Shown one piece after another: positions 1 through 52,691 of a DNA stretch of 52,691 bases (position 1 is the first letter of the stretch; every line of letters starts with the position of its first letter). Source of the stretch: a virus. The position numbers and the translations under genes were made by a program. Below the pieces are notes generated by a model that was not told where the DNA came from, did not search any database, and worked only from the letters and a program-made list of their open reading frames with translations. The stretch covers positions 1 through 52,691 of IMG/VR virus record IMGVR_UViG_3300010885_025066. The stretch is one strand, 5' to 3'.

Positions 1-511
1 AAAATTTTAATACGGATCTAGGATATCTATCAGTATTTCCACCACCACTAATATCTTTATCTGTCTTTCCATATAAAGTAGTTTTATTTTGAACATCTAC
101 CTTTTTTGTATATGAATTAACTGGTTTATGACCAGTTGTTTTTTGTGGGTTGTACTTTGGTAATTTCTTGTAAAATATAAGTATCGACTCATGTGCTTTC
201 ATTGGAATCTTCTTTGCATTTAGGAAACCTGTTGCCTGAGTTTTTTCCCATATCCATTCATACCTCAACCATTCCAAATTTGAACAACCCAGTACTTTAT
301 CAAATGGGGTTTGAGCAAATAGTACAATAACACCATTTGGTTTAATCAATCGTTTGTATTGTTCCCATAACTTTGGTAAATCAATAATTGAATCCCAGGG
401 TGCTTGTGTCGTCCCATATGGTAAATCGGCAATGATAGCATCAAATGATTGGTCAGGGAATGTTGGCATTATTTCCAAACAATCACCATTATGTGTTTTA
501 TTTATTTCCAT
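1..511 (-). CDS. DNA methyltransferase, 3' part cut off by window edge
   Basis: Reading from an ATG at 509-511, about 170 codons run to the window edge without a stop, so the C-terminus is missing. The protein begins MEINKTHNGDCLEIMPTFPD, followed by DAIIADLPYG. This is the layout of beta-class (N6-adenine or N4-cytosine) DNA methyltransferases: the GDCLEIMPTFPD segment precedes the catalytic DPPY-type motif, here DLPYG at about residue 29. The substitution D-L-P-Y for D-P-P-Y occurs in phage members of the family. A conserved WEKTQATGF segment follows. It has its own promoter at 516-546. The base and recognition site cannot be told from the sequence; host-restriction evasion is an inference. 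Confidence 0.8.
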   Translation of the reverse strand, partial: MEINKTHNGDCLEIMPTFPDQSFDAIIADLPYGTTQAPWDSIIDLPKLWEQYKRLIKPNGVIVLFAQTPFDKVLGCSNLEWLRYEWIWEKTQATGFLNAKKIPMKAHESILIFYKKLPKYNPQKTTGHKPVNSYTKKVDVQNKTTLYGKTDKDISGGGNTDRYPRSVLKF

Positions 512-515
512 AGAG

Positions 516-546
516 CAAAAATAAGGGGAATTTTTCAATTCCCCAA
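516..546 (-). promoter_or_regulatory. Bacteroidetes-type promoter with a hairpin as spacer
   Basis: On the minus strand a TTTG box (544-547) is followed after 20 nt by TATTTTTG (516-523), matching the TTTG-N20-TAnnTTTG Bacteroidetes promoter. The spacer is an inverted repeat with arms GGGGAATT and AATTCCCC around a GAAA loop, so the same bases can form a terminator-like hairpin for the gene ending at 558. The 38 nt at 513-550 are repeated identically at 4810-4847. Confidence 0.65.
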
Positions 547-557
547 ATTTTAATCAA

Positions 558-1037
558 TTATTTTTTTGTTTTAACACTATCGTATCCTAATTTCATAAAG
601 TACTCAAAGGTATGTCCAAGTCTTTCATATATGAAATTCCAAAGATCACTAAGTAAATCGGAAAATATCCATACTAATAATGATATTGGCCAGATAAACC
701 ACCATCTAAATACATGATTTTTTAAATACCAAACATCAAACTTATTACCTTTGATTGCCATTTCTCTTCCATAGAAGAAAACCCTTACAATCGTAAATAA
801 TAGTCCAACACCTAGATAACCTAAAACACTTGCCCATGAGATAAACTTCATTACTGGTACATTACCCCAATAGTAGTTTAATACTAAGAAGGTCACAACA
901 CCAATAAAAGCAATACCACCTTGTTCTTCAACTTCGGATGCAAATAGTGCGATTAATAGTACCACCAATAGTACTGCCATCCAAAAAAAACTACCAAACA
1001 ATGTCAATGCGGTTAAACCACCAAATAAACTTACCAT
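558..1037 (-). CDS. Multi-pass membrane protein, unknown function
   Basis: A 159-residue protein with several hydrophobic stretches: about residues 8-33, 39-57, 64-88 and 110-130. It starts MVSLFGGLTALTLFGSFFW and ends in a charged tail with LGYDSVKTKK. The first segment could be an uncleaved signal anchor. Nothing in it matches a family I recognise, and no catalytic motif is visible. It is transcribed alone from a well-formed promoter at 1071-1101 and followed by the hairpin inside the promoter of the methyltransferase gene. It probably sits in the host inner membrane; a role in superinfection exclusion or lysis is possible but not shown by the sequence. Confidence 0.7.
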   Translation of the reverse strand: MVSLFGGLTALTLFGSFFWMAVLLVVLLIALFASEVEEQGGIAFIGVVTFLVLNYYWGNVPVMKFISWASVLGYLGVGLLFTIVRVFFYGREMAIKGNKFDVWYLKNHVFRWWFIWPISLLVWIFSDLLSDLWNFIYERLGHTFEYFMKLGYDSVKTKK

Positions 1038-1070
1038 ACTTTTCTTTTTTTAATTATTAATATTGAAATA

Positions 1071-1101
1071 CAAATATAAGATAAAAATTTTACATTACCA
1101 A
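1071..1101 (-). promoter_or_regulatory. Bacteroidetes-type promoter
   Basis: Minus-strand TTTG (1099-1102), 20 nt, then TATATTTG (1071-1078), 34 nt upstream of the ATG of the membrane-protein gene. This is one of the cleanest matches to TTTG-N19/20-TAnnTTTG in the window. Its -33 box lies next to the end of the small gene at 1104-1256. Confidence 0.65.
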
Positions 1102-1103
1102 AC

Positions 1104-1256
1104 TTATTTATTTAATAAATTTCTAAACCATTTTGATAAATGTTTCTTTTTAAAATCAGTTAATCTTTTAACCATTTTCCACCACCTTAATTTAATTGAT
1201 GTGTTAATTAAAAATGTTGTTAAATTAGTTAATCCAGAAAAAAATTTAAATTTCAT
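1104..1256 (-). CDS. Small basic protein, 50 aa
   Basis: A 50-codon reading frame whose ATG (1254-1256) overlaps the TGA stop of the upstream gene as ATGA, a strong sign of translational coupling. The product starts MKFKFFSGLTNLTTF and ends KWFRNLLNK. It is rich in Lys/Arg and aromatic residues and could form an amphipathic helix in its second half (RLTDFKKKHLSKWFRNLL). A 68-codon frame on the opposite strand over the same bases has no start context or promoter, so I prefer this reading. Function unknown. Confidence 0.55.
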   Translation of the reverse strand: MKFKFFSGLTNLTTFLINTSIKLRWWKMVKRLTDFKKKHLSKWFRNLLNK

Positions 1257-1585
1257 TTTTTTGATATAATGAATTGATTTATAGTGAATTTACTTTCATC
1301 AATGTTTTGTAATTCATCTTTTAATTGTTTTTTCATTCTCGATCTGGCAGATGATTTTTCTTGTTGCCTTTCTGCTCTTAATTCTTCACGATATTTTTTT
1401 GCTCTCTTACCATGAGGTAAACCAAATTTACCGATACCTTCCTGAGAAATATCGTTTTCAATATGTACTAATTCCTTTCTATCACCAGTTATCTCATTAG
1501 CATCTAATGATAATGGTTTCATCTTTCTAGATGGTTTAGTTGAGTTGTCTTTATAACTCTTTAAATCTTTATGTGTCTTTCCCAT
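1253..1585 (-). CDS. Hypothetical charged protein, 110 aa
   Basis: A soluble, strongly charged 110-residue protein (MGKTHKDLKSYKDNSTKPSR...). The central part, roughly residues 60-95, is dense in Lys, Arg, Glu and Gln (KRAKKYREELRAERQQEK) and probably forms a long helix or coiled coil. It lies 12 nt downstream of the UvdE gene and shares an ATGA overlap with the next small gene, so it is in the same operon. No family recognised. A nucleic-acid-binding or adaptor role is conceivable from composition only. Confidence 0.65.
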   Translation of the reverse strand: MGKTHKDLKSYKDNSTKPSRKMKPLSLDANEITGDRKELVHIENDISQEGIGKFGLPHGKRAKKYREELRAERQQEKSSARSRMKKQLKDELQNIDESKFTINQFIISKK

Positions 1586-1597
1586 TTAATCTTTTGT

Positions 1598-2527
1598 TTA
1601 TACGTGATTGAAATCTTTTATGTATTTTAATACCGCAATGTCTTTAGATTTTGCTTCAATTTCAATATCGAATGTTTCTCCAAATGTTTGGATTTCTTCA
1701 TATATAAAATCAGCATGTGCAGTTTTTACTACTTTGGTGTCCTCATGATGTTTTGATGATGACATATGTGTTAATGGTTTAACTGTCCATGTATTTAATG
1801 CTAATTTGAGTGCATCTTCAAGAGATTGATCTTGGAATCCAAAGTTAAAATGATGTTGGTCAAAAACAATAGGTATATTCGTATGTTTATAAACAAGATT
1901 ATGTAACATCATAACTGAGTATTGATTCGGTGAATCATCATTCTCTATTGTAAGTCTTGATTTACAAGAATCTGATAATAATTTAAAATTTTCTACAAAT
2001 CTACTAGCAGCTATTTCTCTTGTAGGTTTAGTGGTGTTGATGTGTATATTAATTGGATAATAGTGTGATTGATCTAATCCCATTAAGTCCATCAATTCAG
2101 CGTGTTGATTGAGTTCGTAGATAGTTTTTCTAACTACATTTTCATTTTCACTTGCAAGTACGTTAAACTGACCTGGATGATAACTAACTCTAATATCATT
2201 GTTTTTAATTTTATTACCAATTAATGTTAGATAAGATTTAATAACATTAAATTTTGGTAAGTCTTGAAATTTATATTCTGACATCCAAGGAAATGAATCA
2301 GATGATAAACGATAAACGAATATCTTCTTTTTAATGTTATAATCAAGTAATTTTAATGTGTCTTTTAAGTTCTCAATAACTATCTCTGAAACATATTCAA
2401 GACCCTTTTCTTGGAAAGTTTTTTTAACCATACCTCGGTTAACTGTAATGTAATCTTTTTTCTTTAGATTTTCATTACATCCGATAGATATACAACAATA
2501 ACCAATTCTATTTTTATTTTCACTCAT
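1598..2527 (-). CDS. uvdE: UV damage endonuclease, UvdE family
   Basis: 309 residues, about the length of bacterial UvdE. The protein carries the family's metal-binding TIM-barrel motifs in order: RIGYCCIS near the N-terminus, YRLSSDSFPW (about 72-81), RVSYHPGQFNVLAS (about 113-126), INIHI, LTIENDD (about 194-200), VFDQHH (about 222-227), HMSSSKHHEDTKV and EIEAKSKDIAVLK near the C-terminus. The His, Glu and Asp residues expected to bind the metal cluster are present. UvdE nicks DNA 5' to UV photoproducts, starting repair independent of nucleotide excision. It has its own promoter (2545-2575) and is first in an operon with two small unknown genes. Confidence 0.93.
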   Translation of the reverse strand: MSENKNRIGYCCISIGCNENLKKKDYITVNRGMVKKTFQEKGLEYVSEIVIENLKDTLKLLDYNIKKKIFVYRLSSDSFPWMSEYKFQDLPKFNVIKSYLTLIGNKIKNNDIRVSYHPGQFNVLASENENVVRKTIYELNQHAELMDLMGLDQSHYYPINIHINTTKPTREIAASRFVENFKLLSDSCKSRLTIENDDSPNQYSVMMLHNLVYKHTNIPIVFDQHHFNFGFQDQSLEDALKLALNTWTVKPLTHMSSSKHHEDTKVVKTAHADFIYEEIQTFGETFDIEIEAKSKDIAVLKYIKDFNHV

Positions 2528-2544
2528 AATATAAAAGTTTTGTG

Positions 2545-2575
2545 CAAAAATAAGGTGGATTTATCAATCCACCAA
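2545..2575 (-). promoter_or_regulatory. Promoter with terminator-like hairpin in its spacer
   Basis: Minus-strand TTTG at 2573-2576, a 20-nt spacer, then TATTTTTG at 2545-2552. The spacer contains arms GGTGGATT and AATCCACC around a GATA loop. It overlaps the stop codon region of the RNA ligase gene (stop 2564-2566), so it can act both as the 3' hairpin of that gene and as the promoter of uvdE. Same architecture as 516-546 and 4813-4843. Confidence 0.6.
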
Positions 2576-3214
2576 ATTTATCTTTGCTTGTTTCAATTCC
2601 AATTCGTATTCTTTTGGAGATTTATTTCTCAATCTATTAAACCAATCATCAGTTTTGATTTTACAATAATATAAATTATCGTTACCCTTTTTATTTGTGA
2701 TAAGTCCTTTTGCAATTATCCCCTCACTTAATCCAAATTCATTTGATTTAACACGTTTAATCAAATCCATATTTAGATTTCCATCATAAACTATTCTTGG
2801 TATTCCAATATTTCCGAAATCATTAATAAATTGTCTTGGTGGAACAAATCCCTTTTTATATTGAGAAATATCAAATAAAATAGTATCAAATGTGTCATTT
2901 TCAAAATCATGTTGTCCAAAACATGGTTTTGAACCAACAAATTCTGCAAAACAAACAAATGATTGAATATTTCTATATTCTTTTGATGTAAAAATTGAAC
3001 TCAGACTATCGTTATATTTTTCTTTGAATATTTTGACCGCCATACCAAATTGTTCACTATTTTCATCAATCATCACATTCCTAGTACCAAATTTATAAAA
3101 CCCTCTTTTTTTACTCCACTCAGAACGAATGTTTGAACCATCCAATTTATCAAATCCAATTACTGGTATGTTCCAATAATCCCCATAATATGGTATAGTG
3201 TTATAACTTTTCAT
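2564..3214 (-). CDS. RNA ligase (Rnl2/RNA_ligase family)
   Basis: 216 residues with nucleotidyltransferase motifs in order: motif I KLDGSN with the presumptive AMP-accepting Lys23, FGTRN (about 42-46), motif IIIa CFAEFVG (about 88-94), motif IV EGIIAKG (164-170) and motif V CKIKT (184-188). This is the adenylyltransferase core of the ATP-dependent RNA ligase family (T4 Rnl2-like). The protein is shorter than T4 Rnl2 and has only a short tail after motif V, so it probably lacks a C-terminal specificity domain. It lies in a minus-strand group with a CCA-adding-like enzyme gene, which suggests repair of cleaved tRNA; that role is inferred. Confidence 0.88.
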   Translation of the reverse strand: MKSYNTIPYYGDYWNIPVIGFDKLDGSNIRSEWSKKRGFYKFGTRNVMIDENSEQFGMAVKIFKEKYNDSLSSIFTSKEYRNIQSFVCFAEFVGSKPCFGQHDFENDTFDTILFDISQYKKGFVPPRQFINDFGNIGIPRIVYDGNLNMDLIKRVKSNEFGLSEGIIAKGLITNKKGNDNLYYCKIKTDDWFNRLRNKSPKEYELELKQAKINLVD

Positions 3215-3227
3215 TTAATTTTTTTAC

Positions 3228-3650
3228 TCATGTTCTATAAATTAATTTATTATTTTTATCATATATTGATATACAAGTTCCCTGACCAAATGTCCAAGCA
3301 AATGTAAAATCATTATACTTCATTAATAAACTTGAGAAATTTTTTGTTAAATCATCAACTGGGTTAACCTCATCTCCATGATGTTGTACAACATCTAATA
3401 CACCATACATTAAATTCCAAGGATGTGGTTGATAACCATTATTATGACATACATCATTCCATCTTTGGTCATGTTTATCAATTAATTTTAATAAGAAAGT
3501 TTCAAATGATTTTTCATCATTAAAGAATAAACGAGTACGTTTAATATTTCTTTCTTTTTTATCCTGAATATCTTTTAAAGATTTTCTTAAACGTTTAATA
3601 AATTCAGAATCTTCCAATTTATTTTTCAAATCATCTAACATTTTTTTCAT
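3228..3650 (-). CDS. Hypothetical protein, 140 aa
   Basis: I choose the ATG at 3648-3650, which follows the upstream stop (3652-3654) directly; a longer frame reaching 3674 would overlap that gene. The N-terminal 45 residues are Lys/Glu-rich and helical (MKKMLDDLKNKLED). A globular part follows, with RWNDVCHNNGYQPHPWNLMYGVLDVVQHHG and a final FTFAWTFGQGTCISIYD. The His- and Trp-rich middle (HPWNLM, VQHHGD) could bind a metal or ligand. I do not recognise the family. It lies in the operon between the CCA-like enzyme and the RNA ligase, so a link to RNA repair is possible. Confidence 0.7.
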   Translation of the reverse strand: MKKMLDDLKNKLEDSEFIKRLRKSLKDIQDKKERNIKRTRLFFNDEKSFETFLLKLIDKHDQRWNDVCHNNGYQPHPWNLMYGVLDVVQHHGDEVNPVDDLTKNFSSLLMKYNDFTFAWTFGQGTCISIYDKNNKLIYRT

Positions 3651-3651
3651 T

Positions 3652-4401
3652 TTATAATTTAAATGTAGGTTCAAGCCATAATGGATTATTATCTGCTTGT
3701 ACCCTTGTGAATATATAGTTTCTCAATGCAGGGAAATCACCCAAGTAATCCAATGTATCAATTGTACTATATTTTAAACACTTATACAACTCATCACGGA
3801 TTCTTTCACCTGATACCACACCCATTTTTTTTCTATAATCATATGTGATGATTGTTCTCATCATATCCTCTGGAATGATTAATCCTTTGGTTATAGAAAA
3901 TCTAATTGCTCTCAAAATTCTAAGAGGATCGTCATCAAATGTTATATTACAATCCAATGGTGTTCTAAGGATTCTATCTTTCAAATCTTTCTTACCATTA
4001 AAGAAGTCAATTATTGTTCCATCCTCATCTTTTGCCAATGCATTCAATGTAAAATCTCGTCTTTCAAGGTCATCATATAATGTACCAGGTTCAACGATTG
4101 GTGTTCTTGTACCAGGTATATAACCAATCTCTTTCCTGGCCATAACCACGTCTGCAACACCTTCATATTTGTGATCTTTTGGAAACTTTGCTCTGATTGT
4201 ATAACAATCATGAGTTATCAAAAAGATTTCAAACTTTTCATTTGTTAAATGTTCTATCAAAACATCAAACATTTCTGTTGCAGTTTTAAACTTGGATAAT
4301 AACTCTTCATTTGGAACTGCAACATAATCAACATCCTTAGATTTTAATCCAAGAAGTTCATCCCTCACTTTTCCACCAACCTCATACATTTTAAATAACA
4401 T
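3652..4401 (-). CDS. tRNA nucleotidyltransferase / poly(A) polymerase family (CCA-adding-like)
   Basis: 249 residues from the ATG at 4399-4401, chosen because it follows the upstream stop at 4412. Class II nucleotidyltransferase motifs are clear: YEVGGKVRDELLG near the N-terminus, DVDYVAV (catalytic Asp pair), RRDFTLNALA in the middle, then DDPLRILRAIRF and a helix with SGERIRDEL. Bacterial CCA-adding enzymes are usually 380-450 residues, so the C-terminal body and tail domains are reduced, as in other phage members. Likely reaction: adding C or A residues to tRNA 3' ends. Next to the RNA ligase it would make a tRNA-repair pair (inference). CCA-adding and A-adding forms cannot be separated by eye. 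Confidence 0.87.
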   Translation of the reverse strand: MLFKMYEVGGKVRDELLGLKSKDVDYVAVPNEELLSKFKTATEMFDVLIEHLTNEKFEIFLITHDCYTIRAKFPKDHKYEGVADVVMARKEIGYIPGTRTPIVEPGTLYDDLERRDFTLNALAKDEDGTIIDFFNGKKDLKDRILRTPLDCNITFDDDPLRILRAIRFSITKGLIIPEDMMRTIITYDYRKKMGVVSGERIRDELYKCLKYSTIDTLDYLGDFPALRNYIFTRVQADNNPLWLEPTFKL

Positions 4402-4411
4402 ATTTTTATTT

Positions 4412-4795
4412 TTAATCTTTAAATTCATTAATCAAATCAAAAAAGAATTTAGGTATTGATAATTTAATGTTTTCTTCTTTTTCAATTTCAACTAATCTGT
4501 TTATTTGAGTCTCAGATAACCAATTCAAACTTCTTTGTGGATATATAGCACTAAGAAAAGTTTTATTCTTTTCATTCGACATTTTTGAACTAAACTTTAA
4601 ACAAGAACCAAAAATAGGATGTAATCGTTCTATATTTGAATTTTTAACCTGTGTATCAAGATATAGATATATCTTACAGACATTCGGGTTTTTTAAATTG
4701 TTTTCCCGATTATTCAATTCAACTTTACAAACTTTTGGATTACCCAAATAATCAAAAATATTTTTTCTGTCAATAATTTTTGTTATACGAATCAT
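4412..4795 (-). CDS. Hypothetical protein, 127 aa
   Basis: Soluble protein beginning MIRITKIIDRKNIFDYLGNP. It contains NVCKIYLYLDTQ and a C-terminal helix LSETQINRLVEIEKEEN before IPKFFFDLINEFKD. Two cysteines occur as KVCKVEL and NVCKIYL in a repeated V-C-K setting. First gene after the promoter at 4813-4843, so it leads the operon containing the CCA-like enzyme, the 140-aa protein and the RNA ligase. Family not recognised. Confidence 0.65.
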   Translation of the reverse strand: MIRITKIIDRKNIFDYLGNPKVCKVELNNRENNLKNPNVCKIYLYLDTQVKNSNIERLHPIFGSCLKFSSKMSNEKNKTFLSAIYPQRSLNWLSETQINRLVEIEKEENIKLSIPKFFFDLINEFKD

Positions 4796-4812
4796 ACTTG
4801 TTATTTATGGAG

Positions 4813-4843
4813 CAAAAATAAGGGGAATTTTTCAATTCCCCAA
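4813..4843 (-). promoter_or_regulatory. Promoter with hairpin spacer, second copy of a 38-bp repeat
   Basis: Minus-strand TTTG at 4841-4844, a 20-nt spacer, then TATTTTTG at 4813-4820. Arms GGGGAATT and AATTCCCC with loop GAAA occupy the spacer. The stretch 4810-4847 is identical to 513-550. It sits between the stop of the NAMPT gene (4857) and the start of the next operon (4795). Confidence 0.65.
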
Positions 4844-4856
4844 ATTTATTTTTTAA

Positions 4857-6425
4857 TTAAAGATATTGAGACAATATTTCTCTTATTTCAGATAATGAAG
4901 TTTCTTTAACCAAAACACCATCAAAAATTGTCTCTAATTCACCAGTTCCTTCTTTTTCCCAAGAAACATTATCTTGAAGATAATATTCACCATTTTCATT
5001 TTTACCGACATACAAAAGACCTCTTGCAGATTTCTTTGTACCATCATCAGTAATTGGGTCTTTAAATATTACCCTTCCGATTACTTCAGGAACATCCATA
5101 GTTCCAACTTCACCAATTGATTTACCAATATTTGTTGTTAATTCAACATAAGTTGCCTTAACTGCTCCACCTTGGTTATCTCTGGTTGCGTAACCCATTG
5201 AATATGAACCAACACCCAATACAATGTTTGTTGATGCAAATCCTTTTGCTTCCAATCTTCTACAAATTTCATTTGCACGTTCCAATGTTATTGAATCTCC
5301 ATAGATTACTCCAATATGAGGATCTAAAACCTTATATCCTTGGTCATTTACAGTACCACCGAATACATCCCAAAGTAATTCGATTACACCTTTTTGTTCA
5401 GGTTCTAAATCACTTTTACCATGTCTTTGATTGTGAAGTAACGCGTCTTCTCTATTGTTTTCATAGGAATCTGTGTTTTCTTTAATTGTACCACAAATAA
5501 TATCTACTGGGTCACCACTATCAGGTCTGATTACCAACTTACCATCTCTTGAAAGAATTAGGTCTTTAAGTGTTGTAACAAATTCTGTACATACTTTCCA
5601 AAGGTCATAAGAATCACTTACCAAACTAACAATCCCTGTTGGATATTGTGTTAAAATTCTTTTGAAGGATTCCAATTCATTTTCTTTACCATATGATGTA
5701 CAAACCGCGTGCTCACTTGCTGGAACACTAAATCCAACGTTTTCTGAATTATAATAATATTGTGACGCTTGTAATGCAGGGATTGTATCAGTACCATAGA
5801 AACTAGTCAAAAAACCTAAACCTGAAGATATTGCACTTTCAGGATGTTGCATCCCTCTGAAACTAAAATCATGACCTTGGAAATTAACAAACCCAAGATT
5901 ATTTTTATCGGTTTTCTTTGCCCAATCAGTTAATATTTTTTTATAACCAAATGCCAATGATGCGGAATGTACTGGTTTCCATATCAAACTTGAAATCAAT
6001 GTTTCAAGGAAGTTTGGTAACCAAAAGAACTCAGGGTGAGTATTATATATTGTTAATATTGGTATTTTTTCACCAACAACAGTACCTTCTTTCAAGGTCT
6101 TAACACGAATAGGTAAATAACCCAAATCATGAAGTTTTTCAAAGTGTGTAACATCATAGTCACAACCCAAATAACTTGAAAGGTATTTCTTAGCTTCACC
6201 AATAACTTGTTCTTTTGGTTTGTTAAAGAAGTTCTTTCTATAAATTTCATCAATATACTTCATTGTATACTGAGCACCAAACACAACTATTTGTTTTGCG
6301 TTTTCTGGCATATATTTCACATTTCTTAATGTGAAATTAGAATAAACACAAGTTGTATTCTCCGGGTACATTTTGTGATGAGAGGTTTTATAACCATCTG
6401 TTAATAACAAGGGATTCTTTTCCAT
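4857..6425 (-). CDS. nadV: Nicotinamide phosphoribosyltransferase (NAMPT/NadV)
   Basis: 522 residues, close to the usual length of NAMPT. Family segments are easily aligned by eye with the human enzyme: LLTDGYKTSHHKMYP near the N-terminus, HDFSFRGM (185-192), GTDTIPALQAS, SVPASEHAV (233-241, with the catalytic His239), VSDSYDLW (269-276) and RPDSGDP (300-306). The enzyme joins nicotinamide and PRPP to give NMN, the first step of NAD+ salvage. In phages it is part of NAD+-restoring pathways that counter NAD-depleting defences, normally together with an NMN adenylyltransferase, which I do not see in this window. Transcribed from its own promoter at 6459-6489. Confidence 0.95.
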   Translation of the reverse strand: MEKNPLLLTDGYKTSHHKMYPENTTCVYSNFTLRNVKYMPENAKQIVVFGAQYTMKYIDEIYRKNFFNKPKEQVIGEAKKYLSSYLGCDYDVTHFEKLHDLGYLPIRVKTLKEGTVVGEKIPILTIYNTHPEFFWLPNFLETLISSLIWKPVHSASLAFGYKKILTDWAKKTDKNNLGFVNFQGHDFSFRGMQHPESAISSGLGFLTSFYGTDTIPALQASQYYYNSENVGFSVPASEHAVCTSYGKENELESFKRILTQYPTGIVSLVSDSYDLWKVCTEFVTTLKDLILSRDGKLVIRPDSGDPVDIICGTIKENTDSYENNREDALLHNQRHGKSDLEPEQKGVIELLWDVFGGTVNDQGYKVLDPHIGVIYGDSITLERANEICRRLEAKGFASTNIVLGVGSYSMGYATRDNQGGAVKATYVELTTNIGKSIGEVGTMDVPEVIGRVIFKDPITDDGTKKSARGLLYVGKNENGEYYLQDNVSWEKEGTGELETIFDGVLVKETSLSEIREILSQYL

Positions 6426-6458
6426 TTTTTACTTTTATTTTTATTGTTTATAATGATA

Positions 6459-6489
6459 CAAATATAATGTTTTATTTATTATTTTCCAA
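6459..6489 (-). promoter_or_regulatory. Bacteroidetes-type promoter
   Basis: Minus-strand TTTG (6487-6490), 20-nt spacer, TATATTTG (6459-6466), 34 nt upstream of the NAMPT start. Matches the TTTG-N20-TAnnTTTG consensus. No clear inverted repeat in this spacer. Confidence 0.6.
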
Positions 6490-6498
6490 ATTATATTT

Positions 6499-7266
6499 TT
6501 AATATGACATGAATGAAAAATGTTTTTGTTTTGCCGGTTCAACACTATATTGAACATGTTTGACGTTATCATCCTTATCTGTTTCTTCAATAATGAATGT
6601 ATCATTAGATAACACAGTTAAGACTTCACCAAGATATACCTCATTTACATAGAAATCATCACCAATTGAATCCATTGTTATTTTTCTTGGTGACATACTT
6701 GCATCACCTCTATATAGTTCAATAGTATTATTTGGTTGTTTGGTGATAAACACATTAAATTTATCATCCAACATTTTAATATTGAATACATCTTTAAAGT
6801 TCAATGGATCTTCATTGTGAATATTAACTTCATCAATTACCGCATTGACAATATCAACAGATATCGTTTCCAATGTTGAAATGAAATCAACTGTACATTC
6901 TTTAAGATCTTTGTATACCAATCTATCTTCAACAATTTCTGTAATAACAGATAATGTTAAATCCTTATATGTCTTCAAATATCTGATACGACCTGGACGT
7001 TGTAATAGGTTTGAATTAACATATAAATTGTTTGTTGTGAATAAGAACACCTTACGATAACCATTATCCAATGCACCATCCATGATGGTTAGGATTTCTT
7101 CATCCTTATTTTCTCTTTGATTAAACACCTTTTCAAATTCGTCAACAAAAATAATAACATTTTGTTGAATATCATTAATGAAATTTGGTATTCCATTAAA
7201 TCCTCTATGGATAATGATAACTGGTAATTCTAAAAGATTACATATTTGTTTTGCAGTAACTGTTTT
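6499..7266 (-). CDS. AAA+ ATPase, 3' exon (Walker B to C-terminus)
   Basis: Joined to the exon at 8446-8709, this gives a 343-residue protein. The frame is open from 7266, giving K-T-V-T-A-K-Q directly after the P-loop glycine. Walker B is NVIIFVDEFEK (about 124-134). A sensor-1 segment VFLFTTNN and an arginine-finger-like RPGRIRYLK follow. These are AAA+ features in the right order and spacing. Without splicing the 3' part has no proper start; the GTG at 7126-7128 would lose Walker B. Substrate unknown; phage AAA+ proteins of this size act as remodellers in replication, packaging or defence. The C-terminal 90 residues look like a small beta-rich domain. Confidence 0.8.
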   Translation of the reverse strand, partial: KTVTAKQICNLLELPVIIIHRGFNGIPNFINDIQQNVIIFVDEFEKVFNQRENKDEEILTIMDGALDNGYRKVFLFTTNNLYVNSNLLQRPGRIRYLKTYKDLTLSVITEIVEDRLVYKDLKECTVDFISTLETISVDIVNAVIDEVNIHNEDPLNFKDVFNIKMLDDKFNVFITKQPNNTIELYRGDASMSPRKITMDSIGDDFYVNEVYLGEVLTVLSNDTFIIEETDKDDNVKHVQYSVEPAKQKHFSFMSY

Positions 7267-8445
7267 CAGGTTTGTTATCCCATTGGCTTTTTATCCGATG
7301 GTTCTATAACTTTCTTTTCGTTATAGCTCAGCATATATTTTCATCTTCAACTTTATTTGGTAAGATGTCGAGTACTCGTGGAAGGATTATATTTATTCAC
7401 CTTCTATGCGTTACACTGTCTTTATACCTTTCGAAATTATAAAGATTAGCACGGTATTCCCAATTTCAGAGTTCACCGTTTTTACTCGATAATAATTCAG
7501 TTGATTTCTCAACTGAACGGCAATAATACAAATAGTTTTCTCTTTTACGTTCCAAAAAAATATTGGAACTTTTAAATATATAATCAGCGAAAATCTTAGA
7601 TTTTTTAATACCTAAACTAAAGTAAAAAATTTCAGGTGAATGTCGTTTGTCATGTAAAATTTTTGTTTTTATACCGGAATGTATAATAACATTTTCTAAC
7701 ATGTTTTTTGTACCTAATAATGTGATACTCAATTTTTTTACTGAGGTCTTATTTGTTAAGATACAACCATCACCATCAAAATATCCTCTAATAAAATGAG
7801 ATATTAAAAACTCCGGAACTTGATTAAACGTTGGAAATTTTACTGTTAATGATTTTTTAGGTGTTATACCTAATTCAATCAATCTTTGTTTAAGATGTTT
7901 GTTAACAATTGAAAATCTACATCTAAATGAATCGAGTTTGATATTATCTTCATATTTTAAAAATTTAGCAAACTTTTTTAAATGTTCTAAATCTTTTAAT
8001 CCTAACGATAATTCAAAATCATTTCTATTTGAATGAATATAACCATCAGCGTAAATAAAACCTAACCAATATGCCTTTTCTTCAGTATCAATTTTATCAA
8101 ATATTTTATCATCAAATTTAGTTATATTTTGATAATTTATAATTTCAATACCACTTTTTTTAAAGTGTTTTGATAATGTTGTAATAGTAACATTTGTTAA
8201 TTTACTAATTTGAGATAACGATAAACCATCTTTATATAATTTAATGGCATCATTAATATCCCAACTAATAATATTTTGTCTATTGATTACATCAACTCCG
8301 GATTTTTTTAAATTTCTAAGAACTTCGTGAATACTAATGGATAGTATCCTTGCGATTTTAGTCGCACTTAAACCTGATTCATACATTTCTTTCATATTTA
8401 TATTTTACTATAAATATAAGAGAAAACTAAAAAGTATTAGTATTT
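7267..8445 (-). mobile_element. Group I-like intron in the P-loop of an AAA+ ATPase gene
   Basis: 1179 nt that separate two halves of one reading frame. The 5' exon ends in GGT (codon for Gly88 of GxxGTGKT) and the intron begins AAATACTAATAC at 8445. The 3' end reads AACCTG at 7267, so the exon ends in U and the intron in G, as group I introns require. Joining restores GVKGTGKTVTAKQ. The endonuclease gene begins about 50 nt from the 5' end. The last 200 nt (7267-7465) are non-coding and contain GUGCUAAUC, resembling conserved core sequence of phage group I introns. I could not draw a convincing P1 pairing by hand. Confidence 0.75.
7466..8395 (-). CDS. LAGLIDADG homing endonuclease inside the intron
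   Basis: 309 residues. Residues 1-40 and 45-85 form two similar helix-turn-helix-like units, each with a G-L-S-x-x-x-I-x-x-L core (GLSATKIARIL and GLSLSQISKLT). Two LAGLIDADG motifs follow: AYWLGFIYADGY (108-119) and FIRGYFDGDGCI (201-212). Both Asp residues of the two active sites are kept, so the enzyme may be active as a monomer. Its likely target is the uninterrupted P-loop region of the same ATPase gene. It is preceded by an AT-rich leader with ATATTTAT-type sequence and could have its own late promoter. Confidence 0.92.
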   Translation of the reverse strand: MKEMYESGLSATKIARILSISIHEVLRNLKKSGVDVINRQNIISWDINDAIKLYKDGLSLSQISKLTNVTITTLSKHFKKSGIEIINYQNITKFDDKIFDKIDTEEKAYWLGFIYADGYIHSNRNDFELSLGLKDLEHLKKFAKFLKYEDNIKLDSFRCRFSIVNKHLKQRLIELGITPKKSLTVKFPTFNQVPEFLISHFIRGYFDGDGCILTNKTSVKKLSITLLGTKNMLENVIIHSGIKTKILHDKRHSPEIFYFSLGIKKSKIFADYIFKSSNIFLERKRENYLYYCRSVEKSTELLSSKNGEL

Positions 8446-8709
8446 ACCAGTACCTTTAACCCCATTCATAAGGATACCCAAGTTTGAATTGGTATTATCG
8501 TATGTTTTCTTAACACGATTAATGAAATTGGTTTCAATACCATATACCTTAGACGGAAGTTTAAATGATCCATCAACAAGTGTGACATAAAATTCACCAG
8601 TTTTTTCATTTAGATTTAATTTATAAACCCCCTTTTCTAATTTTTCTACGTTCTGTGAAACTTCTCTAATGTAGAAATCATTAGAGGTCTTAACCCATTG
8701 ATTGTTCAT
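8446..8709 (-). CDS. AAA+ ATPase, 5' exon (N-terminus to P-loop)
   Basis: 88 codons from ATG 8707-8709 to the Gly88 codon. The protein starts MNNQWVKTSNDFYIREV, has a beta-rich N-terminal part and ends LGILMNGVKGTG, the start of a Walker A loop completed (K-T) by the exon at 6499-7266. If unspliced, translation stops after two more codons (K-Y-stop), giving a useless 90-residue fragment. Transcribed from the promoter at 8732-8762. Confidence 0.8.
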
Positions 8710-8731
8710 TTATTTATTGTTTATAATGATG

Positions 8732-8762
8732 CAAATATAGGTAATAAATTTTAATTACCCAA
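8732..8762 (-). promoter_or_regulatory. Promoter with inverted repeat in spacer
   Basis: Minus-strand TTTG (8760-8763), 20 nt, TATATTTG (8732-8739). The spacer begins and ends with GGTAAT and ATTACC, another inverted repeat between the boxes. It drives the AAA+ ATPase gene and overlaps the end of the gene at 8751. Confidence 0.6.
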
Positions 8763-8999
8763 ATCTTTTTTTCTTTTTAATTTAAATGGTTTTCTTACTT
8801 CCTTACCATTAACCAAATTGTTTTCTTTTCGATAAAATTGTTCTTGTATCAATGTCGTATACGCACCTCTAAAATACTTTTTTTTTGATAAAAAATTTAT
8901 AATATTAGACAAATGACTATCTGTAAGATCTTTAATAAGAATACGTTTACCTTCTTGGGGTGTCCAATAATTAATTTCTCTTAATTCAGAATGTTCCAT
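8751..8999 (-). CDS. Hypothetical protein, 82 aa
   Basis: Short soluble protein starting MEHSELREINYWTPQEGKR. The N-terminal half is mixed; residues 30-60 include LSNIINFLSKKKYFRGAYT. The tail is very basic (KPFKLKRKKDLGN), which suggests nucleic-acid binding. Its start lies 3 nt after the stop of the deoxyribosyltransferase-like gene, so it is in that operon. The stop is inside the promoter of the AAA+ gene. Family not recognised. Confidence 0.6.
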   Translation of the reverse strand: MEHSELREINYWTPQEGKRILIKDLTDSHLSNIINFLSKKKYFRGAYTTLIQEQFYRKENNLVNGKEVRKPFKLKRKKDLGN

Positions 9000-9001
9000 A
9001 A

Positions 9002-9457
9002 TTAGATATTTAAATCCAATAATAATGTGTCTAATGTATTATATAATGGAATGTTATATAACCAACAAAATATTTCAACATTTCCTTTTCTACAATATCC
9101 ATCAGGACAAACAACATAAATTTTACCAGAATCTTTATGTGCACCCAATTCCATCATAGAAATTATTGAGTTTGTATTTGGGTCAAAATACATAACAATA
9201 ATATCTGCATATTCTAATGCGTGTAACTCCCAAGTTACTTGTTGAAAAAATTGCGGATTACTAAATTTTTGTTCCCATGATGAATCCCAATCCAATCGTC
9301 TAGGATTGAATACATCAAATCCATTATTATTAAATGTTTTCTCTAATGGTGTTTGCCAATCTTCTGCAACTCCCATTTCAATTGATCCGGCAAGAAATAC
9401 GGACTTTTTATCCCTATTTCTTAATGCTATATTTTCCGGTGCTCTGTATATTGCCAT
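9002..9457 (-). CDS. Nucleoside 2-deoxyribosyltransferase-like protein
   Basis: 151 residues of the Rossmann-like deoxyribosyltransferase superfamily. VFLAGSIEMG (about 20-29) is the typical substrate-binding start. FNPRR follows, then QQVTWELHALEYADIIVMYFD with its conserved Trp-Glu, and SIISMMELG with the Glu expected to be catalytic. The phage family Nuc_deoxyrib_tr_2 has this layout. Members exchange bases on deoxyribonucleosides or hydrolyse them and are thought to feed base salvage or base-modification pathways. It lies in a three-gene operon with unknown neighbours. Exact substrate cannot be told from the motifs. Confidence 0.82.
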   Translation of the reverse strand: MAIYRAPENIALRNRDKKSVFLAGSIEMGVAEDWQTPLEKTFNNNGFDVFNPRRLDWDSSWEQKFSNPQFFQQVTWELHALEYADIIVMYFDPNTNSIISMMELGAHKDSGKIYVVCPDGYCRKGNVEIFCWLYNIPLYNTLDTLLLDLNI

Positions 9458-9461
9458 ATTA

Positions 9462-10067
9462 TTAATTTTTTTCTAAACTGTTAGGAAAATACAACAAAGT
9501 TGGGTTCTTTTTTTGAACATTGACCCCATGATATTGTTTACTAAAATTCAACATATCAAATTTCTTTGTTATTAAATGATAACCATTCTTAGTTGGAACA
9601 ATATGTTCAACCTTATCACCTTCTGGTTTTAATTTACTTAAATCCAATATTAATTTATTAATATATTCATCATCCTTGGTGTCTATATCTATAATCCATC
9701 TCTTTTCATGAGTTTTTAATTGTCCTACAACACTATCAAATATGTTTTTTTGATTATATGAACCACATTTAATTCTCTCAACTAATTCACCCATCAAATT
9801 TAATGAAACATCTCTATGGTTTTGTTTTTGTACATGAATATATGCTCTCGCCTTAAAAACTTCACATAAAAGTTTAATTTCATCATATCTTAAATCAAGA
9901 TATTCAATACTTTCTACACAATATGTTTTTATTGTTCTTACAGATTGATGATTATTTCTTTCTTGTTCTGGTTGGTCTTTCTTACGTTTGAATACATACA
10001 ACATATAAAAATCCCCCGGATTTTCAAAATTCAGTAAATTCTTTATTATGTTTATATTATCTATCAT
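9462..10067 (-). CDS. Unknown protein with a faint primase/polymerase-like pattern
   Basis: 201 residues. The stretch RWIIDIDTKDDE (about 123-134) followed by HIVPTKNGYHLITKKFD (about 159-175) recalls the hDhD and G-x-H pattern of the archaeo-eukaryotic primase fold, in which two acidic residues and a downstream His bind metal and nucleotide. The domain would be small and zinc-free, and I do not recognise the rest. First gene after the promoter-like element at 10072. Conserved hypothetical is the safe label; the AEP resemblance is a guess from two motifs. Confidence 0.6.
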   Translation of the reverse strand: MIDNINIIKNLLNFENPGDFYMLYVFKRKKDQPEQERNNHQSVRTIKTYCVESIEYLDLRYDEIKLLCEVFKARAYIHVQKQNHRDVSLNLMGELVERIKCGSYNQKNIFDSVVGQLKTHEKRWIIDIDTKDDEYINKLILDLSKLKPEGDKVEHIVPTKNGYHLITKKFDMLNFSKQYHGVNVQKKNPTLLYFPNSLEKN

Positions 10068-10071
10068 AAAG

Positions 10072-10079
10072 CAAATATA
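10072..10079 (-). promoter_or_regulatory. Promoter -7 box (TATATTTG)
   Basis: TATATTTG on the minus strand just upstream of the gene starting at 10067. A TTTG box at the usual 19-20 nt distance is not evident, so it is weaker than the other promoters. Only about 5 nt separate it from the ATG, implying a nearly leaderless transcript. Confidence 0.35.
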
Positions 10080-10100
10080 GGTAAATTATATGAAATAAAA

Positions 10101-10118
10101 AAATCCCCGAAGGGATTT
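10101..10118 (-). terminator. Rho-independent terminator
   Basis: On the minus strand AAATCCC and GGGATTT form a 7-bp stem around a TTCG loop, followed by a run of T. It directly follows the stop (10121-10123) of the small gene at 10121-10288. Confidence 0.8.
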
Positions 10119-10120
10119 CT

Positions 10121-10288
10121 TTATGATTTTTTTTCAACTCTTGAAATTAAACGAAATTTTCGACCATTATAATTAAAGAATGTTTGATCTCCTGCGTTTT
10201 CATTCGTACTCCACGTTTCAATGAAACCTTCTTTCCCTTCTAATGGTTTTGTAACCGCCTTTTTCTCTGTGAATTTAATGTAACCCAT
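10121..10288 (-). CDS. Small hypothetical protein, 55 aa
   Basis: Starts MGYIKFTEKKAVTKPLEGKEG and ends GRKFRLISRVEKKS. I take the ATG at 10286-10288, preceded by purine-rich GGAGAGAGAG. A longer frame to 10357 would start in the neighbouring terminator, and an ATG at 10301-10303 is another option. Basic and beta-rich in appearance, with QTFFNYNGRKFRL in the middle. It has its own TATATTTG box at 10319 and its own terminator, so it is a monocistronic unit. Function unknown. Confidence 0.65.
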   Translation of the reverse strand: MGYIKFTEKKAVTKPLEGKEGFIETWSTNENAGDQTFFNYNGRKFRLISRVEKKS

Positions 10289-10318
10289 AATCTCTCTCTC
10301 CATATAGTGAATTTTTAT

Positions 10319-10326
10319 CAAATATA
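10319..10326 (-). promoter_or_regulatory. Promoter -7 box (TATATTTG)
   Basis: TATATTTG on the minus strand, about 30 nt upstream of the small gene starting at 10288. No TTTG box at the standard distance; that place is occupied by the terminator of the SPFH gene. Confidence 0.4.
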
Positions 10327-10350
10327 GTAAAAAGATTCCATAAAAAAAAA

Positions 10351-10372
10351 TCCCCATCTTTAGATGGGGATC
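10351..10372 (-). terminator. Rho-independent terminator of the SPFH gene
   Basis: On the minus strand ATCCCCATC pairs with GATGGGGAT (9-bp stem, 4-nt loop), followed by at least eight T. It lies 14 nt beyond the stop of the SPFH gene. Confidence 0.88.
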
Positions 10373-10386
10373 TTCAATAATTAAAT

Positions 10387-12282
10387 TTATTTTTTAACTT
10401 CTATTACCTCTTCTGTTGGTTTTTGGACACTCATCATCTCCATTAACTTTAAACCCAACAAACCATCCATTGGTGAACCACTATTACCACCTGAAATAAG
10501 AACTTCAGGTATAATTTTGATTTTGTTCTTACCAATTTCTTCTGTAATTTTAAACTTACCAAAGTTATCAGAACCCATTGCTTCAACTTGAAGTTTGTAT
10601 GCCTCAGCGGTTGCCTTACCAACACTTTCAATAGCAGTTGCTTCCGCTTTACCTACCTGTTCTTTTTGATATGCCTCAGCCTCAGCCATCAACTTCTTCT
10701 GTTTAGATTCCGCTTCCGCCATCAATACCTTTGCTTTGGATTGTGCGTTTGCATTTATCTCCACTGCTTTCGCTTCACCCTCAGAACGTTTAACCGCTGC
10801 TTCCGCTTGACGTTGAGAGATTTCAACTGATTGTTGTGCGGATACCATTTGACCTTGCATATCAGCCAATGCCTTTGCAGATTCCAATGTTTTACGTTGA
10901 TCTTGTGCTTGTTGTTGAACATTGAAGGTCTCCTTTTCTTCCTGAGCAATCTTTCTATCAGTTAGAGTCTTCATCAAAGATTCTGGTGGTGTAATATCAC
11001 CAATCAATGTATCAACAGCGTGTACATTATAATCTTCCAATACTTTACTGATAGACATTTTTGCTGCGTCTTGTCTAGATTGACGAGTCGATAGGAATGA
11101 AATAACATCAGAATCTTGTGCCGAGTTACGGAAATAGTTACCGATAGTTGGTTCAAGTACTTGTGATACCAAGTTCTGCATCGAACCGAAACGTGCAATT
11201 ACTTTTGGTGCGTCAGGTGCTGGAATGTGAATAATTTGTGAAACGTCCAAATTGAATGGGAAACCATCTTTAGAACGTACAGTAATCGTACTCAATCCTT
11301 TATCCAAATTATGTGACTCTGTACGAGCGTTTGCCCAATTCAGTACAAGGTTGGTTGTAGGTACAATTTCAATCTTTGTTGTATAGGTATTGATTGCGTA
11401 TTTACCTGGGTCTAATGGTGTTATACATACACCTTTTTCACCTTTCTTAACAATGTTACCATGTTTGAAACTATCACCTGTTAAATCCTTTCCTTCATTA
11501 CCTACATATGAAATTACAACACCCACATGACCGATAGGAATTTGTGTCATTGCAATTTTTTCAATCTCAACAGCCCAAGGATTAAGGGAATAGTTACCTG
11601 CTTGAATAACTTGTTCCTGTAAACCTCTTTGACCACCATTTGCCAAGAATTTATCAAAATCCTGATAGTTTTGGTGACCATCTACGATTTTACCTGCGAT
11701 GTTACCTGTATCCAATGGTGTACCATCTAAAGCGGTTATAATACCAATCATACCATCTTCAATGTTTATAATATCAGCACCATACACCTCAAATAATTTG
11801 GTATTAATACGATATGTACCATTGTTCAAATAACCAACTTGTTTACCTCTTTGACCACCATTAGTTAAGAACGCACCGGCATCTTGATAATTATCAGATT
11901 CAACATGTCGTGCTAAGATAGCACCTGTTGGTAGTTGACTACCATCCTTTGCCGATACAAGACCAATTTTTCCTTTAGGTATTACTGTAAAGTCAGCAAG
12001 TTCAATAATATATTGCCAAGGAAAGTAACCCCAACCTAAGAAACCCGGAGCCAATGTTTTCGCCTGATAACCAGGTTCACCATTTAAGGCGATAATCTTA
12101 CCATCCGGTAACGATTTGTTGGTACCAAACAAGACAAACTTCTTTGTAACCAAACCAATTTTATCTTCTGGTATAATAACCATACCGAAAAGAACTCTTA
12201 ACGTCCATTTATAACAAACGATCGCTAACAATGGGAAAATAAATCCCCAATAACTCGAAATAAAACTTAACACTTTAACCAT
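10387..12282 (-). CDS. SPFH/Band 7 (flotillin-like) membrane protein
   Basis: 631 residues. A membrane anchor occupies about residues 8-35 (SFISSYWGFIFPLLAIVCY). An SPFH-type region follows. It contains beta-rich modules starting IGLV/IGII, two of which share FLTNGGQRGKQ (138-148) and FLANGGQRGLQ (212-222), indicating internal duplication. Residues about 430-590 form a long helical Ala/Glu/Gln/Lys-rich segment (KALADMQGQMVSAQQ, AEAESKQKKLMAEAEAYQKEQ), as in flotillins. Bacterial SPFH proteins build large membrane-bound cages that organise lipid domains or control membrane proteases. A phage copy could alter the host envelope or shield against membrane-acting defence; this is inference. Monocistronic, with promoter 12333-12363 and terminator 10351-10372. 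Confidence 0.88.
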   Translation of the reverse strand: MVKVLSFISSYWGFIFPLLAIVCYKWTLRVLFGMVIIPEDKIGLVTKKFVLFGTNKSLPDGKIIALNGEPGYQAKTLAPGFLGWGYFPWQYIIELADFTVIPKGKIGLVSAKDGSQLPTGAILARHVESDNYQDAGAFLTNGGQRGKQVGYLNNGTYRINTKLFEVYGADIINIEDGMIGIITALDGTPLDTGNIAGKIVDGHQNYQDFDKFLANGGQRGLQEQVIQAGNYSLNPWAVEIEKIAMTQIPIGHVGVVISYVGNEGKDLTGDSFKHGNIVKKGEKGVCITPLDPGKYAINTYTTKIEIVPTTNLVLNWANARTESHNLDKGLSTITVRSKDGFPFNLDVSQIIHIPAPDAPKVIARFGSMQNLVSQVLEPTIGNYFRNSAQDSDVISFLSTRQSRQDAAKMSISKVLEDYNVHAVDTLIGDITPPESLMKTLTDRKIAQEEKETFNVQQQAQDQRKTLESAKALADMQGQMVSAQQSVEISQRQAEAAVKRSEGEAKAVEINANAQSKAKVLMAEAESKQKKLMAEAEAYQKEQVGKAEATAIESVGKATAEAYKLQVEAMGSDNFGKFKITEEIGKNKIKIIPEVLISGGNSGSPMDGLLGLKLMEMMSVQKPTEEVIEVKK

Positions 12283-12332
12283 AACTGTTTTTTTTTGTTT
12301 AATAAAAATTTTTAATTAATAATATTGAATTA

Positions 12333-12363
12333 CAAATATAAGGTAAATAAAATTACCCACCAA
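12333..12363 (-). promoter_or_regulatory. Promoter with inverted repeat in spacer
   Basis: Minus-strand TTTG (12361-12364), 20 nt, TATATTTG (12333-12340), upstream of the SPFH gene. The spacer holds GGTAA and TTACC arms, the same hairpin-in-spacer design as several other promoters here. Confidence 0.62.
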
Positions 12364-12370
12364 ATTATTT

Positions 12371-12562
12371 TTAATCGTCATCTAATTGACCTAACATTAA
12401 AAAAGAAAATAACACATATATAACCTTATTAAATTGACTCCAATGAAATAAATCATAACTACCAGTGAAAAACCAAAATAATAAAAACCAAAATCCAAAT
12501 GATACAATGATTGATAATATTAGAGTTATAAATTTGAGAATTTGTAATAAAAAATTTTTCAT
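12371..12562 (-). CDS. Small membrane protein, 63 aa
   Basis: Two hydrophobic segments (about residues 4-33 and 45-58), with a short charged C-terminus (GQLDDD). Starts MKNFLLQILKFITLILSI. It lies 1 nt after the stop of the radical-SAM-like gene and is probably cotranscribed. Likely inner-membrane protein of unknown function. Confidence 0.6.
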   Translation of the reverse strand: MKNFLLQILKFITLILSIIVSFGFWFLLFWFFTGSYDLFHWSQFNKVIYVLFSFLMLGQLDDD

Positions 12563-12563
12563 G

Positions 12564-13454
12564 TTATTTATTTAATTCTTTAAAATAATCTTGTATAGTT
12601 AAATTATCCCAACTAGTTTTATTAGGGTTTCGACTAGAAGGACTGAAATACTGATTTACAGCATTGATATAAAAAGAATGTTCACCATTATTAAAGACTT
12701 CCCAATTTTCATTGGTAAAAAATCTTTTAATATTCAATTGTTCTAATGCGAGATTATCGAATGAAACAACCTCAAATTTAGAGAATAATTTATGAACCCA
12801 CCAATACCATTCCTTGTGTGTTTTTGAGGTTAAATTGACCTTCCCTTGATTAAATCCAAAGTCTTTTTCACCTAGTATTAATATCTTCTTAACACCTTTG
12901 GTTGATAAATCTTCAATATCTTGATATGTGTCGATACCTGATATAACATGAAAGACAGTATTAGAATATTCCAATATATATTTAGGTATATCGAATTTCA
13001 ATTCACTTCTATATGAAATCCCTAAACCTTTTATGTAATTTTTTTCAATTACTGATGCAAGACGAAGAATATCTCTTTTGATATGACCTTGGTTAATTGT
13101 TAAATTACAAATAAATCCTTGGTAATGACACCAAATTAAAAAGTTATGTAACTTTTCACTTAATTCATTTGAACCGATAGCCAATTCAATACCTTCTGGT
13201 AATCCTTTAAGTTTATCTTTCAATATTTCAAAATCACACTCCTTACCATCGGTTGTCGCAGATTCATGACAAAATGAACAGAATGATTTACCTGTACTTG
13301 GATTAAATCCAAATGCACATTTTGTACTTACACGAATATCAATGTTCAATGGATAATCCAATTTTAAGTTATCCTCAAATTGGATTATCCTTGTACCATC
13401 TTCAAACAATTCAATACCTGCATTACCATTTTGGTATGTTGCGACTTTATTCAT
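12564..13454 (-). CDS. Radical-SAM-like protein with unusual cysteine spacing
   Basis: 296 residues from ATG 13452-13454, overlapping the upstream stop by 8 nt. After an N-terminal strand comes DIRVSTKC with C46, then C59 and C62 in FCSFCHES: a CX12CX2C pattern at the place where radical SAM enzymes carry CX3CX2C. Longer first loops are known in some QueE and other radical SAM proteins. Later strands (GIELAIGSNELS, NLTINQGH, KGLGISYRSE, VFHVISGID, KILILGEKDFGFN) fit a partial TIM barrel. The aromatic residue before the last Cys is also typical. If correct, it binds a 4Fe-4S cluster and SAM; the substrate is unknown. Confidence 0.6.
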   Translation of the reverse strand: MNKVATYQNGNAGIELFEDGTRIIQFEDNLKLDYPLNIDIRVSTKCAFGFNPSTGKSFCSFCHESATTDGKECDFEILKDKLKGLPEGIELAIGSNELSEKLHNFLIWCHYQGFICNLTINQGHIKRDILRLASVIEKNYIKGLGISYRSELKFDIPKYILEYSNTVFHVISGIDTYQDIEDLSTKGVKKILILGEKDFGFNQGKVNLTSKTHKEWYWWVHKLFSKFEVVSFDNLALEQLNIKRFFTNENWEVFNNGEHSFYINAVNQYFSPSSRNPNKTSWDNLTIQDYFKELNK

Positions 13455-14313
13455 CAATTTTATTTATTGAAAAATTAACAATTCTATATTTTGTTTTGTC
13501 CTTTAAAATCTCTTCTTTTAACAATTCTCTCCTTTTAATGTAGTCATTACAGGATTTATATTCATCATTTGTTTCTTCCAACATTCCTTGAATAGAATAT
13601 ATTGTACTTTCTAAAATAAAGAAAATCGTATTTGTTGAATAATCTTGTTCAATATGCCAAGTATGTTCAAAATAATTATTTGATCTAGTAATTCTAAAAT
13701 GAAAATCAGAATCATCCACAAATACATTATTAGGTGATAATATCTTTTTATCTAACAATGAACTAATCCCATCTTCAATTTCTTCAGATGAAGGTTCATT
13801 AATAAATTTTGTGGTTTTATCTAAACCCTCAATTACCAATTCATATTTATATTTTGGTAATATCATTCTACCACCTTTAAATTCAGGTACATGGTAGAAT
13901 GTTGGATCAGGTGAACTATTATCGTTACCACCAAAAACCCAAGAGTTTTTGTTAAAGATAAAATTCCTTAATTCTTCTTTACTACTTGGTGCAATACCAC
14001 AAGATTCATGGTCAACATAACCACCTTCAACATTTGCAAACACATCTTCTGCACCTGTTTGTTCCATTATCACTTCTCTAAGTGTGTCCGAAACACCATT
14101 ATAGGATTGGGCAACATAATTTGCTTTAAATAAAGCATCATTCGATTTAAACCACTCCCAACCGAATTCACCACCGGTTAATGTTACAATGCCATCTTGG
14201 TCAGGATAAATTGTGTCTAAAACAAATTCCTTTGTTTCATCTGCAATTGAAATACTATGTGAACTTGAACTATTTGTTTCAAATACACCACTTCTAATAA
14301 TTTTTCTTTTCAT
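13447..14313 (-). CDS. Conserved phage protein of unknown function (FETNSSSSHS family)
   Basis: 288 residues from ATG 14311-14313; a start 21 nt upstream is possible but less likely. The N-terminus reads IIRSGVFETNSSSSHSISI, a segment I recall from hypothetical proteins of many large phages and some bacteria. The rest is acidic, with GGEFGWEW, several Trp, and a long charged C-terminal helix (YIKRRELLKEEILKDK). No known catalytic motif. It is directly upstream of, and overlaps, the radical-SAM-like gene, so the two may act together. Its promoter -7 box is at 14332. Confidence 0.7.
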   Translation of the reverse strand: MKRKIIRSGVFETNSSSSHSISIADETKEFVLDTIYPDQDGIVTLTGGEFGWEWFKSNDALFKANYVAQSYNGVSDTLREVIMEQTGAEDVFANVEGGYVDHESCGIAPSSKEELRNFIFNKNSWVFGGNDNSSPDPTFYHVPEFKGGRMILPKYKYELVIEGLDKTTKFINEPSSEEIEDGISSLLDKKILSPNNVFVDDSDFHFRITRSNNYFEHTWHIEQDYSTNTIFFILESTIYSIQGMLEETNDEYKSCNDYIKRRELLKEEILKDKTKYRIVNFSINKIDE

Positions 14314-14331
14314 TTTTTTAATAATTGAATG

Positions 14332-14339
14332 CAAATATA
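14332..14339 (-). promoter_or_regulatory. Promoter -7 box (TATATTTG)
   Basis: TATATTTG on the minus strand, 18 nt upstream of the gene starting at 14313. No TTTG box at exactly 20 nt. Confidence 0.4.
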
Positions 14340-14365
14340 TATGTTTAATTTTAATTAAAGAAATT

Positions 14366-14836
14366 TTATAATCCTAATTCTTTTAATTGTTTAATTGTAT
14401 TTTTTGTTGAGGTATGTAATATACCTATTCCACCTGTATTAATCCAATCATTGATGTTAACTTGTCTATCATCAATTAATATTGAATCAGGACTTGCAAA
14501 TTCTTTTTTTCTGCTAGCACTTCTTAAAATTAAATCAACACCCGGTAATTCTCTTTGTCCCCACAATTTCTTTCCAACAATTGAACTATGATCTCTTGTA
14601 GGGGCGGATAATAATTTTGGGTTATATTTTTTTACATACTCCCACAATTCTTTACCATCAGATGTCCATTTAAGATTATTCCAATATTTTACTCCCGCTT
14701 TATTTATTGGTGCAAAAAACTTTGCATCACTTCGATGTGTCTTACCTATGTTAATCCCAGTTAAATCATAATAACCTCTATTGAAGTCAACAAGAACTCC
14801 GTCAAGGTCAACAAAAATATTATATGTTTTTTCCAT
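14366..14836 (-). CDS. HAD-family 5'(3')-deoxyribonucleotidase-like phosphatase
   Basis: 156 residues from ATG 14834-14836, chosen because a longer frame would start inside the promoter at 14841. HAD motif I is FVDLDGVLVDF (the two Asp residues near 10 and 12). A motif II-like LLSAPTRD follows, and motif III/IV is ILIDDRQVNINDW near the C-terminus. The compact size and the NT5C-like cap match small deoxyribonucleotidases of phages. It would dephosphorylate deoxynucleoside monophosphates and fits the nucleotide-metabolism genes elsewhere in the window. The substrate is inferred from family resemblance. Confidence 0.82.
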   Translation of the reverse strand: MEKTYNIFVDLDGVLVDFNRGYYDLTGINIGKTHRSDAKFFAPINKAGVKYWNNLKWTSDGKELWEYVKKYNPKLLSAPTRDHSSIVGKKLWGQRELPGVDLILRSASRKKEFASPDSILIDDRQVNINDWINTGGIGILHTSTKNTIKQLKELGL

Positions 14837-14840
14837 AATA

Positions 14841-14871
14841 CAAATATATGAAAAAAAATTCAATAAAACAA
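14841..14871 (-). promoter_or_regulatory. Bacteroidetes-type promoter
   Basis: Minus-strand TTTG (14869-14872), 20 nt, TATATTTG (14841-14848), immediately upstream of the nucleotidase gene (start 14836, nearly leaderless). The -33 box abuts the terminator at 14872-14899. Confidence 0.6.
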
Positions 14872-14899
14872 AAAACCCACATAAAATTATGTGGGTTTT
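14872..14899 (-). terminator. Rho-independent terminator, probably bidirectional
   Basis: A stem of about 13 bp (AAAACCCACATAA with its complement) closed by a 2-4 nt loop, flanked by A and T runs on both sides. It ends the transcript of the gene at 14919-15188 and is joined to the next promoter. Confidence 0.85.
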
Positions 14900-14918
14900 A
14901 CTTTTTGGTTTTTAGGGA

Positions 14919-15188
14919 TTATTCTGCTGCTTGTCTTAAATGAGAGTTGTTTCCTTTTACTTGTGCAACAATAACGGGTTTTCCGTTAACGTTTCTAAGA
15001 ATAACATAATTTCCATCTTCATCTTTACCAACCTGTAATGGAACACCACCTTTGGTTTCAAATTCAGATAGTTTATTATTATCCATTGACACAACTTTTC
15101 CTTGGTTAGAAAAATCATCATGTTGTTCAATTATATTTGTCACGATGTTTGCAACATCTGATTGTTTTAATTTTATAACTTTTTTCAT
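14919..15188 (-). CDS. Hypothetical protein, 89 aa
   Basis: Starts MKKVIKLKQSDVANIVTNII, a basic amphipathic N-terminal helix similar in layout to the starts of the two proteins at 16785 and 18112. The C-terminal part (VGKDEDGNYVILRNVNGKPVIVAQVKGNNS) looks like paired beta strands. Its upstream region has ATATTTAT instead of the TAnnTTTG promoter, suggesting late expression. A virion or assembly role is possible, but no family is recognised. Confidence 0.65.
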   Translation of the reverse strand: MKKVIKLKQSDVANIVTNIIEQHDDFSNQGKVVSMDNNKLSEFETKGGVPLQVGKDEDGNYVILRNVNGKPVIVAQVKGNNSHLRQAAE

Positions 15189-15200
15189 TTAGTTCTTTTT

Positions 15201-15210
15201 ATATAAATAT
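15201..15210 (-). promoter_or_regulatory. Candidate second-class promoter element ATATTTAT
   Basis: Minus-strand ATATTTATAT, 13 nt before the start of the gene at 15188. Similar sequences precede the genes starting at 18083, 19563, 25074 and 36351, which lack a TAnnTTTG box. Confidence 0.35.
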
Positions 15211-15216
15211 CTTGGA

Positions 15217-15315
15217 TTATGTCTTTTTCTTATCAAGACCTTTTTTTTGATTCATCTTACGGGTTTTTTTACCCATTTGAACTCTATTCTCTTTTTTTCT
15301 TTCCCTTTTTGTCAT
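15217..15315 (-). CDS. Tiny Lys/Arg-rich protein, 32 aa
   Basis: ATG 15313-15315 to TAA 15217-15219. Product MTKRERKKENRVQMGKKTRK plus 12 more residues, about half Lys or Arg. The gap it fills is otherwise empty and it lies between two same-strand genes. The composition suggests binding to nucleic acid, or a packaged basic peptide. It could also be chance in A-rich sequence. Confidence 0.45.
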   Translation of the reverse strand: MTKRERKKENRVQMGKKTRKMNQKKGLDKKKT

Positions 15316-15349
15316 ATTATTAAATATTTAAAAAATGGAAAAAATATGA

Positions 15350-16003
15350 TTATCCAACGATATTTTTTGTAGAATCTGTATGATGATCATCAAACATTTC
15401 AGATTTTATCTCCCTTAAATCCATCAAAGGAATAATTTCCCTTTTCATACTATATGGTCTGAATTCAGGATGTCCATCCATTCCAACATCCATTCTTTTA
15501 CCCTTACCAAATTTCAATTCATTTGGAAGATGTACATGACCATGAAGATGAATATGTCCTTTTCTTAAACCATCCCATGAACTGATCGGATAATGCATAA
15601 GTTTGAAGTTACGACCACAATATTGAATGGTATTGTAATATGATGTTGTGAGAAATAAACCTCTAGTACCTTCCTTATTACTTTCAATATGATGGTCATG
15701 ATTACCATATATCAAATGGATATTTTTACATACCAATCTTTTATGGAATTCAGATATTTGTTCAATACCACCAAATGACCAGTCACCCAAACAAATCAAT
15801 ATATCATCTTGACCAGCAACATTATTAATATTATTAACAATTGTCGAATTCATTTCATCAAGATTTTGAAAATCTCTTGTTTGACTTATTGGTACTTTCC
15901 AATCTTCAGTTCTCCAATTCGTAACACCACGACATATATTTTTGTGGTTAAAGTGTGGGTCGGAGAAAACCCACACATTTTTATTATCTTCTATCTTTAT
16001 CAT
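15350..16003 (-). CDS. Calcineurin-like metallophosphoesterase
   Basis: 217 residues with the complete metallophosphoesterase motif set: VFSDPHFNHKN (about 12-22), CLGDWSFGG (about 71-79), YGNHDHH (about 99-105), LMHYPIS and HLHGHVH (about 152-158), followed by DVGMDGH. All metal ligands (Asp, His, Asp, Asn, His, His-x-His) are present. Such small phage enzymes act on phosphomonoesters or cyclic phosphodiesters, including RNA 2',3'-cyclic ends, so a part in RNA repair is possible but unproven. It overlaps the operon of the gene at 16006 (2-nt gap). Confidence 0.92.
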   Translation of the reverse strand: MIKIEDNKNVWVFSDPHFNHKNICRGVTNWRTEDWKVPISQTRDFQNLDEMNSTIVNNINNVAGQDDILICLGDWSFGGIEQISEFHKRLVCKNIHLIYGNHDHHIESNKEGTRGLFLTTSYYNTIQYCGRNFKLMHYPISSWDGLRKGHIHLHGHVHLPNELKFGKGKRMDVGMDGHPEFRPYSMKREIIPLMDLREIKSEMFDDHHTDSTKNIVG

Positions 16004-16005
16004 AA

Positions 16006-16698
16006 TTAAAATGGATAAACTTCATTACCCTTTGTGTTTAACAATTGTTCTTTTGGTTTTTTCACTTCTTCAATGATTTTAGCCATCACATCAAATGGTA
16101 TAGGTAACATCATTGGTGAAGTTTCAGAATCGTCAGCCAACCAAGCTTGGATATTTTTTGAATCATCAAATTCTCTAGAGATTGCAAATTTATCATTCGT
16201 TTTCTTACTCAAGATGAAGAATATTCTGTGAGTATTTTGATAACGTTTGTAATGTGACTCTTGTGTGACACACCATTTGGTATTTGCACCATATGATTTT
16301 GAAGCTTCATAACTTAATGGTGTTAATACTAACCAATCATCAGTTTCATAAAGTTTAATAACTTCTTTCTCAAGACGTTTCAACTTAACTGTTTCCTCTG
16401 CCTTCTTAACTGCAATATCCAACTCTTCAAAAGATTTGTATTGAGTGATATCAAGTTTTTCCAAACGTTTTGCCTTGGAATGTTCTTCAAACAAATGAAG
16501 ACATTCAGATTCTTTTTTTGTTAAGAAGTGAGAAGCTAATTCTTTTTTAACTGCATCAATATCAACTTCTTTCTTAATTGATTTGATAATAAAATCTGTA
16601 TACTTGTAAGTACTTGTTGGATCTAATCCAATAATAATGTCTAAAAATGAGACATTCAACTCTGGGTGTTGTTTACGAAGTTCATCAATACGTGCCAT
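16006..16698 (-). CDS. Conserved phage protein with YGANTKWCV segment
   Basis: 230 residues, start ATG 16696-16698. The N-terminal half is charged and helical (KKAEETVKLKRLEKEVIKLYE). The C-terminal half holds DDWLVLTPLSYEASKSYGANTKWCVTQ, then IFFILSKKTNDKFAIS. I recall this pattern from phage hypothetical proteins. It resembles the GxxMxxCVxxY region of PcfJ-like proteins, two of which are encoded at 21.7-25 kb. Function unknown. It heads an operon with the metallophosphoesterase, with a promoter at 16725-16754. Confidence 0.72.
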   Translation of the reverse strand: MARIDELRKQHPELNVSFLDIIIGLDPTSTYKYTDFIIKSIKKEVDIDAVKKELASHFLTKKESECLHLFEEHSKAKRLEKLDITQYKSFEELDIAVKKAEETVKLKRLEKEVIKLYETDDWLVLTPLSYEASKSYGANTKWCVTQESHYKRYQNTHRIFFILSKKTNDKFAISREFDDSKNIQAWLADDSETSPMMLPIPFDVMAKIIEEVKKPKEQLLNTKGNEVYPF

Positions 16699-16724
16699 AA
16701 TTATATTTTTATTTGTTTCGAGAG

Positions 16725-16754
16725 CAAATATAGGAGGAAATATTTAAATGGCAA
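16725..16754 (-). promoter_or_regulatory. Bacteroidetes-type promoter
   Basis: Minus-strand TTTG box (about 16752-16755), 19 nt, TATATTTG (16725-16732). Its -33 box abuts the T-run of the terminator at 16760-16777. Confidence 0.55.
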
Positions 16755-16759
16755 AAAAA

Positions 16760-16777
16760 ATCCTGATTTCTCAGGAT
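16760..16777 (-). terminator. Rho-independent terminator
   Basis: Minus-strand arms ATCCTGA and TCAGGAT with a GAAA loop, followed by eight T. Ends the transcript of the gene at 16785-18083. Confidence 0.85.
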
Positions 16778-16784
16778 ATTTTTT

Positions 16785-18083
16785 TTATTTTTTTCTCATA
16801 ACTTCTTTTATAACATTTTCTATCGCTTTACTAACTATACTTTCATGAAGTCGTGGTACTCTCTCAACGTCTGATATACCATAGTTCGCAACATTTAATA
16901 TTTCACTTACTGGGTAATCTTCAATTTCTGTTGATATGTCCCCCAAAGTAGCGACAAGTGATGATACTATTGATGGGTTGTCCATTACTGTATATGAATC
17001 TGAAAAATCATTTTTACCAGGAGGATAATCATAACTAGTTGTATTTGTCGCAACAAAATCTTTCAATAGTTGCATACTACCTTCAATAGAATCTTCTGTT
17101 GGTTTTTTTCTTGCAAATAAAATTGAAAATTTAATTTCCCAAGAATATGTTTTATCTAAATTATTTTTACCATGTATAGCCAAGTTAGACATTATTGTTA
17201 CATCTAAATTTTCAGGTGCGTGACGATATTTTTCTAATTTATATATTGGTGTTAAACCCACATATTTCGTTCTATTCTTTTTTGTAGGGTCATAGTTACT
17301 ATATTTTTCGTTATATAATCTTGCCATAGGGTAACTTTCTCTATATGCCAGATCTTCCGGTAAATCATCTTCTGTTGCCCTTTCTCCTGATGCCTTTTTA
17401 AAATCATTAGCACTTCTATAAGAACTTAATGAATGTGATTCTAAATTAATTTCATCATTATTTACTTTATTATTTAAATAACGATTTGTATATAATTCAT
17501 CATCAAGATGAAGTAGAGGTAATGACAAATATTCAAACGTCCCCCCCAATTTTCCATCATAATTAAAATATTTTTTAACTATTGGGTTAAATCTTCTTCT
17601 AATACTTTCTGTTGCTGAATAATTTTCACCAGAATGTTGATATGTCTTTCTTGTATTTTCGATACTTTCACCACCTTCTAATGGTACAATTATTCTACCC
17701 GCCTTTTGATAAGGCCAGTTATATGGTAAACTGTCTTCTGTTAAATAAAAACCACCATCACCTTCGAATTCTTCTTTTAATTTTTCTAATAAATCACGAT
17801 GTGTTTCTTTAAATTCTTCAAGATTTATCCCTTTAGTAAAAATAATTCTTTTAAGGGGAGTATCTTCAGGATTTTCTGGATTATCTAATAAATCCCAACC
17901 AATATGTGCGTTTTGTTTTTCTTTAGTTTGTTGTGTTCCTTTACCTTTAGTAAATTTTTTTTTCATTTCAGGATCAAAAATTCTTCTTCCACCTAATGGA
18001 AAATTTGACCATTGACCCATCTCATCCAATTCATTCTCTTCTTGGATTATTTTTAATAAATTTTTTTTTGTGATTTCTTTCAT
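16785..18083 (-). CDS. Large hypothetical protein, 432 aa, possible virion protein
   Basis: Begins MKEITKKNLLKIIQEENELD, a helical leader like those of the neighbouring genes at 14919 and 18112. The body is acidic and polar, with LGGRRIFDPEMKKKFTKGKG near the start, LTEDSLPYNWPYQKAGRIIVP in the middle (about 118-138), and a helical end (VSKAIENVIKEVMRKK). No signal peptide, membrane segment or known enzyme motif. It follows the lysin gene by 29 nt and shares its ATATTTAT-type leader, so it may be a late protein. Family not recognised. Confidence 0.68.
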   Translation of the reverse strand: MKEITKKNLLKIIQEENELDEMGQWSNFPLGGRRIFDPEMKKKFTKGKGTQQTKEKQNAHIGWDLLDNPENPEDTPLKRIIFTKGINLEEFKETHRDLLEKLKEEFEGDGGFYLTEDSLPYNWPYQKAGRIIVPLEGGESIENTRKTYQHSGENYSATESIRRRFNPIVKKYFNYDGKLGGTFEYLSLPLLHLDDELYTNRYLNNKVNNDEINLESHSLSSYRSANDFKKASGERATEDDLPEDLAYRESYPMARLYNEKYSNYDPTKKNRTKYVGLTPIYKLEKYRHAPENLDVTIMSNLAIHGKNNLDKTYSWEIKFSILFARKKPTEDSIEGSMQLLKDFVATNTTSYDYPPGKNDFSDSYTVMDNPSIVSSLVATLGDISTEIEDYPVSEILNVANYGISDVERVPRLHESIVSKAIENVIKEVMRKK

Positions 18084-18095
18084 TTTTAATTTTAT

Positions 18096-18105
18096 ATATA
18101 AATAG
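18096..18105 (-). promoter_or_regulatory. Candidate second-class promoter element
   Basis: Minus-strand CTATTTATAT, 13 nt upstream of the gene starting at 18083. Member of the ATATTTAT group seen before possible late genes. Confidence 0.3.
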
Positions 18106-18111
18106 TTTATT

Positions 18112-19563
18112 TTAAACGTTTGTTTTAGTTTGATTACTTATTTGTTTGGAGATATAATTTACTTTACTTGCAATTTTACTAATTTCAGTTTCATAATTAG
18201 TTTCTGCGGCATATCTCTGATTATCTTTATTAACAAAATTTTTAAATAAATCACTAGCAGTTTTTCCCTTTCCAATATATGATCTAGCAATTAATAAGAA
18301 ATATGTATTAATCGCCATTTGAATTGAAGGAAATTCCTTAGTACCGGTTTCTGTATTACCAACGTTGAATGGATTTTTCGTTCTGATTGGTTTTGCATTA
18401 GGGTCTCTACTTAAACCACCCTCAATGGTTAATTGTGATAATGCTAATTCAGGTGGAACATATTTATGATATTCATAATATGCTTGTTTTGCACCATATG
18501 CCAACATATCCCCACTTATTCCTGCACTTGGGTTAGTTGAATTAAGATATGTTTGACAAATTTTTGAATATTGATCATATCCTTCTTTTGTTGTTAAATC
18601 TAAATCGGTAATATTTTCTCCACCTCCAGTTTTAACAACATCAATATATTTACTTAAATCATCAGGTGTAATACCTTTTGCTCTTAATTTTTCAATTAAA
18701 ACTTTTATCATTGCAGGTGTGATAACAGATTTTGTTATATTGATCATGGAATCCAAATTGAAACCACTTTTATCAATATAATCTAATGGATCAACTAGTT
18801 GACCATCTTTTTTTAATTCAAAATGTAAATGTGCCCCAGTTGAAAGTCCAGCACCTTTATCTCCTTTATTACCACCACTAACACCAATAAAATCACCTTG
18901 TGATACAGTTTGTCCGGCAGATACATTAATTTCTTTTAAATGACAATATCTACTTTGAAAATGATCATCATGTTTAATTGTTACAGTACCACCGCACGCA
19001 CCATTTGTAAATTCTGCGTTTGTAATTGTACCATTTGCAGGAGATTTAACTTTTGTACCGGACATTGCTCTTAAATCAACACCAGGATGTTTAGCTTCAT
19101 GATTATTTGACGCACCAAAAGGTTGAGTTACAGTTGTTGATGGTAAAGGTGATTCTAATGCACTTTCATTTAAACTATCAGATATGTTATTATCTTTTTT
19201 GAATTTATTAACTGAGTTTGCGGTTTCAGGTCCGAATAATCCATCTACACCATATTGTGGTAATGCGTATCCAAGAAGTGTTAAACCAATTTGTACGGTT
19301 TCAACTTCTTTTTGGTACTCCATAGTACCCAATTTTTGTTGATAAATTGGGGAATCAATATTTTCTAATGTATTAAAAAAATCACCAACATCATTAGTAA
19401 CATAATCTGCTTTCTTTGGATCATCAAATTTTCTCTCTTGGTCTTTAATATAATCACCAAAATGTAATATTTTATCTAAAAACCCATTTTCAGTTAATAT
19501 TTTTTTTCCATATGTTAAGGTGTGAATTCTTTCTAATTCTTCTCTTAATGTCAGTTTTCTCAT
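18112..19563 (-). CDS. Three-domain peptidoglycan lysin (PG-binding, M23 peptidase, glucosaminidase-like)
   Basis: 483 residues. After a short helical leader (MRKLTLREELERIHTLTYG), residues 88-126 form a peptidoglycan-binding domain (VQIGLTLLGYALPQYGVDG, LFGPETANSVNKF). Residues 145-260 are a LytM/M23 metallopeptidase: HPGVD gives the first zinc ligands (His159, Asp163), and HLHFEL (245-250) gives the others. The C-terminal 120 residues (PPELALSQLTIEGGL, NPFNVGN, AINTYFLLIARSY) look like a glucosaminidase fold with a likely catalytic Glu. No signal peptide, so it depends on a holin or is carried on the virion. It would cut both peptide cross-links and glycan strands. The domain set also fits a tail-associated lysin. 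Confidence 0.88.
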   Translation of the reverse strand: MRKLTLREELERIHTLTYGKKILTENGFLDKILHFGDYIKDQERKFDDPKKADYVTNDVGDFFNTLENIDSPIYQQKLGTMEYQKEVETVQIGLTLLGYALPQYGVDGLFGPETANSVNKFKKDNNISDSLNESALESPLPSTTVTQPFGASNNHEAKHPGVDLRAMSGTKVKSPANGTITNAEFTNGACGGTVTIKHDDHFQSRYCHLKEINVSAGQTVSQGDFIGVSGGNKGDKGAGLSTGAHLHFELKKDGQLVDPLDYIDKSGFNLDSMINITKSVITPAMIKVLIEKLRAKGITPDDLSKYIDVVKTGGGENITDLDLTTKEGYDQYSKICQTYLNSTNPSAGISGDMLAYGAKQAYYEYHKYVPPELALSQLTIEGGLSRDPNAKPIRTKNPFNVGNTETGTKEFPSIQMAINTYFLLIARSYIGKGKTASDLFKNFVNKDNQRYAAETNYETEISKIASKVNYISKQISNQTKTNV

Positions 19564-19566
19564 AAT

Positions 19567-19576
19567 ATATAAATAT
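19567..19576 (-). promoter_or_regulatory. Candidate second-class promoter element ATATTTATAT
   Basis: Minus-strand ATATTTATAT, 4 nt before the lysin start codon; no TAnnTTTG promoter is present. The transcript would be nearly leaderless if this is a -10 type element. Confidence 0.35.
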
Positions 19577-19595
19577 AAAGAAAACTAAGTTTATT

Positions 19596-20090
19596 TTATA
19601 GTTTTTTTATCAAATTAACTATTTTATTCTTATGATTGGTTTGTTTTAACCCTTCCGTATCTTTACAAAGTATAAAATTACCATTTTCTAAATACTCATG
19701 CAATGGTAAATCATCTAGTATTACAAAATCAAATACTTTATGTTCTTTAATGTATAAATCAATTTCATGTGCACGATTTTTAGTAATATTACTAATTGAA
19801 ATTGGATGATCACCAGTAACATCAACTGGTGATTGTTTAACTTTATTCCACTTAAATATTTTATCCAATTCTTCTAAAGTCCAATAATGTCTCCAATCTG
19901 ATGATAAAACAATTTTACATTCTGTTTCTTGTAAAATTTCATTTAGTATTTTAACACACTTTTTATTGAAATGATATGGAATTCTCATTTCTTTTGCATC
20001 AGGATTTTTTAACCAAAATTTCATTTGACTTTGCATCATTTCATAATGTGTTGTTATTACACCATCAATATCAAGAAATATCGTTACCAT
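19596..20090 (-). CDS. HAD-like protein (HAD_SAK type)
   Basis: 164 residues with FLDIDGVITTHY at the N-terminus (motif I, two Asp), IVLSSDWRHYW (motif II-like; SSDWR is typical of the HAD_SAK group linked to RNA repair), NRAHEIDLYI and FVILDDLPLHE (motif IV). The order and short length fit HAD domains found in Swiss-army-knife RNA-repair proteins and in stand-alone phage copies. Probably a phosphatase on nucleotide or RNA ends. The start overlaps the upstream gene by 20 nt. Confidence 0.8.
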   Translation of the reverse strand: MVTIFLDIDGVITTHYEMMQSQMKFWLKNPDAKEMRIPYHFNKKCVKILNEILQETECKIVLSSDWRHYWTLEELDKIFKWNKVKQSPVDVTGDHPISISNITKNRAHEIDLYIKEHKVFDFVILDDLPLHEYLENGNFILCKDTEGLKQTNHKNKIVNLIKKL

Positions 20091-20412
20091 TGTTTTTATT
20101 TTTTTTTAACGCTTCAACAAATTTATTTGCGGTATATTGTTTACCATACATGACTTCACCAAGTTTTGTCCATTTTTCAATTTCTTCTGATGTCATTTCA
20201 TGACTTATTTTACATATCTTACCATCAGAACCATCCAAGGATAAACTAAAATTTTTCATAGTGGAAATATATGGGACATTGTAATGAATACCCAATTCTC
20301 CATCAATTATTTCATAATAACCAAACCATTTAACTTCTCCAATATTTACACTTCCATACTTCGTAAAATGTACATATTTTGAACCGGGTGTAAATCCTAA
20401 ATCATTATTCAT
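20071..20412 (-). CDS. Hypothetical protein, 113 aa, beside an HNH insertion
   Basis: Starts MNNDLGFTPGSKYVHFTKYG. Contains SVNIGEVKWFGYYEI and a C-terminal helix EEIEKWTKLGEVMYGKQYTA, then a Lys/Asn-rich tail. Its N-terminal G-S-K-Y-V-H-F-T-K is nearly repeated in a truncated frame at 21036-21098 on the far side of the HNH gene, so this gene or its paralogue was a target of the endonuclease. The ATG overlaps the end of the HNH gene region. Function unknown. Confidence 0.65.
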   Translation of the reverse strand: MNNDLGFTPGSKYVHFTKYGSVNIGEVKWFGYYEIIDGELGIHYNVPYISTMKNFSLSLDGSDGKICKISHEMTSEEIEKWTKLGEVMYGKQYTANKFVEALKKNKNNGNDIS

Positions 20413-21031
20413 TTTTTTTTAATTTATTTAATCTTTTTGTTTCTAACATTTTTTTTATTGACTCTTCCGATGGTTTTATACCTAAATGTGATTCTCTAAG
20501 TTTTTTTTTAGTTTCATCTGAAAAAATTTTACCTGTATTACTTTTACTAATTTTTTCTTTCCATTCTTCACTTTTTTTACGACCTTTTAACGAATCACTT
20601 CTTTTTTTTCTAGTTTCTTCGGTAACAATTCTATTTTTATTAGATTCTATTAAGTTTTTCATACCCTCTTCAGAATATTTAGGTTTTTTTCGTTTATCTA
20701 AATTTTTTAATCTACCTAATCTGGCATTTTCAATATGCTCCGGTGTTTGTTTTCTTCCTTTTTGTTTTTCACTGATTTTTTTTCTACTTTTTTCTGTATG
20801 TGTCCAACCAGTTATAGTATTACCTAATCTAATTCTAATTGCATGACATGCGCCATAATCATTTTGATTAAAATGTATCTTGTAATGTTCATCTATTGAC
20901 ACACATTTTAAATTGTCAATATTGTTATTATTTTTATCACCATCTATATGGTGTATATCAAAAGATCTACCAAATTCATCTTTAGGTATTTGACCATTAT
21001 GTTTAATCCAAATATACTGATATTTTTTCAT
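20405..21031 (-). CDS. HNH homing endonuclease with NUMOD3 repeats
   Basis: 208 residues. The N-terminus carries an HNH core: FDIHHIDGDKNNNNIDNLKCV, then HYKIHF. Several basic repeats of the NUMOD3 type follow (WTHTEKSRKKISEKQKGRK, TPEHIENARLGRLKN, SEEWKEKISKSNTGK, FSDETKKKLRESHLG), which bind the DNA minor groove. Free-standing: no intron ends are visible, and it is flanked by two similar 26-nt segments (20360-20385 and 21061-21086) that encode the same peptide G-x-K-Y-x-H-F-T-K. Mobile gene. Confidence 0.9.
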   Translation of the reverse strand: MKKYQYIWIKHNGQIPKDEFGRSFDIHHIDGDKNNNNIDNLKCVSIDEHYKIHFNQNDYGACHAIRIRLGNTITGWTHTEKSRKKISEKQKGRKQTPEHIENARLGRLKNLDKRKKPKYSEEGMKNLIESNKNRIVTEETRKKRSDSLKGRKKSEEWKEKISKSNTGKIFSDETKKKLRESHLGIKPSEESIKKMLETKRLNKLKKNE

Positions 21032-21035
21032 AAAT

Positions 21036-21098
21036 TTATTTATAAATAAATATCAAAGGTTTCGTAAAATGTATATATTTATCACCCTGTTTAAACAT
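21036..21098 (-). pseudogene. Truncated copy of the N-terminus of the 20071-20412 gene
   Basis: ATG 21096-21098 opens a 20-codon frame: MFKQGDKYIHFTKPLIFIYK. Residues G-D-K-Y-I-H-F-T-K match G-S-K-Y-V-H-F-T-K of the gene at 20071-20412, and 22 of 26 nt agree (21061-21086 against 20360-20385). After that the two diverge at once and this copy stops in front of the HNH gene. It looks like the 5' remnant of an interrupted gene or paralogue. Confidence 0.6.
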
Positions 21099-21102
21099 AA
21101 TT

Positions 21103-21219
21103 TTAATTTAAAAAGTCATCACCATTATAGTCAGGATGATTTTTTTTCATATGATCAAATCCTTTACCCCAAAAATAACCAATAACACCTGCTATTACTA
21201 TACTAATTAATATTCCCAT
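21103..21219 (-). CDS. Small membrane protein, 38 aa
   Basis: ATG 21217-21219 to TAA 21103-21105. Product MGILISIVIAGVIGYFWGKG plus 18 residues. One membrane helix (about residues 2-18) and a polar C-terminus containing DHMKKNHPDYNGDDFLN. It sits tightly between small same-strand genes. Function unknown. Confidence 0.5.
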   Translation of the reverse strand: MGILISIVIAGVIGYFWGKGFDHMKKNHPDYNGDDFLN

Positions 21220-21223
21220 ATTT

Positions 21224-21343
21224 TTAATCTTTTTTTTGTTTAATAATAATATTACCATCATCATCAATTAATGGTGCTGTCCAAATTAAATATAACATAT
21301 AAATGAACATTAAAATATAACATAATAATAGATATTTCATCAT
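21224..21343 (-). CDS. Small membrane protein, 39 aa
   Basis: I use the double ATG at 21338-21343, downstream of the stop of the preceding gene (21357). The longer frame would overlap that gene by about 90 nt. One strong membrane helix (YLLLCYILMFIYMLYLIW), then a charged tail (DDDGNIIIKQKKD). Unknown function. Together with the 38-aa protein it forms a pair of single-pass membrane peptides. Confidence 0.5.
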   Translation of the reverse strand: MMKYLLLCYILMFIYMLYLIWTAPLIDDDGNIIIKQKKD

Positions 21344-21356
21344 TTTACAGAGTATT

Positions 21357-21659
21357 TTATTTTTCTTGGAAATACTTACTTTTCCAAAATTGATACCACT
21401 TTCTTTTAACCACAGGTTTACATTGAGAGAATTTATTTTCACCAAATGAAACTTTATTTAAATACTTAGCGGTTAATATATTTAAAAATATTTCATGGTA
21501 TTCTGCTGGTAAATCTGCAAAATCTCCAGTAATTTCTACTTTAAGATCAACAGGACCATTTTCAGTATATACTGAAAATACTTCATGTAATTTAACAACG
21601 GTACTTGACTTAATATTGACGTATGTGTTACCCAAATTATATGTAATTTTATTTTCCAT
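21357..21659 (-). CDS. Hypothetical protein, 100 aa
   Basis: From ATG 21657-21659, just after a TATATTTG box. Starts MENKITYNLGNTYVNIKSST; beta-rich middle with VDLKVEITGDFADLPAEYHE; basic, aromatic C-terminus (KRKWYQFWKSKYFQEK), perhaps for membrane surface binding. Family not recognised. Confidence 0.6.
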   Translation of the reverse strand: MENKITYNLGNTYVNIKSSTVVKLHEVFSVYTENGPVDLKVEITGDFADLPAEYHEIFLNILTAKYLNKVSFGENKFSQCKPVVKRKWYQFWKSKYFQEK

Positions 21660-21663
21660 TATA

Positions 21664-21671
21664 CAAATATA
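21664..21671 (-). promoter_or_regulatory. Promoter -7 box (TATATTTG)
   Basis: Minus-strand TATATTTG, 4 nt before the start at 21659. No clear -33 TTTG at the usual spacing. Confidence 0.35.
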
Positions 21672-21696
21672 GATTAAAATTTTCAATTAATGAAAT

Positions 21697-23076
21697 TTAA
21701 TTTATATAATCATATCTTTCTTTTGTCCATTTTATTTTTGACTGAGACAATAATCGTTGGGTTAATATTTCAACCCCATCTTCAAAATATTCTTCAACAG
21801 GGGTGTTTGCTTTTCCATATAACATATATAGGTTACCATTTTTATATTGTAAATTTATCGTTTTATTATTACAATATAACGAAATATAAATGAAAACAAC
21901 ACCATGTACAAATTGTTTTCCCATACAATTTTTCATTTTAAATCCTTCTATACTAAAATCTTCTTCAGATAATAGTATTTTTGGTTTAAATACTTTAGAA
22001 TTGATATTAATTTCTTCTTCAATCATTTCAACAAATCCATCAGGGAATATGTATCTCATTTTATAACCTTTGGTGAAATAGTTTTTTAGTCTTGACCAAT
22101 CAACAATTAATAATTCAAGTTCAATATTTGTGGTTGCGTTGAATTTTAAATCTAAACCCTTTTGTTCTAAAAATTCTTTCATTGATAGAAGATAATTCAG
22201 ATTTGTTATTAATGTTCTATGTGAACTTTCATCGAAATTATTAAATAATTGAACCATAAAGTTCTTTTCTGAATCATTTTTTAATGTAAAAGTTTTTTTA
22301 TTAGTCAAATAATGGGAATGTTTTATCCAATCAATCTTTTTAATGTAATCAATATAATTATCGCCAAATAATTTACAAATAAAATTTAAACCTGATATTT
22401 CAATATCATTTGTTTCATCATTTAAAATCGAAATAAGATATCTGTTTTTAATTCCATATGAATCTAAAACTGATGGTAAATATTTATTATCATTTAACCT
22501 CAACCATTTCTTTTTTGGGAATTCATTAAGGATATGTGAATAAACTAAATTATGTCCTTTTATGTTATTTTTATCTAAATAATAATCCACTAAGAAATCA
22601 AATAGTACATTCCATGTATATTTCTCTTTATGGTTCTTTTTTTTGTAATACTCATTTTTAAAATTAAGGGATAAAGTATTAATAATTTCATCAAATACTT
22701 TATTGATAAATTTATTATACTTTACCCCCCAAAAATTAACCCTTTTCTCACCCTTAATCATCCCATCTTCAATGAGATCAAGAAGATGTTTAAAATCATT
22801 GGATTTAGTTCTAATTGTTTCCTTTTTTTTACCAAATTCATCATTATAATAATTGATTATTTTATATGTTGTTTTAAAATTCCCGGTATTTTTATTTATA
22901 TGTAATTCATATTCAAACGTCATATATTTTGTTTCAAAATTTTTAATATATGATGTTGTGAATGTACTGATATAATTGATATCAGAATCAATAATATTAA
23001 AACTTATTTTACACGATGATATGAAACCATTTGTTTTAAGATTCTTTGTCTGTGAATATTCTAATTTATTTCCCAT
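21697..23076 (-). CDS. PcfJ-like protein, diverged paralogue
   Basis: 459 residues. The N-terminal two thirds are Lys/Asn-rich and mostly helical. The C-terminal part has FSIEGFKMKNCMGKQFVHG then FIYISLYCNNKTINLQYKNG, which lines up with EGAFMHHCVATYAEKQ and IIISLRTEDK of the next protein upstream (23113-24999). This GxxMxxC region followed by strands is the conserved segment of PcfJ-like proteins of mobile elements, whose function is not known. The two genes are adjacent and in the same order of domains, so they most likely arose by duplication. Confidence 0.65.
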   Translation of the reverse strand: MGNKLEYSQTKNLKTNGFISSCKISFNIIDSDINYISTFTTSYIKNFETKYMTFEYELHINKNTGNFKTTYKIINYYNDEFGKKKETIRTKSNDFKHLLDLIEDGMIKGEKRVNFWGVKYNKFINKVFDEIINTLSLNFKNEYYKKKNHKEKYTWNVLFDFLVDYYLDKNNIKGHNLVYSHILNEFPKKKWLRLNDNKYLPSVLDSYGIKNRYLISILNDETNDIEISGLNFICKLFGDNYIDYIKKIDWIKHSHYLTNKKTFTLKNDSEKNFMVQLFNNFDESSHRTLITNLNYLLSMKEFLEQKGLDLKFNATTNIELELLIVDWSRLKNYFTKGYKMRYIFPDGFVEMIEEEININSKVFKPKILLSEEDFSIEGFKMKNCMGKQFVHGVVFIYISLYCNNKTINLQYKNGNLYMLYGKANTPVEEYFEDGVEILTQRLLSQSKIKWTKERYDYIN

Positions 23077-23112
23077 AATGGAAATATAAATAGAAAAAAT
23101 TAAATTTTGTAG

Positions 23113-24999
23113 TTAAATAAGAAATTGTTCACCAAACAACAATCTATTAAAAACTTCTTGTGCTGGTGGAATATTAAACTCAGGTTTAATTTCAACACCA
23201 TTTATCATCGCCTTTACTTTCTTCTTCGATAATGAATTTAACATACCATATCTTGCATATTTATTGGCCTTATCACATAATATTTCCAACGCAGAATTAA
23301 AATATTCTGGTGGAACACCATTACAAAAATGTCTAGATTGTACTTTATTACCTGTTTGAGTCAAAAATTCAGAAGTCACTCTATCTGATTTATCTTCAGT
23401 TCTTAATGAAATGATAATTGAACTTTGTTTTTCTGCATATGTTGCAACACAATGATGCATAAACGCACCTTCTTCTGCATATTCTTCTTCTCTTTTCAGT
23501 ATATAAGGATATAACATTATTTTCTCTTTATCTTTATATACTTCAATTGGTGTTTCAACATCTTCAACCATTTTTTCATTAAATTCATATTCTATAACCC
23601 AACCTTTTTTTATCGCAGCTATTAACTTAGATAATTCAAGATGTTCAATAGAAAATTCTGAATATGTCTTACATTTAATTATTAATAGTTCATCATATGT
23701 TCTAATTTTTCTAATCATGTCAATATGATCCAAAAAATCACCTAAAAACCTATCTGTCATAGTAATATCATCAAGTGAATTTAATATATGTATGAGATTT
23801 TCCTTTTCTATATGTTCAAGTTCTATACGTCCATCGTTCATATCAGTATAAAAACTTTTGTTATATAAAACTTTTTGTTTACGGGTTCTAAAGTCTATCT
23901 TACCTTGAAGATTAAATAATTTTGGGTTTAAATTGGCAATGAATTTTGAATAATCATGACCAATTATGCGACATATCTCAATAAAAAAATCAATATCAAT
24001 TTTTGGTGTTGAGTGAAATAATTTAATTGTTGATTTTGTTTTAAACCCAAAATAATCTAAAATACTGGCAATTAGTTTATTCCCATTCTTTTTTAAATAT
24101 TTTTGTGTTGGATATAAATTAATTAAAATGTCCTTATAATCATTAGGTACTTTAATACCTTTACGTTCAACAAATTTTTTTAAAAAACAATCAAAAAATG
24201 AAGACCTATCATTTACATCACTTCTTGTAATTCCTAATTCACGACATAGAACATCATAAAATTGTTCATCATTAAATGTTTCATTAAAATCATTATATAA
24301 ATTATCATAATATGATGGTATATAATTAGATTTTTTCCCAAATAAACCATAATTTGTGAAAATTAAGTCTTTAAGTCTTTCAAATGAATTTTTCTTAAAA
24401 TCTTTTTTATTTAATCTATTAGTTTTTTCCATTGATAACGTGATAAAATTAAAGTTTTTATCAATCGTAACCGAATAGATAAGTGATCTTTTTTGATAGT
24501 ATTTACAAAAAACATTTCTATTTTTTTCTTGTTTATATATCTTAATTGTTATTCTATCTCCCTTTATACGAATAGACCTAGATAATCTTACTAAAAGAAC
24601 CTCAGAAAATGGATTGATAAAATGTTTTTTAATTGTTTCATGATTATTTGTATATAAACCAGTCGTATTAACTTTAGGATGTCTATATGCAAAATTAATT
24701 TGTATTTTTTGACTAATATCGTCAATACCACTATAAAAGAATTTAGTATCTTTCTTTGGACTTTTATCAGTTATATATATAAGTCTACCAACACTATCTG
24801 ATACATTTGATAATATTGTACAATCATTGTTAGTTTTAACACGTTTAATTTTACTACCAAATAAATCATCTTCATCATCCAAATTATCAATCTCATTCAT
24901 AAAAGTATTCATTGATTTACGTTTTTCACTTAAATCACAATAATTCTTAAATGGTGTAATAACCGCAAAATCAAAAGTTTGTTCTAATACTGTTTCCAT
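23113..24999 (-). CDS. PcfJ-like protein
   Basis: 628 residues. The C-terminal region carries AEEGAFMHHCVATYAEKQSS, then SIIISLRTEDKSDRVTSEF and QSRHFCNGVPPEYF, a clear PcfJ pattern. The N-terminal 450 residues are Lys/Asn-rich, with no motif I recognise. PcfJ was named from a conjugative plasmid; phage copies are common in large genomes but uncharacterised. Has its own promoter at 25020-25050 and is followed by its shorter paralogue. Confidence 0.75.
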   Translation of the reverse strand: METVLEQTFDFAVITPFKNYCDLSEKRKSMNTFMNEIDNLDDEDDLFGSKIKRVKTNNDCTILSNVSDSVGRLIYITDKSPKKDTKFFYSGIDDISQKIQINFAYRHPKVNTTGLYTNNHETIKKHFINPFSEVLLVRLSRSIRIKGDRITIKIYKQEKNRNVFCKYYQKRSLIYSVTIDKNFNFITLSMEKTNRLNKKDFKKNSFERLKDLIFTNYGLFGKKSNYIPSYYDNLYNDFNETFNDEQFYDVLCRELGITRSDVNDRSSFFDCFLKKFVERKGIKVPNDYKDILINLYPTQKYLKKNGNKLIASILDYFGFKTKSTIKLFHSTPKIDIDFFIEICRIIGHDYSKFIANLNPKLFNLQGKIDFRTRKQKVLYNKSFYTDMNDGRIELEHIEKENLIHILNSLDDITMTDRFLGDFLDHIDMIRKIRTYDELLIIKCKTYSEFSIEHLELSKLIAAIKKGWVIEYEFNEKMVEDVETPIEVYKDKEKIMLYPYILKREEEYAEEGAFMHHCVATYAEKQSSIIISLRTEDKSDRVTSEFLTQTGNKVQSRHFCNGVPPEYFNSALEILCDKANKYARYGMLNSLSKKKVKAMINGVEIKPEFNIPPAQEVFNRLLFGEQFLI

Positions 25000-25019
25000 T
25001 AACTAAAATTTATTTATGG

Positions 25020-25050
25020 CAAATATATGTTTAAAAAATATAATCACCAA
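25020..25050 (-). promoter_or_regulatory. Bacteroidetes-type promoter (minus), divergent arrangement
   Basis: Minus-strand TTTG (25048-25051), 20 nt, TATATTTG (25020-25027), upstream of the PcfJ-like gene at 24999. Its -33 region overlaps the leader of the plus-strand gene at 25074. Confidence 0.6.
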
Positions 25051-25058
25051 ATATTTAT
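25051..25058 (+). promoter_or_regulatory. Candidate second-class promoter element ATATTTAT (plus)
   Basis: ATATTTAT with 15 nt to the ATG of the gene at 25074. CCAAATATTTAT also precedes the plus-strand genes at 35177 and 36351. Confidence 0.35.
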
Positions 25059-25073
25059 TGAAAAATAATAACT

Positions 25074-25202
25074 ATGGCAGCAAAAGCAAAAGGTGGTGTA
25101 TCCTCAAACAAAGTTACATTTGGTAAAAGAAAAAGTGGTAAAGCAAAAAAATCTTTTAACAAACATGAAAACAAAAAAGTTTATAGAGGTCAAGGTAGGT
25201 AA
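25074..25202 (+). CDS. Small basic protein, 42 aa
   Basis: Product begins MAAKAKGGVSSNKVTFGKRK and ends KKVYRGQGR. About a third Lys/Arg with Gly and Ser, no hydrophobic core. I recall similar KGGVSSNKV and YRGQGR peptides from phages of Bacteroidetes, which supports a real gene. Set alone on the plus strand between minus-strand blocks, with its own candidate promoter and a good terminator. Probably binds nucleic acid; function unknown. Confidence 0.7.
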   Translation: MAAKAKGGVSSNKVTFGKRKSGKAKKSFNKHENKKVYRGQGR

Positions 25203-25210
25203 TTAAAAAA

Positions 25211-25229
25211 GGGAGAAATAAATTCTCCC
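25211..25229. terminator. Bidirectional rho-independent terminator
   Basis: Arms GGGAGAA and TTCTCCC around a 5-nt loop, flanked by six A and six T. It serves the plus gene ending at 25202 and the convergent minus gene ending at 25240. Confidence 0.85.
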
Positions 25230-25239
25230 TTTTTTAATA

Positions 25240-26043
25240 TTAATAATTCTTCCATAATGTTTCAATTTTCGTTTTTTTATTGAAATTACCATCAATTGTT
25301 TTAACCTCAAAGTTTAATTTTATAAATCCATTATCAGTTAATTTATTATATAATTCACAATCATAACCACTAATAATGATTTTAGATTTACTTTCAATTA
25401 CAGTATTTAAAAACTCAATATGTCCATTTCTATCCATATCAACTTTATATCTAGCAGACGATCTAGTTGATTGTTCATATGGTGGGTCCAAATATAATAA
25501 ATTATTTGGACCGTCATATTTTTTAATAAGTTTAATACCATCTGTATTTGACACAATTACTCTAGATAATCTATCATGTAATTCCGGTAATCTATCTATA
25601 CATGATAAGAAATCCGATACCGCTTTACTCATACCTCTACGAATACTTGAATTCATTGAGAATCCACCGATACCATTATGTGATGTCCTATTAACATAAA
25701 AGAAATAGAACGCTCTGGTGATTATATCCAAGTCATCAAATTTCAATTTATCTTTAAAGTCCTTTCTTAAATCCTCAGAATAGATTGTTAAATCACATTT
25801 TTGTTTGAATAATTCAAACATATCTTTGTCAGATATTACTTTATATAATGAATAAACATTTTGTTCCAAATCATTATATACTTCAATTTTGGATGGTTCT
25901 TTTTTAAGACCAATACTAAAAGAACCTCCATATGCCTCAACATATGTATCATATTCACTATTTAACGGGAAATGTTGAATTATGTTGTTTGCCATGTTAA
26001 ATTTACCTCCATAATATCTAATTGGTGGGTTTATACTTTTCAT
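25240..26043 (-). CDS. dam: Dam-type (D12 class) adenine-N6 DNA methyltransferase
   Basis: 267 residues with the D12-class motifs: RYYGGKF (9-15, SAM binding), VEAYGGSFS (35-43), a long helical target-recognition region with FYVNRTSHNGIGGF, and LDPPYEQ (185-191, catalytic). The length and order match Dam enzymes, which methylate adenine (GATC in the best-known cases). A phage copy may protect phage DNA from restriction or direct packaging. The specificity cannot be read from sequence alone. The 3' end meets a bidirectional terminator. Confidence 0.92.
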   Translation of the reverse strand: MKSINPPIRYYGGKFNMANNIIQHFPLNSEYDTYVEAYGGSFSIGLKKEPSKIEVYNDLEQNVYSLYKVISDKDMFELFKQKCDLTIYSEDLRKDFKDKLKFDDLDIITRAFYFFYVNRTSHNGIGGFSMNSSIRRGMSKAVSDFLSCIDRLPELHDRLSRVIVSNTDGIKLIKKYDGPNNLLYLDPPYEQSTRSSARYKVDMDRNGHIEFLNTVIESKSKIIISGYDCELYNKLTDNGFIKLNFEVKTIDGNFNKKTKIETLWKNY

Positions 26044-26048
26044 TTTAT

Positions 26049-26615
26049 TTATATTAAATTGATTTGTGAATAAAAACAGTTGCTATCAATATCATTTGAT
26101 CCCTTAATAATAGTCTTAATCAAAAAATCATTTGGTAAGGTATTACATGTAAAAATCGTTTTACTATTTTGATTTAAATGATAAGGTATTGAGTTAGTGA
26201 TTCGATATATGTAATTATCATGATATGAATCAATATTATCAATAATAATAACATTAAAACTTTTACCATGAATTGTACTTAAAAAACTATTTTCTGTACA
26301 AAAATGTACTTTACAACCGTTAAAATACGTAATGTTATAATATATTCCTTGTAAAATATTACCATTATTAATTAAATTTAAAATTGTTTTATATTGTTCA
26401 ATATTTGGTAAAACAAATAAAATTTTTAAATTACTATTATTTTCAACAAGATATTTTACATATTTAGATAAAAGATATGTAATACCAACTTGTCTTTCTT
26501 GTTGTATTACGATATTATTATATGAATCATCAATTAAAACATTAAACAATTTTAATTGATGTGGATGAAATTCACTAGAGAACTCATTTTTTCTATATAA
26601 CTTAAAAATTCTCAT
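26049..26615 (-). CDS. Solitary terminase-large-subunit-like ATPase domain, degenerate motifs
   Basis: 188 residues. Layout follows the N-terminal ATPase half of terminase large subunits: FHPHQLKLFNVLIDDSYNNI, a Walker A-like QERQVGITYLLS where R-Q-x-G-K-T is expected, LKILFVLPNIEQYK, FCTENSFLSTIHGKSFNVIIIDN (Walker B region) and SKTIFTCNTLPNDF (coupling-like). The Walker A Lys is replaced by Ile and the catalytic D-E by D-N, so ATP hydrolysis is doubtful. There is no nuclease domain. Could be a decayed paralogue or a regulatory partner of the real terminase, which is outside this window. Confidence 0.6.
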   Translation of the reverse strand: MRIFKLYRKNEFSSEFHPHQLKLFNVLIDDSYNNIVIQQERQVGITYLLSKYVKYLVENNSNLKILFVLPNIEQYKTILNLINNGNILQGIYYNITYFNGCKVHFCTENSFLSTIHGKSFNVIIIDNIDSYHDNYIYRITNSIPYHLNQNSKTIFTCNTLPNDFLIKTIIKGSNDIDSNCFYSQINLI

Positions 26616-26624
26616 TTAAATTCC

Positions 26625-27008
26625 TTATATTTGCGGATTATCAGTTCTTTGAATTAAAAACTCATCTATTTCTCGTTCACATAAACCTCCATTTCGTAAT
26701 GTGTTAAGAATTGTAATTCTTTTACCAAAGGTATCAACAAAATCATCACTAAGATATGCAGGAATTACTTTTGTCTTTAATCTAACGTTTAAATAACCAA
26801 AAGGTCCATCATATTGTTCTCTTTCCATAAAAAATGCTGCAAACCCCGGTAGATCATGTGGTAAAAATTCTTCAGACAATTGTTTATGAACATCATCTAA
26901 AAGTCCTTTACCATGTTCAATACGTGTCCTGTAATACTTATTTCTATCAATGGTAGTAGATGCCAGTGTATTGTCATTATCGTCTAAAATACTTAATTTT
27001 ATTTTCAT
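26625..27008 (-). CDS. Hypothetical protein, 127 aa
   Basis: Starts MKIKLSILDDNDNTLASTTI, with a beta-strand opening, then HKQLSEEFLPHDLPGFAAFF and a charged C-terminus (CEREIDEFLIQRTDNPQI). Start codon overlaps the upstream stop by 1 nt (TAATG), so translation is coupled to the membrane-protein gene. Family not recognised. Confidence 0.65.
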   Translation of the reverse strand: MKIKLSILDDNDNTLASTTIDRNKYYRTRIEHGKGLLDDVHKQLSEEFLPHDLPGFAAFFMEREQYDGPFGYLNVRLKTKVIPAYLSDDFVDTFGKRITILNTLRNGGLCEREIDEFLIQRTDNPQI

Positions 27009-27418
27009 TACTTTTTAATTAAAATTATATCATAAAATAAACTGAATATATAATTTCTTGTAATACCTAATATTAATAGATAAGATAAAAGAAATAATAT
27101 TCCATAATTAAATGTTATAACACCTGCTAATACAATTGCAAGTGCATTAAATATTTCTCTTATCATTTTCAAGAAATGCCATGCGTCTGTTAATTGTACT
27201 GGTTTAGTAACAAATATAGTAAAAATTTTCCATTTTACCAAACCGTTCTTAGGATTTCCATCAACATATTTATTCTTCCAACTAAATAATGGGTTCCAAA
27301 ATAATTGATTTTTATCTTTAAAAATACTGATATTATAGTGGTGGGACAACGTGTCCATAATTGCATCACATATACCACTTAGACAATATATGATGATTGG
27401 GATGATCGTGTAATACAT
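27008..27418 (-). CDS. Membrane protein, 136 aa, conserved in phages
   Basis: Starts MYYTIIPIIIYCLSGICDAI with a first membrane segment. Two more hydrophobic stretches lie near residues 88-105 and 107-130. Between them lie AIMDTLSHHYNISIF, WNPLFSWKNKY and LTDAWHFLKMI, with several His, Asp and Trp that recall a family of phage membrane proteins I have seen without assigned function. Located in a run of overlapping small genes. Confidence 0.65.
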   Translation of the reverse strand: MYYTIIPIIIYCLSGICDAIMDTLSHHYNISIFKDKNQLFWNPLFSWKNKYVDGNPKNGLVKWKIFTIFVTKPVQLTDAWHFLKMIREIFNALAIVLAGVITFNYGILFLLSYLLILGITRNYIFSLFYDIILIKK

Positions 27419-27419
27419 A

Positions 27420-27599
27420 TTAACGTTTTTTTCTTTTTTTAAGTCTTAATACTAATGATAAATTTTTGTAATACACAGAAACAGAAGGATCATAAAATAC
27501 CTCAATTTCATCTGGTAATACTCGTGTCCATTTAAACCGTATTTTTCTAATTTGTGTTTCTACTGTTTTTGTTTCTACCTTTAAATTTATTTCGTTCAT
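27420..27599 (-). CDS. Small basic protein, 59 aa
   Basis: ATG 27597-27599 overlaps the TGA of the upstream gene as ATGA; stop TAA at 27420-27422, 2 nt before the next gene. Starts MNEINLKVETKTVETQIRKI and contains VLPDEIEVFYDPSVSVYYKN; C-terminus LKKRKKR is strongly basic. The exact overlap and tight packing make it a credible gene. Function unknown. Confidence 0.6.
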   Translation of the reverse strand: MNEINLKVETKTVETQIRKIRFKWTRVLPDEIEVFYDPSVSVYYKNLSLVLRLKKRKKR

Positions 27600-27886
27600 T
27601 TTTTTCTTTTTAATTTAAATGATTCTCTATATGAAATTGATAATGTGATACATATATCAATATGATATACTGGTGTTACTGGATTATATACAAAATCAAG
27701 ATAAAATAATTGTCCTGATGGTGATGGTAATGGTTCTACTGAAACTAAATCAAAAGATAATAATCTAGACATAATTCGTCTATCAATTTCTGATGCTAAT
27801 TCATTAGATAAAATTGTTATTAATTCTTGTTCAACATCAATAGTTCGTATTTCATCTTTTCTATATAATTTAAATGGTGTTCTCAT
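27596..27886 (-). CDS. Hypothetical protein, 96 aa
   Basis: Starts MRTPFKLYRKDEIRTIDVEQ. ELASEIDRRIMSRLL recalls helices of T4-type capsid proteins, but the protein is far too short for a capsid subunit. PSPSGQLFYLDFVYN and a basic end (SFKLKRKK) follow. The F-K-L-Y-R-K-x-E start is shared with the terminase-like protein at 26049 (MRIFKLYRKNEF). Possibly related to virion assembly; not assigned. Confidence 0.6.
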   Translation of the reverse strand: MRTPFKLYRKDEIRTIDVEQELITILSNELASEIDRRIMSRLLSFDLVSVEPLPSPSGQLFYLDFVYNPVTPVYHIDICITLSISYRESFKLKRKK

Positions 27887-27923
27887 TTAATAATTTATTA
27901 TCTATCTTATTTTTTATAAGTAT

Positions 27924-28118
27924 TTAGTTATTTTTTTCTTCTAAACACTTTGGACATGGTACATTTATTGGATGTAAAATTCCATGTTTATCACATAATA
28001 TTTTTTCTTTAAATGCTTTTTTTAAATTATTACCAAACCAGATTTTCCACTCTTCAAATGTGAAGGTGGAATCTGGATGTTCTTTAATATATTCTTTATG
28101 TTGTGATTCTAATGTCAT
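27924..28118 (-). CDS. Small hypothetical protein with C-H-C-x-x-C pattern, 64 aa
   Basis: Starts MTLESQHKEYIKEHPDSTFT. The C-terminal part CDKHGILHPINVPCPKCLEE has Cys/His residues that could bind one zinc ion. The start overlaps the stop of the thyA fragment (TAATG), showing that the fragment was once an intact upstream gene in the operon. Confidence 0.6.
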   Translation of the reverse strand: MTLESQHKEYIKEHPDSTFTFEEWKIWFGNNLKKAFKEKILCDKHGILHPINVPCPKCLEEKNN

Positions 28119-28585
28119 TAGTTACTTAATGGGAATTTAATTGATGGATGTGATTGATAATTCTCAATTTGAAAGTCTTTATTGTCTAAATGTCCATACA
28201 ACGATTGGTTTTCAGATAATGACTTAAAAAACGCATCCGTTTTCATGTGTTTAATTGTTGGTAACGGAAACGGTTCACGAGTCCTTTTTGGTACGTTATC
28301 CTCATCGAAATATCTATGTTTAAGTTTTTCAGGTAATAAATCAACATAATCACAAACAACACGGTTTGGTTTTTTGTTTTTAAACCACCAATCCATTCTA
28401 TTATAGACAGATAATTCTTCACCAATCTGTTCTTTAACACCATCAATTTGGTTTAAGTAAATATGACAATCACCAAGACTACCAATCAATTCATCTGGTA
28501 CCATGTTAACTTCTTTTGCTAGTATCTCTAACAAAAGGCCGTAAGATGCTATGTTAAATGGTAAACCTAATGGTGTATCAACTGA
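28118..28585 (-). pseudogene. thyA: 3' fragment of a thymidylate synthase gene
   Basis: The frame encodes only the C-terminal half of an E. coli-type ThyA: SVDTPLGLPFNIASYGLLL, GDCHIYLNQIDG, PLPTIKH and FQIENYQSHPSIKFPLSN. The catalytic Cys region and everything before it are missing. Homology starts at about 28585, inside the 3' end of the GIY-YIG endonuclease gene. The nearest start codons (28613-28615) lie in the endonuclease and add unrelated residues. The intact thyA at 29586 is of a different type, so this is not simply its missing end. Confidence 0.82.
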
Positions 28586-29528
28586 CACTATATTTATAAT
28601 TATCATATTTAACATTTTTTGAATCTAATCTACCCTTTATTGTCATAAAATGAATTTTTAATTTTTCACTTGCTTCTTTTAATGTTCTATACTCAACACC
28701 ATCAATTAAAAATGGTTTATTAAAATTAGTTTGTTTACCTTTTTGTGAATTACTAATTCTTTCTTTCTGTTCTTCTTCTGAAAAGAATGTTTTTTCTTCA
28801 CCTTTAAAACAATAATTTTTATATTTTGGGTTCTTACTTAAAACCCTCCATCTAATAGTGGTAACAGGTATTTTTAATTTTTCAGACGCATCTTTGTAAC
28901 TTTCATATTCAATAGCGTCAATTATTACCGATTTTCTATTTTGTGGTATGTTATCTAACATTTTTAATCGTAAATTATTTAAAACTTCTTGAGTATGTGT
29001 TTTTCCATAAAATGGATTATTTTCACCATCTCTCGGTCTACATTGTTGACAATAAGTATGTCCATAACTTATTCTTTTTCCACATTTACAATATTGAAAT
29101 GACGTACCACCTCTCCAATTTGGATTTTTCTCTAATGGTTTTGAAAATTTAAGTATTTTTTCCTCTTCTGATAAACTATCTCTCCAATTTTTACTACCCT
29201 TTTTAATATTTTCAATAATTCTTTCTTTATTAGGATTTTTAGTGATGTTATCACCACCACATGCACTTAACCCTATATTATAATCACCTAATTCATCAAT
29301 ATAAGTTTGTTCAATTATTAATAATTTTTCAAGTGTACACTCCTCGACAATCTCAAATGTAAAATTATCTTCACCATATTTATTCCACGCATTTTGTAAA
29401 AACGTGTTTATATGTTTTTTATTCCTTAATTGACGTAAATGGACTTTCCATCTTTTTTTAATATTCTTTGATGAACCATAATAACACTTTTCATTTACAT
29501 TATTTTTAATTCGATATACCCCAACCAT
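28578..29528 (-). CDS. GIY-YIG homing endonuclease with zinc-binding and NUMOD1 modules
   Basis: 316 residues. GIY-YIG domain: VGVYRIKN, CYYGSSKNIKKRW, WNKYGEDNF and EQTYIDELG (about 1-90), in which the G-V-Y and Y-Y-G positions and the Glu are kept. A Cys cluster (YCKCGKRISYGHTYCQQC) probably binds zinc. NUMOD3-like NPFYGKTHTQEV follows, then two NUMOD1 units (YKDASEKLKIPVTTIRW and LKEASEKLKIHFMTIKG). The 3' end runs 8 nt into thyA sequence. Like T4 I-TevI it is tied to a thymidylate synthase gene, but no intron ends are evident. Confidence 0.92.
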   Translation of the reverse strand: MVGVYRIKNNVNEKCYYGSSKNIKKRWKVHLRQLRNKKHINTFLQNAWNKYGEDNFTFEIVEECTLEKLLIIEQTYIDELGDYNIGLSACGGDNITKNPNKERIIENIKKGSKNWRDSLSEEEKILKFSKPLEKNPNWRGGTSFQYCKCGKRISYGHTYCQQCRPRDGENNPFYGKTHTQEVLNNLRLKMLDNIPQNRKSVIIDAIEYESYKDASEKLKIPVTTIRWRVLSKNPKYKNYCFKGEEKTFFSEEEQKERISNSQKGKQTNFNKPFLIDGVEYRTLKEASEKLKIHFMTIKGRLDSKNVKYDNYKYSVS

Positions 29529-29569
29529 AACTTTTCTTTATTATAAATATCACCATAATAAGAAAAGTT
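29529..29569 (-). promoter_or_regulatory. Hairpin directly before the GIY-YIG start codon
   Basis: Minus-strand arms AACTTTTCTTATTAT and ATAATAAAGAAAAGTT pair along about 15 bp with one bulged A. The second arm contains the purine-rich AAAGAAAAG segment and ends at the ATG. The hairpin could hide the ribosome-binding region, as a stem-loop does for I-TevI in T4, or serve as a weak 3' end for the upstream thyA. Confidence 0.55.
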
Positions 29570-29585
29570 AAAGTCAAGACCTAAA

Positions 29586-30416
29586 TTAAATTGCAATTTC
29601 TAAATTTGATTGTAATTTAGTGATGGCGTTGTTTCCAATTACCTCAAAATCATTCACTGTATACTCATAAAAGTTTTTTGAATCATTTAATTTCAAAAGA
29701 GGTTGTATCTCAATTGGGGTTCGATTTAATAATTCATCAACAGCATTAAAATGTCTGTCATATATGTGTAAATTTTGTACAAAGTGTGAAAACTTACCAA
29801 TTTCATACCCACAATGACCAGCAATCATCATTTGTAATGCAACATATTGTATTTTATTTATATATCCAGCCATAATATAATCTGAACTACGTTGAACAAG
29901 TGTTAAATCTAAATATAATTTATCATCAACATTTCTTACTGACCATAATGTTTCGTATGCACAAGGGTCTAATCCTTTAGTTTCGTTCAAATCAGATTGT
30001 TGGTATAATGTAATAATATGTCTTCTTGAAAATGGGTTATTAATTAAACCATCCAATAAATTATCAATTAATTTCCATTTACTAACCGTTGCACCATATC
30101 TTTGTCCTATTGTACCGTCACCAATATCCCAATTATCCCACCAATTAATACCATTATCATGTGCGATGGATAAAGAATTTGATTGTTTTTGATAAATCCA
30201 TAATATTTCTTTAATACCTGTTTTTATTGCGGTATTTCTTAATGTCGTTATTGGAAACTCATTTTTTGATATATCGTACATTTCAAAAGCTTGTGTTATG
30301 TACTTAGTATGTGCTGGTGTTCCGTCAACATACTTTGGTCTTGGGTTTTTATCGAAAACCCCATCACTTAAAATTAATCTAAGGTTTTCCGTGTAATATT
30401 TATCTGCCTTAATCAT
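29586..30416 (-). CDS. thyA: Thymidylate synthase, intact
   Basis: 276 residues, full length for a B. subtilis/phage-type enzyme. Motifs in order: DGTPAHT (31-37), ELLW-like EILWIYQ, WWDNWDIGDGTIGQRYG (about 92-108), NPFSRRHI (127-134), the catalytic LDPCAYETLW (Cys152), QRSSD (about 174-178), an Asn-containing GYINKIQY in place of the usual PFN, HIYDRH, and the natural end EIAI. Methylates dUMP to dTMP with methylene-tetrahydrofolate. DHFR is encoded a few kb upstream (33586). Next to it lie a GIY-YIG endonuclease and a second thyA fragment. Confidence 0.92.
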   Translation of the reverse strand: MIKADKYYTENLRLILSDGVFDKNPRPKYVDGTPAHTKYITQAFEMYDISKNEFPITTLRNTAIKTGIKEILWIYQKQSNSLSIAHDNGINWWDNWDIGDGTIGQRYGATVSKWKLIDNLLDGLINNPFSRRHIITLYQQSDLNETKGLDPCAYETLWSVRNVDDKLYLDLTLVQRSSDYIMAGYINKIQYVALQMMIAGHCGYEIGKFSHFVQNLHIYDRHFNAVDELLNRTPIEIQPLLKLNDSKNFYEYTVNDFEVIGNNAITKLQSNLEIAI

Positions 30417-30422
30417 GTTTTA

Positions 30423-30611
30423 TTATCTAATTTGTTCATTTTTATAAAAATTATTACATTTTTTATTAATACATCCAATAATTTGTCCTATAAGGTATTT
30501 TCTTATTTCACTTGAACCACATTTAGGACATGTACCACCATTACCGTCCCGAATTAATCTATCTAATGGGGGTTGTGGTGGTGGAATGAAATTTTTATCC
30601 AATCTGTTCAT
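30423..30611 (-). CDS. Small zinc-ribbon protein, 62 aa
   Basis: Pro-rich N-terminus (FIPPPQPPLDRL) followed by CPKCGSSEIRKY and IIGCINKKCNNFYK: two CxxC/CxxxxC pairs that would bind one zinc ion. Such ribbons often bind nucleic acid or act as small structural modules. Overlaps the upstream gene by 17 nt. Confidence 0.65.
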   Translation of the reverse strand: MNRLDKNFIPPPQPPLDRLIRDGNGGTCPKCGSSEIRKYLIGQIIGCINKKCNNFYKNEQIR

Positions 30612-30792
30612 CTACAAAAATTAAATATTTGTTTGTTTTTATATCCCATCCAGTACAACATGAGAAGTTATTTTTAGTATAATTAAGATATTTTCTTCGT
30701 AATTCACCGAAACTACTTAATATCTCGATATTACTAATTTTATAATTAATCCCACCAACTTCAACAACACAGTCGTCTAATTTTTTATTCAT
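30595..30792 (-). CDS. Hypothetical protein, 65 aa
   Basis: Starts MNKKLDDCVVEVGGINYKIS; contains FGELRRKYLNYTKNNFSCCTGW and ends LIFVDEQIG. A Cys pair and an aromatic core suggest a small fold. Its stop overlaps the zinc-ribbon gene and its start lies 1 nt after the stop at 30794. Family not recognised. Confidence 0.55.
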   Translation of the reverse strand: MNKKLDDCVVEVGGINYKISNIEILSSFGELRRKYLNYTKNNFSCCTGWDIKTNKYLIFVDEQIG

Positions 30793-30793
30793 A

Positions 30794-31153
30794 TTATCTT
30801 AGATAAGTTGAATTTAAAGCCTTAGTTTGAATTGCATCTGATGTGTCATCATGGATATACTCGTTAAATTCTCTTTGAGTTAATTTAACAACGTCCGAAA
30901 TTTCCCATTCAAACATTTCAATAACCTTATTATATTCAGAAGAACGATTAACTGGTGTTACCAAATTTAGTCTTAACTTTAAGACACCATCTTTTAAATC
31001 CTTTGTTAATTTCTTTAACTGAATTTCTGCTTCTTTCTTATAAGCAATTACCGCTTGTTCATACTCCTTAATGTGGATGTCACGATTTTCTTTAATTTTC
31101 TCGATTAGTTTACTTTTTTCAATACTAACCTCTCTGTTGTGATGATTGTGCAT
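30794..31153 (-). CDS. Conserved phage protein, 119 aa, unknown function
   Basis: Starts MHNHHNREVSIEKSKLIEKI. A long charged helix (KENRDIHIKEYEQAVIAYKKEAEIQLKKL in part) precedes LRLNLVTPVNRSSEYNKVIEMFE and SDVVKLTQREFNEYIHDDT. I recall the same order, with Y-x-x-A-I-x-M-x-E and F-x-x-Y-h-x-D-D, from hypothetical proteins in many phages, so it is conserved but unassigned. Confidence 0.7.
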   Translation of the reverse strand: MHNHHNREVSIEKSKLIEKIKENRDIHIKEYEQAVIAYKKEAEIQLKKLTKDLKDGVLKLRLNLVTPVNRSSEYNKVIEMFEWEISDVVKLTQREFNEYIHDDTSDAIQTKALNSTYLR

Positions 31154-31171
31154 AATATATATTTGTTTTAT

Positions 31172-31516
31172 TTATTCTATTTCTTTGACATAATAATTAT
31201 CAGTATTGTAACCGTATTTCTCTCTATCTAATTCAGCCTCATCCTTACTTTTATATGGACCTAATATCAGACTATTATTATCTTTACCATGTTGTGGTAT
31301 AATTTCATAAACACCGTACATATTTGTTTTATTATATTTTTCAAAAACACTTTCTTTCGTTAATAGTTCCACTAACGTTGAGTGTTGTTTTGATTTATAA
31401 TATATGGATTTTTCACGATTTCCATTAAAGAAATCATTTTCCGTATTACGATCAATTGCGTACCATAGATCTTGATATTCATTATACCAAAATACATAAT
31501 TGTATAAATTTCCCAT
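31172..31516 (-). CDS. Hypothetical protein, 114 aa
   Basis: Starts MGNLYNYVFWYNEYQDLWYA. Rich in Tyr, Trp and Asn; contains FFNGNREKSIYYKSKQHSTL and LILGPYKSKDEAELDREKYG. The N-terminal Y-N-Y-x-F-x-Y-N pattern resembles short phage proteins of unknown role. Soluble, no motif. Confidence 0.6.
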   Translation of the reverse strand: MGNLYNYVFWYNEYQDLWYAIDRNTENDFFNGNREKSIYYKSKQHSTLVELLTKESVFEKYNKTNMYGVYEIIPQHGKDNNSLILGPYKSKDEAELDREKYGYNTDNYYVKEIE

Positions 31517-31527
31517 TTTATTTTTTA

Positions 31528-32256
31528 TTAAATTCTTATTATATTTAGAAATAACCTAAAAAACAAAGATAACTTTACTCCATATATATTTAAAGTTAAA
31601 TTACCATTATTTATTTTATATCCAATTACATTAATAGTATTGTTTTTATTTTCATCAAACCACTCATCTATTATTTTTTTTTCTTTTGGATTTATAACAT
31701 AACATAAATTTCTTAATGTTTTTTTAAATGAATTTTTTTTTATTATAAGGTACACCATACTATTTTCACCATTTTTATACCATCCACTATTATAAAATTT
31801 ATTCGTATACGAAAATGTTATTTTTTCTTTTATTAAATTAATAAATTCATTCTTATAGTTATTTGAATTTTTTATTAAAAAATATTCACTATGTTGTTTA
31901 TTATTTAAACAATATGATATTATTATTGGTAATTCATCTATCTGAGATGAGTATTCAATATATATTTCTGTTAATTGGTTTGAATATCCTAATATAATAC
32001 TATGTATTTTATCTCCATATTTTTTTTTAGATTCATTAATAAATAAAGTAACATCCTGATGATCAAAAAAAAATTCATTTATAAAATGAGTTAAATTATT
32101 TTCAGATATACTATTTTTTTTAATTATTATACCCACTCGATCTATATTAATAGAATTATTAGTTATTTTTAAACTATGTTCAAGAATATATTTAGGTTTA
32201 ATATTTAATTTTTGACATGTATCTTCAAATTTACGGATAAAATCAAATTTATTCAT
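31528..32256 (-). CDS. Hypothetical protein with internal duplication, 242 aa
   Basis: Two halves look alike: about residues 40-105 (VGIIIKKNSISENNLTHFIN ... IILGYSNQLTEIYIEY) and about 166-232 (MVYLIIKKNSFKKTLRNLC ... VIGYKINNGNLTLNIYGV). Each unit predicts strand, two helices and two strands. The start overlaps the ABC-type membrane gene by 8 nt (ATGAATAA), so the two are translationally coupled and probably work together. More AT-rich than its neighbours. No known family recognised. Confidence 0.6.
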   Translation of the reverse strand: MNKFDFIRKFEDTCQKLNIKPKYILEHSLKITNNSINIDRVGIIIKKNSISENNLTHFINEFFFDHQDVTLFINESKKKYGDKIHSIILGYSNQLTEIYIEYSSQIDELPIIISYCLNNKQHSEYFLIKNSNNYKNEFINLIKEKITFSYTNKFYNSGWYKNGENSMVYLIIKKNSFKKTLRNLCYVINPKEKKIIDEWFDENKNNTINVIGYKINNGNLTLNIYGVKLSLFFRLFLNIIRI

Positions 32257-33085
32257 CTAATCTTTTTATTACGTCTTTTATGTTAAGGTACGATGTCATT
32301 ATTGCTGGTAATCCTAATAATGAATTACAGAAATCAAACATATACCGATATGTTGAAAATACACTACCAATTGTTACTCTATTATACATTACATAATATG
32401 TTAATATTGATGTAACACTACCATAAACAATGAACTGAATAATCAAATAGAAATTTGTATTTATATTTGCTCTTCTTATTGATATCTTTTGAGTTTTTCT
32501 TAATAAATTATTTATTAATCCAATTTTTCTTTGACTAATAATATCAGTTTGTTCTTCTGAAATATCATTTGTTTGTCTAGTTAAATCTGCCAACTTTGGT
32601 GAGTAATAATAACTGGTTCCAATTATTGCAACACCTGATATTAATAAAAAACCAACTACTTTCCAACTAACCAATGATAAGAAATATAATGATCCTATAA
32701 CACCAAAAGTGGTTTGTAAGACATTTATCATATCAAATTCAAAGAAATTAACAATATAACTCATCATTGTCAATCTTCCATTTATTTTGGTTGTTTCAAC
32801 CCCATTATCAATTTGTTTATTGATTTCATTGGAGGAAAACTTCCTGTATATACCAGAAAATATCTTTACATCATATATTCGACTAATATAACCAAAAAAC
32901 ATCATTAAACCAAATGTTAATACCAAATACCATATATATGAATATTGTCTTAATATCATATGGTCAATTGCATTACCCAATACCTTTGGGTATATTAACA
33001 TCAATATTGAATTGATAGAAAATAGTGAATATGAAAATATTATTGATTTCCAATTATCCTTAAATATTATTTTTAACTTATCCAT
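32249..33085 (-). CDS. ABC-exporter transmembrane domain without ATPase domain
   Basis: 278 residues, six predicted membrane helices. The layout is that of an ABC exporter membrane domain: SYSLFSINSILMLIYPKVLG, NAIDHMILRQYSYIWYLVL, VKIFSGIYRKFSSNEINKQI (coupling helix region), SYIVNFFEFDMINVLQTTFG, VVGFLLISGVAIIGTSYYYS, ISEEQTDIISQRKIGLINNL, a pair of final helices and DFCNSLLGLPAIMTSYLNIK. It stops just where the nucleotide-binding domain would begin (IKDVIKRLDE). No ATPase gene is nearby. Overlaps both neighbours by 8 nt. Confidence 0.75.
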   Translation of the reverse strand: MDKLKIIFKDNWKSIIFSYSLFSINSILMLIYPKVLGNAIDHMILRQYSYIWYLVLTFGLMMFFGYISRIYDVKIFSGIYRKFSSNEINKQIDNGVETTKINGRLTMMSYIVNFFEFDMINVLQTTFGVIGSLYFLSLVSWKVVGFLLISGVAIIGTSYYYSPKLADLTRQTNDISEEQTDIISQRKIGLINNLLRKTQKISIRRANINTNFYLIIQFIVYGSVTSILTYYVMYNRVTIGSVFSTYRYMFDFCNSLLGLPAIMTSYLNIKDVIKRLDE

Positions 33086-33362
33086 TTTCTAATTTTTCAA
33101 TTTGTTCTATTGCTTCTGTAATATCTATTGTTCCTACTATATAAAACTTTGTTTCGTAATCTACTTTTTGTGGTATCCAAGGTTCACCATTTGGTAATGT
33201 ACACTTTCCTGTTTCCCAATTCATAAAAACTAAACCAACATTATTTCTATCTTTATGTTCTTCTATTGGTCCTCTACTTCTCATTACAGAACCTTTATGA
33301 TATTTGGAGTAATACACTGGTATTAATCTCCATTCTCCAATTTTAGTTAAATCATCATTCAT
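33078..33362 (-). CDS. Hypothetical protein, 94 aa
   Basis: From ATG 33360-33362. Starts MNDDLTKIGEWRLIPVYYSK; middle GLVFMNWETGKCTLPNGEPW; ends with an acidic helix (DITEAIEQIEKLENG). Looks like a small beta-rich fold. Stop overlaps the start of the ABC-type gene by 8 nt. Confidence 0.6.
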   Translation of the reverse strand: MNDDLTKIGEWRLIPVYYSKYHKGSVMRSRGPIEEHKDRNNVGLVFMNWETGKCTLPNGEPWIPQKVDYETKFYIVGTIDITEAIEQIEKLENG

Positions 33363-33363
33363 A

Positions 33364-33582
33364 TTAAAAACTATCAAAATCTGTTAAATCAATATCCATT
33401 TTAGGAACATCATCTCTACCAGCGGTAACAATTGTACCTAACCCAGTTGGTGTGAACTTAAACCAATATCCACCACCCGCTGCACCAAAATAACCTTCCG
33501 GTAATTCAGGTAATGTTTTTAACCATTCATTATATTTATTTATTTCAATATTTGTTAATTCAAATTTATATTTATTACTCAT
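33364..33582 (-). CDS. Hypothetical protein, 72 aa
   Basis: Starts MSNKYKFELTNIEINKYNEW; central LPEGYFGAAGGGYWFKFTPT is glycine- and aromatic-rich; acidic end (MDIDLTDFDSF). Lies 3 nt after DHFR. Not recognised. Confidence 0.55.
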   Translation of the reverse strand: MSNKYKFELTNIEINKYNEWLKTLPELPEGYFGAAGGGYWFKFTPTGLGTIVTAGRDDVPKMDIDLTDFDSF

Positions 33583-33585
33583 ATT

Positions 33586-33978
33586 TTAAAAATTATAATT
33601 AAAAATTTTACATTCAGGATTCAAATTCCTAAAATCCGGAAATGTTGTATCACCAATTGTATTATCGTCTATATGTGATATATGTAATTCTGTAAATAAA
33701 TGACAAAATTTCTCATATGTTTTTTTTCCACCTATACACCAGTCTACTGTTTCTAACACATTTAACTCAGGATTAAATATATAGTCTCCACGCACGTCCA
33801 TTAATATAGTTCTTCCTTTTAATGGTGGAAGTGTTTTATATGTATTATATCCAACCAATAATGTTCCACCTAATGTCTTTTCTTTGAAATGTTTGAAATC
33901 TTCTTTATTAGGTTTCCACGGTAAAGAATTATTTAACCCAATCATTCCAATATTGTTAACCGCAATTATTGCTCTCAT
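33586..33978 (-). CDS. folA: Dihydrofolate reductase
   Basis: 130 residues, shorter than cellular DHFR (about 160) but in the range of reduced phage forms. Motifs: IIAVNNIGMIGLNNSLPW (1-21, with the Trp of the Met20-loop region), EDFKHFKEKTLGGTLLVGYNTY (the Asp and the G-T-LL-x-G segment), LPPLKGR and CIGGKKTYEKF (NADPH-binding G-G). It regenerates tetrahydrofolate used by ThyA (29586), making a working dTMP pair. Start overlaps the upstream gene by 4 nt. Confidence 0.9.
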   Translation of the reverse strand: MRAIIAVNNIGMIGLNNSLPWKPNKEDFKHFKEKTLGGTLLVGYNTYKTLPPLKGRTILMDVRGDYIFNPELNVLETVDWCIGGKKTYEKFCHLFTELHISHIDDNTIGDTTFPDFRNLNPECKIFNYNF

Positions 33979-34325
33979 AAATCAAAAATTTTCATCCATT
34001 TTCCATTATTTTCAACATACCTTTTTTGAGGTATTTGTCTAAAATTATTATTAGCACGTTGAAAAGTATTTGGGTCTAATTTTGGTTTTGGGGGTGTATT
34101 AGTAAACTTATTAATATTCATTGATGTTGAACCACTATATGTATATTGTGGTTTAACTTCATTAAATGAACTTTTTTCAACCGGTTTGGTTTTTTTAATA
34201 TTCATTTGTACATGATTTTCAATAGTTGTTTCACTATGATGATCATGAGACTTTAATTCGTTAATTGTTTTTTGTTTTGGAATTTCTTTTTTCCAAAATT
34301 CCCACCATTTTTTAATCTGTTTCAT
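33975..34325 (-). CDS. Low-complexity hypothetical protein, 116 aa
   Basis: Starts MKQIKKWWEFWKKEIPKQKT, an amphipathic Trp/Lys helix. Residues about 25-100 are rich in Ser, Thr, Asn, Pro and Lys and look disordered. The end is GKWMKIFDL. The start might sit on a membrane surface. No known family. Confidence 0.55.
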   Translation of the reverse strand: MKQIKKWWEFWKKEIPKQKTINELKSHDHHSETTIENHVQMNIKKTKPVEKSSFNEVKPQYTYSGSTSMNINKFTNTPPKPKLDPNTFQRANNNFRQIPQKRYVENNGKWMKIFDL

Positions 34326-34569
34326 TTTTTTCTGTTGCTAATTTTACTAATAAATTATGATGATCAATATATGGTTTCATTGGGTATGGTAATACAATGT
34401 TAACCCGTTTAACTATTGTTCCAAAAAAATCCACTTCCATCACAACATGAACATCATATTCAACTCCTTTTACATTGAATTGTTCTGGTTCACATACCTT
34501 AACTACTTCACTTATATTTTGGGAAGGTCTATCCTTCCTGATTAGTTCCAACATTTCCTGATTCGTCAT
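34312..34569 (-). CDS. Hypothetical protein, 85 aa
   Basis: From ATG 34567-34569; an ATG at 34552-34554 is an alternative with less overlap to the upstream gene. Starts MTNQEMLELIRKDRPSQNIS; then strands VEYDVHVVMEVDFFG and VKRVNIVLPYPMKP. Overlap with the upstream gene is about 41 nt. Not recognised. Confidence 0.5.
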   Translation of the reverse strand: MTNQEMLELIRKDRPSQNISEVVKVCEPEQFNVKGVEYDVHVVMEVDFFGTIVKRVNIVLPYPMKPYIDHHNLLVKLATEKNETD

Positions 34570-34771
34570 CAAAATTTATATTTTCATTATCCACATCATT
34601 TAATATGTAGATTTCTTTAGTTTCTTTATCTGCAAATAACATTGTTACCGGGTTACCTACTCTATAAAGTTTATTATCATCTAATTGTCCAAATTCACCA
34701 TTTACAACAATATAATTCAAAAATTCATCAGGTACTTTATTGACCCATTCTTTTAATTCTGAAAATAACAT
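34529..34771 (-). CDS. Hypothetical protein, 80 aa, conserved pattern
   Basis: Starts MLFSELKEWVNKVPDEFLNY, then VVNGEFGQLDDNKLYRVGNP and VTMLFADKETKEIYIL. I recall the L-x-x-W-V-N-x-x-P-x-E order from short phage proteins without known role. Acidic C-terminus. Confidence 0.6.
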   Translation of the reverse strand: MLFSELKEWVNKVPDEFLNYIVVNGEFGQLDDNKLYRVGNPVTMLFADKETKEIYILNDVDNENINFDDESGNVGTNQEG

Positions 34772-34773
34772 AT

Positions 34774-34908
34774 TTATTTTTTTCTTTTTAAATAATCTAT
34801 TATTATGTTAAATGAACCTAAAGCAATTACTGTTCCACCAAAAAATGGTTCTAATGGGTTATTGACATTTAATCCATACCTACTTATTAGTATTCCCGTC
34901 AGTATCAT
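34774..34908 (-). CDS. Small membrane protein, 44 aa
   Basis: ATG 34906-34908 to TAA 34774-34776, overlapping the end of the upstream gene by 29 nt. Starts MILTGILISRYGLNVNNPLE; membrane segment GGTVIALGSFNIIIDYL near the end; basic tail KRKK. Fills an otherwise empty gap. Function unknown. Confidence 0.5.
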   Translation of the reverse strand: MILTGILISRYGLNVNNPLEPFFGGTVIALGSFNIIIDYLKRKK

Positions 34909-35128
34909 TATTACGTAAATTACCGTCTTTATTTTCATTTTCTTTAAGTTTTAATAAACAATTATATAGACAATATGATTCTTGAATAGAATATAAACCT
35001 TTTTTTTGTCCATATTCTATTGCCAATTCTAAAATCTTTATTGATGATTGTTTATCCATATTAATTGTGAATAAAACCAAATCATCTTCTGATTCAAATT
35101 CAAATAAACCATCAAACATTGTTTTCAT
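34880..35128 (-). CDS. Hypothetical protein, 82 aa
   Basis: I use the ATG at 35126-35128 because the longer frame reaching 35176 would run through the promoter. Starts MKTMFDGLFEFESEDDLVLF; a helix-rich middle with IKILELAIEYGQKKGLYSIQ; Cys-containing YCLYNCLLKLKEN; Asn/Asp-rich end. First gene after the promoter at 35134-35164, heading the minus-strand operon to about 30.4 kb. Confidence 0.6.
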   Translation of the reverse strand: MKTMFDGLFEFESEDDLVLFTINMDKQSSIKILELAIEYGQKKGLYSIQESYCLYNCLLKLKENENKDGNLRNNDTDGNTNK

Positions 35129-35133
35129 AAAAT

Positions 35134-35164
35134 CAAATATAGTAAAAATTATTGACATTTCCAA
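35134..35164 (-). promoter_or_regulatory. Bacteroidetes-type promoter (minus), divergent
   Basis: Minus-strand TTTG (35162-35165), 20 nt, TATATTTG (35134-35141). It probably drives the long minus-strand run of small genes with DHFR and ThyA. The plus-strand DUF192 gene begins 13 nt away in the other direction. Confidence 0.65.
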
Positions 35165-35176
35165 ATATTTATTCAT

Positions 35177-35533
35177 ATGAGTATAAGAATAAACAATATT
35201 ACATTTCCTGCTGAATATCTTTCAGAACCAGAAGATTTACAAAGAGGAATGATGGATAGGGATAACCTTGATGGTTGTATGGTTTTTAAAATGGGAAACG
35301 GTGTTCACAGTTTTCACATGTTGAATTGTAGGATACCTTTAGATATTGTGTTTGTTCACAAAAATAGAATCAGTCGTATTCATTCAAACTGTCAACCATG
35401 TGATGGTGAATGTTCTCAGAAATTCACTGGTATTGGTGACCATGTTATCGAGTTCCCTGCTGGTACTGCTAGTAAATTTAAAAATGGAGATCGTGTTATG
35501 TATTTAGGATCTCCACTTAATCCTATAGCGTAA
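35177..35533 (+). CDS. DUF192 family protein
   Basis: 118 residues. FPAEYLSEPEDLQRGMMDRD, then DGCMVFKMGNGVHSFHMLNC and IPLDIVFVHKN fit the DUF192 pattern (G-L-M-x-R; F-W-M-x-N-T-x-I-P-L-D-I). The domain is small and beta-rich, common in bacteria and in some large phages, with no firm function. NCQPCDGECSQ adds three Cys. Few nucleotides separate an ATATTTAT element from the ATG. The 3' end overlaps the convergent methyltransferase by 11 nt. Confidence 0.8.
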   Translation: MSIRINNITFPAEYLSEPEDLQRGMMDRDNLDGCMVFKMGNGVHSFHMLNCRIPLDIVFVHKNRISRIHSNCQPCDGECSQKFTGIGDHVIEFPAGTASKFKNGDRVMYLGSPLNPIA

Positions 35534-36257
35534 TTTCATCCCCACTTAAATCAATTAACTCCTCAGATGTGGTATCTATCATTGGTGCTTCAAGTGTATG
35601 TGAAATTGGTATTGTAATTTTATATTGTACCTTTGGTTTTGTTTTTTGAAACACCCAGAAATAAGAGTGATATTTTCTTGCATGTTCTTGTTTTGTCCAT
35701 TTTGAACCAAAACTATTAATTCTCATCTTCGCAAGTAAGATGAATAAATCTTTTGGATAAAAACCCATTTCCATTGCCATATTCATAACCATAACATGAC
35801 TAAAATGGTTTTTTCCACCTGATACTGTGTCTTGACATTTGAATACAATATATCCATCGTCTTCACATACCCTATAAAGTTCTTTTAAGGTGTTGTAGTA
35901 GTTATTTTTAAGATGGTTAAAGGTTTCATACCCTTCAAATCTTTTTGCAATAATTGAACTACCTTCTTTATTATCTCTGTATGTTTTTCCAACTACAACG
36001 AATGGTGGGTCATACATGATACTTTTCATTGAATTATCATCGAAAGGTAAACTTTCTGAACTTGCTCTTACTACTGATTCATTTACCGGATAAATGTCCG
36101 ATTTGAATTTTGGTTGAGGTAGGTCTTTCCAGAACGCACCCTTTGAATACGTACAATCCAAATCAAACTGTTCAATATTATACAACTTCATGATATTAGT
36201 TATCGCTTCGAAGTTGCTATTATAAACACTTTTAACCGGTTTAAAATCTTTTTCCAT
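35523..36257 (-). CDS. DNA methyltransferase-like protein (DPPF)
   Basis: 244 residues. DLDCTYSKGAFWKDLPQPKF, ASSESLPFDDNSMKSIMYDP and DPPFVVVGKTYRD give a SAM-dependent methyltransferase with a DPPF catalytic motif of N6-adenine/N4-cytosine type. The fold continues with DGYIVFKCQDT and a conserved Trp-rich end (YHSYFWVFQK). The DLDxTYSKGxFW start is shared by a group of phage and bacterial methylases. Target unknown. Convergent with DUF192. Confidence 0.78.
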   Translation of the reverse strand: MEKDFKPVKSVYNSNFEAITNIMKLYNIEQFDLDCTYSKGAFWKDLPQPKFKSDIYPVNESVVRASSESLPFDDNSMKSIMYDPPFVVVGKTYRDNKEGSSIIAKRFEGYETFNHLKNNYYNTLKELYRVCEDDGYIVFKCQDTVSGGKNHFSHVMVMNMAMEMGFYPKDLFILLAKMRINSFGSKWTKQEHARKYHSYFWVFQKTKPKVQYKITIPISHTLEAPMIDTTSEELIDLSGDEITL

Positions 36258-36325
36258 TTTTGTTTACTTTTAATTTATATTTGTTTATGTTTGTCAAAGA
36301 TAATAAATAAAAATGGGTTTACCAA

Positions 36326-36333
36326 ATATTTAT
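36326..36333 (+). promoter_or_regulatory. Candidate second-class promoter element ATATTTAT (plus)
   Basis: CCAAATATTTATA, 17 nt before the ATG at 36351; same motif as before the plus-strand gene at 25074. Confidence 0.35.
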
Positions 36334-36350
36334 AAAAAAAATATAATATC

Positions 36351-36512
36351 ATGGCGTGTAATTGCAAGAAAAGAAATCAACCTGTAAGAGAGGTTAAACC
36401 AGCACAAATTAGATTAACTGAAACAAAACCTGATGCTGGTGTGGTATTAACACCTGATCAACAAGTACAGGTGGAAGTGATTGTGGATAGAATCAATCAA
36501 TTAAGAAGGTAA
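36351..36512 (+). CDS. Small protein with Cys-x-Cys start, 53 aa
   Basis: Product begins MACNCKKRNQPVREVKPAQI and ends VDRINQLRR. The N-terminal CNCKKR and the Pro/Thr/Gln-rich middle, then a helix QVQVEVIVDRINQLRR, look like a short virion-associated or assembly peptide. Monocistronic between a candidate ATATTTAT promoter and the terminator at 36520-36550. Function unknown. Confidence 0.65.
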   Translation: MACNCKKRNQPVREVKPAQIRLTETKPDAGVVLTPDQQVQVEVIVDRINQLRR

Positions 36513-36519
36513 AAAAATC

Positions 36520-36550
36520 AAAAATATCAGGTTTAAGACTTGATATTTTT
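36520..36550 (+). terminator. Rho-independent terminator
   Basis: Arms AAAAATATCA and TGATATTTTT around an 11-nt loop, followed by T-rich sequence. It ends the gene at 36351-36512. AT-rich, so weaker than the others. Confidence 0.6.
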
Positions 36551-36576
36551 TAAACATTGATTATATATATTTATAT

Positions 36577-36774
36577 ATGAAAATAGAAAAAAAGTTAACA
36601 AGTGTGAATGTCTTGGATGATGTTTATAAAAAATTTAAGATTACATCAATACATAATTCTATTAATTTTCAGAAGGTTGTAAATAGATGTTTAGATTTAT
36701 ATAATAAGGATGAAGAATTTAGAAAAAAGGTAAATAACCATAATTCTTTATCGAATCAAAGTTCAAAATATTAG
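36577..36774 (+). CDS. Ribbon-helix-helix-like protein, 65 aa
   Basis: Starts MKIEKKLTSVNVLDDVYKKF. The strand K-L-T-S-V-N-V followed by helix DDVYKKFKITS and a second helix INFQKVVNRCLDLYNKDEEF fits a ribbon-helix-helix DNA-binding fold. Located just before the promoter of the glycan cluster, so it could regulate it (inference). Almost no leader: an ATATTTAT element ends 2 nt before the ATG. Confidence 0.5.
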   Translation: MKIEKKLTSVNVLDDVYKKFKITSIHNSINFQKVVNRCLDLYNKDEEFRKKVNNHNSLSNQSSKY

Positions 36775-36782
36775 TGAAATAT

Positions 36783-36813
36783 TTTGCAAATAAGAAAATA
36801 ATAATTATATTTG
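36783..36813 (+). promoter_or_regulatory. Bacteroidetes-type promoter of the glycan cluster
   Basis: Plus-strand TTTG (36783-36786), 19 nt, TATATTTG (36806-36813), 4 nt before the ATG of the first glycosyltransferase. The only clear plus-strand match of the TTTG-N19/20-TAnnTTTG type I found; all downstream genes to 48605 are tightly coupled. Confidence 0.65.
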
Positions 36814-36817
36814 ATAT

Positions 36818-38236
36818 ATGATAACAATAGGATATAGTACCAGAAAAAGTAATCCTGAATATAAAGAGTACCTACAAAAAACATGTATGTTTAAAGAGGT
36901 TGAAATAATTGAGAAAGTTAATAATGGTGAAAAACCATTATCTCAGGTGTACAATGAAATAATCAAAGAATCAAGTAATGATATAGTTGTTTTATGTCAT
37001 GATGATATTGAGTTTGATACCAAGTATTGGGGTGAAAAACTTTTAAAAAATTTTGAGAAAAGTGAATATGGTGTTTTAGGTCTTGCGGGAACTAAATTTC
37101 TACACGAATCGGGACAATGGTGGAAAATTGCCAATACAATGTATGGTGTGGTGAATCATAAACATGATGGAAAGAAATGGACATCTGTATATTCAAAAAA
37201 TAACGATACTTTTGAAGATGTTGTTGTAATTGATGGTTTATTCATTGCATTTGATAAAAGAAAAATAAAACATCAGTTTGATGAGACGATTAATGGTTTC
37301 CATTTTTATGATTTAGGTTTTAGTTTACCTAATTTTTTGGATGGTGTGAAAATTGGTGTTATGTTTAATATAAAAGTAACACATTTATCAGTTGGTCAAA
37401 CTAATCAACAATGGGAAGAAAATAGAATAATATTTTCGGAAAAATATAAAGAATCATTACCGATAGATATTCTAAATAAAGATGATTTTCAAACATTTAT
37501 TTTTTGTCATGATCAAAATATCATAATACAATATGAGGAGACAAATAAATTCAAAAGTTTTACAGATTTTAAATACGTTTTTTTAGGTAATAGAGACATT
37601 GATAAAATTGAAAATAATCCAAAAGTCATTATTGCACGTAATTTAGAATATAACATTGAACAATATAAAGAATTATGTTCTTTTAGTGGTTGGTATGCTT
37701 TATGGAAAAATGGTTTTATAACAAAAAAATATGTCAATTTATTTGAATATGATATTATTGTAGATTCAAATTTTGAACAAATATTATCAAAATTTATTAA
37801 GGATAAAATTAATATGATTGGTTATGTACCAGTTAGATGTGATAATTATCATTTCATTGATAATCCACAATGGGTGACCCAATTATTTAAAGCAATTAAA
37901 GAAAAATATCGTATAGATTCAGAAAAAGTTATAAGAAATATAATGAAACAAAATCCAGATATGTATTGGTCATCAACAAGTAATTCAACAATGAGTTTAA
38001 AGTTTTTCCAAGATTATATGAAATGGTTTGAACCAATGATAGAAACTATTGTTGAGTCTAAAACTGCTGGTGGTGATCATGAACGTTCAATATCTTTCTT
38101 TTATATATTAAATAAAATACCAATTTTATTGACAAATGGTATTATTAAACATTTTCAAATGGATTCACATAAACATCAAGGTCATTTTGTAGATCATGAT
38201 GGAAATATAAATAAACTTTTAAAAAATATAATTTAA
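36818..38236 (+). CDS. Glycosyltransferase, GT-A type with C-terminal domain
   Basis: 472 residues. N-terminal GT-A-like part: EKPLSQVYNEIIKESSNDIV, VLCHDDIEFDTKYWG (metal/nucleotide-sugar DD motif, about 58-72) and GVLGLAGTKF, followed by VVVIDGLFIAFDKRKI. This matches the Glyco_tranf_2_5-like family that adds sugars to surface glycans. The C-terminal half (about 245-472) is a second domain with FSGWYALWKNGFITKKYVNL and GGDHERSISFFYILNKI, resembling DUF4422-like glycosyltransferases, so the protein may be bifunctional. First gene of the cluster. The stop overlaps the next start (TAATG). Confidence 0.8.
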   Translation: MITIGYSTRKSNPEYKEYLQKTCMFKEVEIIEKVNNGEKPLSQVYNEIIKESSNDIVVLCHDDIEFDTKYWGEKLLKNFEKSEYGVLGLAGTKFLHESGQWWKIANTMYGVVNHKHDGKKWTSVYSKNNDTFEDVVVIDGLFIAFDKRKIKHQFDETINGFHFYDLGFSLPNFLDGVKIGVMFNIKVTHLSVGQTNQQWEENRIIFSEKYKESLPIDILNKDDFQTFIFCHDQNIIIQYEETNKFKSFTDFKYVFLGNRDIDKIENNPKVIIARNLEYNIEQYKELCSFSGWYALWKNGFITKKYVNLFEYDIIVDSNFEQILSKFIKDKINMIGYVPVRCDNYHFIDNPQWVTQLFKAIKEKYRIDSEKVIRNIMKQNPDMYWSSTSNSTMSLKFFQDYMKWFEPMIETIVESKTAGGDHERSISFFYILNKIPILLTNGIIKHFQMDSHKHQGHFVDHDGNINKLLKNII

Positions 38237-39261
38237 TGAAAAAAATATTAATTTTAGGTGGTGGTGGTTTTATTGGTGGTCATTTAGGTAAACGATTAAA
38301 ATCCGAAGGTAATTATGTAAGAATTGTTGACATAAAAAAACATGAATATTTTGAAAAAAACGAAATATGTGATGAATTTATTATTGGTGATTTAAGAAAT
38401 GAGGATGTTGTTTCTAAAATAATGTATGGATCTGAACAAATATCAAATGATGATAAAGATAATTCATTTGATGAAGTATATCAATTGGCAGCAGATATGG
38501 GTGGTGCTGGTTATATTTTTACAGGTGAAAATGATGCAAATGTTATGCACAACTCGGCAATGATTAATTTAAATGTTAGTTATTATGCATCAAAATTTAA
38601 TGTAAAAAAACTTTTTTATAGTTCATCCGCATGTATGTATCCTGAACATAATCAATTAGATCCAAATAATCCAAATTGTGAAGAAAGTTCAGCATACCCT
38701 GCAAATCCTGATTCAGAGTATGGATGGGAGAAGTTATTTAGTGAAAGACTTTTCATGGCATTTAATCGTAATTACGGATTAAATATTAGGATCGCTCGTT
38801 TTCATAATATATTTGGTCCACAAGGAACATGGAAAGGTGGAAAAGAAAAAGCCCCAGCTGCAATGTGTCGTAAAGCAGCAGAATTAAGTGAAAATAATGA
38901 ACTTGAGGTATGGGGAGATGGTAAACAAACACGTTCTTTTTTATATATTGATGAATGTATTGAGGCAGTATTAAGATTAATGGAGAGTGAATTTAAAGAA
39001 CCTGTTAATATTGGTTCTGAAGAAATGGTGACAATTAATCAACTTGCACAAATAGCAATTAATTCATCAAAAAAAGATATTAAAATTAAAAATATTGATG
39101 GTGATGAATTTAAAGAAAAATACGGTTTTAAATGTCCAGTTGGTGTAAGAGGTAGAAATTCGGATAATACTCTTTTTAAAGAAAAAATAGGATGGGTACC
39201 TACACAACCATTAAAAATTGGAATTGAAAAAACCTACAATTGGATAAAAGAACAAATATGA
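38236..39261 (+). CDS. GDP-mannose 3,5-epimerase-like SDR enzyme
   Basis: 341 residues. Rossmann start ILGGGGFIGGHLG (about 6-18), QLAADMGGAGYIFT, SSSACMYPE (Cys133), Tyr162-x-x-x-Lys166 in SEYGWEKLFSE, RFHNIFGPQGTWKGGKEKAP, WGDGKQTRSFLYIDECIEAV, VNIGSEEMVTINQLA, VRGRNSDN. The catalytic Cys, Tyr/Lys and the WKGG-KEKAPAA segment are hallmarks of plant-type GDP-mannose 3,5-epimerase, which makes GDP-L-galactose/GDP-L-gulose from GDP-mannose. It should supply an unusual sugar donor to the neighbouring transferases. The assignment to this subfamily, rather than a generic epimerase, rests on these shared blocks. Confidence 0.88.
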   Translation: MKKILILGGGGFIGGHLGKRLKSEGNYVRIVDIKKHEYFEKNEICDEFIIGDLRNEDVVSKIMYGSEQISNDDKDNSFDEVYQLAADMGGAGYIFTGENDANVMHNSAMINLNVSYYASKFNVKKLFYSSSACMYPEHNQLDPNNPNCEESSAYPANPDSEYGWEKLFSERLFMAFNRNYGLNIRIARFHNIFGPQGTWKGGKEKAPAAMCRKAAELSENNELEVWGDGKQTRSFLYIDECIEAVLRLMESEFKEPVNIGSEEMVTINQLAQIAINSSKKDIKIKNIDGDEFKEKYGFKCPVGVRGRNSDNTLFKEKIGWVPTQPLKIGIEKTYNWIKEQI

Positions 39262-39911
39262 AATATTTAAGTTTTAGTTTATGGGGTGATAAACCCATTT
39301 ATAATATTGGTGCAATTAAAAATGCTGAATTATGGAAAAATATTTATCCAGATTGGGAAATGATTGTTTATTATGACAATAGTGTACCATTAAAAACCAT
39401 TGAAGAATTAAAAAAAAATAATGTTACTCTTATAAATGTGACTGATTTTGAATATGGTTGTTTTTGGAGATTTTTTGCATCCGATATCTCTAATTGTGAA
39501 TATGTTATTTTTAGGGATACAGACTCTAGAATTAGTATGAGAGAAAAATATGCTGTAGATGAATGGATTAAAAGTGGTAAATCATTACATGTTATGAGAG
39601 ACCACCCTGCACATGGTATACCATATGGTAATAATAAATTAGGTATCTTAGCTGGTATGTGGGGTATTAAAGGTAATGTAATCCCAATAACTGAAATGGT
39701 AAAGAAATTTGTAATTAATAAACAAAATGTTTATGGTATTGATCAAACATTTTTAAAATTAATATATAGTATTTTTGAAAATGATAAGACAACACATGAT
39801 GAATTTTTTGAGAAAAAACCATTTCCATTTCCAAGAAATTCATTTAGATTTGTTGGAGAAAGAATAAACATTGACGAAAAACCAACAAGCGAAGATTGGA
39901 AATTTTTATAA
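39258..39911 (+). CDS. Glycosyltransferase-like protein (DTD motif)
   Basis: 217 residues from ATG 39258-39260 (ATGA overlap with the epimerase). Starts MKYLSFSLWGDKPIYNIGAI; WEMIVYYDN; then YVIFRDTDSRISMREKYAVD holds a D-x-D motif (about 91-93) for a metal and nucleotide sugar; HVMRDHPAHGIPYGNNKLGI and GIDQTFL follow. GT-A fold likely. The next gene overlaps by 1 nt (TAATG). Sugar and acceptor unknown. Confidence 0.75.
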   Translation: MKYLSFSLWGDKPIYNIGAIKNAELWKNIYPDWEMIVYYDNSVPLKTIEELKKNNVTLINVTDFEYGCFWRFFASDISNCEYVIFRDTDSRISMREKYAVDEWIKSGKSLHVMRDHPAHGIPYGNNKLGILAGMWGIKGNVIPITEMVKKFVINKQNVYGIDQTFLKLIYSIFENDKTTHDEFFEKKPFPFPRNSFRFVGERINIDEKPTSEDWKFL

Positions 39912-40594
39912 TGGAAGAAATATACATACATCATCATTTAGGGTTAGGGGATCATATAATTTGTAATGGTCTAATAAGATCCTTATCAAAAAAAATTAAT
40001 ATAAATTTATTTGTTAAAAAAATAAATTCTTTAAATGTTTCATACATGTTCAGAGATTTATTTAATGTTAATATCATTATTATTGAAAATGATAATGATG
40101 TTTATTTAAAATATAATAATAAAAAAATATTAAGAATAGGGTTTGAAAATTTAACAAGACTAATGGAAACATATTCAATAGGATGGGATGAATGTTTCTA
40201 TAAACAACTAGAAATACCATTTAATTTAAGATGGGATGAATTTTATTTTTTATCTGATGAAGAAAGAGAAAATAAATTATATGAGAAATTAAATAATGAA
40301 AATCATAAATTTTGTTTAATTCATTCAACTGGAAGTGATGGTGTTAATAGGGTTGATTATGACATTGTTGATAAAGATTTACATATTATTGAAATAAAAA
40401 AAGAGTATACAAATAATATTTTTGATTATTGTAAATTAATTAAATTAGCAACTGAAATACATTGTATAGATTCCTCATTTTTACATTTAGTTGATTCTTT
40501 AGAGACATTTGGTAAATTATTTTATCATAATTTAAAATACACTCGTAATCAAAATGAAACACATAAACAAATTAAAAATTGGATTTTAGTATAA
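39911..40594 (+). CDS. Putative GT-B glycosyltransferase (family-9-like)
   Basis: 227 residues from ATG 39911-39913 (1-nt overlap). N-terminus EEIYIHHHLGLGDHIICNGL contains the G-L-G-D-H-I segment seen in heptosyltransferase-like and related sugar-binding proteins. The C-terminal part FDYCKLIKLATEIHCIDSSF matches the A-x-x-I-H-C-x-D-S-S-F donor-site pattern. Shorter than full family-9 enzymes. The stop overlaps the next start (TAATG). Confidence 0.65.
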   Translation: MEEIYIHHHLGLGDHIICNGLIRSLSKKININLFVKKINSLNVSYMFRDLFNVNIIIIENDNDVYLKYNNKKILRIGFENLTRLMETYSIGWDECFYKQLEIPFNLRWDEFYFLSDEERENKLYEKLNNENHKFCLIHSTGSDGVNRVDYDIVDKDLHIIEIKKEYTNNIFDYCKLIKLATEIHCIDSSFLHLVDSLETFGKLFYHNLKYTRNQNETHKQIKNWILV

Positions 40595-41964
40595 TGGTTA
40601 AATTAATTATATTTGATTTAGATGGCGTATTAGTTGATGCTAAAAAAATACATTATGAAACTTTAAATCAATCTTTATCTGAAATTGATAATAAATATTT
40701 CATAACATGGGATGAACATTTAAACATTTATGATGGTTTAAAAACTAATCAAAAATTAGATTTGTTAACAATAAATAAAAATTTACCTAATAGTTTACAT
40801 AAACAAATATGGGATAAAAAACAAATGTTAACGATGCAGTCATTAACAACCTTACCACTTAATAATGAGTTAATTTTTACAATTAAAAAGTTATCAAATG
40901 ATGGTTATAAAATTGCATGTGCATCAAACTCAATAAGAAAATCAGTAATCACTATGTTAAGTAAAATTGGTGTTATTGAGTATTTTGATCTAATTATGTC
41001 AAATGAGGATGTTACTAATAGTAAACCACATCCTGAAATTTATTGGAAAACAATGTCTATACTTAATGTTTTACCAGAAGAAACATTAATAATTGAAGAT
41101 TCACCTAATGGTTTATTATCTGCTTACCGTTCAAGCGCAAATGTATTTAGAGTTAATAATTCAAATGATGTTACATATGATAAGATAGTAAAAAAACTAA
41201 ATGAGTTTATCTCACCATTACAAACACCAAAATGGGATGAAAAAGAATTAAACATATTAATACCAATGGCAGGTGCTGGTAGTAGATTTACTAAAGCAGG
41301 TTATACATTTCCAAAACCTTTAATTGAAGTTAGTGGTAAACCAATGATTCAAGTCGTCATTGACAATATCAATATAAATGCAAATTATATTTATGTTGTT
41401 CAAAAAGAACATAGATTAAAATACAATTTAGATACGTTATTAAATTTAATAACACCAAATTGTAAAATAGTTGAAGTAAATAGTTTAACAGAAGGTGCTG
41501 CCTGTACTACTTTATTGGGTATTGAGTATATTGATAATGATAAACCATTACTTATTGCTAATTCAGACCAATATATTGAATGGGATTCTAATGAATTTAT
41601 GTATCAAATAACTTCATCCGAAATTGATGGTAGTATATTAACATTTAAATCAAGTCACCCAAAATGGTCTTTTGTTAAAAAAGATGAAAATGGGTTTGTA
41701 AATGAAGTTCAAGAAAAAAATCCAATTTCCGAAGATGCTACTGTTGGAATATATTATTGGAAAAAAGGTTGTGACTATGTTAAATATGCGAAAAAAATGA
41801 TAGAAAAAAACATTAGAACTAATAATGAGTTTTATGTTTGTCCGGTTTATAATGAAGCAATATTAGACAATAAAAAAATTAAAACATATAATGTAAAAGA
41901 AATGTGGGGTATTGGTACACCAGAAGATTTACATTTCTTTTTAGAAAAAAAATATAAAAAATGA
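40594..41964 (+). CDS. Fused HAD phosphatase (N) and sugar-phosphate nucleotidyltransferase (C)
   Basis: 456 residues. Residues 1-205 are a beta-phosphoglucomutase-like HAD domain: IIFDLDGVLVDA (two Asp), IACASNSIRKS, KPHPEIYWK and IIEDSPNGLLSA. Residues 215-456 are a nucleotidyltransferase: NILIPMAGAGSRFTKAGYTF, PKPLIEVSGKPM, EGAACTTLLG, ANSDQYIEW and GIGTPEDLHFF. All key motifs of both domains look intact. The next gene has the same two domain types in reverse order. It may dephosphorylate or isomerise a sugar phosphate and activate it with NTP; the sugar is unknown. Confidence 0.87.
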   Translation: MVKLIIFDLDGVLVDAKKIHYETLNQSLSEIDNKYFITWDEHLNIYDGLKTNQKLDLLTINKNLPNSLHKQIWDKKQMLTMQSLTTLPLNNELIFTIKKLSNDGYKIACASNSIRKSVITMLSKIGVIEYFDLIMSNEDVTNSKPHPEIYWKTMSILNVLPEETLIIEDSPNGLLSAYRSSANVFRVNNSNDVTYDKIVKKLNEFISPLQTPKWDEKELNILIPMAGAGSRFTKAGYTFPKPLIEVSGKPMIQVVIDNININANYIYVVQKEHRLKYNLDTLLNLITPNCKIVEVNSLTEGAACTTLLGIEYIDNDKPLLIANSDQYIEWDSNEFMYQITSSEIDGSILTFKSSHPKWSFVKKDENGFVNEVQEKNPISEDATVGIYYWKKGCDYVKYAKKMIEKNIRTNNEFYVCPVYNEAILDNKKIKTYNVKEMWGIGTPEDLHFFLEKKYKK

Positions 41965-43067
41965 ATATAATTATACCCATGGCAGGATTAGGTAGTAGAT
42001 TTAAATCAGAAGGGTTTATTTTACCTAAACCATTAATAGAAGTTGGCGGAAAAACATTAATTGAACATTCAATAGAATCGTTAAATATTCCTGGACAATA
42101 TATTTTTATAACCAGAAAATACGATGATGTTAATCATAATTTATTATTATCTAAAAAATTAAAAGAAGTAATACCAGAGTCTGTAGAAATATTAATAGAA
42201 TCACCAACTAAAGGTTCAGTTGAAACATGTTTATATGCGAAAGATTTTATTAATAATGACGAACCATTAATTATTACTAATTGTGATCAAAGATTAGAAT
42301 GGAATAGTGAAGATTTTTTAGATTTTATAAATAATAATAATAATAGTGATGGAATCGTTGTAACATATGACTCCGACAATCCTAAAAATAGTTTTGTAAA
42401 GTTAAATGATAATGGTGATGTTATTACAATCACAGAAAAAAATCCAATATCAAGAAATTCATTAATTGGATTACACTATTGGAAAAATGGTAAATTATTT
42501 ATTGATTCGTCAGAAAAATTAATGGGTGAATTTGAAAAAAATGGTAGACCTGAATGTTATATTTCTGAAACATATAATTTTTTAATAGAAAATAATATGA
42601 AAATTAAATCATATGAAATACCTGTTAATGAATATATTTCATTAGGTACACCATACGATTTAAGTGTTTATCAAGCAAAAATAAAAGAGTTTTATACAGA
42701 TAAACCAAAAACAATATTTTGTGATATTGATGGTACAATACTTCGTCATGTTCATAAATTTTCAGATGTTTGTACAACTGATCCAGTTTTATTAAATGGT
42801 GTATTAAAAAAATTTAATGAGTGGGATTCGCAAGGACATAAAATAATTTTATGTACTGCCAGAAAAGAATCTGCCAGAGAAATAACTGAAAAACATTTAA
42901 AATCATTAGGTATTTGTTGGGATTATTTGATAATGGGGGTTTCTAGTGGTGTAAGAGTTTTAATAAATGATAAATTAAATAAAACAGACAGTAATAGAAG
43001 TGTTTCTGTAAACGTTATAACAAATGAAGGATTTGAAAAAATAGATTGGAAAAAATATAATTTATAA
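41961..43067 (+). CDS. Fused sugar-phosphate nucleotidyltransferase (N) and HAD phosphatase (C)
   Basis: 368 residues, ATGA overlap with the previous gene. Residues 1-235: MNIIIPMAGLGSRFKSEGFI, PKPLIEVGGKTLIEH, KGSVETCLYA, TNCDQRLEW, SLGTPYDLSVY, a nucleotidyltransferase related to the one in the previous gene. Residues about 245-345: TIFCDIDGTILRH, ILCTARKES, GVRVLINDK, a small HAD phosphatase of a different type from that of the previous gene. Probably makes or modifies a nucleotide-activated sugar or polyol phosphate. Pathway uncertain. Confidence 0.87.
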   Translation: MNIIIPMAGLGSRFKSEGFILPKPLIEVGGKTLIEHSIESLNIPGQYIFITRKYDDVNHNLLLSKKLKEVIPESVEILIESPTKGSVETCLYAKDFINNDEPLIITNCDQRLEWNSEDFLDFINNNNNSDGIVVTYDSDNPKNSFVKLNDNGDVITITEKNPISRNSLIGLHYWKNGKLFIDSSEKLMGEFEKNGRPECYISETYNFLIENNMKIKSYEIPVNEYISLGTPYDLSVYQAKIKEFYTDKPKTIFCDIDGTILRHVHKFSDVCTTDPVLLNGVLKKFNEWDSQGHKIILCTARKESAREITEKHLKSLGICWDYLIMGVSSGVRVLINDKLNKTDSNRSVSVNVITNEGFEKIDWKKYNL

Positions 43068-43068
43068 A

Positions 43069-43395
43069 ATGAAAATAGAAAGAATTGAAAATATGATTGG
43101 TGGTTGGTTTATTGGTGGATTTGAACCAACAGTACATAAAACAAATGATTTTGAAGTATCTTATAAAATACATAAAAAAAATGAACAATGGGATCATCAT
43201 TATCACCATACTGTTACTGAAATTAATTTATTAATAAGAGGTAAAATGATATTACAAAATAAAGAATTAAATTCTGGAGATATTTTTACATTAGAACCTT
43301 TTGAAATTGCGGATCCTGAATTTTTAGAAGATTGTGAAATAATTTGTGTTAAAACAAAGTCAATAAATGATAAAATAAAAATAAAAAAAATATGA
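43069..43395 (+). CDS. Cupin-fold protein
   Basis: 108 residues. WDHHYHHTVTEINLLIRGKM gives the first cupin motif (His cluster and Glu), and NSGDIFTLEPFEIADPEF the second. The central His-x-His-His with a downstream Glu and His-poor second motif fits a single-domain metal-binding cupin, perhaps an isomerase or epimerase of sugars. Situated 1 nt after the previous stop and coupled by ATGA to the FkbM gene. Confidence 0.78.
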   Translation: MKIERIENMIGGWFIGGFEPTVHKTNDFEVSYKIHKKNEQWDHHYHHTVTEINLLIRGKMILQNKELNSGDIFTLEPFEIADPEFLEDCEIICVKTKSINDKIKIKKI

Positions 43396-44117
43396 ATATA
43401 GAAATTAAAAAAAGAATTATTAATGGTGGTATTGTAAGTGAAAGATTAAAATTTATTGTTGATAAATATGACTTAACAAATGTAAGTGAAATTTTAGATA
43501 TAGGTTCTTGGCATCTTGAACAATCAATAGAATTAAATACGTTATTCCCAAATGCAAATATAACTGCATTTGAACCGGTTCCAAACTCATATAATTTATG
43601 TATAAATAAACGTAATTCCTTAGAAACAAATAAAAAAGAAAAAATAAATGTCTTTAATTTAGCAATTTCAGATAAAATTGGGGATGTCCCCTTTTATCCT
43701 GTCGATCCTTCAACAAGTAGTCATCCAAATGTGGGAGCATCCTCTTTATTAAAATTTAAAGAAGGTCTTAATGGTTCTTTTTTTAATCAAACATGGAATC
43801 AAAAAGAAATAATAGTTAAATCATTAACTTTAGATAAATGGTGTGAAGAAAATAATAAAAAACATATTGATATAGTTTGGATAGATGTACAAGGTGCAGA
43901 ATTAAATGTTTATAAAGGTGCTGACAATATACTTAACAATACTAAAGTTATCTTTACAGAAGTCGGTTTAAAACCATATTATGAAGGTCACTCAATGAGA
44001 AGTGATATAAACGAATTTTTATTAAGTAAAGGTTTTATAGAAGTTGAAGAATCATTTGAATTAAATGGTTTTGATTATGAAGCCAATACAATTTTCATCA
44101 ATAAAAATTTATTCTAA
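43392..44117 (+). CDS. FkbM-family methyltransferase
   Basis: 241 residues. EILDIGSWHLEQSIELNTLF (SAM-binding motif I), ITAFEPVPNSYNLC (F-E-P motif), NLAISDKIGDVPFY and IDIVWIDVQGAELNVYKGAD (D-V-Q/E-G-x-E motif) are typical of FkbM O-methyltransferases, which methylate sugars in glycans and antibiotics. Likely caps or decorates a glycan from this cluster. TAATG overlap with the next gene. Confidence 0.88.
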   Translation: MNIEIKKRIINGGIVSERLKFIVDKYDLTNVSEILDIGSWHLEQSIELNTLFPNANITAFEPVPNSYNLCINKRNSLETNKKEKINVFNLAISDKIGDVPFYPVDPSTSSHPNVGASSLLKFKEGLNGSFFNQTWNQKEIIVKSLTLDKWCEENNKKHIDIVWIDVQGAELNVYKGADNILNNTKVIFTEVGLKPYYEGHSMRSDINEFLLSKGFIEVEESFELNGFDYEANTIFINKNLF

Positions 44118-44551
44118 TGAAAATAATATCACATAGAGGAAACATATATGGTAGAAACCATAATATGGAAAATAATCCAATTTATATTGAGGATGCGATT
44201 AATTTAGGTTATGATGTTGAATGTGACTTACGATATAATAATAACATGTTTTATTTAGGTCACGATGAACCACAATATCCTATTGAATTATCATGGTTAT
44301 TATCATATAAAAATAATTTATGGATTCATTGTAAAGATATTGAATCAATCGAAATGTTATCTAATAGTGATTTAAATTATTTTTGGCATGATGTTGATTT
44401 ATTAACAATAACAAGTAAAAACATTAAATGGTGTTTACCTAATATTTTTATAAAAGATGCAATTACTGTGACATATGATTACATAAAAACACCAGATTAT
44501 ATTTTAGGGGTTTGTACTGATAATCCATTAAAGTTTAAAAATGAAAAATAA
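44117..44551 (+). CDS. Glycerophosphodiester phosphodiesterase-like protein
   Basis: 144 residues. IISHRGNIYGRNHNMENNPI holds the S-H-R-G ... E-N start of the GDPD fold; DVECDLRYNNNMFYLGHDEP gives the second metal/acid-base block (E-x-D ... G-H-D). The family TIM barrel normally needs about 230 residues, so this version is reduced. It may hydrolyse or transfer glycerophosphate groups on a glycan. Overlaps the next gene by 11 nt. Confidence 0.78.
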   Translation: MKIISHRGNIYGRNHNMENNPIYIEDAINLGYDVECDLRYNNNMFYLGHDEPQYPIELSWLLSYKNNLWIHCKDIESIEMLSNSDLNYFWHDVDLLTITSKNIKWCLPNIFIKDAITVTYDYIKTPDYILGVCTDNPLKFKNEK

Positions 44552-45326
44552 AAGAAGTATAATATATAGAGGTAGTGTTAGTTTTCCAAAACATCCTAAT
44601 AATTTTTTAAAAAAATCAATAGAGGGTGTAAGAAAATGGTTTGATGGTGAAATAATTATATCAACATGGAAAGATCAAAAAAAACATATAATGGGAATAA
44701 ATGACATAGATAAAGTCATATTAAGTGATGATCCAGGTTCAGGACCAATTCAACAAATATATAGACAAGTGGTTTCATATACTAAAGGTATCGAAGCATG
44801 TAATGGAGATGAAATTTTGGTTACGAGAACTGATATTTCACATGATTTGGATATTTTTAATTTTCTATACCAAAATAAGAATAAAAATGAGAATTTAAAT
44901 GTTTTTGAAAAAAAAATTGTGATAGGTAACATGATGACAATTTCTCCTTATTCAAATGAAAAAGTTAAAGATTTTAGAGTTTCTGATTGGTTTCAATGTG
45001 GAAATAAAAATGATATATTTAAATGGGGGGATATTATGGGTGTTTTATCTTTAGAAGATTTAAATGGGTTGGAGTGTACTGAACAAATATGGTCTCTTTG
45101 TGTATTAAAGAAAGTTTTTGGAAAAGAAATTAATTTAAAAAATATTGAAAATATTAAACCTTATTCTTGGGATTATATTATTAATAATTTTGATGTTTAT
45201 AATACAAAAACAACATTAAAATCAATTAATATGAATTGGGATTTTCAACCTGAATTTATTGATTGTTATATAAGTGAAGATCAGTATAAATTAAAATATA
45301 ATAATATTAAAAAAAATGAAAATTAA
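44541..45326 (+). CDS. WavE-like glycosyltransferase
   Basis: 261 residues. Starts MKNKRSIIYRGSVSFPKHPN. GEIIISTWKDQKKHIMG, DKVILSDDPGSGPIQQIYRQ and VSYTKGIEACNGDEILVTRT match the WavE/LPS-synthesis family, in which the R-T-D motif (TRTDI) sits at the nucleotide-sugar site. FRVSDWFQCGNKNDI follows. Probably GT-A. Start overlaps the GDPD-like gene. Confidence 0.78.
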   Translation: MKNKRSIIYRGSVSFPKHPNNFLKKSIEGVRKWFDGEIIISTWKDQKKHIMGINDIDKVILSDDPGSGPIQQIYRQVVSYTKGIEACNGDEILVTRTDISHDLDIFNFLYQNKNKNENLNVFEKKIVIGNMMTISPYSNEKVKDFRVSDWFQCGNKNDIFKWGDIMGVLSLEDLNGLECTEQIWSLCVLKKVFGKEINLKNIENIKPYSWDYIINNFDVYNTKTTLKSINMNWDFQPEFIDCYISEDQYKLKYNNIKKNEN

Positions 45327-46347
45327 AGTACTTTTTATTCATGCAAATAATTCAATTCCATTATTTCAAAATGCAAATAAAAATGCAGATGAATCTAATG
45401 ATTATTTAACAGATTCTTTATTTTTGGAAATGAAAAATAGAGATGAATTTGAAGTATTCGAATGTCCTCCGATGTTACATATGTATAAAAATTCTGTGAC
45501 AGATATAAAAAACATAACTGGTTTAGGTTTTACAATACGAAAAAAAATAAATGGTGTGGGTAATTGTTTAACAATGCACGATACTATTCAAAAAATAGAA
45601 AATAAGTTTTTTGATTTAATTTTCACAGATTCTAGAACAATGAATAAATGGTGGTTTGAAAGAGGACTATCACCTAATTTTAATAATTCTATGATATTAA
45701 AAAATAAAATTTTATCAATTTACCCTAAAGAAAAAATAATTTTTTTAGATGGTGAAGATCAACCAAATTCAATATTGTCTGATTTCTATGGTAAATCTCT
45801 TTATTTTAAAAGAGAACTAATAAATGATGATGAAAATTTGTTACCAATAGGATATTCTTTTCCTAAAAAAAGTTTTAAACAATTAAATAATATAGATGAA
45901 AAAATAAAACCTTTATCAACTATAATACCCGGATTAAGACAAACATATATTTTTAATGATGAAAATCAATATTATGAAGATTATAGAAAATCTTTTTTTG
46001 GGTTAACTTGGCGAAAGTTAGGGTGGGATTGTTTTAGACATCATGAAATAATTTTTTCATCTTGTTTACCATTATTTCCTGATATTAATGATTGTCCAAA
46101 AAATACACTAACTAAATTTCCAAAAAATATTTGTAAAGAGATTTTAAAATTAGATTGTTTAAAAAATATTAATTACAATAAAGTTTGGTTAGCACATGAT
46201 TTATATTATTTTAAAGATATTTCAATTAATATTGACAAAATAAATATTAATGATTATAATGAATTATTAGAAAAAATGTTAATGTTTTCATTTGAAAACA
46301 ATACATCTGAAAAAATGTTAGATTATATTTTAAATCACACAAAATAA
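45316..46347 (+). CDS. Putative glycosyltransferase, 343 aa
   Basis: Starts MKIKVLFIHANNSIPLFQNA. FFDLIFTDSRTMNKWWFERG and EKIIFLDGEDQPNSILSDFY suggest an N-terminal Rossmann domain. YYEDYRKSFFGLTWRKLGWD, then HHEIIFSSCLPLFPDINDCP resemble the C-terminal domain of exostosin/GT-B transferases (S-x-x-G ... E-I-x-x-x-x-x-P-x-x). The order supports a GT-B enzyme, but the family is not certain. TAATG overlap with the next gene. Confidence 0.65.
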   Translation: MKIKVLFIHANNSIPLFQNANKNADESNDYLTDSLFLEMKNRDEFEVFECPPMLHMYKNSVTDIKNITGLGFTIRKKINGVGNCLTMHDTIQKIENKFFDLIFTDSRTMNKWWFERGLSPNFNNSMILKNKILSIYPKEKIIFLDGEDQPNSILSDFYGKSLYFKRELINDDENLLPIGYSFPKKSFKQLNNIDEKIKPLSTIIPGLRQTYIFNDENQYYEDYRKSFFGLTWRKLGWDCFRHHEIIFSSCLPLFPDINDCPKNTLTKFPKNICKEILKLDCLKNINYNKVWLAHDLYYFKDISINIDKININDYNELLEKMLMFSFENNTSEKMLDYILNHTK

Positions 46348-46928
46348 TGAAAAAAATAAATTTAAAAAATATTTTACCAAAAATAAAAAACGGTACGTTT
46401 ATTCAAATAGGTTCAAATGATGGTGTATCAAATGATGAATTTGGATTAAAAGAATTATTGTTAAATGAAGAACATATTGGAATATTAATTGAACCTATAC
46501 CTGAATTTTTTTTTAAATTAAAAGAAAATTATAGTAATACTAAATCATCAATTTTTTTTGAAAATATTGCAATAACAGAAAAAAAAGAAAAAAAATTTAT
46601 TTCTTTATGTGGTCAAGATACATCATTTGTTAGAGAATTAAATGCACCTAAAATTGAGGTTGATTGTGATACAATACAAAATATTTTTTTAAAATATAAT
46701 TTAAAAAAAATAAATGGTATTTTTATTGATGTTGAGGGATATGAATTTAACATATTAAATTCATTATTTTCAAATGAACACCCTGAAATTGATTTTATAA
46801 GATATGAATTTTGGTGGGAAAATGATAAAGAAAAACTAGATAAACTTTTAATATCTAATGGTTATGAAGTTTTTCAAGATGAAGATAGTTATGCAGATAA
46901 AATTGCAATTTTAAAAAAAACAAATTAA
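46347..46928 (+). CDS. FkbM-family methyltransferase, short
   Basis: 193 residues. GTFIQIGSNDGVSNDEFGLK (motif I), HIGILIEPIPEFFFKLKENY (E-P motif), NIAITEKKEKKF and INGIFIDVEGYEFNILNSLF (D-V-E-G). Second FkbM-type enzyme of the cluster, diverged from the one at 43392, so two different methylation sites are likely. Confidence 0.85.
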   Translation: MKKINLKNILPKIKNGTFIQIGSNDGVSNDEFGLKELLLNEEHIGILIEPIPEFFFKLKENYSNTKSSIFFENIAITEKKEKKFISLCGQDTSFVRELNAPKIEVDCDTIQNIFLKYNLKKINGIFIDVEGYEFNILNSLFSNEHPEIDFIRYEFWWENDKEKLDKLLISNGYEVFQDEDSYADKIAILKKTN

Positions 46929-46929
46929 T

Positions 46930-47808
46930 ATGAAAGATTTTTTATTTTTTAACTATTCCTGGGTTAAAAATTCAACGTTAATATTTGAGAAATTTAAAGA
47001 AAAAGGACATACAATTGATATTATTGATGAAAGATCAATATCCACTTTTATACCTGAGTTTAAATATAAAAACGTTGTACTATATTTACATGAACCTTGG
47101 ACAATTCCAATAACAAATAATTTAATAGATACCTATTTTAAAGATTCATTTTTAATTCAACACGATGATACTGATTTTGAACAAATTCAAAAATGGACAG
47201 AAAGAGAACCAGATCTATTTATGCAAAGAGAATTAACAAATGATACAATAATAAATACTAAATCACCAGTTTTTCCATTTCATTTTCCAATTGAATCAAT
47301 TTATGATGAAAAATATCAAAATAAAGATATTGACATATCTTTTATTGGTACAATGACAAATCAAAGAAGAATTCCTTTTATTAATCATATAAATAATTTA
47401 TCAAAAACCACTTTAAAAGATTTAAATTGGTATATTGATTTTAAACCTGGTGACACCAGGACACCAGAATTATTTAAAGAAATTACAAATAGATCTAAAA
47501 TTGGGTTACATTTTTATGGTAATTCATATGATTCAATAAGAATATGGGAAATACTTTCTACTAAAACTGCCTTATTAATGCCAAAAATGAAAAATTTGTC
47601 TATAACAAATAATTTCATGCCATTTAATGAATATTGTACATTTAAAGAAAATTTAAGTGATTTAGAAAGTAAAATTAAATTTCTTATAAGTAACGATAAC
47701 TATAAAAACTATTCAGAATTAGGATATAAATCATATAACGAAAATCATACACCAGAAAAGTGTTTTGAATACTATTATGATAAAATAATTAAACATTGTA
47801 ATAAATAA
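46930..47808 (+). CDS. GT-B glycosyltransferase (group 1-like)
   Basis: 292 residues. Starts MKDFLFFNYSWVKNSTLIFE. N-terminal Rossmann half with VVLYLHEPWTIP. C-terminal half: IDISFIGTMTNQRRIPFINH, then NRSKIGLHFYGNSYDSIRIW and EILSTKTALLMPKM, the conserved donor-binding region of Glyco_trans_1_2-like proteins. 1-nt gap from the previous gene. Confidence 0.8.
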   Translation: MKDFLFFNYSWVKNSTLIFEKFKEKGHTIDIIDERSISTFIPEFKYKNVVLYLHEPWTIPITNNLIDTYFKDSFLIQHDDTDFEQIQKWTEREPDLFMQRELTNDTIINTKSPVFPFHFPIESIYDEKYQNKDIDISFIGTMTNQRRIPFINHINNLSKTTLKDLNWYIDFKPGDTRTPELFKEITNRSKIGLHFYGNSYDSIRIWEILSTKTALLMPKMKNLSITNNFMPFNEYCTFKENLSDLESKIKFLISNDNYKNYSELGYKSYNENHTPEKCFEYYYDKIIKHCNK

Positions 47809-47813
47809 AAAAA

Positions 47814-48605
47814 ATGGAAAAAACTTTAGTAATATTAATTGGTAACGCTAGAGGCGGTGAGGAGACATGGAATACTATGTATAAAAATCTTTTAGAACCA
47901 TATAATGCCGATTTAGCTTTATGTTTTGGTTATGTTGAAAATAAAGATTCATCACTATATGATAAATCAAAATACATATGGGAAATACCTGAATATAATA
48001 ATTGGAGAGAATATTATGATGGTGTTTTTAATAAAGGTTGGGACACTATATTTGATAATCAAAAAAAAACTGGTATTATGGGTGGAATTGATGGTACAAT
48101 AGGTTCTGGATCTATAATTTTTGCCTTTAGAGACTATATATTAAAAAACAAAAAAGATATACTTAATATATATGATAGAATTATTTTATCCAGATCTGAT
48201 TTTTATTATATTGATAAACATCCAATACTACCTTTAGGTAAATTATATCATATTGAAGGTGAAGAATATGGTGGAATTTCAGATAGACATTTTGTTTTTG
48301 ATAGTGACATGTCTGAAGATGTTTTAGGAATTTGCGATTTTTTATGTGATGAAAAAAATTTAAATATATTATCTTCTTATCCAAAAAACACAATTAATCC
48401 TGAAAGAGCATTATTGATATTTTTTAACCATAATAACATTTCAAATAAATTAGAATCATTTCGTAGAGTTCAATTTACAGTTGCCGTAGACGGTGACCAA
48501 ACTAGGTGGTGTAAACCAACAGGATTCATACCTAATAGTAACACAATAAGACATAAATATCATTCAGAATATTATGATGCAATAAAAAATTTACAAAATA
48601 AATAA
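47814..48605 (+). CDS. Putative glycosyltransferase-like protein, 263 aa
   Basis: Starts MEKTLVILIGNARGGEETWN. The segment GNARGGEETWNTMYKNLLEP, then ADLALCFGY, YDRIILSRSDFYYIDKHPIL (R-S-D in the place of a D-x-D) and GEEYGGISDRHFVFDSDM resemble conserved proteins in surface-glycan clusters that look like GT-A transferases. Last gene of the cluster, followed by a bidirectional terminator. The function is inferred from the pattern and context. Confidence 0.65.
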   Translation: MEKTLVILIGNARGGEETWNTMYKNLLEPYNADLALCFGYVENKDSSLYDKSKYIWEIPEYNNWREYYDGVFNKGWDTIFDNQKKTGIMGGIDGTIGSGSIIFAFRDYILKNKKDILNIYDRIILSRSDFYYIDKHPILPLGKLYHIEGEEYGGISDRHFVFDSDMSEDVLGICDFLCDEKNLNILSSYPKNTINPERALLIFFNHNNISNKLESFRRVQFTVAVDGDQTRWCKPTGFIPNSNTIRHKYHSEYYDAIKNLQNK

Positions 48606-48606
48606 A

Positions 48607-48634
48607 AAAAAGGGACTTTAATTAGTCCCTTTTT
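48607..48634. terminator. Bidirectional rho-independent terminator
   Basis: Arms AAAAAGGGACT and AGTCCCTTTTT around a 6-nt loop, with A and T runs on the two sides. Separates the plus-strand glycan cluster from the minus-strand gene ending at 48618, whose stop codon is in the loop. Confidence 0.88.
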
Positions 48635-49109
48635 CTATTAGTTTAAATAATAATTGATAATTATCTGTTGTAACAATCTCATCAAAATCACTCAATTTAA
48701 ATGGTTTATATTCAAGTTCTTTCTCTTGTCCTAATAACTCATTTAACTCATTTTGATAACCAATAAACGAAGGATTAACCACTTTTAACGGTACTTGAAC
48801 ACCATCCTGTTCAACCATCTCTATTTCATTTTCTTCATTCACTTTATCAACAGTAAATGGTATTGAATAATTACCATTTTCATCTACTATGGCATATTTT
48901 ATTACCAAACCATCCTTTAATTTATCAATAGATGTCTTTTCAATAGTCACCCTATTAACCAAATCAGTTAACCAATATTTAGTACTTAATTTTATTTTTT
49001 CGTTTAATAAACCATTAATAATGACTTCATTCGTATCTTTATTTTTAGAACCATTAATCTCGGCTTCTAATGAATAAAATTCATGTAACTTTAAAATTAT
49101 TTTCTCCAT
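48618..49109 (-). CDS. Hypothetical protein, 163 aa, tail-region conserved
   Basis: Starts MEKIILKLHEFYSLEAEING, continues GLLNEKIKLSTKYWLTDLVN, a charged middle, and NELNELLGQEKELEYKPFKL, ending FKLIEKGTN. I recall close relatives (LHEFYSLEAEINGxxN, GLLNEKIKLTTKYWLTDL) among phages of Bacteroidetes, without assigned role. Downstream of the tail fibre, so it may be a virion or assembly factor. Confidence 0.7.
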   Translation of the reverse strand: MEKIILKLHEFYSLEAEINGSKNKDTNEVIINGLLNEKIKLSTKYWLTDLVNRVTIEKTSIDKLKDGLVIKYAIVDENGNYSIPFTVDKVNEENEIEMVEQDGVQVPLKVVNPSFIGYQNELNELLGQEKELEYKPFKLSDFDEIVTTDNYQLLFKLIEKGTN

Positions 49110-49138
49110 TTTTTCTTATTTTTATTAAATATAATTAA

Positions 49139-49393
49139 TTATGGTATAATTGTAAACCCATTATCATTTGCTAATGATTGAATAATAATCGAATCGTCAT
49201 GTCCCCAATTTTGAATAATATCCGGTGGAACATTATAATTACTTTCATATAATCTATTATTATTTTCATCAGATAACCACCAATATATAACACATATTTG
49301 TGATTCTAAATCATAATTTATTACATACGCTGATAATTTAGTTGCGGTTTTTGTTAAAATCTGTACTGGTTGAATTTGTACTGTTAATGCCAT
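49139..49393 (-). CDS. Hypothetical tail-region protein, 84 aa
   Basis: Starts MALTVQIQPVQILTKTATKL. Beta-rich: LSAYVINYDLESQICVIYWW, SDENNNRLYESNYNVPPDII and a final SLANDNGFTIIP. Lies 19 nt after the tail fibre. Possibly a small structural or fibre-associated protein. Confidence 0.62.
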   Translation of the reverse strand: MALTVQIQPVQILTKTATKLSAYVINYDLESQICVIYWWLSDENNNRLYESNYNVPPDIIQNWGHDDSIIIQSLANDNGFTIIP

Positions 49394-49412
49394 TTTATTT
49401 AATTTTTAATTT

Positions 49413-52400
49413 TTAATTTATTATCCACCAATTTACCGTTGAAGTGTCAGTATTTAATGAACTGTTTATAGTAAATGTACCCGCACTTGATGTATATGAT
49501 AAAAGACCTTGTGTACCACCAATAGTTTTACAAGTTAAAAATATAAGACTACTTGATAATACATTAGTATTTGAAATTGTTACTGTACCCCCTGTTAATG
49601 TAACTGTACCAGTTGTTCCGGAAAACATTAATAATTTACCGATTGACAATATTCCTGCCGTTGTACCAGTACCATTACCAATACCCAATGTATTTGTTCC
49701 AACTCTACTAATAGTAACATCAAATGGTCCTAAATTTGAATCGGATGTCGAACTAAATTTTAAAATACCAACATTCGATGTTTTCATATCAGTAGCACTT
49801 ACTCTAAACATACCATTACCAGCTAAAAACCCATTTGTTGCAACTGATGTTGAAAAGTTCGCATTACCATTAACATTAAGTATATAACCCGCACTTGTTA
49901 TAGATGTACCTATATTCAAAGCACTATTAGTAGCGTCCCACCACATCTTAGTACTTGGACCTCCTATAGTTCCTGTATTACCTCCAAAAGATATATTACC
50001 ATTACCATATACATTGAATCTACTTCCACCTGTTAAGGTATATCCAGCTCCACTATAATTAGCACTTAGAGTACCTACAGTCATTGAAGTATCAGATGCT
50101 ATAGCTGATATAGTATATGTAGCTCCACCTGTACCTATAACTGTAATCGTATCTCCTACTTTAAATGTATTGGTAAATTGAGTATTAGTACCTGTAAGTG
50201 TAGTTCCACCTGAAGTACCTGATACTGTACCATTACTTGTGGTAGGTTGATTAACACAAAACATTCCATTTGTATCAGTAGTAGTACCTAGTAATAGATT
50301 ACCTTTAGAGGTTAAACTCATTATATCAGTAGTAGTAGCTGCATTTGTACTCCATACAAAAGGTAATGGAGTTTTACTACCTTGTCCGTCAGATATAAAA
50401 GCATTTCTATTACTACCAGCAACTACCATTAATCTATTATAATTACTAGCATCAGCAGTATAATCCGTAGAAAATACATCAAATAATCCTCCAATACCTG
50501 TAACATTCCATATATTATTACTAGAAGTACCTTTGGGCATTACTCTAAATAATCCTGTTGTATTGCTAGGTAATGGTTGGAATTGTATTAAAGCATATCC
50601 TGCTCCAGCAGCGTTACCTGTTACACCTATTTGTGTACCCCACTTAATAGTTTGAGTAGTATCTAGTAATATATTACCACTAGATATGTGTAATTTTTCT
50701 GTAGGAGTATTTTGATTTATCCCAACATTTCCACTTACTATTAATCCTCCAGATGGTGCTGCATTTGTTGTTGCATATGTTCCAATTGCAACACCACCAA
50801 CAACAGATAAATCACTTAGTCCTAATAATGTCGATACTGTAGATGTGTTACTTGAATTAATATATACCTTACCATTAGTTCCAATAATAAAGGGATATGT
50901 ACCAGTACCACTAATAAATGATTTTATTGACAAACCTTGAAGATATGTACCACTAGATATATCACCCAAATATAACGTACCTGTTTCACCAGAATAAACA
51001 CCATCTTGATATTGTATTGGGGTACTTTCAACTATTGTACTAGGTATTAATGTTTTACCAACAACATAAGTTGGTGACGATACTAAACTAGCTGTATATC
51101 CACCAATTGAATCATTAGCGTTTTGTTCCCAATCATAACGTCTTAATAAATTACCTGTTTTTGGCACAGAACTTTGTGTATATAATGCAGTTACATCACT
51201 ACCATTTAATGCTGTATTATAAAATAAAACTTGGTCATAAATATAATTACTTACACCATTACTACTTGTACTTTGTAATAAACCAGATGTGATATTAAGA
51301 GATTGAGCAAAACTTGCAGTTCCGGCACTTGTACCTGCTATTGAACCGTTTTGATATACAATAACATTAGAACCATCTGATGTTATAACAAAATGAAACC
51401 ATTGATTTACACTTAATGTCGAGGATAACGCTTTGTTACCACCATTAAAATCAATTTTATAATTTGCTCCGCCAAAAGAATATAAACAAATAAAATTTCC
51501 GGATGTACTACCATAACTAATTATTGTCCCAGCAAACCCAGTTGACCTAACAAATACCCATAATGATATTGAAAATGTAACACCCGAACCACTAGGTAAC
51601 CCCGTTGATGGTGCTGTCCAATATGATGTTCCATTCGTAGATAATCCGTATCCAGCACCACCAGCCTGCAATACTTGTGCTTTCAAATATGTTGTATTAC
51701 CAGTTGTACTTCTTTGTAATCTTGAATAATATGTATCTGGTGTTGTAAGTCTATATTCACCATTATTATTTAATATACTACCATCCCAAGTTAAACCAGT
51801 TGTTCCACTAAATGAACCATTATTATTAAATTGAATACTATTTGTTGAACCTACAGCAGTTGTTCCTGTTGTAAATCCTGTAACATTAAAAGATGACCCT
51901 AAATTATTTTTTAAATTTAAAGTACCATTAGAATATGTTCCACCAGAAATATATGTGTCAGTATATCCTGTTATATAACCATTCGGATTTGTACTATTGT
52001 AAGGTGTATAACCTAACGCATTAGTAATTTGTGATTGTGTTAATCCTGTTAAATTTGAACCATTTCCATATATTGTACCTCCTGATATTGTAGTTGCAGA
52101 TAAGACACCATTAATTGTTAAACCAGACAAAGTATTAAATGATACATTAAATGTACCACCGGTATTATTTATAAATGTAAATGTATTATTAGAATATGTC
52201 GCACCCGTTACTCTTATATCTAAAGGTAAATTTTGATAAGTTGTTGCAGATATTGTTGTTGCAGTTATACCATTTGCATTTGTTCTAAAACTAGGTGTTA
52301 TAATTGTTGAACCGCTAAATGTACCATCGGCCATAATAAATGATGTCACAACACCTGATGAATTTTGACCTTCAATTAAGTGTGTAATACTATCAGCGTT

Positions 52401-52685
52401 TCCAGTTCCATTCTTAATTGTTAAACCATCGAGTGTTGAATTAATAACAATTTCAGGTGTTGACGAATTATCGTACGCTTGTTGAAGTGTAGTTGTTGAA
52501 ATTCCAGCTGAACCACCAAATAATTCACCAAATTTTGAAACAAATTTAAATTGTGCATCACCAGTATCGGATAAATCTTTAGCATCTTCACGAACCGTCA
52601 ATATACCAATTAAAATACCGTTATCTCTATTATTTGAAAACTCAACAAATGTTTCAGTATCTAAACCAGCTATTGCATTTGCCAT
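49413..52685 (-). CDS. Tail fibre protein with LamG-like domain, 1090 aa
   Basis: Gly/Ser/Thr/Asn-rich beta structure throughout. N-terminus MANAIAGLDTETFVEFSNNR may attach to the tail. About residues 340-510 form a LamG/concanavalin-like domain: LPSGSGVTFSISLWVFVRST, GNFICLYSFGG, WFHFVITSDGSNVIVYQNGS, YIYDQVLFYNTALNGSDVTA. This fold usually binds sugars. Repeated fibre-like segments (VGINQNTPTEKLHIS, GGSRFNVYGNGNISF) and a C-terminal LTCKTIGGTQGLLSY ... STVNWWIIN follow. Presumably binds the host surface glycan. The part near 49930-50740 uses more GGA, ACT and CTA codons than its flanks. Confidence 0.85.
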   Translation of the reverse strand: MANAIAGLDTETFVEFSNNRDNGILIGILTVREDAKDLSDTGDAQFKFVSKFGELFGGSAGISTTTLQQAYDNSSTPEIVINSTLDGLTIKNGTGNADSITHLIEGQNSSGVVTSFIMADGTFSGSTIITPSFRTNANGITATTISATTYQNLPLDIRVTGATYSNNTFTFINNTGGTFNVSFNTLSGLTINGVLSATTISGGTIYGNGSNLTGLTQSQITNALGYTPYNSTNPNGYITGYTDTYISGGTYSNGTLNLKNNLGSSFNVTGFTTGTTAVGSTNSIQFNNNGSFSGTTGLTWDGSILNNNGEYRLTTPDTYYSRLQRSTTGNTTYLKAQVLQAGGAGYGLSTNGTSYWTAPSTGLPSGSGVTFSISLWVFVRSTGFAGTIISYGSTSGNFICLYSFGGANYKIDFNGGNKALSSTLSVNQWFHFVITSDGSNVIVYQNGSIAGTSAGTASFAQSLNITSGLLQSTSSNGVSNYIYDQVLFYNTALNGSDVTALYTQSSVPKTGNLLRRYDWEQNANDSIGGYTASLVSSPTYVVGKTLIPSTIVESTPIQYQDGVYSGETGTLYLGDISSGTYLQGLSIKSFISGTGTYPFIIGTNGKVYINSSNTSTVSTLLGLSDLSVVGGVAIGTYATTNAAPSGGLIVSGNVGINQNTPTEKLHISSGNILLDTTQTIKWGTQIGVTGNAAGAGYALIQFQPLPSNTTGLFRVMPKGTSSNNIWNVTGIGGLFDVFSTDYTADASNYNRLMVVAGSNRNAFISDGQGSKTPLPFVWSTNAATTTDIMSLTSKGNLLLGTTTDTNGMFCVNQPTTSNGTVSGTSGGTTLTGTNTQFTNTFKVGDTITVIGTGGATYTISAIASDTSMTVGTLSANYSGAGYTLTGGSRFNVYGNGNISFGGNTGTIGGPSTKMWWDATNSALNIGTSITSAGYILNVNGNANFSTSVATNGFLAGNGMFRVSATDMKTSNVGILKFSSTSDSNLGPFDVTISRVGTNTLGIGNGTGTTAGILSIGKLLMFSGTTGTVTLTGGTVTISNTNVLSSSLIFLTCKTIGGTQGLLSYTSSAGTFTINSSLNTDTSTVNWWIIN

Positions 52686-52691
52686 ACTTGA

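Follow-up and report, generated by a model that had tools for sequence, protein, structure and literature searches.

Short intergenic elements in which a hairpin fills the spacer of a Bacteroidota-type promoter were found on the minus strand of a virus record, and the strong ones are very probably composite elements: a terminator and a promoter in one 32-nt module. Because the hairpin lies inside the promoter and the promoter between genes, a single element of 32 bases is probably both the end of one message and the beginning of the next. This was the core of the original prediction, and all the sequence tests that were run supported it. At the level of sequence, the arms are paired, the geometry is fixed, the -7 box pairs with a base upstream of the -33 box and the elements are placed between co-directional genes.

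Probable composite elements in the window

The window, i.e. the whole stretch of DNA analysed, was positions 1-52,691 of the IMG/VR virus record IMGVR_UViG_3300010885_025066 (52,691 nt, one strand). In the three strong elements, all on the minus strand, a perfect 8-bp stem with a GAAA-type loop fills the spacer of TTTG-N20-TAnnTTTG (516-547, 2545-2576 and 4813-4844). Element 1 (513-550) carries the -33 box TTTG at 547-544, the hairpin GGGGAATT-GAAA-AATTCCCC at 544-525 and the -7 box TATTTTTG at 523-516. Element 2 (2545-2576) is built from TTTG (2576-2573), the hairpin GGTGGATT-GATA-AATCCACC (2573-2554) and the -7 box TATTTTTG (2552-2545). Element 3 (4810-4847; promoter 4844-4813, hairpin 4841-4822) is a copy of element 1, and the predicted identity between 513-550 and 4810-4847 extends over exactly 38 nt. 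The bare elements at 516, 2545 and 4813 each have 8 contiguous pairs and a fold of -12 kcal/mol, a strength matched by only 0.02-0.06% of shuffled spacers. Element 2 has an orthologue in the related phage G001, where the changes stay paired (G-U), and element 3 is kept at the same junction of that phage.

The five inverted repeats originally listed within TTTG-N20-TAnnTTTG are all present, on the minus strand. The sites had been placed correctly, but their ends were 1 base short: the true positions are 516-547, 2545-2576, 4813-4844, 8732-8763 and 12333-12364. The last two (both minus strand, in Bacteroidota-type promoters) are too weak to be used as support for the hairpin class, and their membership is doubtful: the spacer palindrome at 8732-8763 (GGTAATaa/ttATTACC) is AT-rich, and the hairpin at 12333-12364 includes three G-T pairs. 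They were equalled by 0.5-1.6% of shuffled spacers (1.6% for 8732), the G001 orthologue of the 8732 site has lost pairs, and both sites were set aside. An inverted repeat in a promoter-like match at 27211 was also rejected, as it lies inside a coding gene.

Terminator and promoter also meet in a second register, again on the minus strand. At 14841-14899, a strong terminator hairpin (14899-14872) is followed by a T-tract that runs into the -33 TTTG of a promoter (14872-14841), and at 16725-16777 the T-tract of a terminator hairpin (16777-16760) is the source of the -33 TTTG of the promoter at 16755-16725.

Promoter boxes and the outer helix

The promoter recognised by the Bacteroidota primary sigma factor (sigma-ABfr) has TTTG at -33 and TAnnTTTG at -7 (PMC7366714). 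The elements carry both boxes at fixed spacing upstream of genes, as such a promoter does, and TTTG-N18-21-TAnnTTTG was matched 19 times in the window against 4.1 matches expected from shuffles. In phage DNA, a strong spacer hairpin was present in 68 of 629 such promoter sites, where swapping of spacer halves between sites predicted about 6; the palindrome excess that the original prediction had made its check therefore exists, as a discrete class. The spacer of the hairpin sites is 20 nt long in 60/61, which is the modal spacing of the plain promoters.

The module has the consensus TTTGG-N6-GAAA-N6-CCTTATnTTTG. Its resemblance to an intrinsic (Rho-independent) terminator is close: a G+C-bearing 8-bp stem with a GNRA loop runs directly into a U-rich tail, and the whole lies past the stop codon of a co-directional gene. 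The elements could be intrinsic terminators and nothing else, with the -33 and -7 matches arising from A/T-rich flanks; stem, loop, U-rich tail and post-stop placement agree by themselves with this explanation, and box-less terminators also occur in the same genomes. Its chances are nevertheless slim. When scans asked for the hairpin only, both boxes were exact in 47 of the 65 fully paired sites among the matches listed, the -33 box stood alone in 4 (3 of these with a near-miss -7 box) and the -7 box alone in 0. TTTG before the stem would be useless for termination, yet a scan without the -33 box found TTT directly before GG in 83/88 fully paired sites among the matches listed, and in 26/29 held-out loci. 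Unlike in a plain terminator, the -33 box abuts the stem, and the U-tract is broken at the box positions by an A and a final G, which are there because the tail is also a -7 box. The nearly constant 20-nt spacer, shared with plain promoters, also speaks against termination alone.

The boxes and spacing are those of the plain sigma-ABfr promoters of the same phages; the elements differ from these in their paired spacer and in their -7 box, which is TATTTTTG or TATCTTTG and not the TATATTTG of most plain promoters. The ratio TATTTTTG:TATATTTG was 23:16 in hairpin elements against 16:221 in plain promoters (Fisher 2e-13), and the hairpin variants are richer in pyrimidine. This shift agrees with the proposal that the T-rich 3' flank may double as the -7 box.

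The pairing extends beyond the hairpin. In 89/96 sites, against 47 in shuffles, the base that varies in the -7 box is matched by a pairing partner 2 nt upstream of TTTG (C-G 60/62, T-A 23/25, A-T 6/9), and the two would form a putative outer helix. Plain promoters have no such link (C-box comparison, Fisher 7e-32), and in held-out contigs the pair was found in 33/40 hairpin-bearing promoters against 3/83. The outer-helix link, restricted to hairpin-bearing promoters, is new here.

Stem pairing and covariation

The search patterns behind some site sets already included portions of the module, and related phages do not count as independent. For the pairing analysis, 33 distinct elements were picked by loop and flanks, not by pairing: they keep 93.9% of pairs, against 66.5% in shuffles. 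The compensating changes that had been claimed for the arms were borne out, with 72 cells altered on both sides (24 in shuffles) and a covariation score of 0.712 against 0.203, a value reached by 0/500 shuffles. The covariation vanished when the partner was slid by one to three columns. All the matches listed (at least 28 stretches) in a GAAA/T-box scan of viral contigs were fully paired, although the pattern did not require pairing.

A palindrome between promoter boxes is the classical form of a repressor site, and the present ones recur within one phage, as would be expected of DNA operators bound by a dimeric regulator of phage or host, with no RNA hairpin. Such operators are very unlikely here. 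The arms differ even inside one phage with pairing kept, whereas a protein would read fixed bases, and the pairing reaches the -7 box base. The GAAA loop was found on the sense strand only. G-U exceeded A-C mismatches by 25:5 (null share 0.62, p=0.011 with the composition-matched null that was used; a 50% null had given p=2e-4), moderately strong evidence that would favour RNA over a DNA palindrome. Finally, hairpins occurred at 42/254 co-directional junctions but at only 1/44 divergent ones (p=0.0095), where an operator would be equally useful. An RNA terminator would account better than an operator for both the co-directional placement and the surplus of G-U.

It is similarly improbable that termination has another cause and that the hairpins act on the upstream mRNA, whose 3' end they would shield or help to cut, as an RNase stop or cleavage site. 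The outer helix would indeed leave a base-paired 3' end and tails are poor in U in some phages, e.g. in Parabacteroides phages, where the tail is GTATATTTG and termination is less obvious; in most elements, however, the stem is joined without a gap to a U-rich tail, the arrangement of an intrinsic terminator. Hairpins form promoters in N4 and F-plasmid Frpo, and with this precedent, and with both helices able to pair in DNA too, the self-complementarity might act only as DNA (a cruciform or single-stranded hairpin, like the N4 virion-polymerase/Frpo promoters). This is scarcely credible: the boxes are those of the host primary sigma factor at double-stranded spacing (PMC7366714), the -33 and -7 boxes sit on opposite arms so that the folded strand presents no linear promoter, and neither the bias to G-U on the sense strand nor the location between co-directional genes would be explained.

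Gene junctions and distribution

As predicted, the strong elements lie just after one stop and just before the next start: 10/4, 0/17 and 12/17 nt, respectively, at 516, 2545 and 4813. Across phages, hairpin elements lie a median of 12 nt past a stop and 23 nt ahead of a start, and hairpin 3' ends cluster at +23/+24 from the -33 box (43 sites; antisense strand, 1/329). Element 3 follows the end of a nicotinamide phosphoribosyltransferase gene (4857-6425, minus strand) by 12 nt. Element 2 is abutted by the 3' end of an RNA-ligase-like gene (2564-3214, minus strand), whose stop codon falls within the hairpin loop, and is followed downstream by a UvdE-type UV endonuclease gene (1598-2527, minus strand). 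The RNA-ligase-like gene is missing at the corresponding junction of G001, i.e. a gene was gained or lost at element 2. A protein search with the 16785-18083 product of the window gave no cultured relative.

Among the matches listed in an IMG/VR scan, the module recurred in dozens of Bacteroidota phage contigs that are unrelated to each other; there were 2 to about 14 copies per phage, nearly identical within one phage. In cultured phages, BLAST matches were confined to Parabacteroides merdae phages and Elizabethkingia TCUEAP1, together with two unannotated megaphage records that matched by sequence. In the Parabacteroides phage PM116P4, elements lie immediately ahead of 33817, 31415 and 26575, and TCUEAP1 has one near 11340. 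It was looked for and absent in the cultured Bacteroides phages crAss001, BT24 and BT498P1, and is thus not universal. The near-identical copies and the gene change beside one of them suggest that the module is probably also an insulated cassette that can spread and by which genes are exchanged, the RNA-ligase-like gene being the one clear case.

Relation to known elements

Outside the Bacteroidota, the fused terminator-promoter trick has been known from E. coli phages, and the closest known kind of element is the PeSL (promoter-early stem-loop) of T4-type phages. PeSL cassettes, said to have been described by Arbiol et al. 2010 and Comeau et al., reportedly combine a sigma-70 type early promoter and a stem-loop in one short intergenic cassette. 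Several near-identical copies per genome are reported to mediate gene exchange, and the stem-loop is said to have been shown to terminate transcription, with recombination mini-circles also reported. Phage RB49 was read as three stretches (124 kb of 164 kb) and gave 9 strong sites like TTGACA-GGGGATC...GATCCCC-TATACT, e.g. at 33305-33335 between two genes; the tail is TATACTACAC and termination is less obvious there.

The Bacteroidota elements likewise hold promoter and stem-loop in one short intergenic cassette, and share with RB49 the layout in which a hairpin fills the promoter spacer. Near-identical copies stand at co-directional junctions in both; gene content, reported to shift beside copies of PeSL, does so on the Bacteroidota side in a single clear indel (at element 2). 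The host differs, however, and so do the boxes: sigma-70 -35/-10 in RB49, Bacteroidota -33/-7 (TTTG, TAnnTTTG) here, where the sigma-70 type early promoter is lacking. The hairpin sequences are unrelated, and only in the Bacteroidota element do the U-rich tail and the -7 box coincide. No outer helix was seen in the RB49 sites. With no sequence homology to PeSL, the element is therefore probably convergent, apparently the Bacteroidota counterpart of PeSL. T4 core proteins were absent from the window proteins scanned with PHROGs (part of the ORFs, from a record that is possibly a fragment). A search of IMG/VR for a hairpin in the spacer of degenerate sigma-70 boxes returned none; the pattern was probably too strict, because RB49-type sites do exist.

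Proposed mechanism

In the composite terminator and promoter that we favour, the transcript of a polymerase arriving from the upstream gene would form an 8-bp hairpin with a GNRA cap and, behind it, UUAUnUUU, where it would probably end. The same DNA would serve as the spacer of a Bacteroidota-type primary-sigma promoter, with TTTG (-33) and TATnTTTG (-7) at the fixed 20-nt spacing. As the U-tract is the -7 box, the transcript of the next gene would start a few nt later.

A more far-reaching version, which we regard as rather improbable, is that the element is a terminate-and-restart device, that genes are read singly by recycled polymerases and that such devices arose independently in Bacteroidota and T4-type phages. 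RNA release 7-8 nt past the stem would leave the polymerase over the future -7 bubble, a few bases away from where the new transcript begins. The outer helix would pull the U-tract from the RNA-DNA hybrid, freeing the old transcript and handing the polymerase to the new promoter; the -7/upstream pairing would then be selected because U-tract extraction does both jobs. In vitro, E. coli RNA polymerase can restart at a nearby promoter after RNA release, and this recycling was expected by the authors to depend on the terminator-promoter distance (PMC6978380). Recycling is a mechanism and not an element, and the distance here would be nil.

Implications

The literature searched leaves transcript separation in Bacteroidota phages, which are abundant in gut and water, largely undescribed. 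The occurrence of the module in dozens of unrelated phages, with a parallel in T4-type phages that uses other boxes, suggests convergence towards fused gene insulators. That the -7 box pairs with sequence ahead of the -33 box was unexpected and is a specific constraint. The module gives a sequence rule for annotating the transcription units of such phages, would give Bacteroidota genetics an insulated promoter part of very small size, and is a natural test bed for whether a terminated RNA polymerase restarts in place.

Putative composite hairpin promoters in the window

The TTTG (-33)/TAnnTTTG (-7) promoter motif is enriched in the window (52.7 kb, G+C 27%): 19 occurrences versus 4.1 expected. 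The five inverted repeats originally predicted to fill the 20-nt spacer between the boxes were all present on the minus strand; three were strong, and those at 8732 and 12333 were far weaker, the pairing at 8732 not being conserved in the related phage G001. The strong elements carry the hairpins GGGGAATT-GAAA-AATTCCCC (516-547 and 4813-4844, minus strand) and GGTGGATT-GATA-AATCCACC (2545-2576, minus strand), with folding energies of -12 kcal/mol each when bare, falling to between -14.5 and -21 kcal/mol once the flanks are included. The proposed 38-nt identity of 513-550 and 4810-4847 was exact and could not be extended. An RNA-ligase-like ORF (2564-3214) enters the element at 2545-2576 and stops at a TGATAA within the GATA loop of its hairpin; gene end, putative terminator and promoter thus overlap there.

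Selection on the pairing and a second helix

Judged by sequence comparison, the hairpin structure is under selection. In 33 distinct elements, selected by loop and flanks with pairing not a criterion, 93.9% of cells were complementary, versus 66.5% after shuffling and 46-57% when the partner was slid. The compensating changes claimed earlier were confirmed: both sides had changed at 6/6 variable pairs, with a covariation score of 0.712 (shuffled: 0.203). G-U exceeded A-C mismatches (25:5; null share from composition 0.62, p=0.011), which fits a sense-strand RNA.

A second helix, absent from the original prediction, involves the -7 box. The variable base of TATnTTTG complements the base 2 nt before the -33 TTTG in 89/96 fully paired elements (shuffles: 47), as C-G (60/62), T-A (23/25) or A-T (6/9); plain promoters of the same set with a C box, i.e. 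those without a spacer hairpin, had the upstream G in 5/31 cases. When all 20-nt promoters were counted, the upstream G was present in 80/92 hairpin versus 20/152 plain promoters, and at held-out loci in 33/40 versus 3/83. Both kinds coexist within single phages, with the same contrast in the upstream base. The folded RNA, AAAnAU-UU-GG-N6-GAAA-N6-CC-UU-AUn'UUU, is predicted to fold into an almost continuous helix that contains tandem U-U mismatches.

Linkage to promoter boxes and gene junctions

The sequences searched indicate that the -33 and -7 boxes, which share the consensus recognised by the primary sigma factor of Bacteroides (PMC7366714), belong to the hairpin module. When the -33 box was left out of the search, TTT immediately preceded the stem in 83/88 fully paired sites among the matches listed, and in 26/29 at previously unused loci. 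Hairpin-only searches gave 65 fully paired sites: both boxes were exact in 47, the -33 box alone in 4 (three with a near-miss -7 box), the -7 box alone in 0 and neither in 14. The spacer measured 20 nt in 60/61. In five DNA stretches (L294, L296, L318, L323, L292) the stem follows TTAGG in place of TTTGG (AAAGATTAGG...CCTTATCTTT), a change that gains one pair at the cost of the -33 consensus.

With genes called as simple ORFs, hairpin elements lie a median of 12 nt past a co-directional stop and 23 nt ahead of a start. Terminator-like hairpins end at +23/+24 from the -33 box at 43 sites (opposite strand: 1/329), and occur at 42/254 co-directional versus 1/44 divergent junctions. In a second register, a terminator lies just upstream and its T-tract supplies the following promoter's -33 TTTG (14841-14899 and 16725-16777 of the window, minus strand; also stretches L200-L223). 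In a third, the hairpin spans the -33 box (L224/L225, L059, L073, L226).

Distribution among phages and cellular genomes

Hairpin promoters form a discrete class in many phages. The predicted palindrome excess was found: a strong spacer hairpin occupied 68/629 pooled promoter-like sites in phage DNA (~6 expected). An IMG/VR scan for TTTGG-N16-CCTTATWTTTG, in which inner pairing was not demanded, gave at least 122 sites; among the 122 matches listed, 25 had all six inner pairs, with ~1.2% (1-2 sites) expected from matching up halves of different sites. With loop GAAA and a T-type box, 28/28 stretches were fully paired. Fully paired elements were found at 80 loci, several sharing one contig, and related phages in these counts are not independent samples. 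Among the matches listed, IMGVR_UViG_3300016474_000543 packs about 14 elements into 40 kb, and many are also present in each of 3300042544_002123 and 3300042466_001456. Among cultured phages, the module is carried by PM708P4 and PM116P4 of Parabacteroides merdae and by Elizabethkingia phage TCUEAP1.

Only 11 fully paired sites were found in 84,980 bacteria and archaea (one genome per species); the module is therefore mainly a phage feature. Six lie on two short contigs (L224, L225) of a single Bacteroidales MAG, KTt_bin-0938, which are probably phage contigs binned with it; they have promoters about every 400 bp, seven with spacer hairpins, and short ORFs, one endolysin-like. Four represent a chromosomal copy, GGCGGATT-GAAA-AATCCGCC, at one junction just ahead of an ABC-transporter-like gene, conserved across four Bacteroidales MAGs (L150, L174, L178, L188), and one is in Prevotella. 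A conserved Chitinophagales promoter with incomplete pairing, TTTGGGAAATTGAAAATACCCCCTTATTTTTG, stands directly 5' of an apparent tRNA gene start (L141, L142, L161, L168, L169, L171, L182).

Possible gene exchange, proposed mechanism and relation to PeSLs

Aligned blocks of G001 and the window are 74-99% identical (most 81-99%). The elements at 2545-2576 and 4813-4844 occupy the same junctions in G001, which lacks the RNA-ligase-like gene (2564-3214); the boundary of this gene lies at the former element. Copies are near-identical within one phage and divergent between phages, which suggests spread within genomes. Otherwise collinear G001 also lacks a LAGLIDADG/HTH gene (7466-8395, within positions 7266-8443 of the window), probably a free-standing homing endonuclease insertion.

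Structure, covariation, box linkage and placement are all documented in the sequences compared. The upstream transcript would be terminated at the element and the next one initiated there; restart in place by a recycled polymerase is possible, because recycling occurs in vitro with the E. coli polymerase (PMC6978380). The element may spread as a cassette.

Promoter-early stem-loops (PeSLs) of T4-type phages are reportedly composite promoter-terminator motifs that mediate shuffling. In the T4-type phage RB49 (124 kb of the 164-kb genome read), a hairpin fills the sigma-70 spacer at 9 strong sites, e.g. TTGACAggggatcggtgatccccTATACT (stretches L325-L327: 33305-33335, 25308-25338, 58386-58416, 43001-43031, 158939-158969, 134519-134549, 123264-123294, 122851-122881 and 121706-121736); several share the arms GGGGATC/GATCCCC, and terminators right upstream of promoters occur as well. 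The Bacteroidota elements are therefore PeSL-like in layout, the hairpin filling the promoter spacer in both, but differ in promoter code, in hairpins and in having the -7 helix in addition. They vary the PeSL layout in a new way and are probably not PeSLs by descent.
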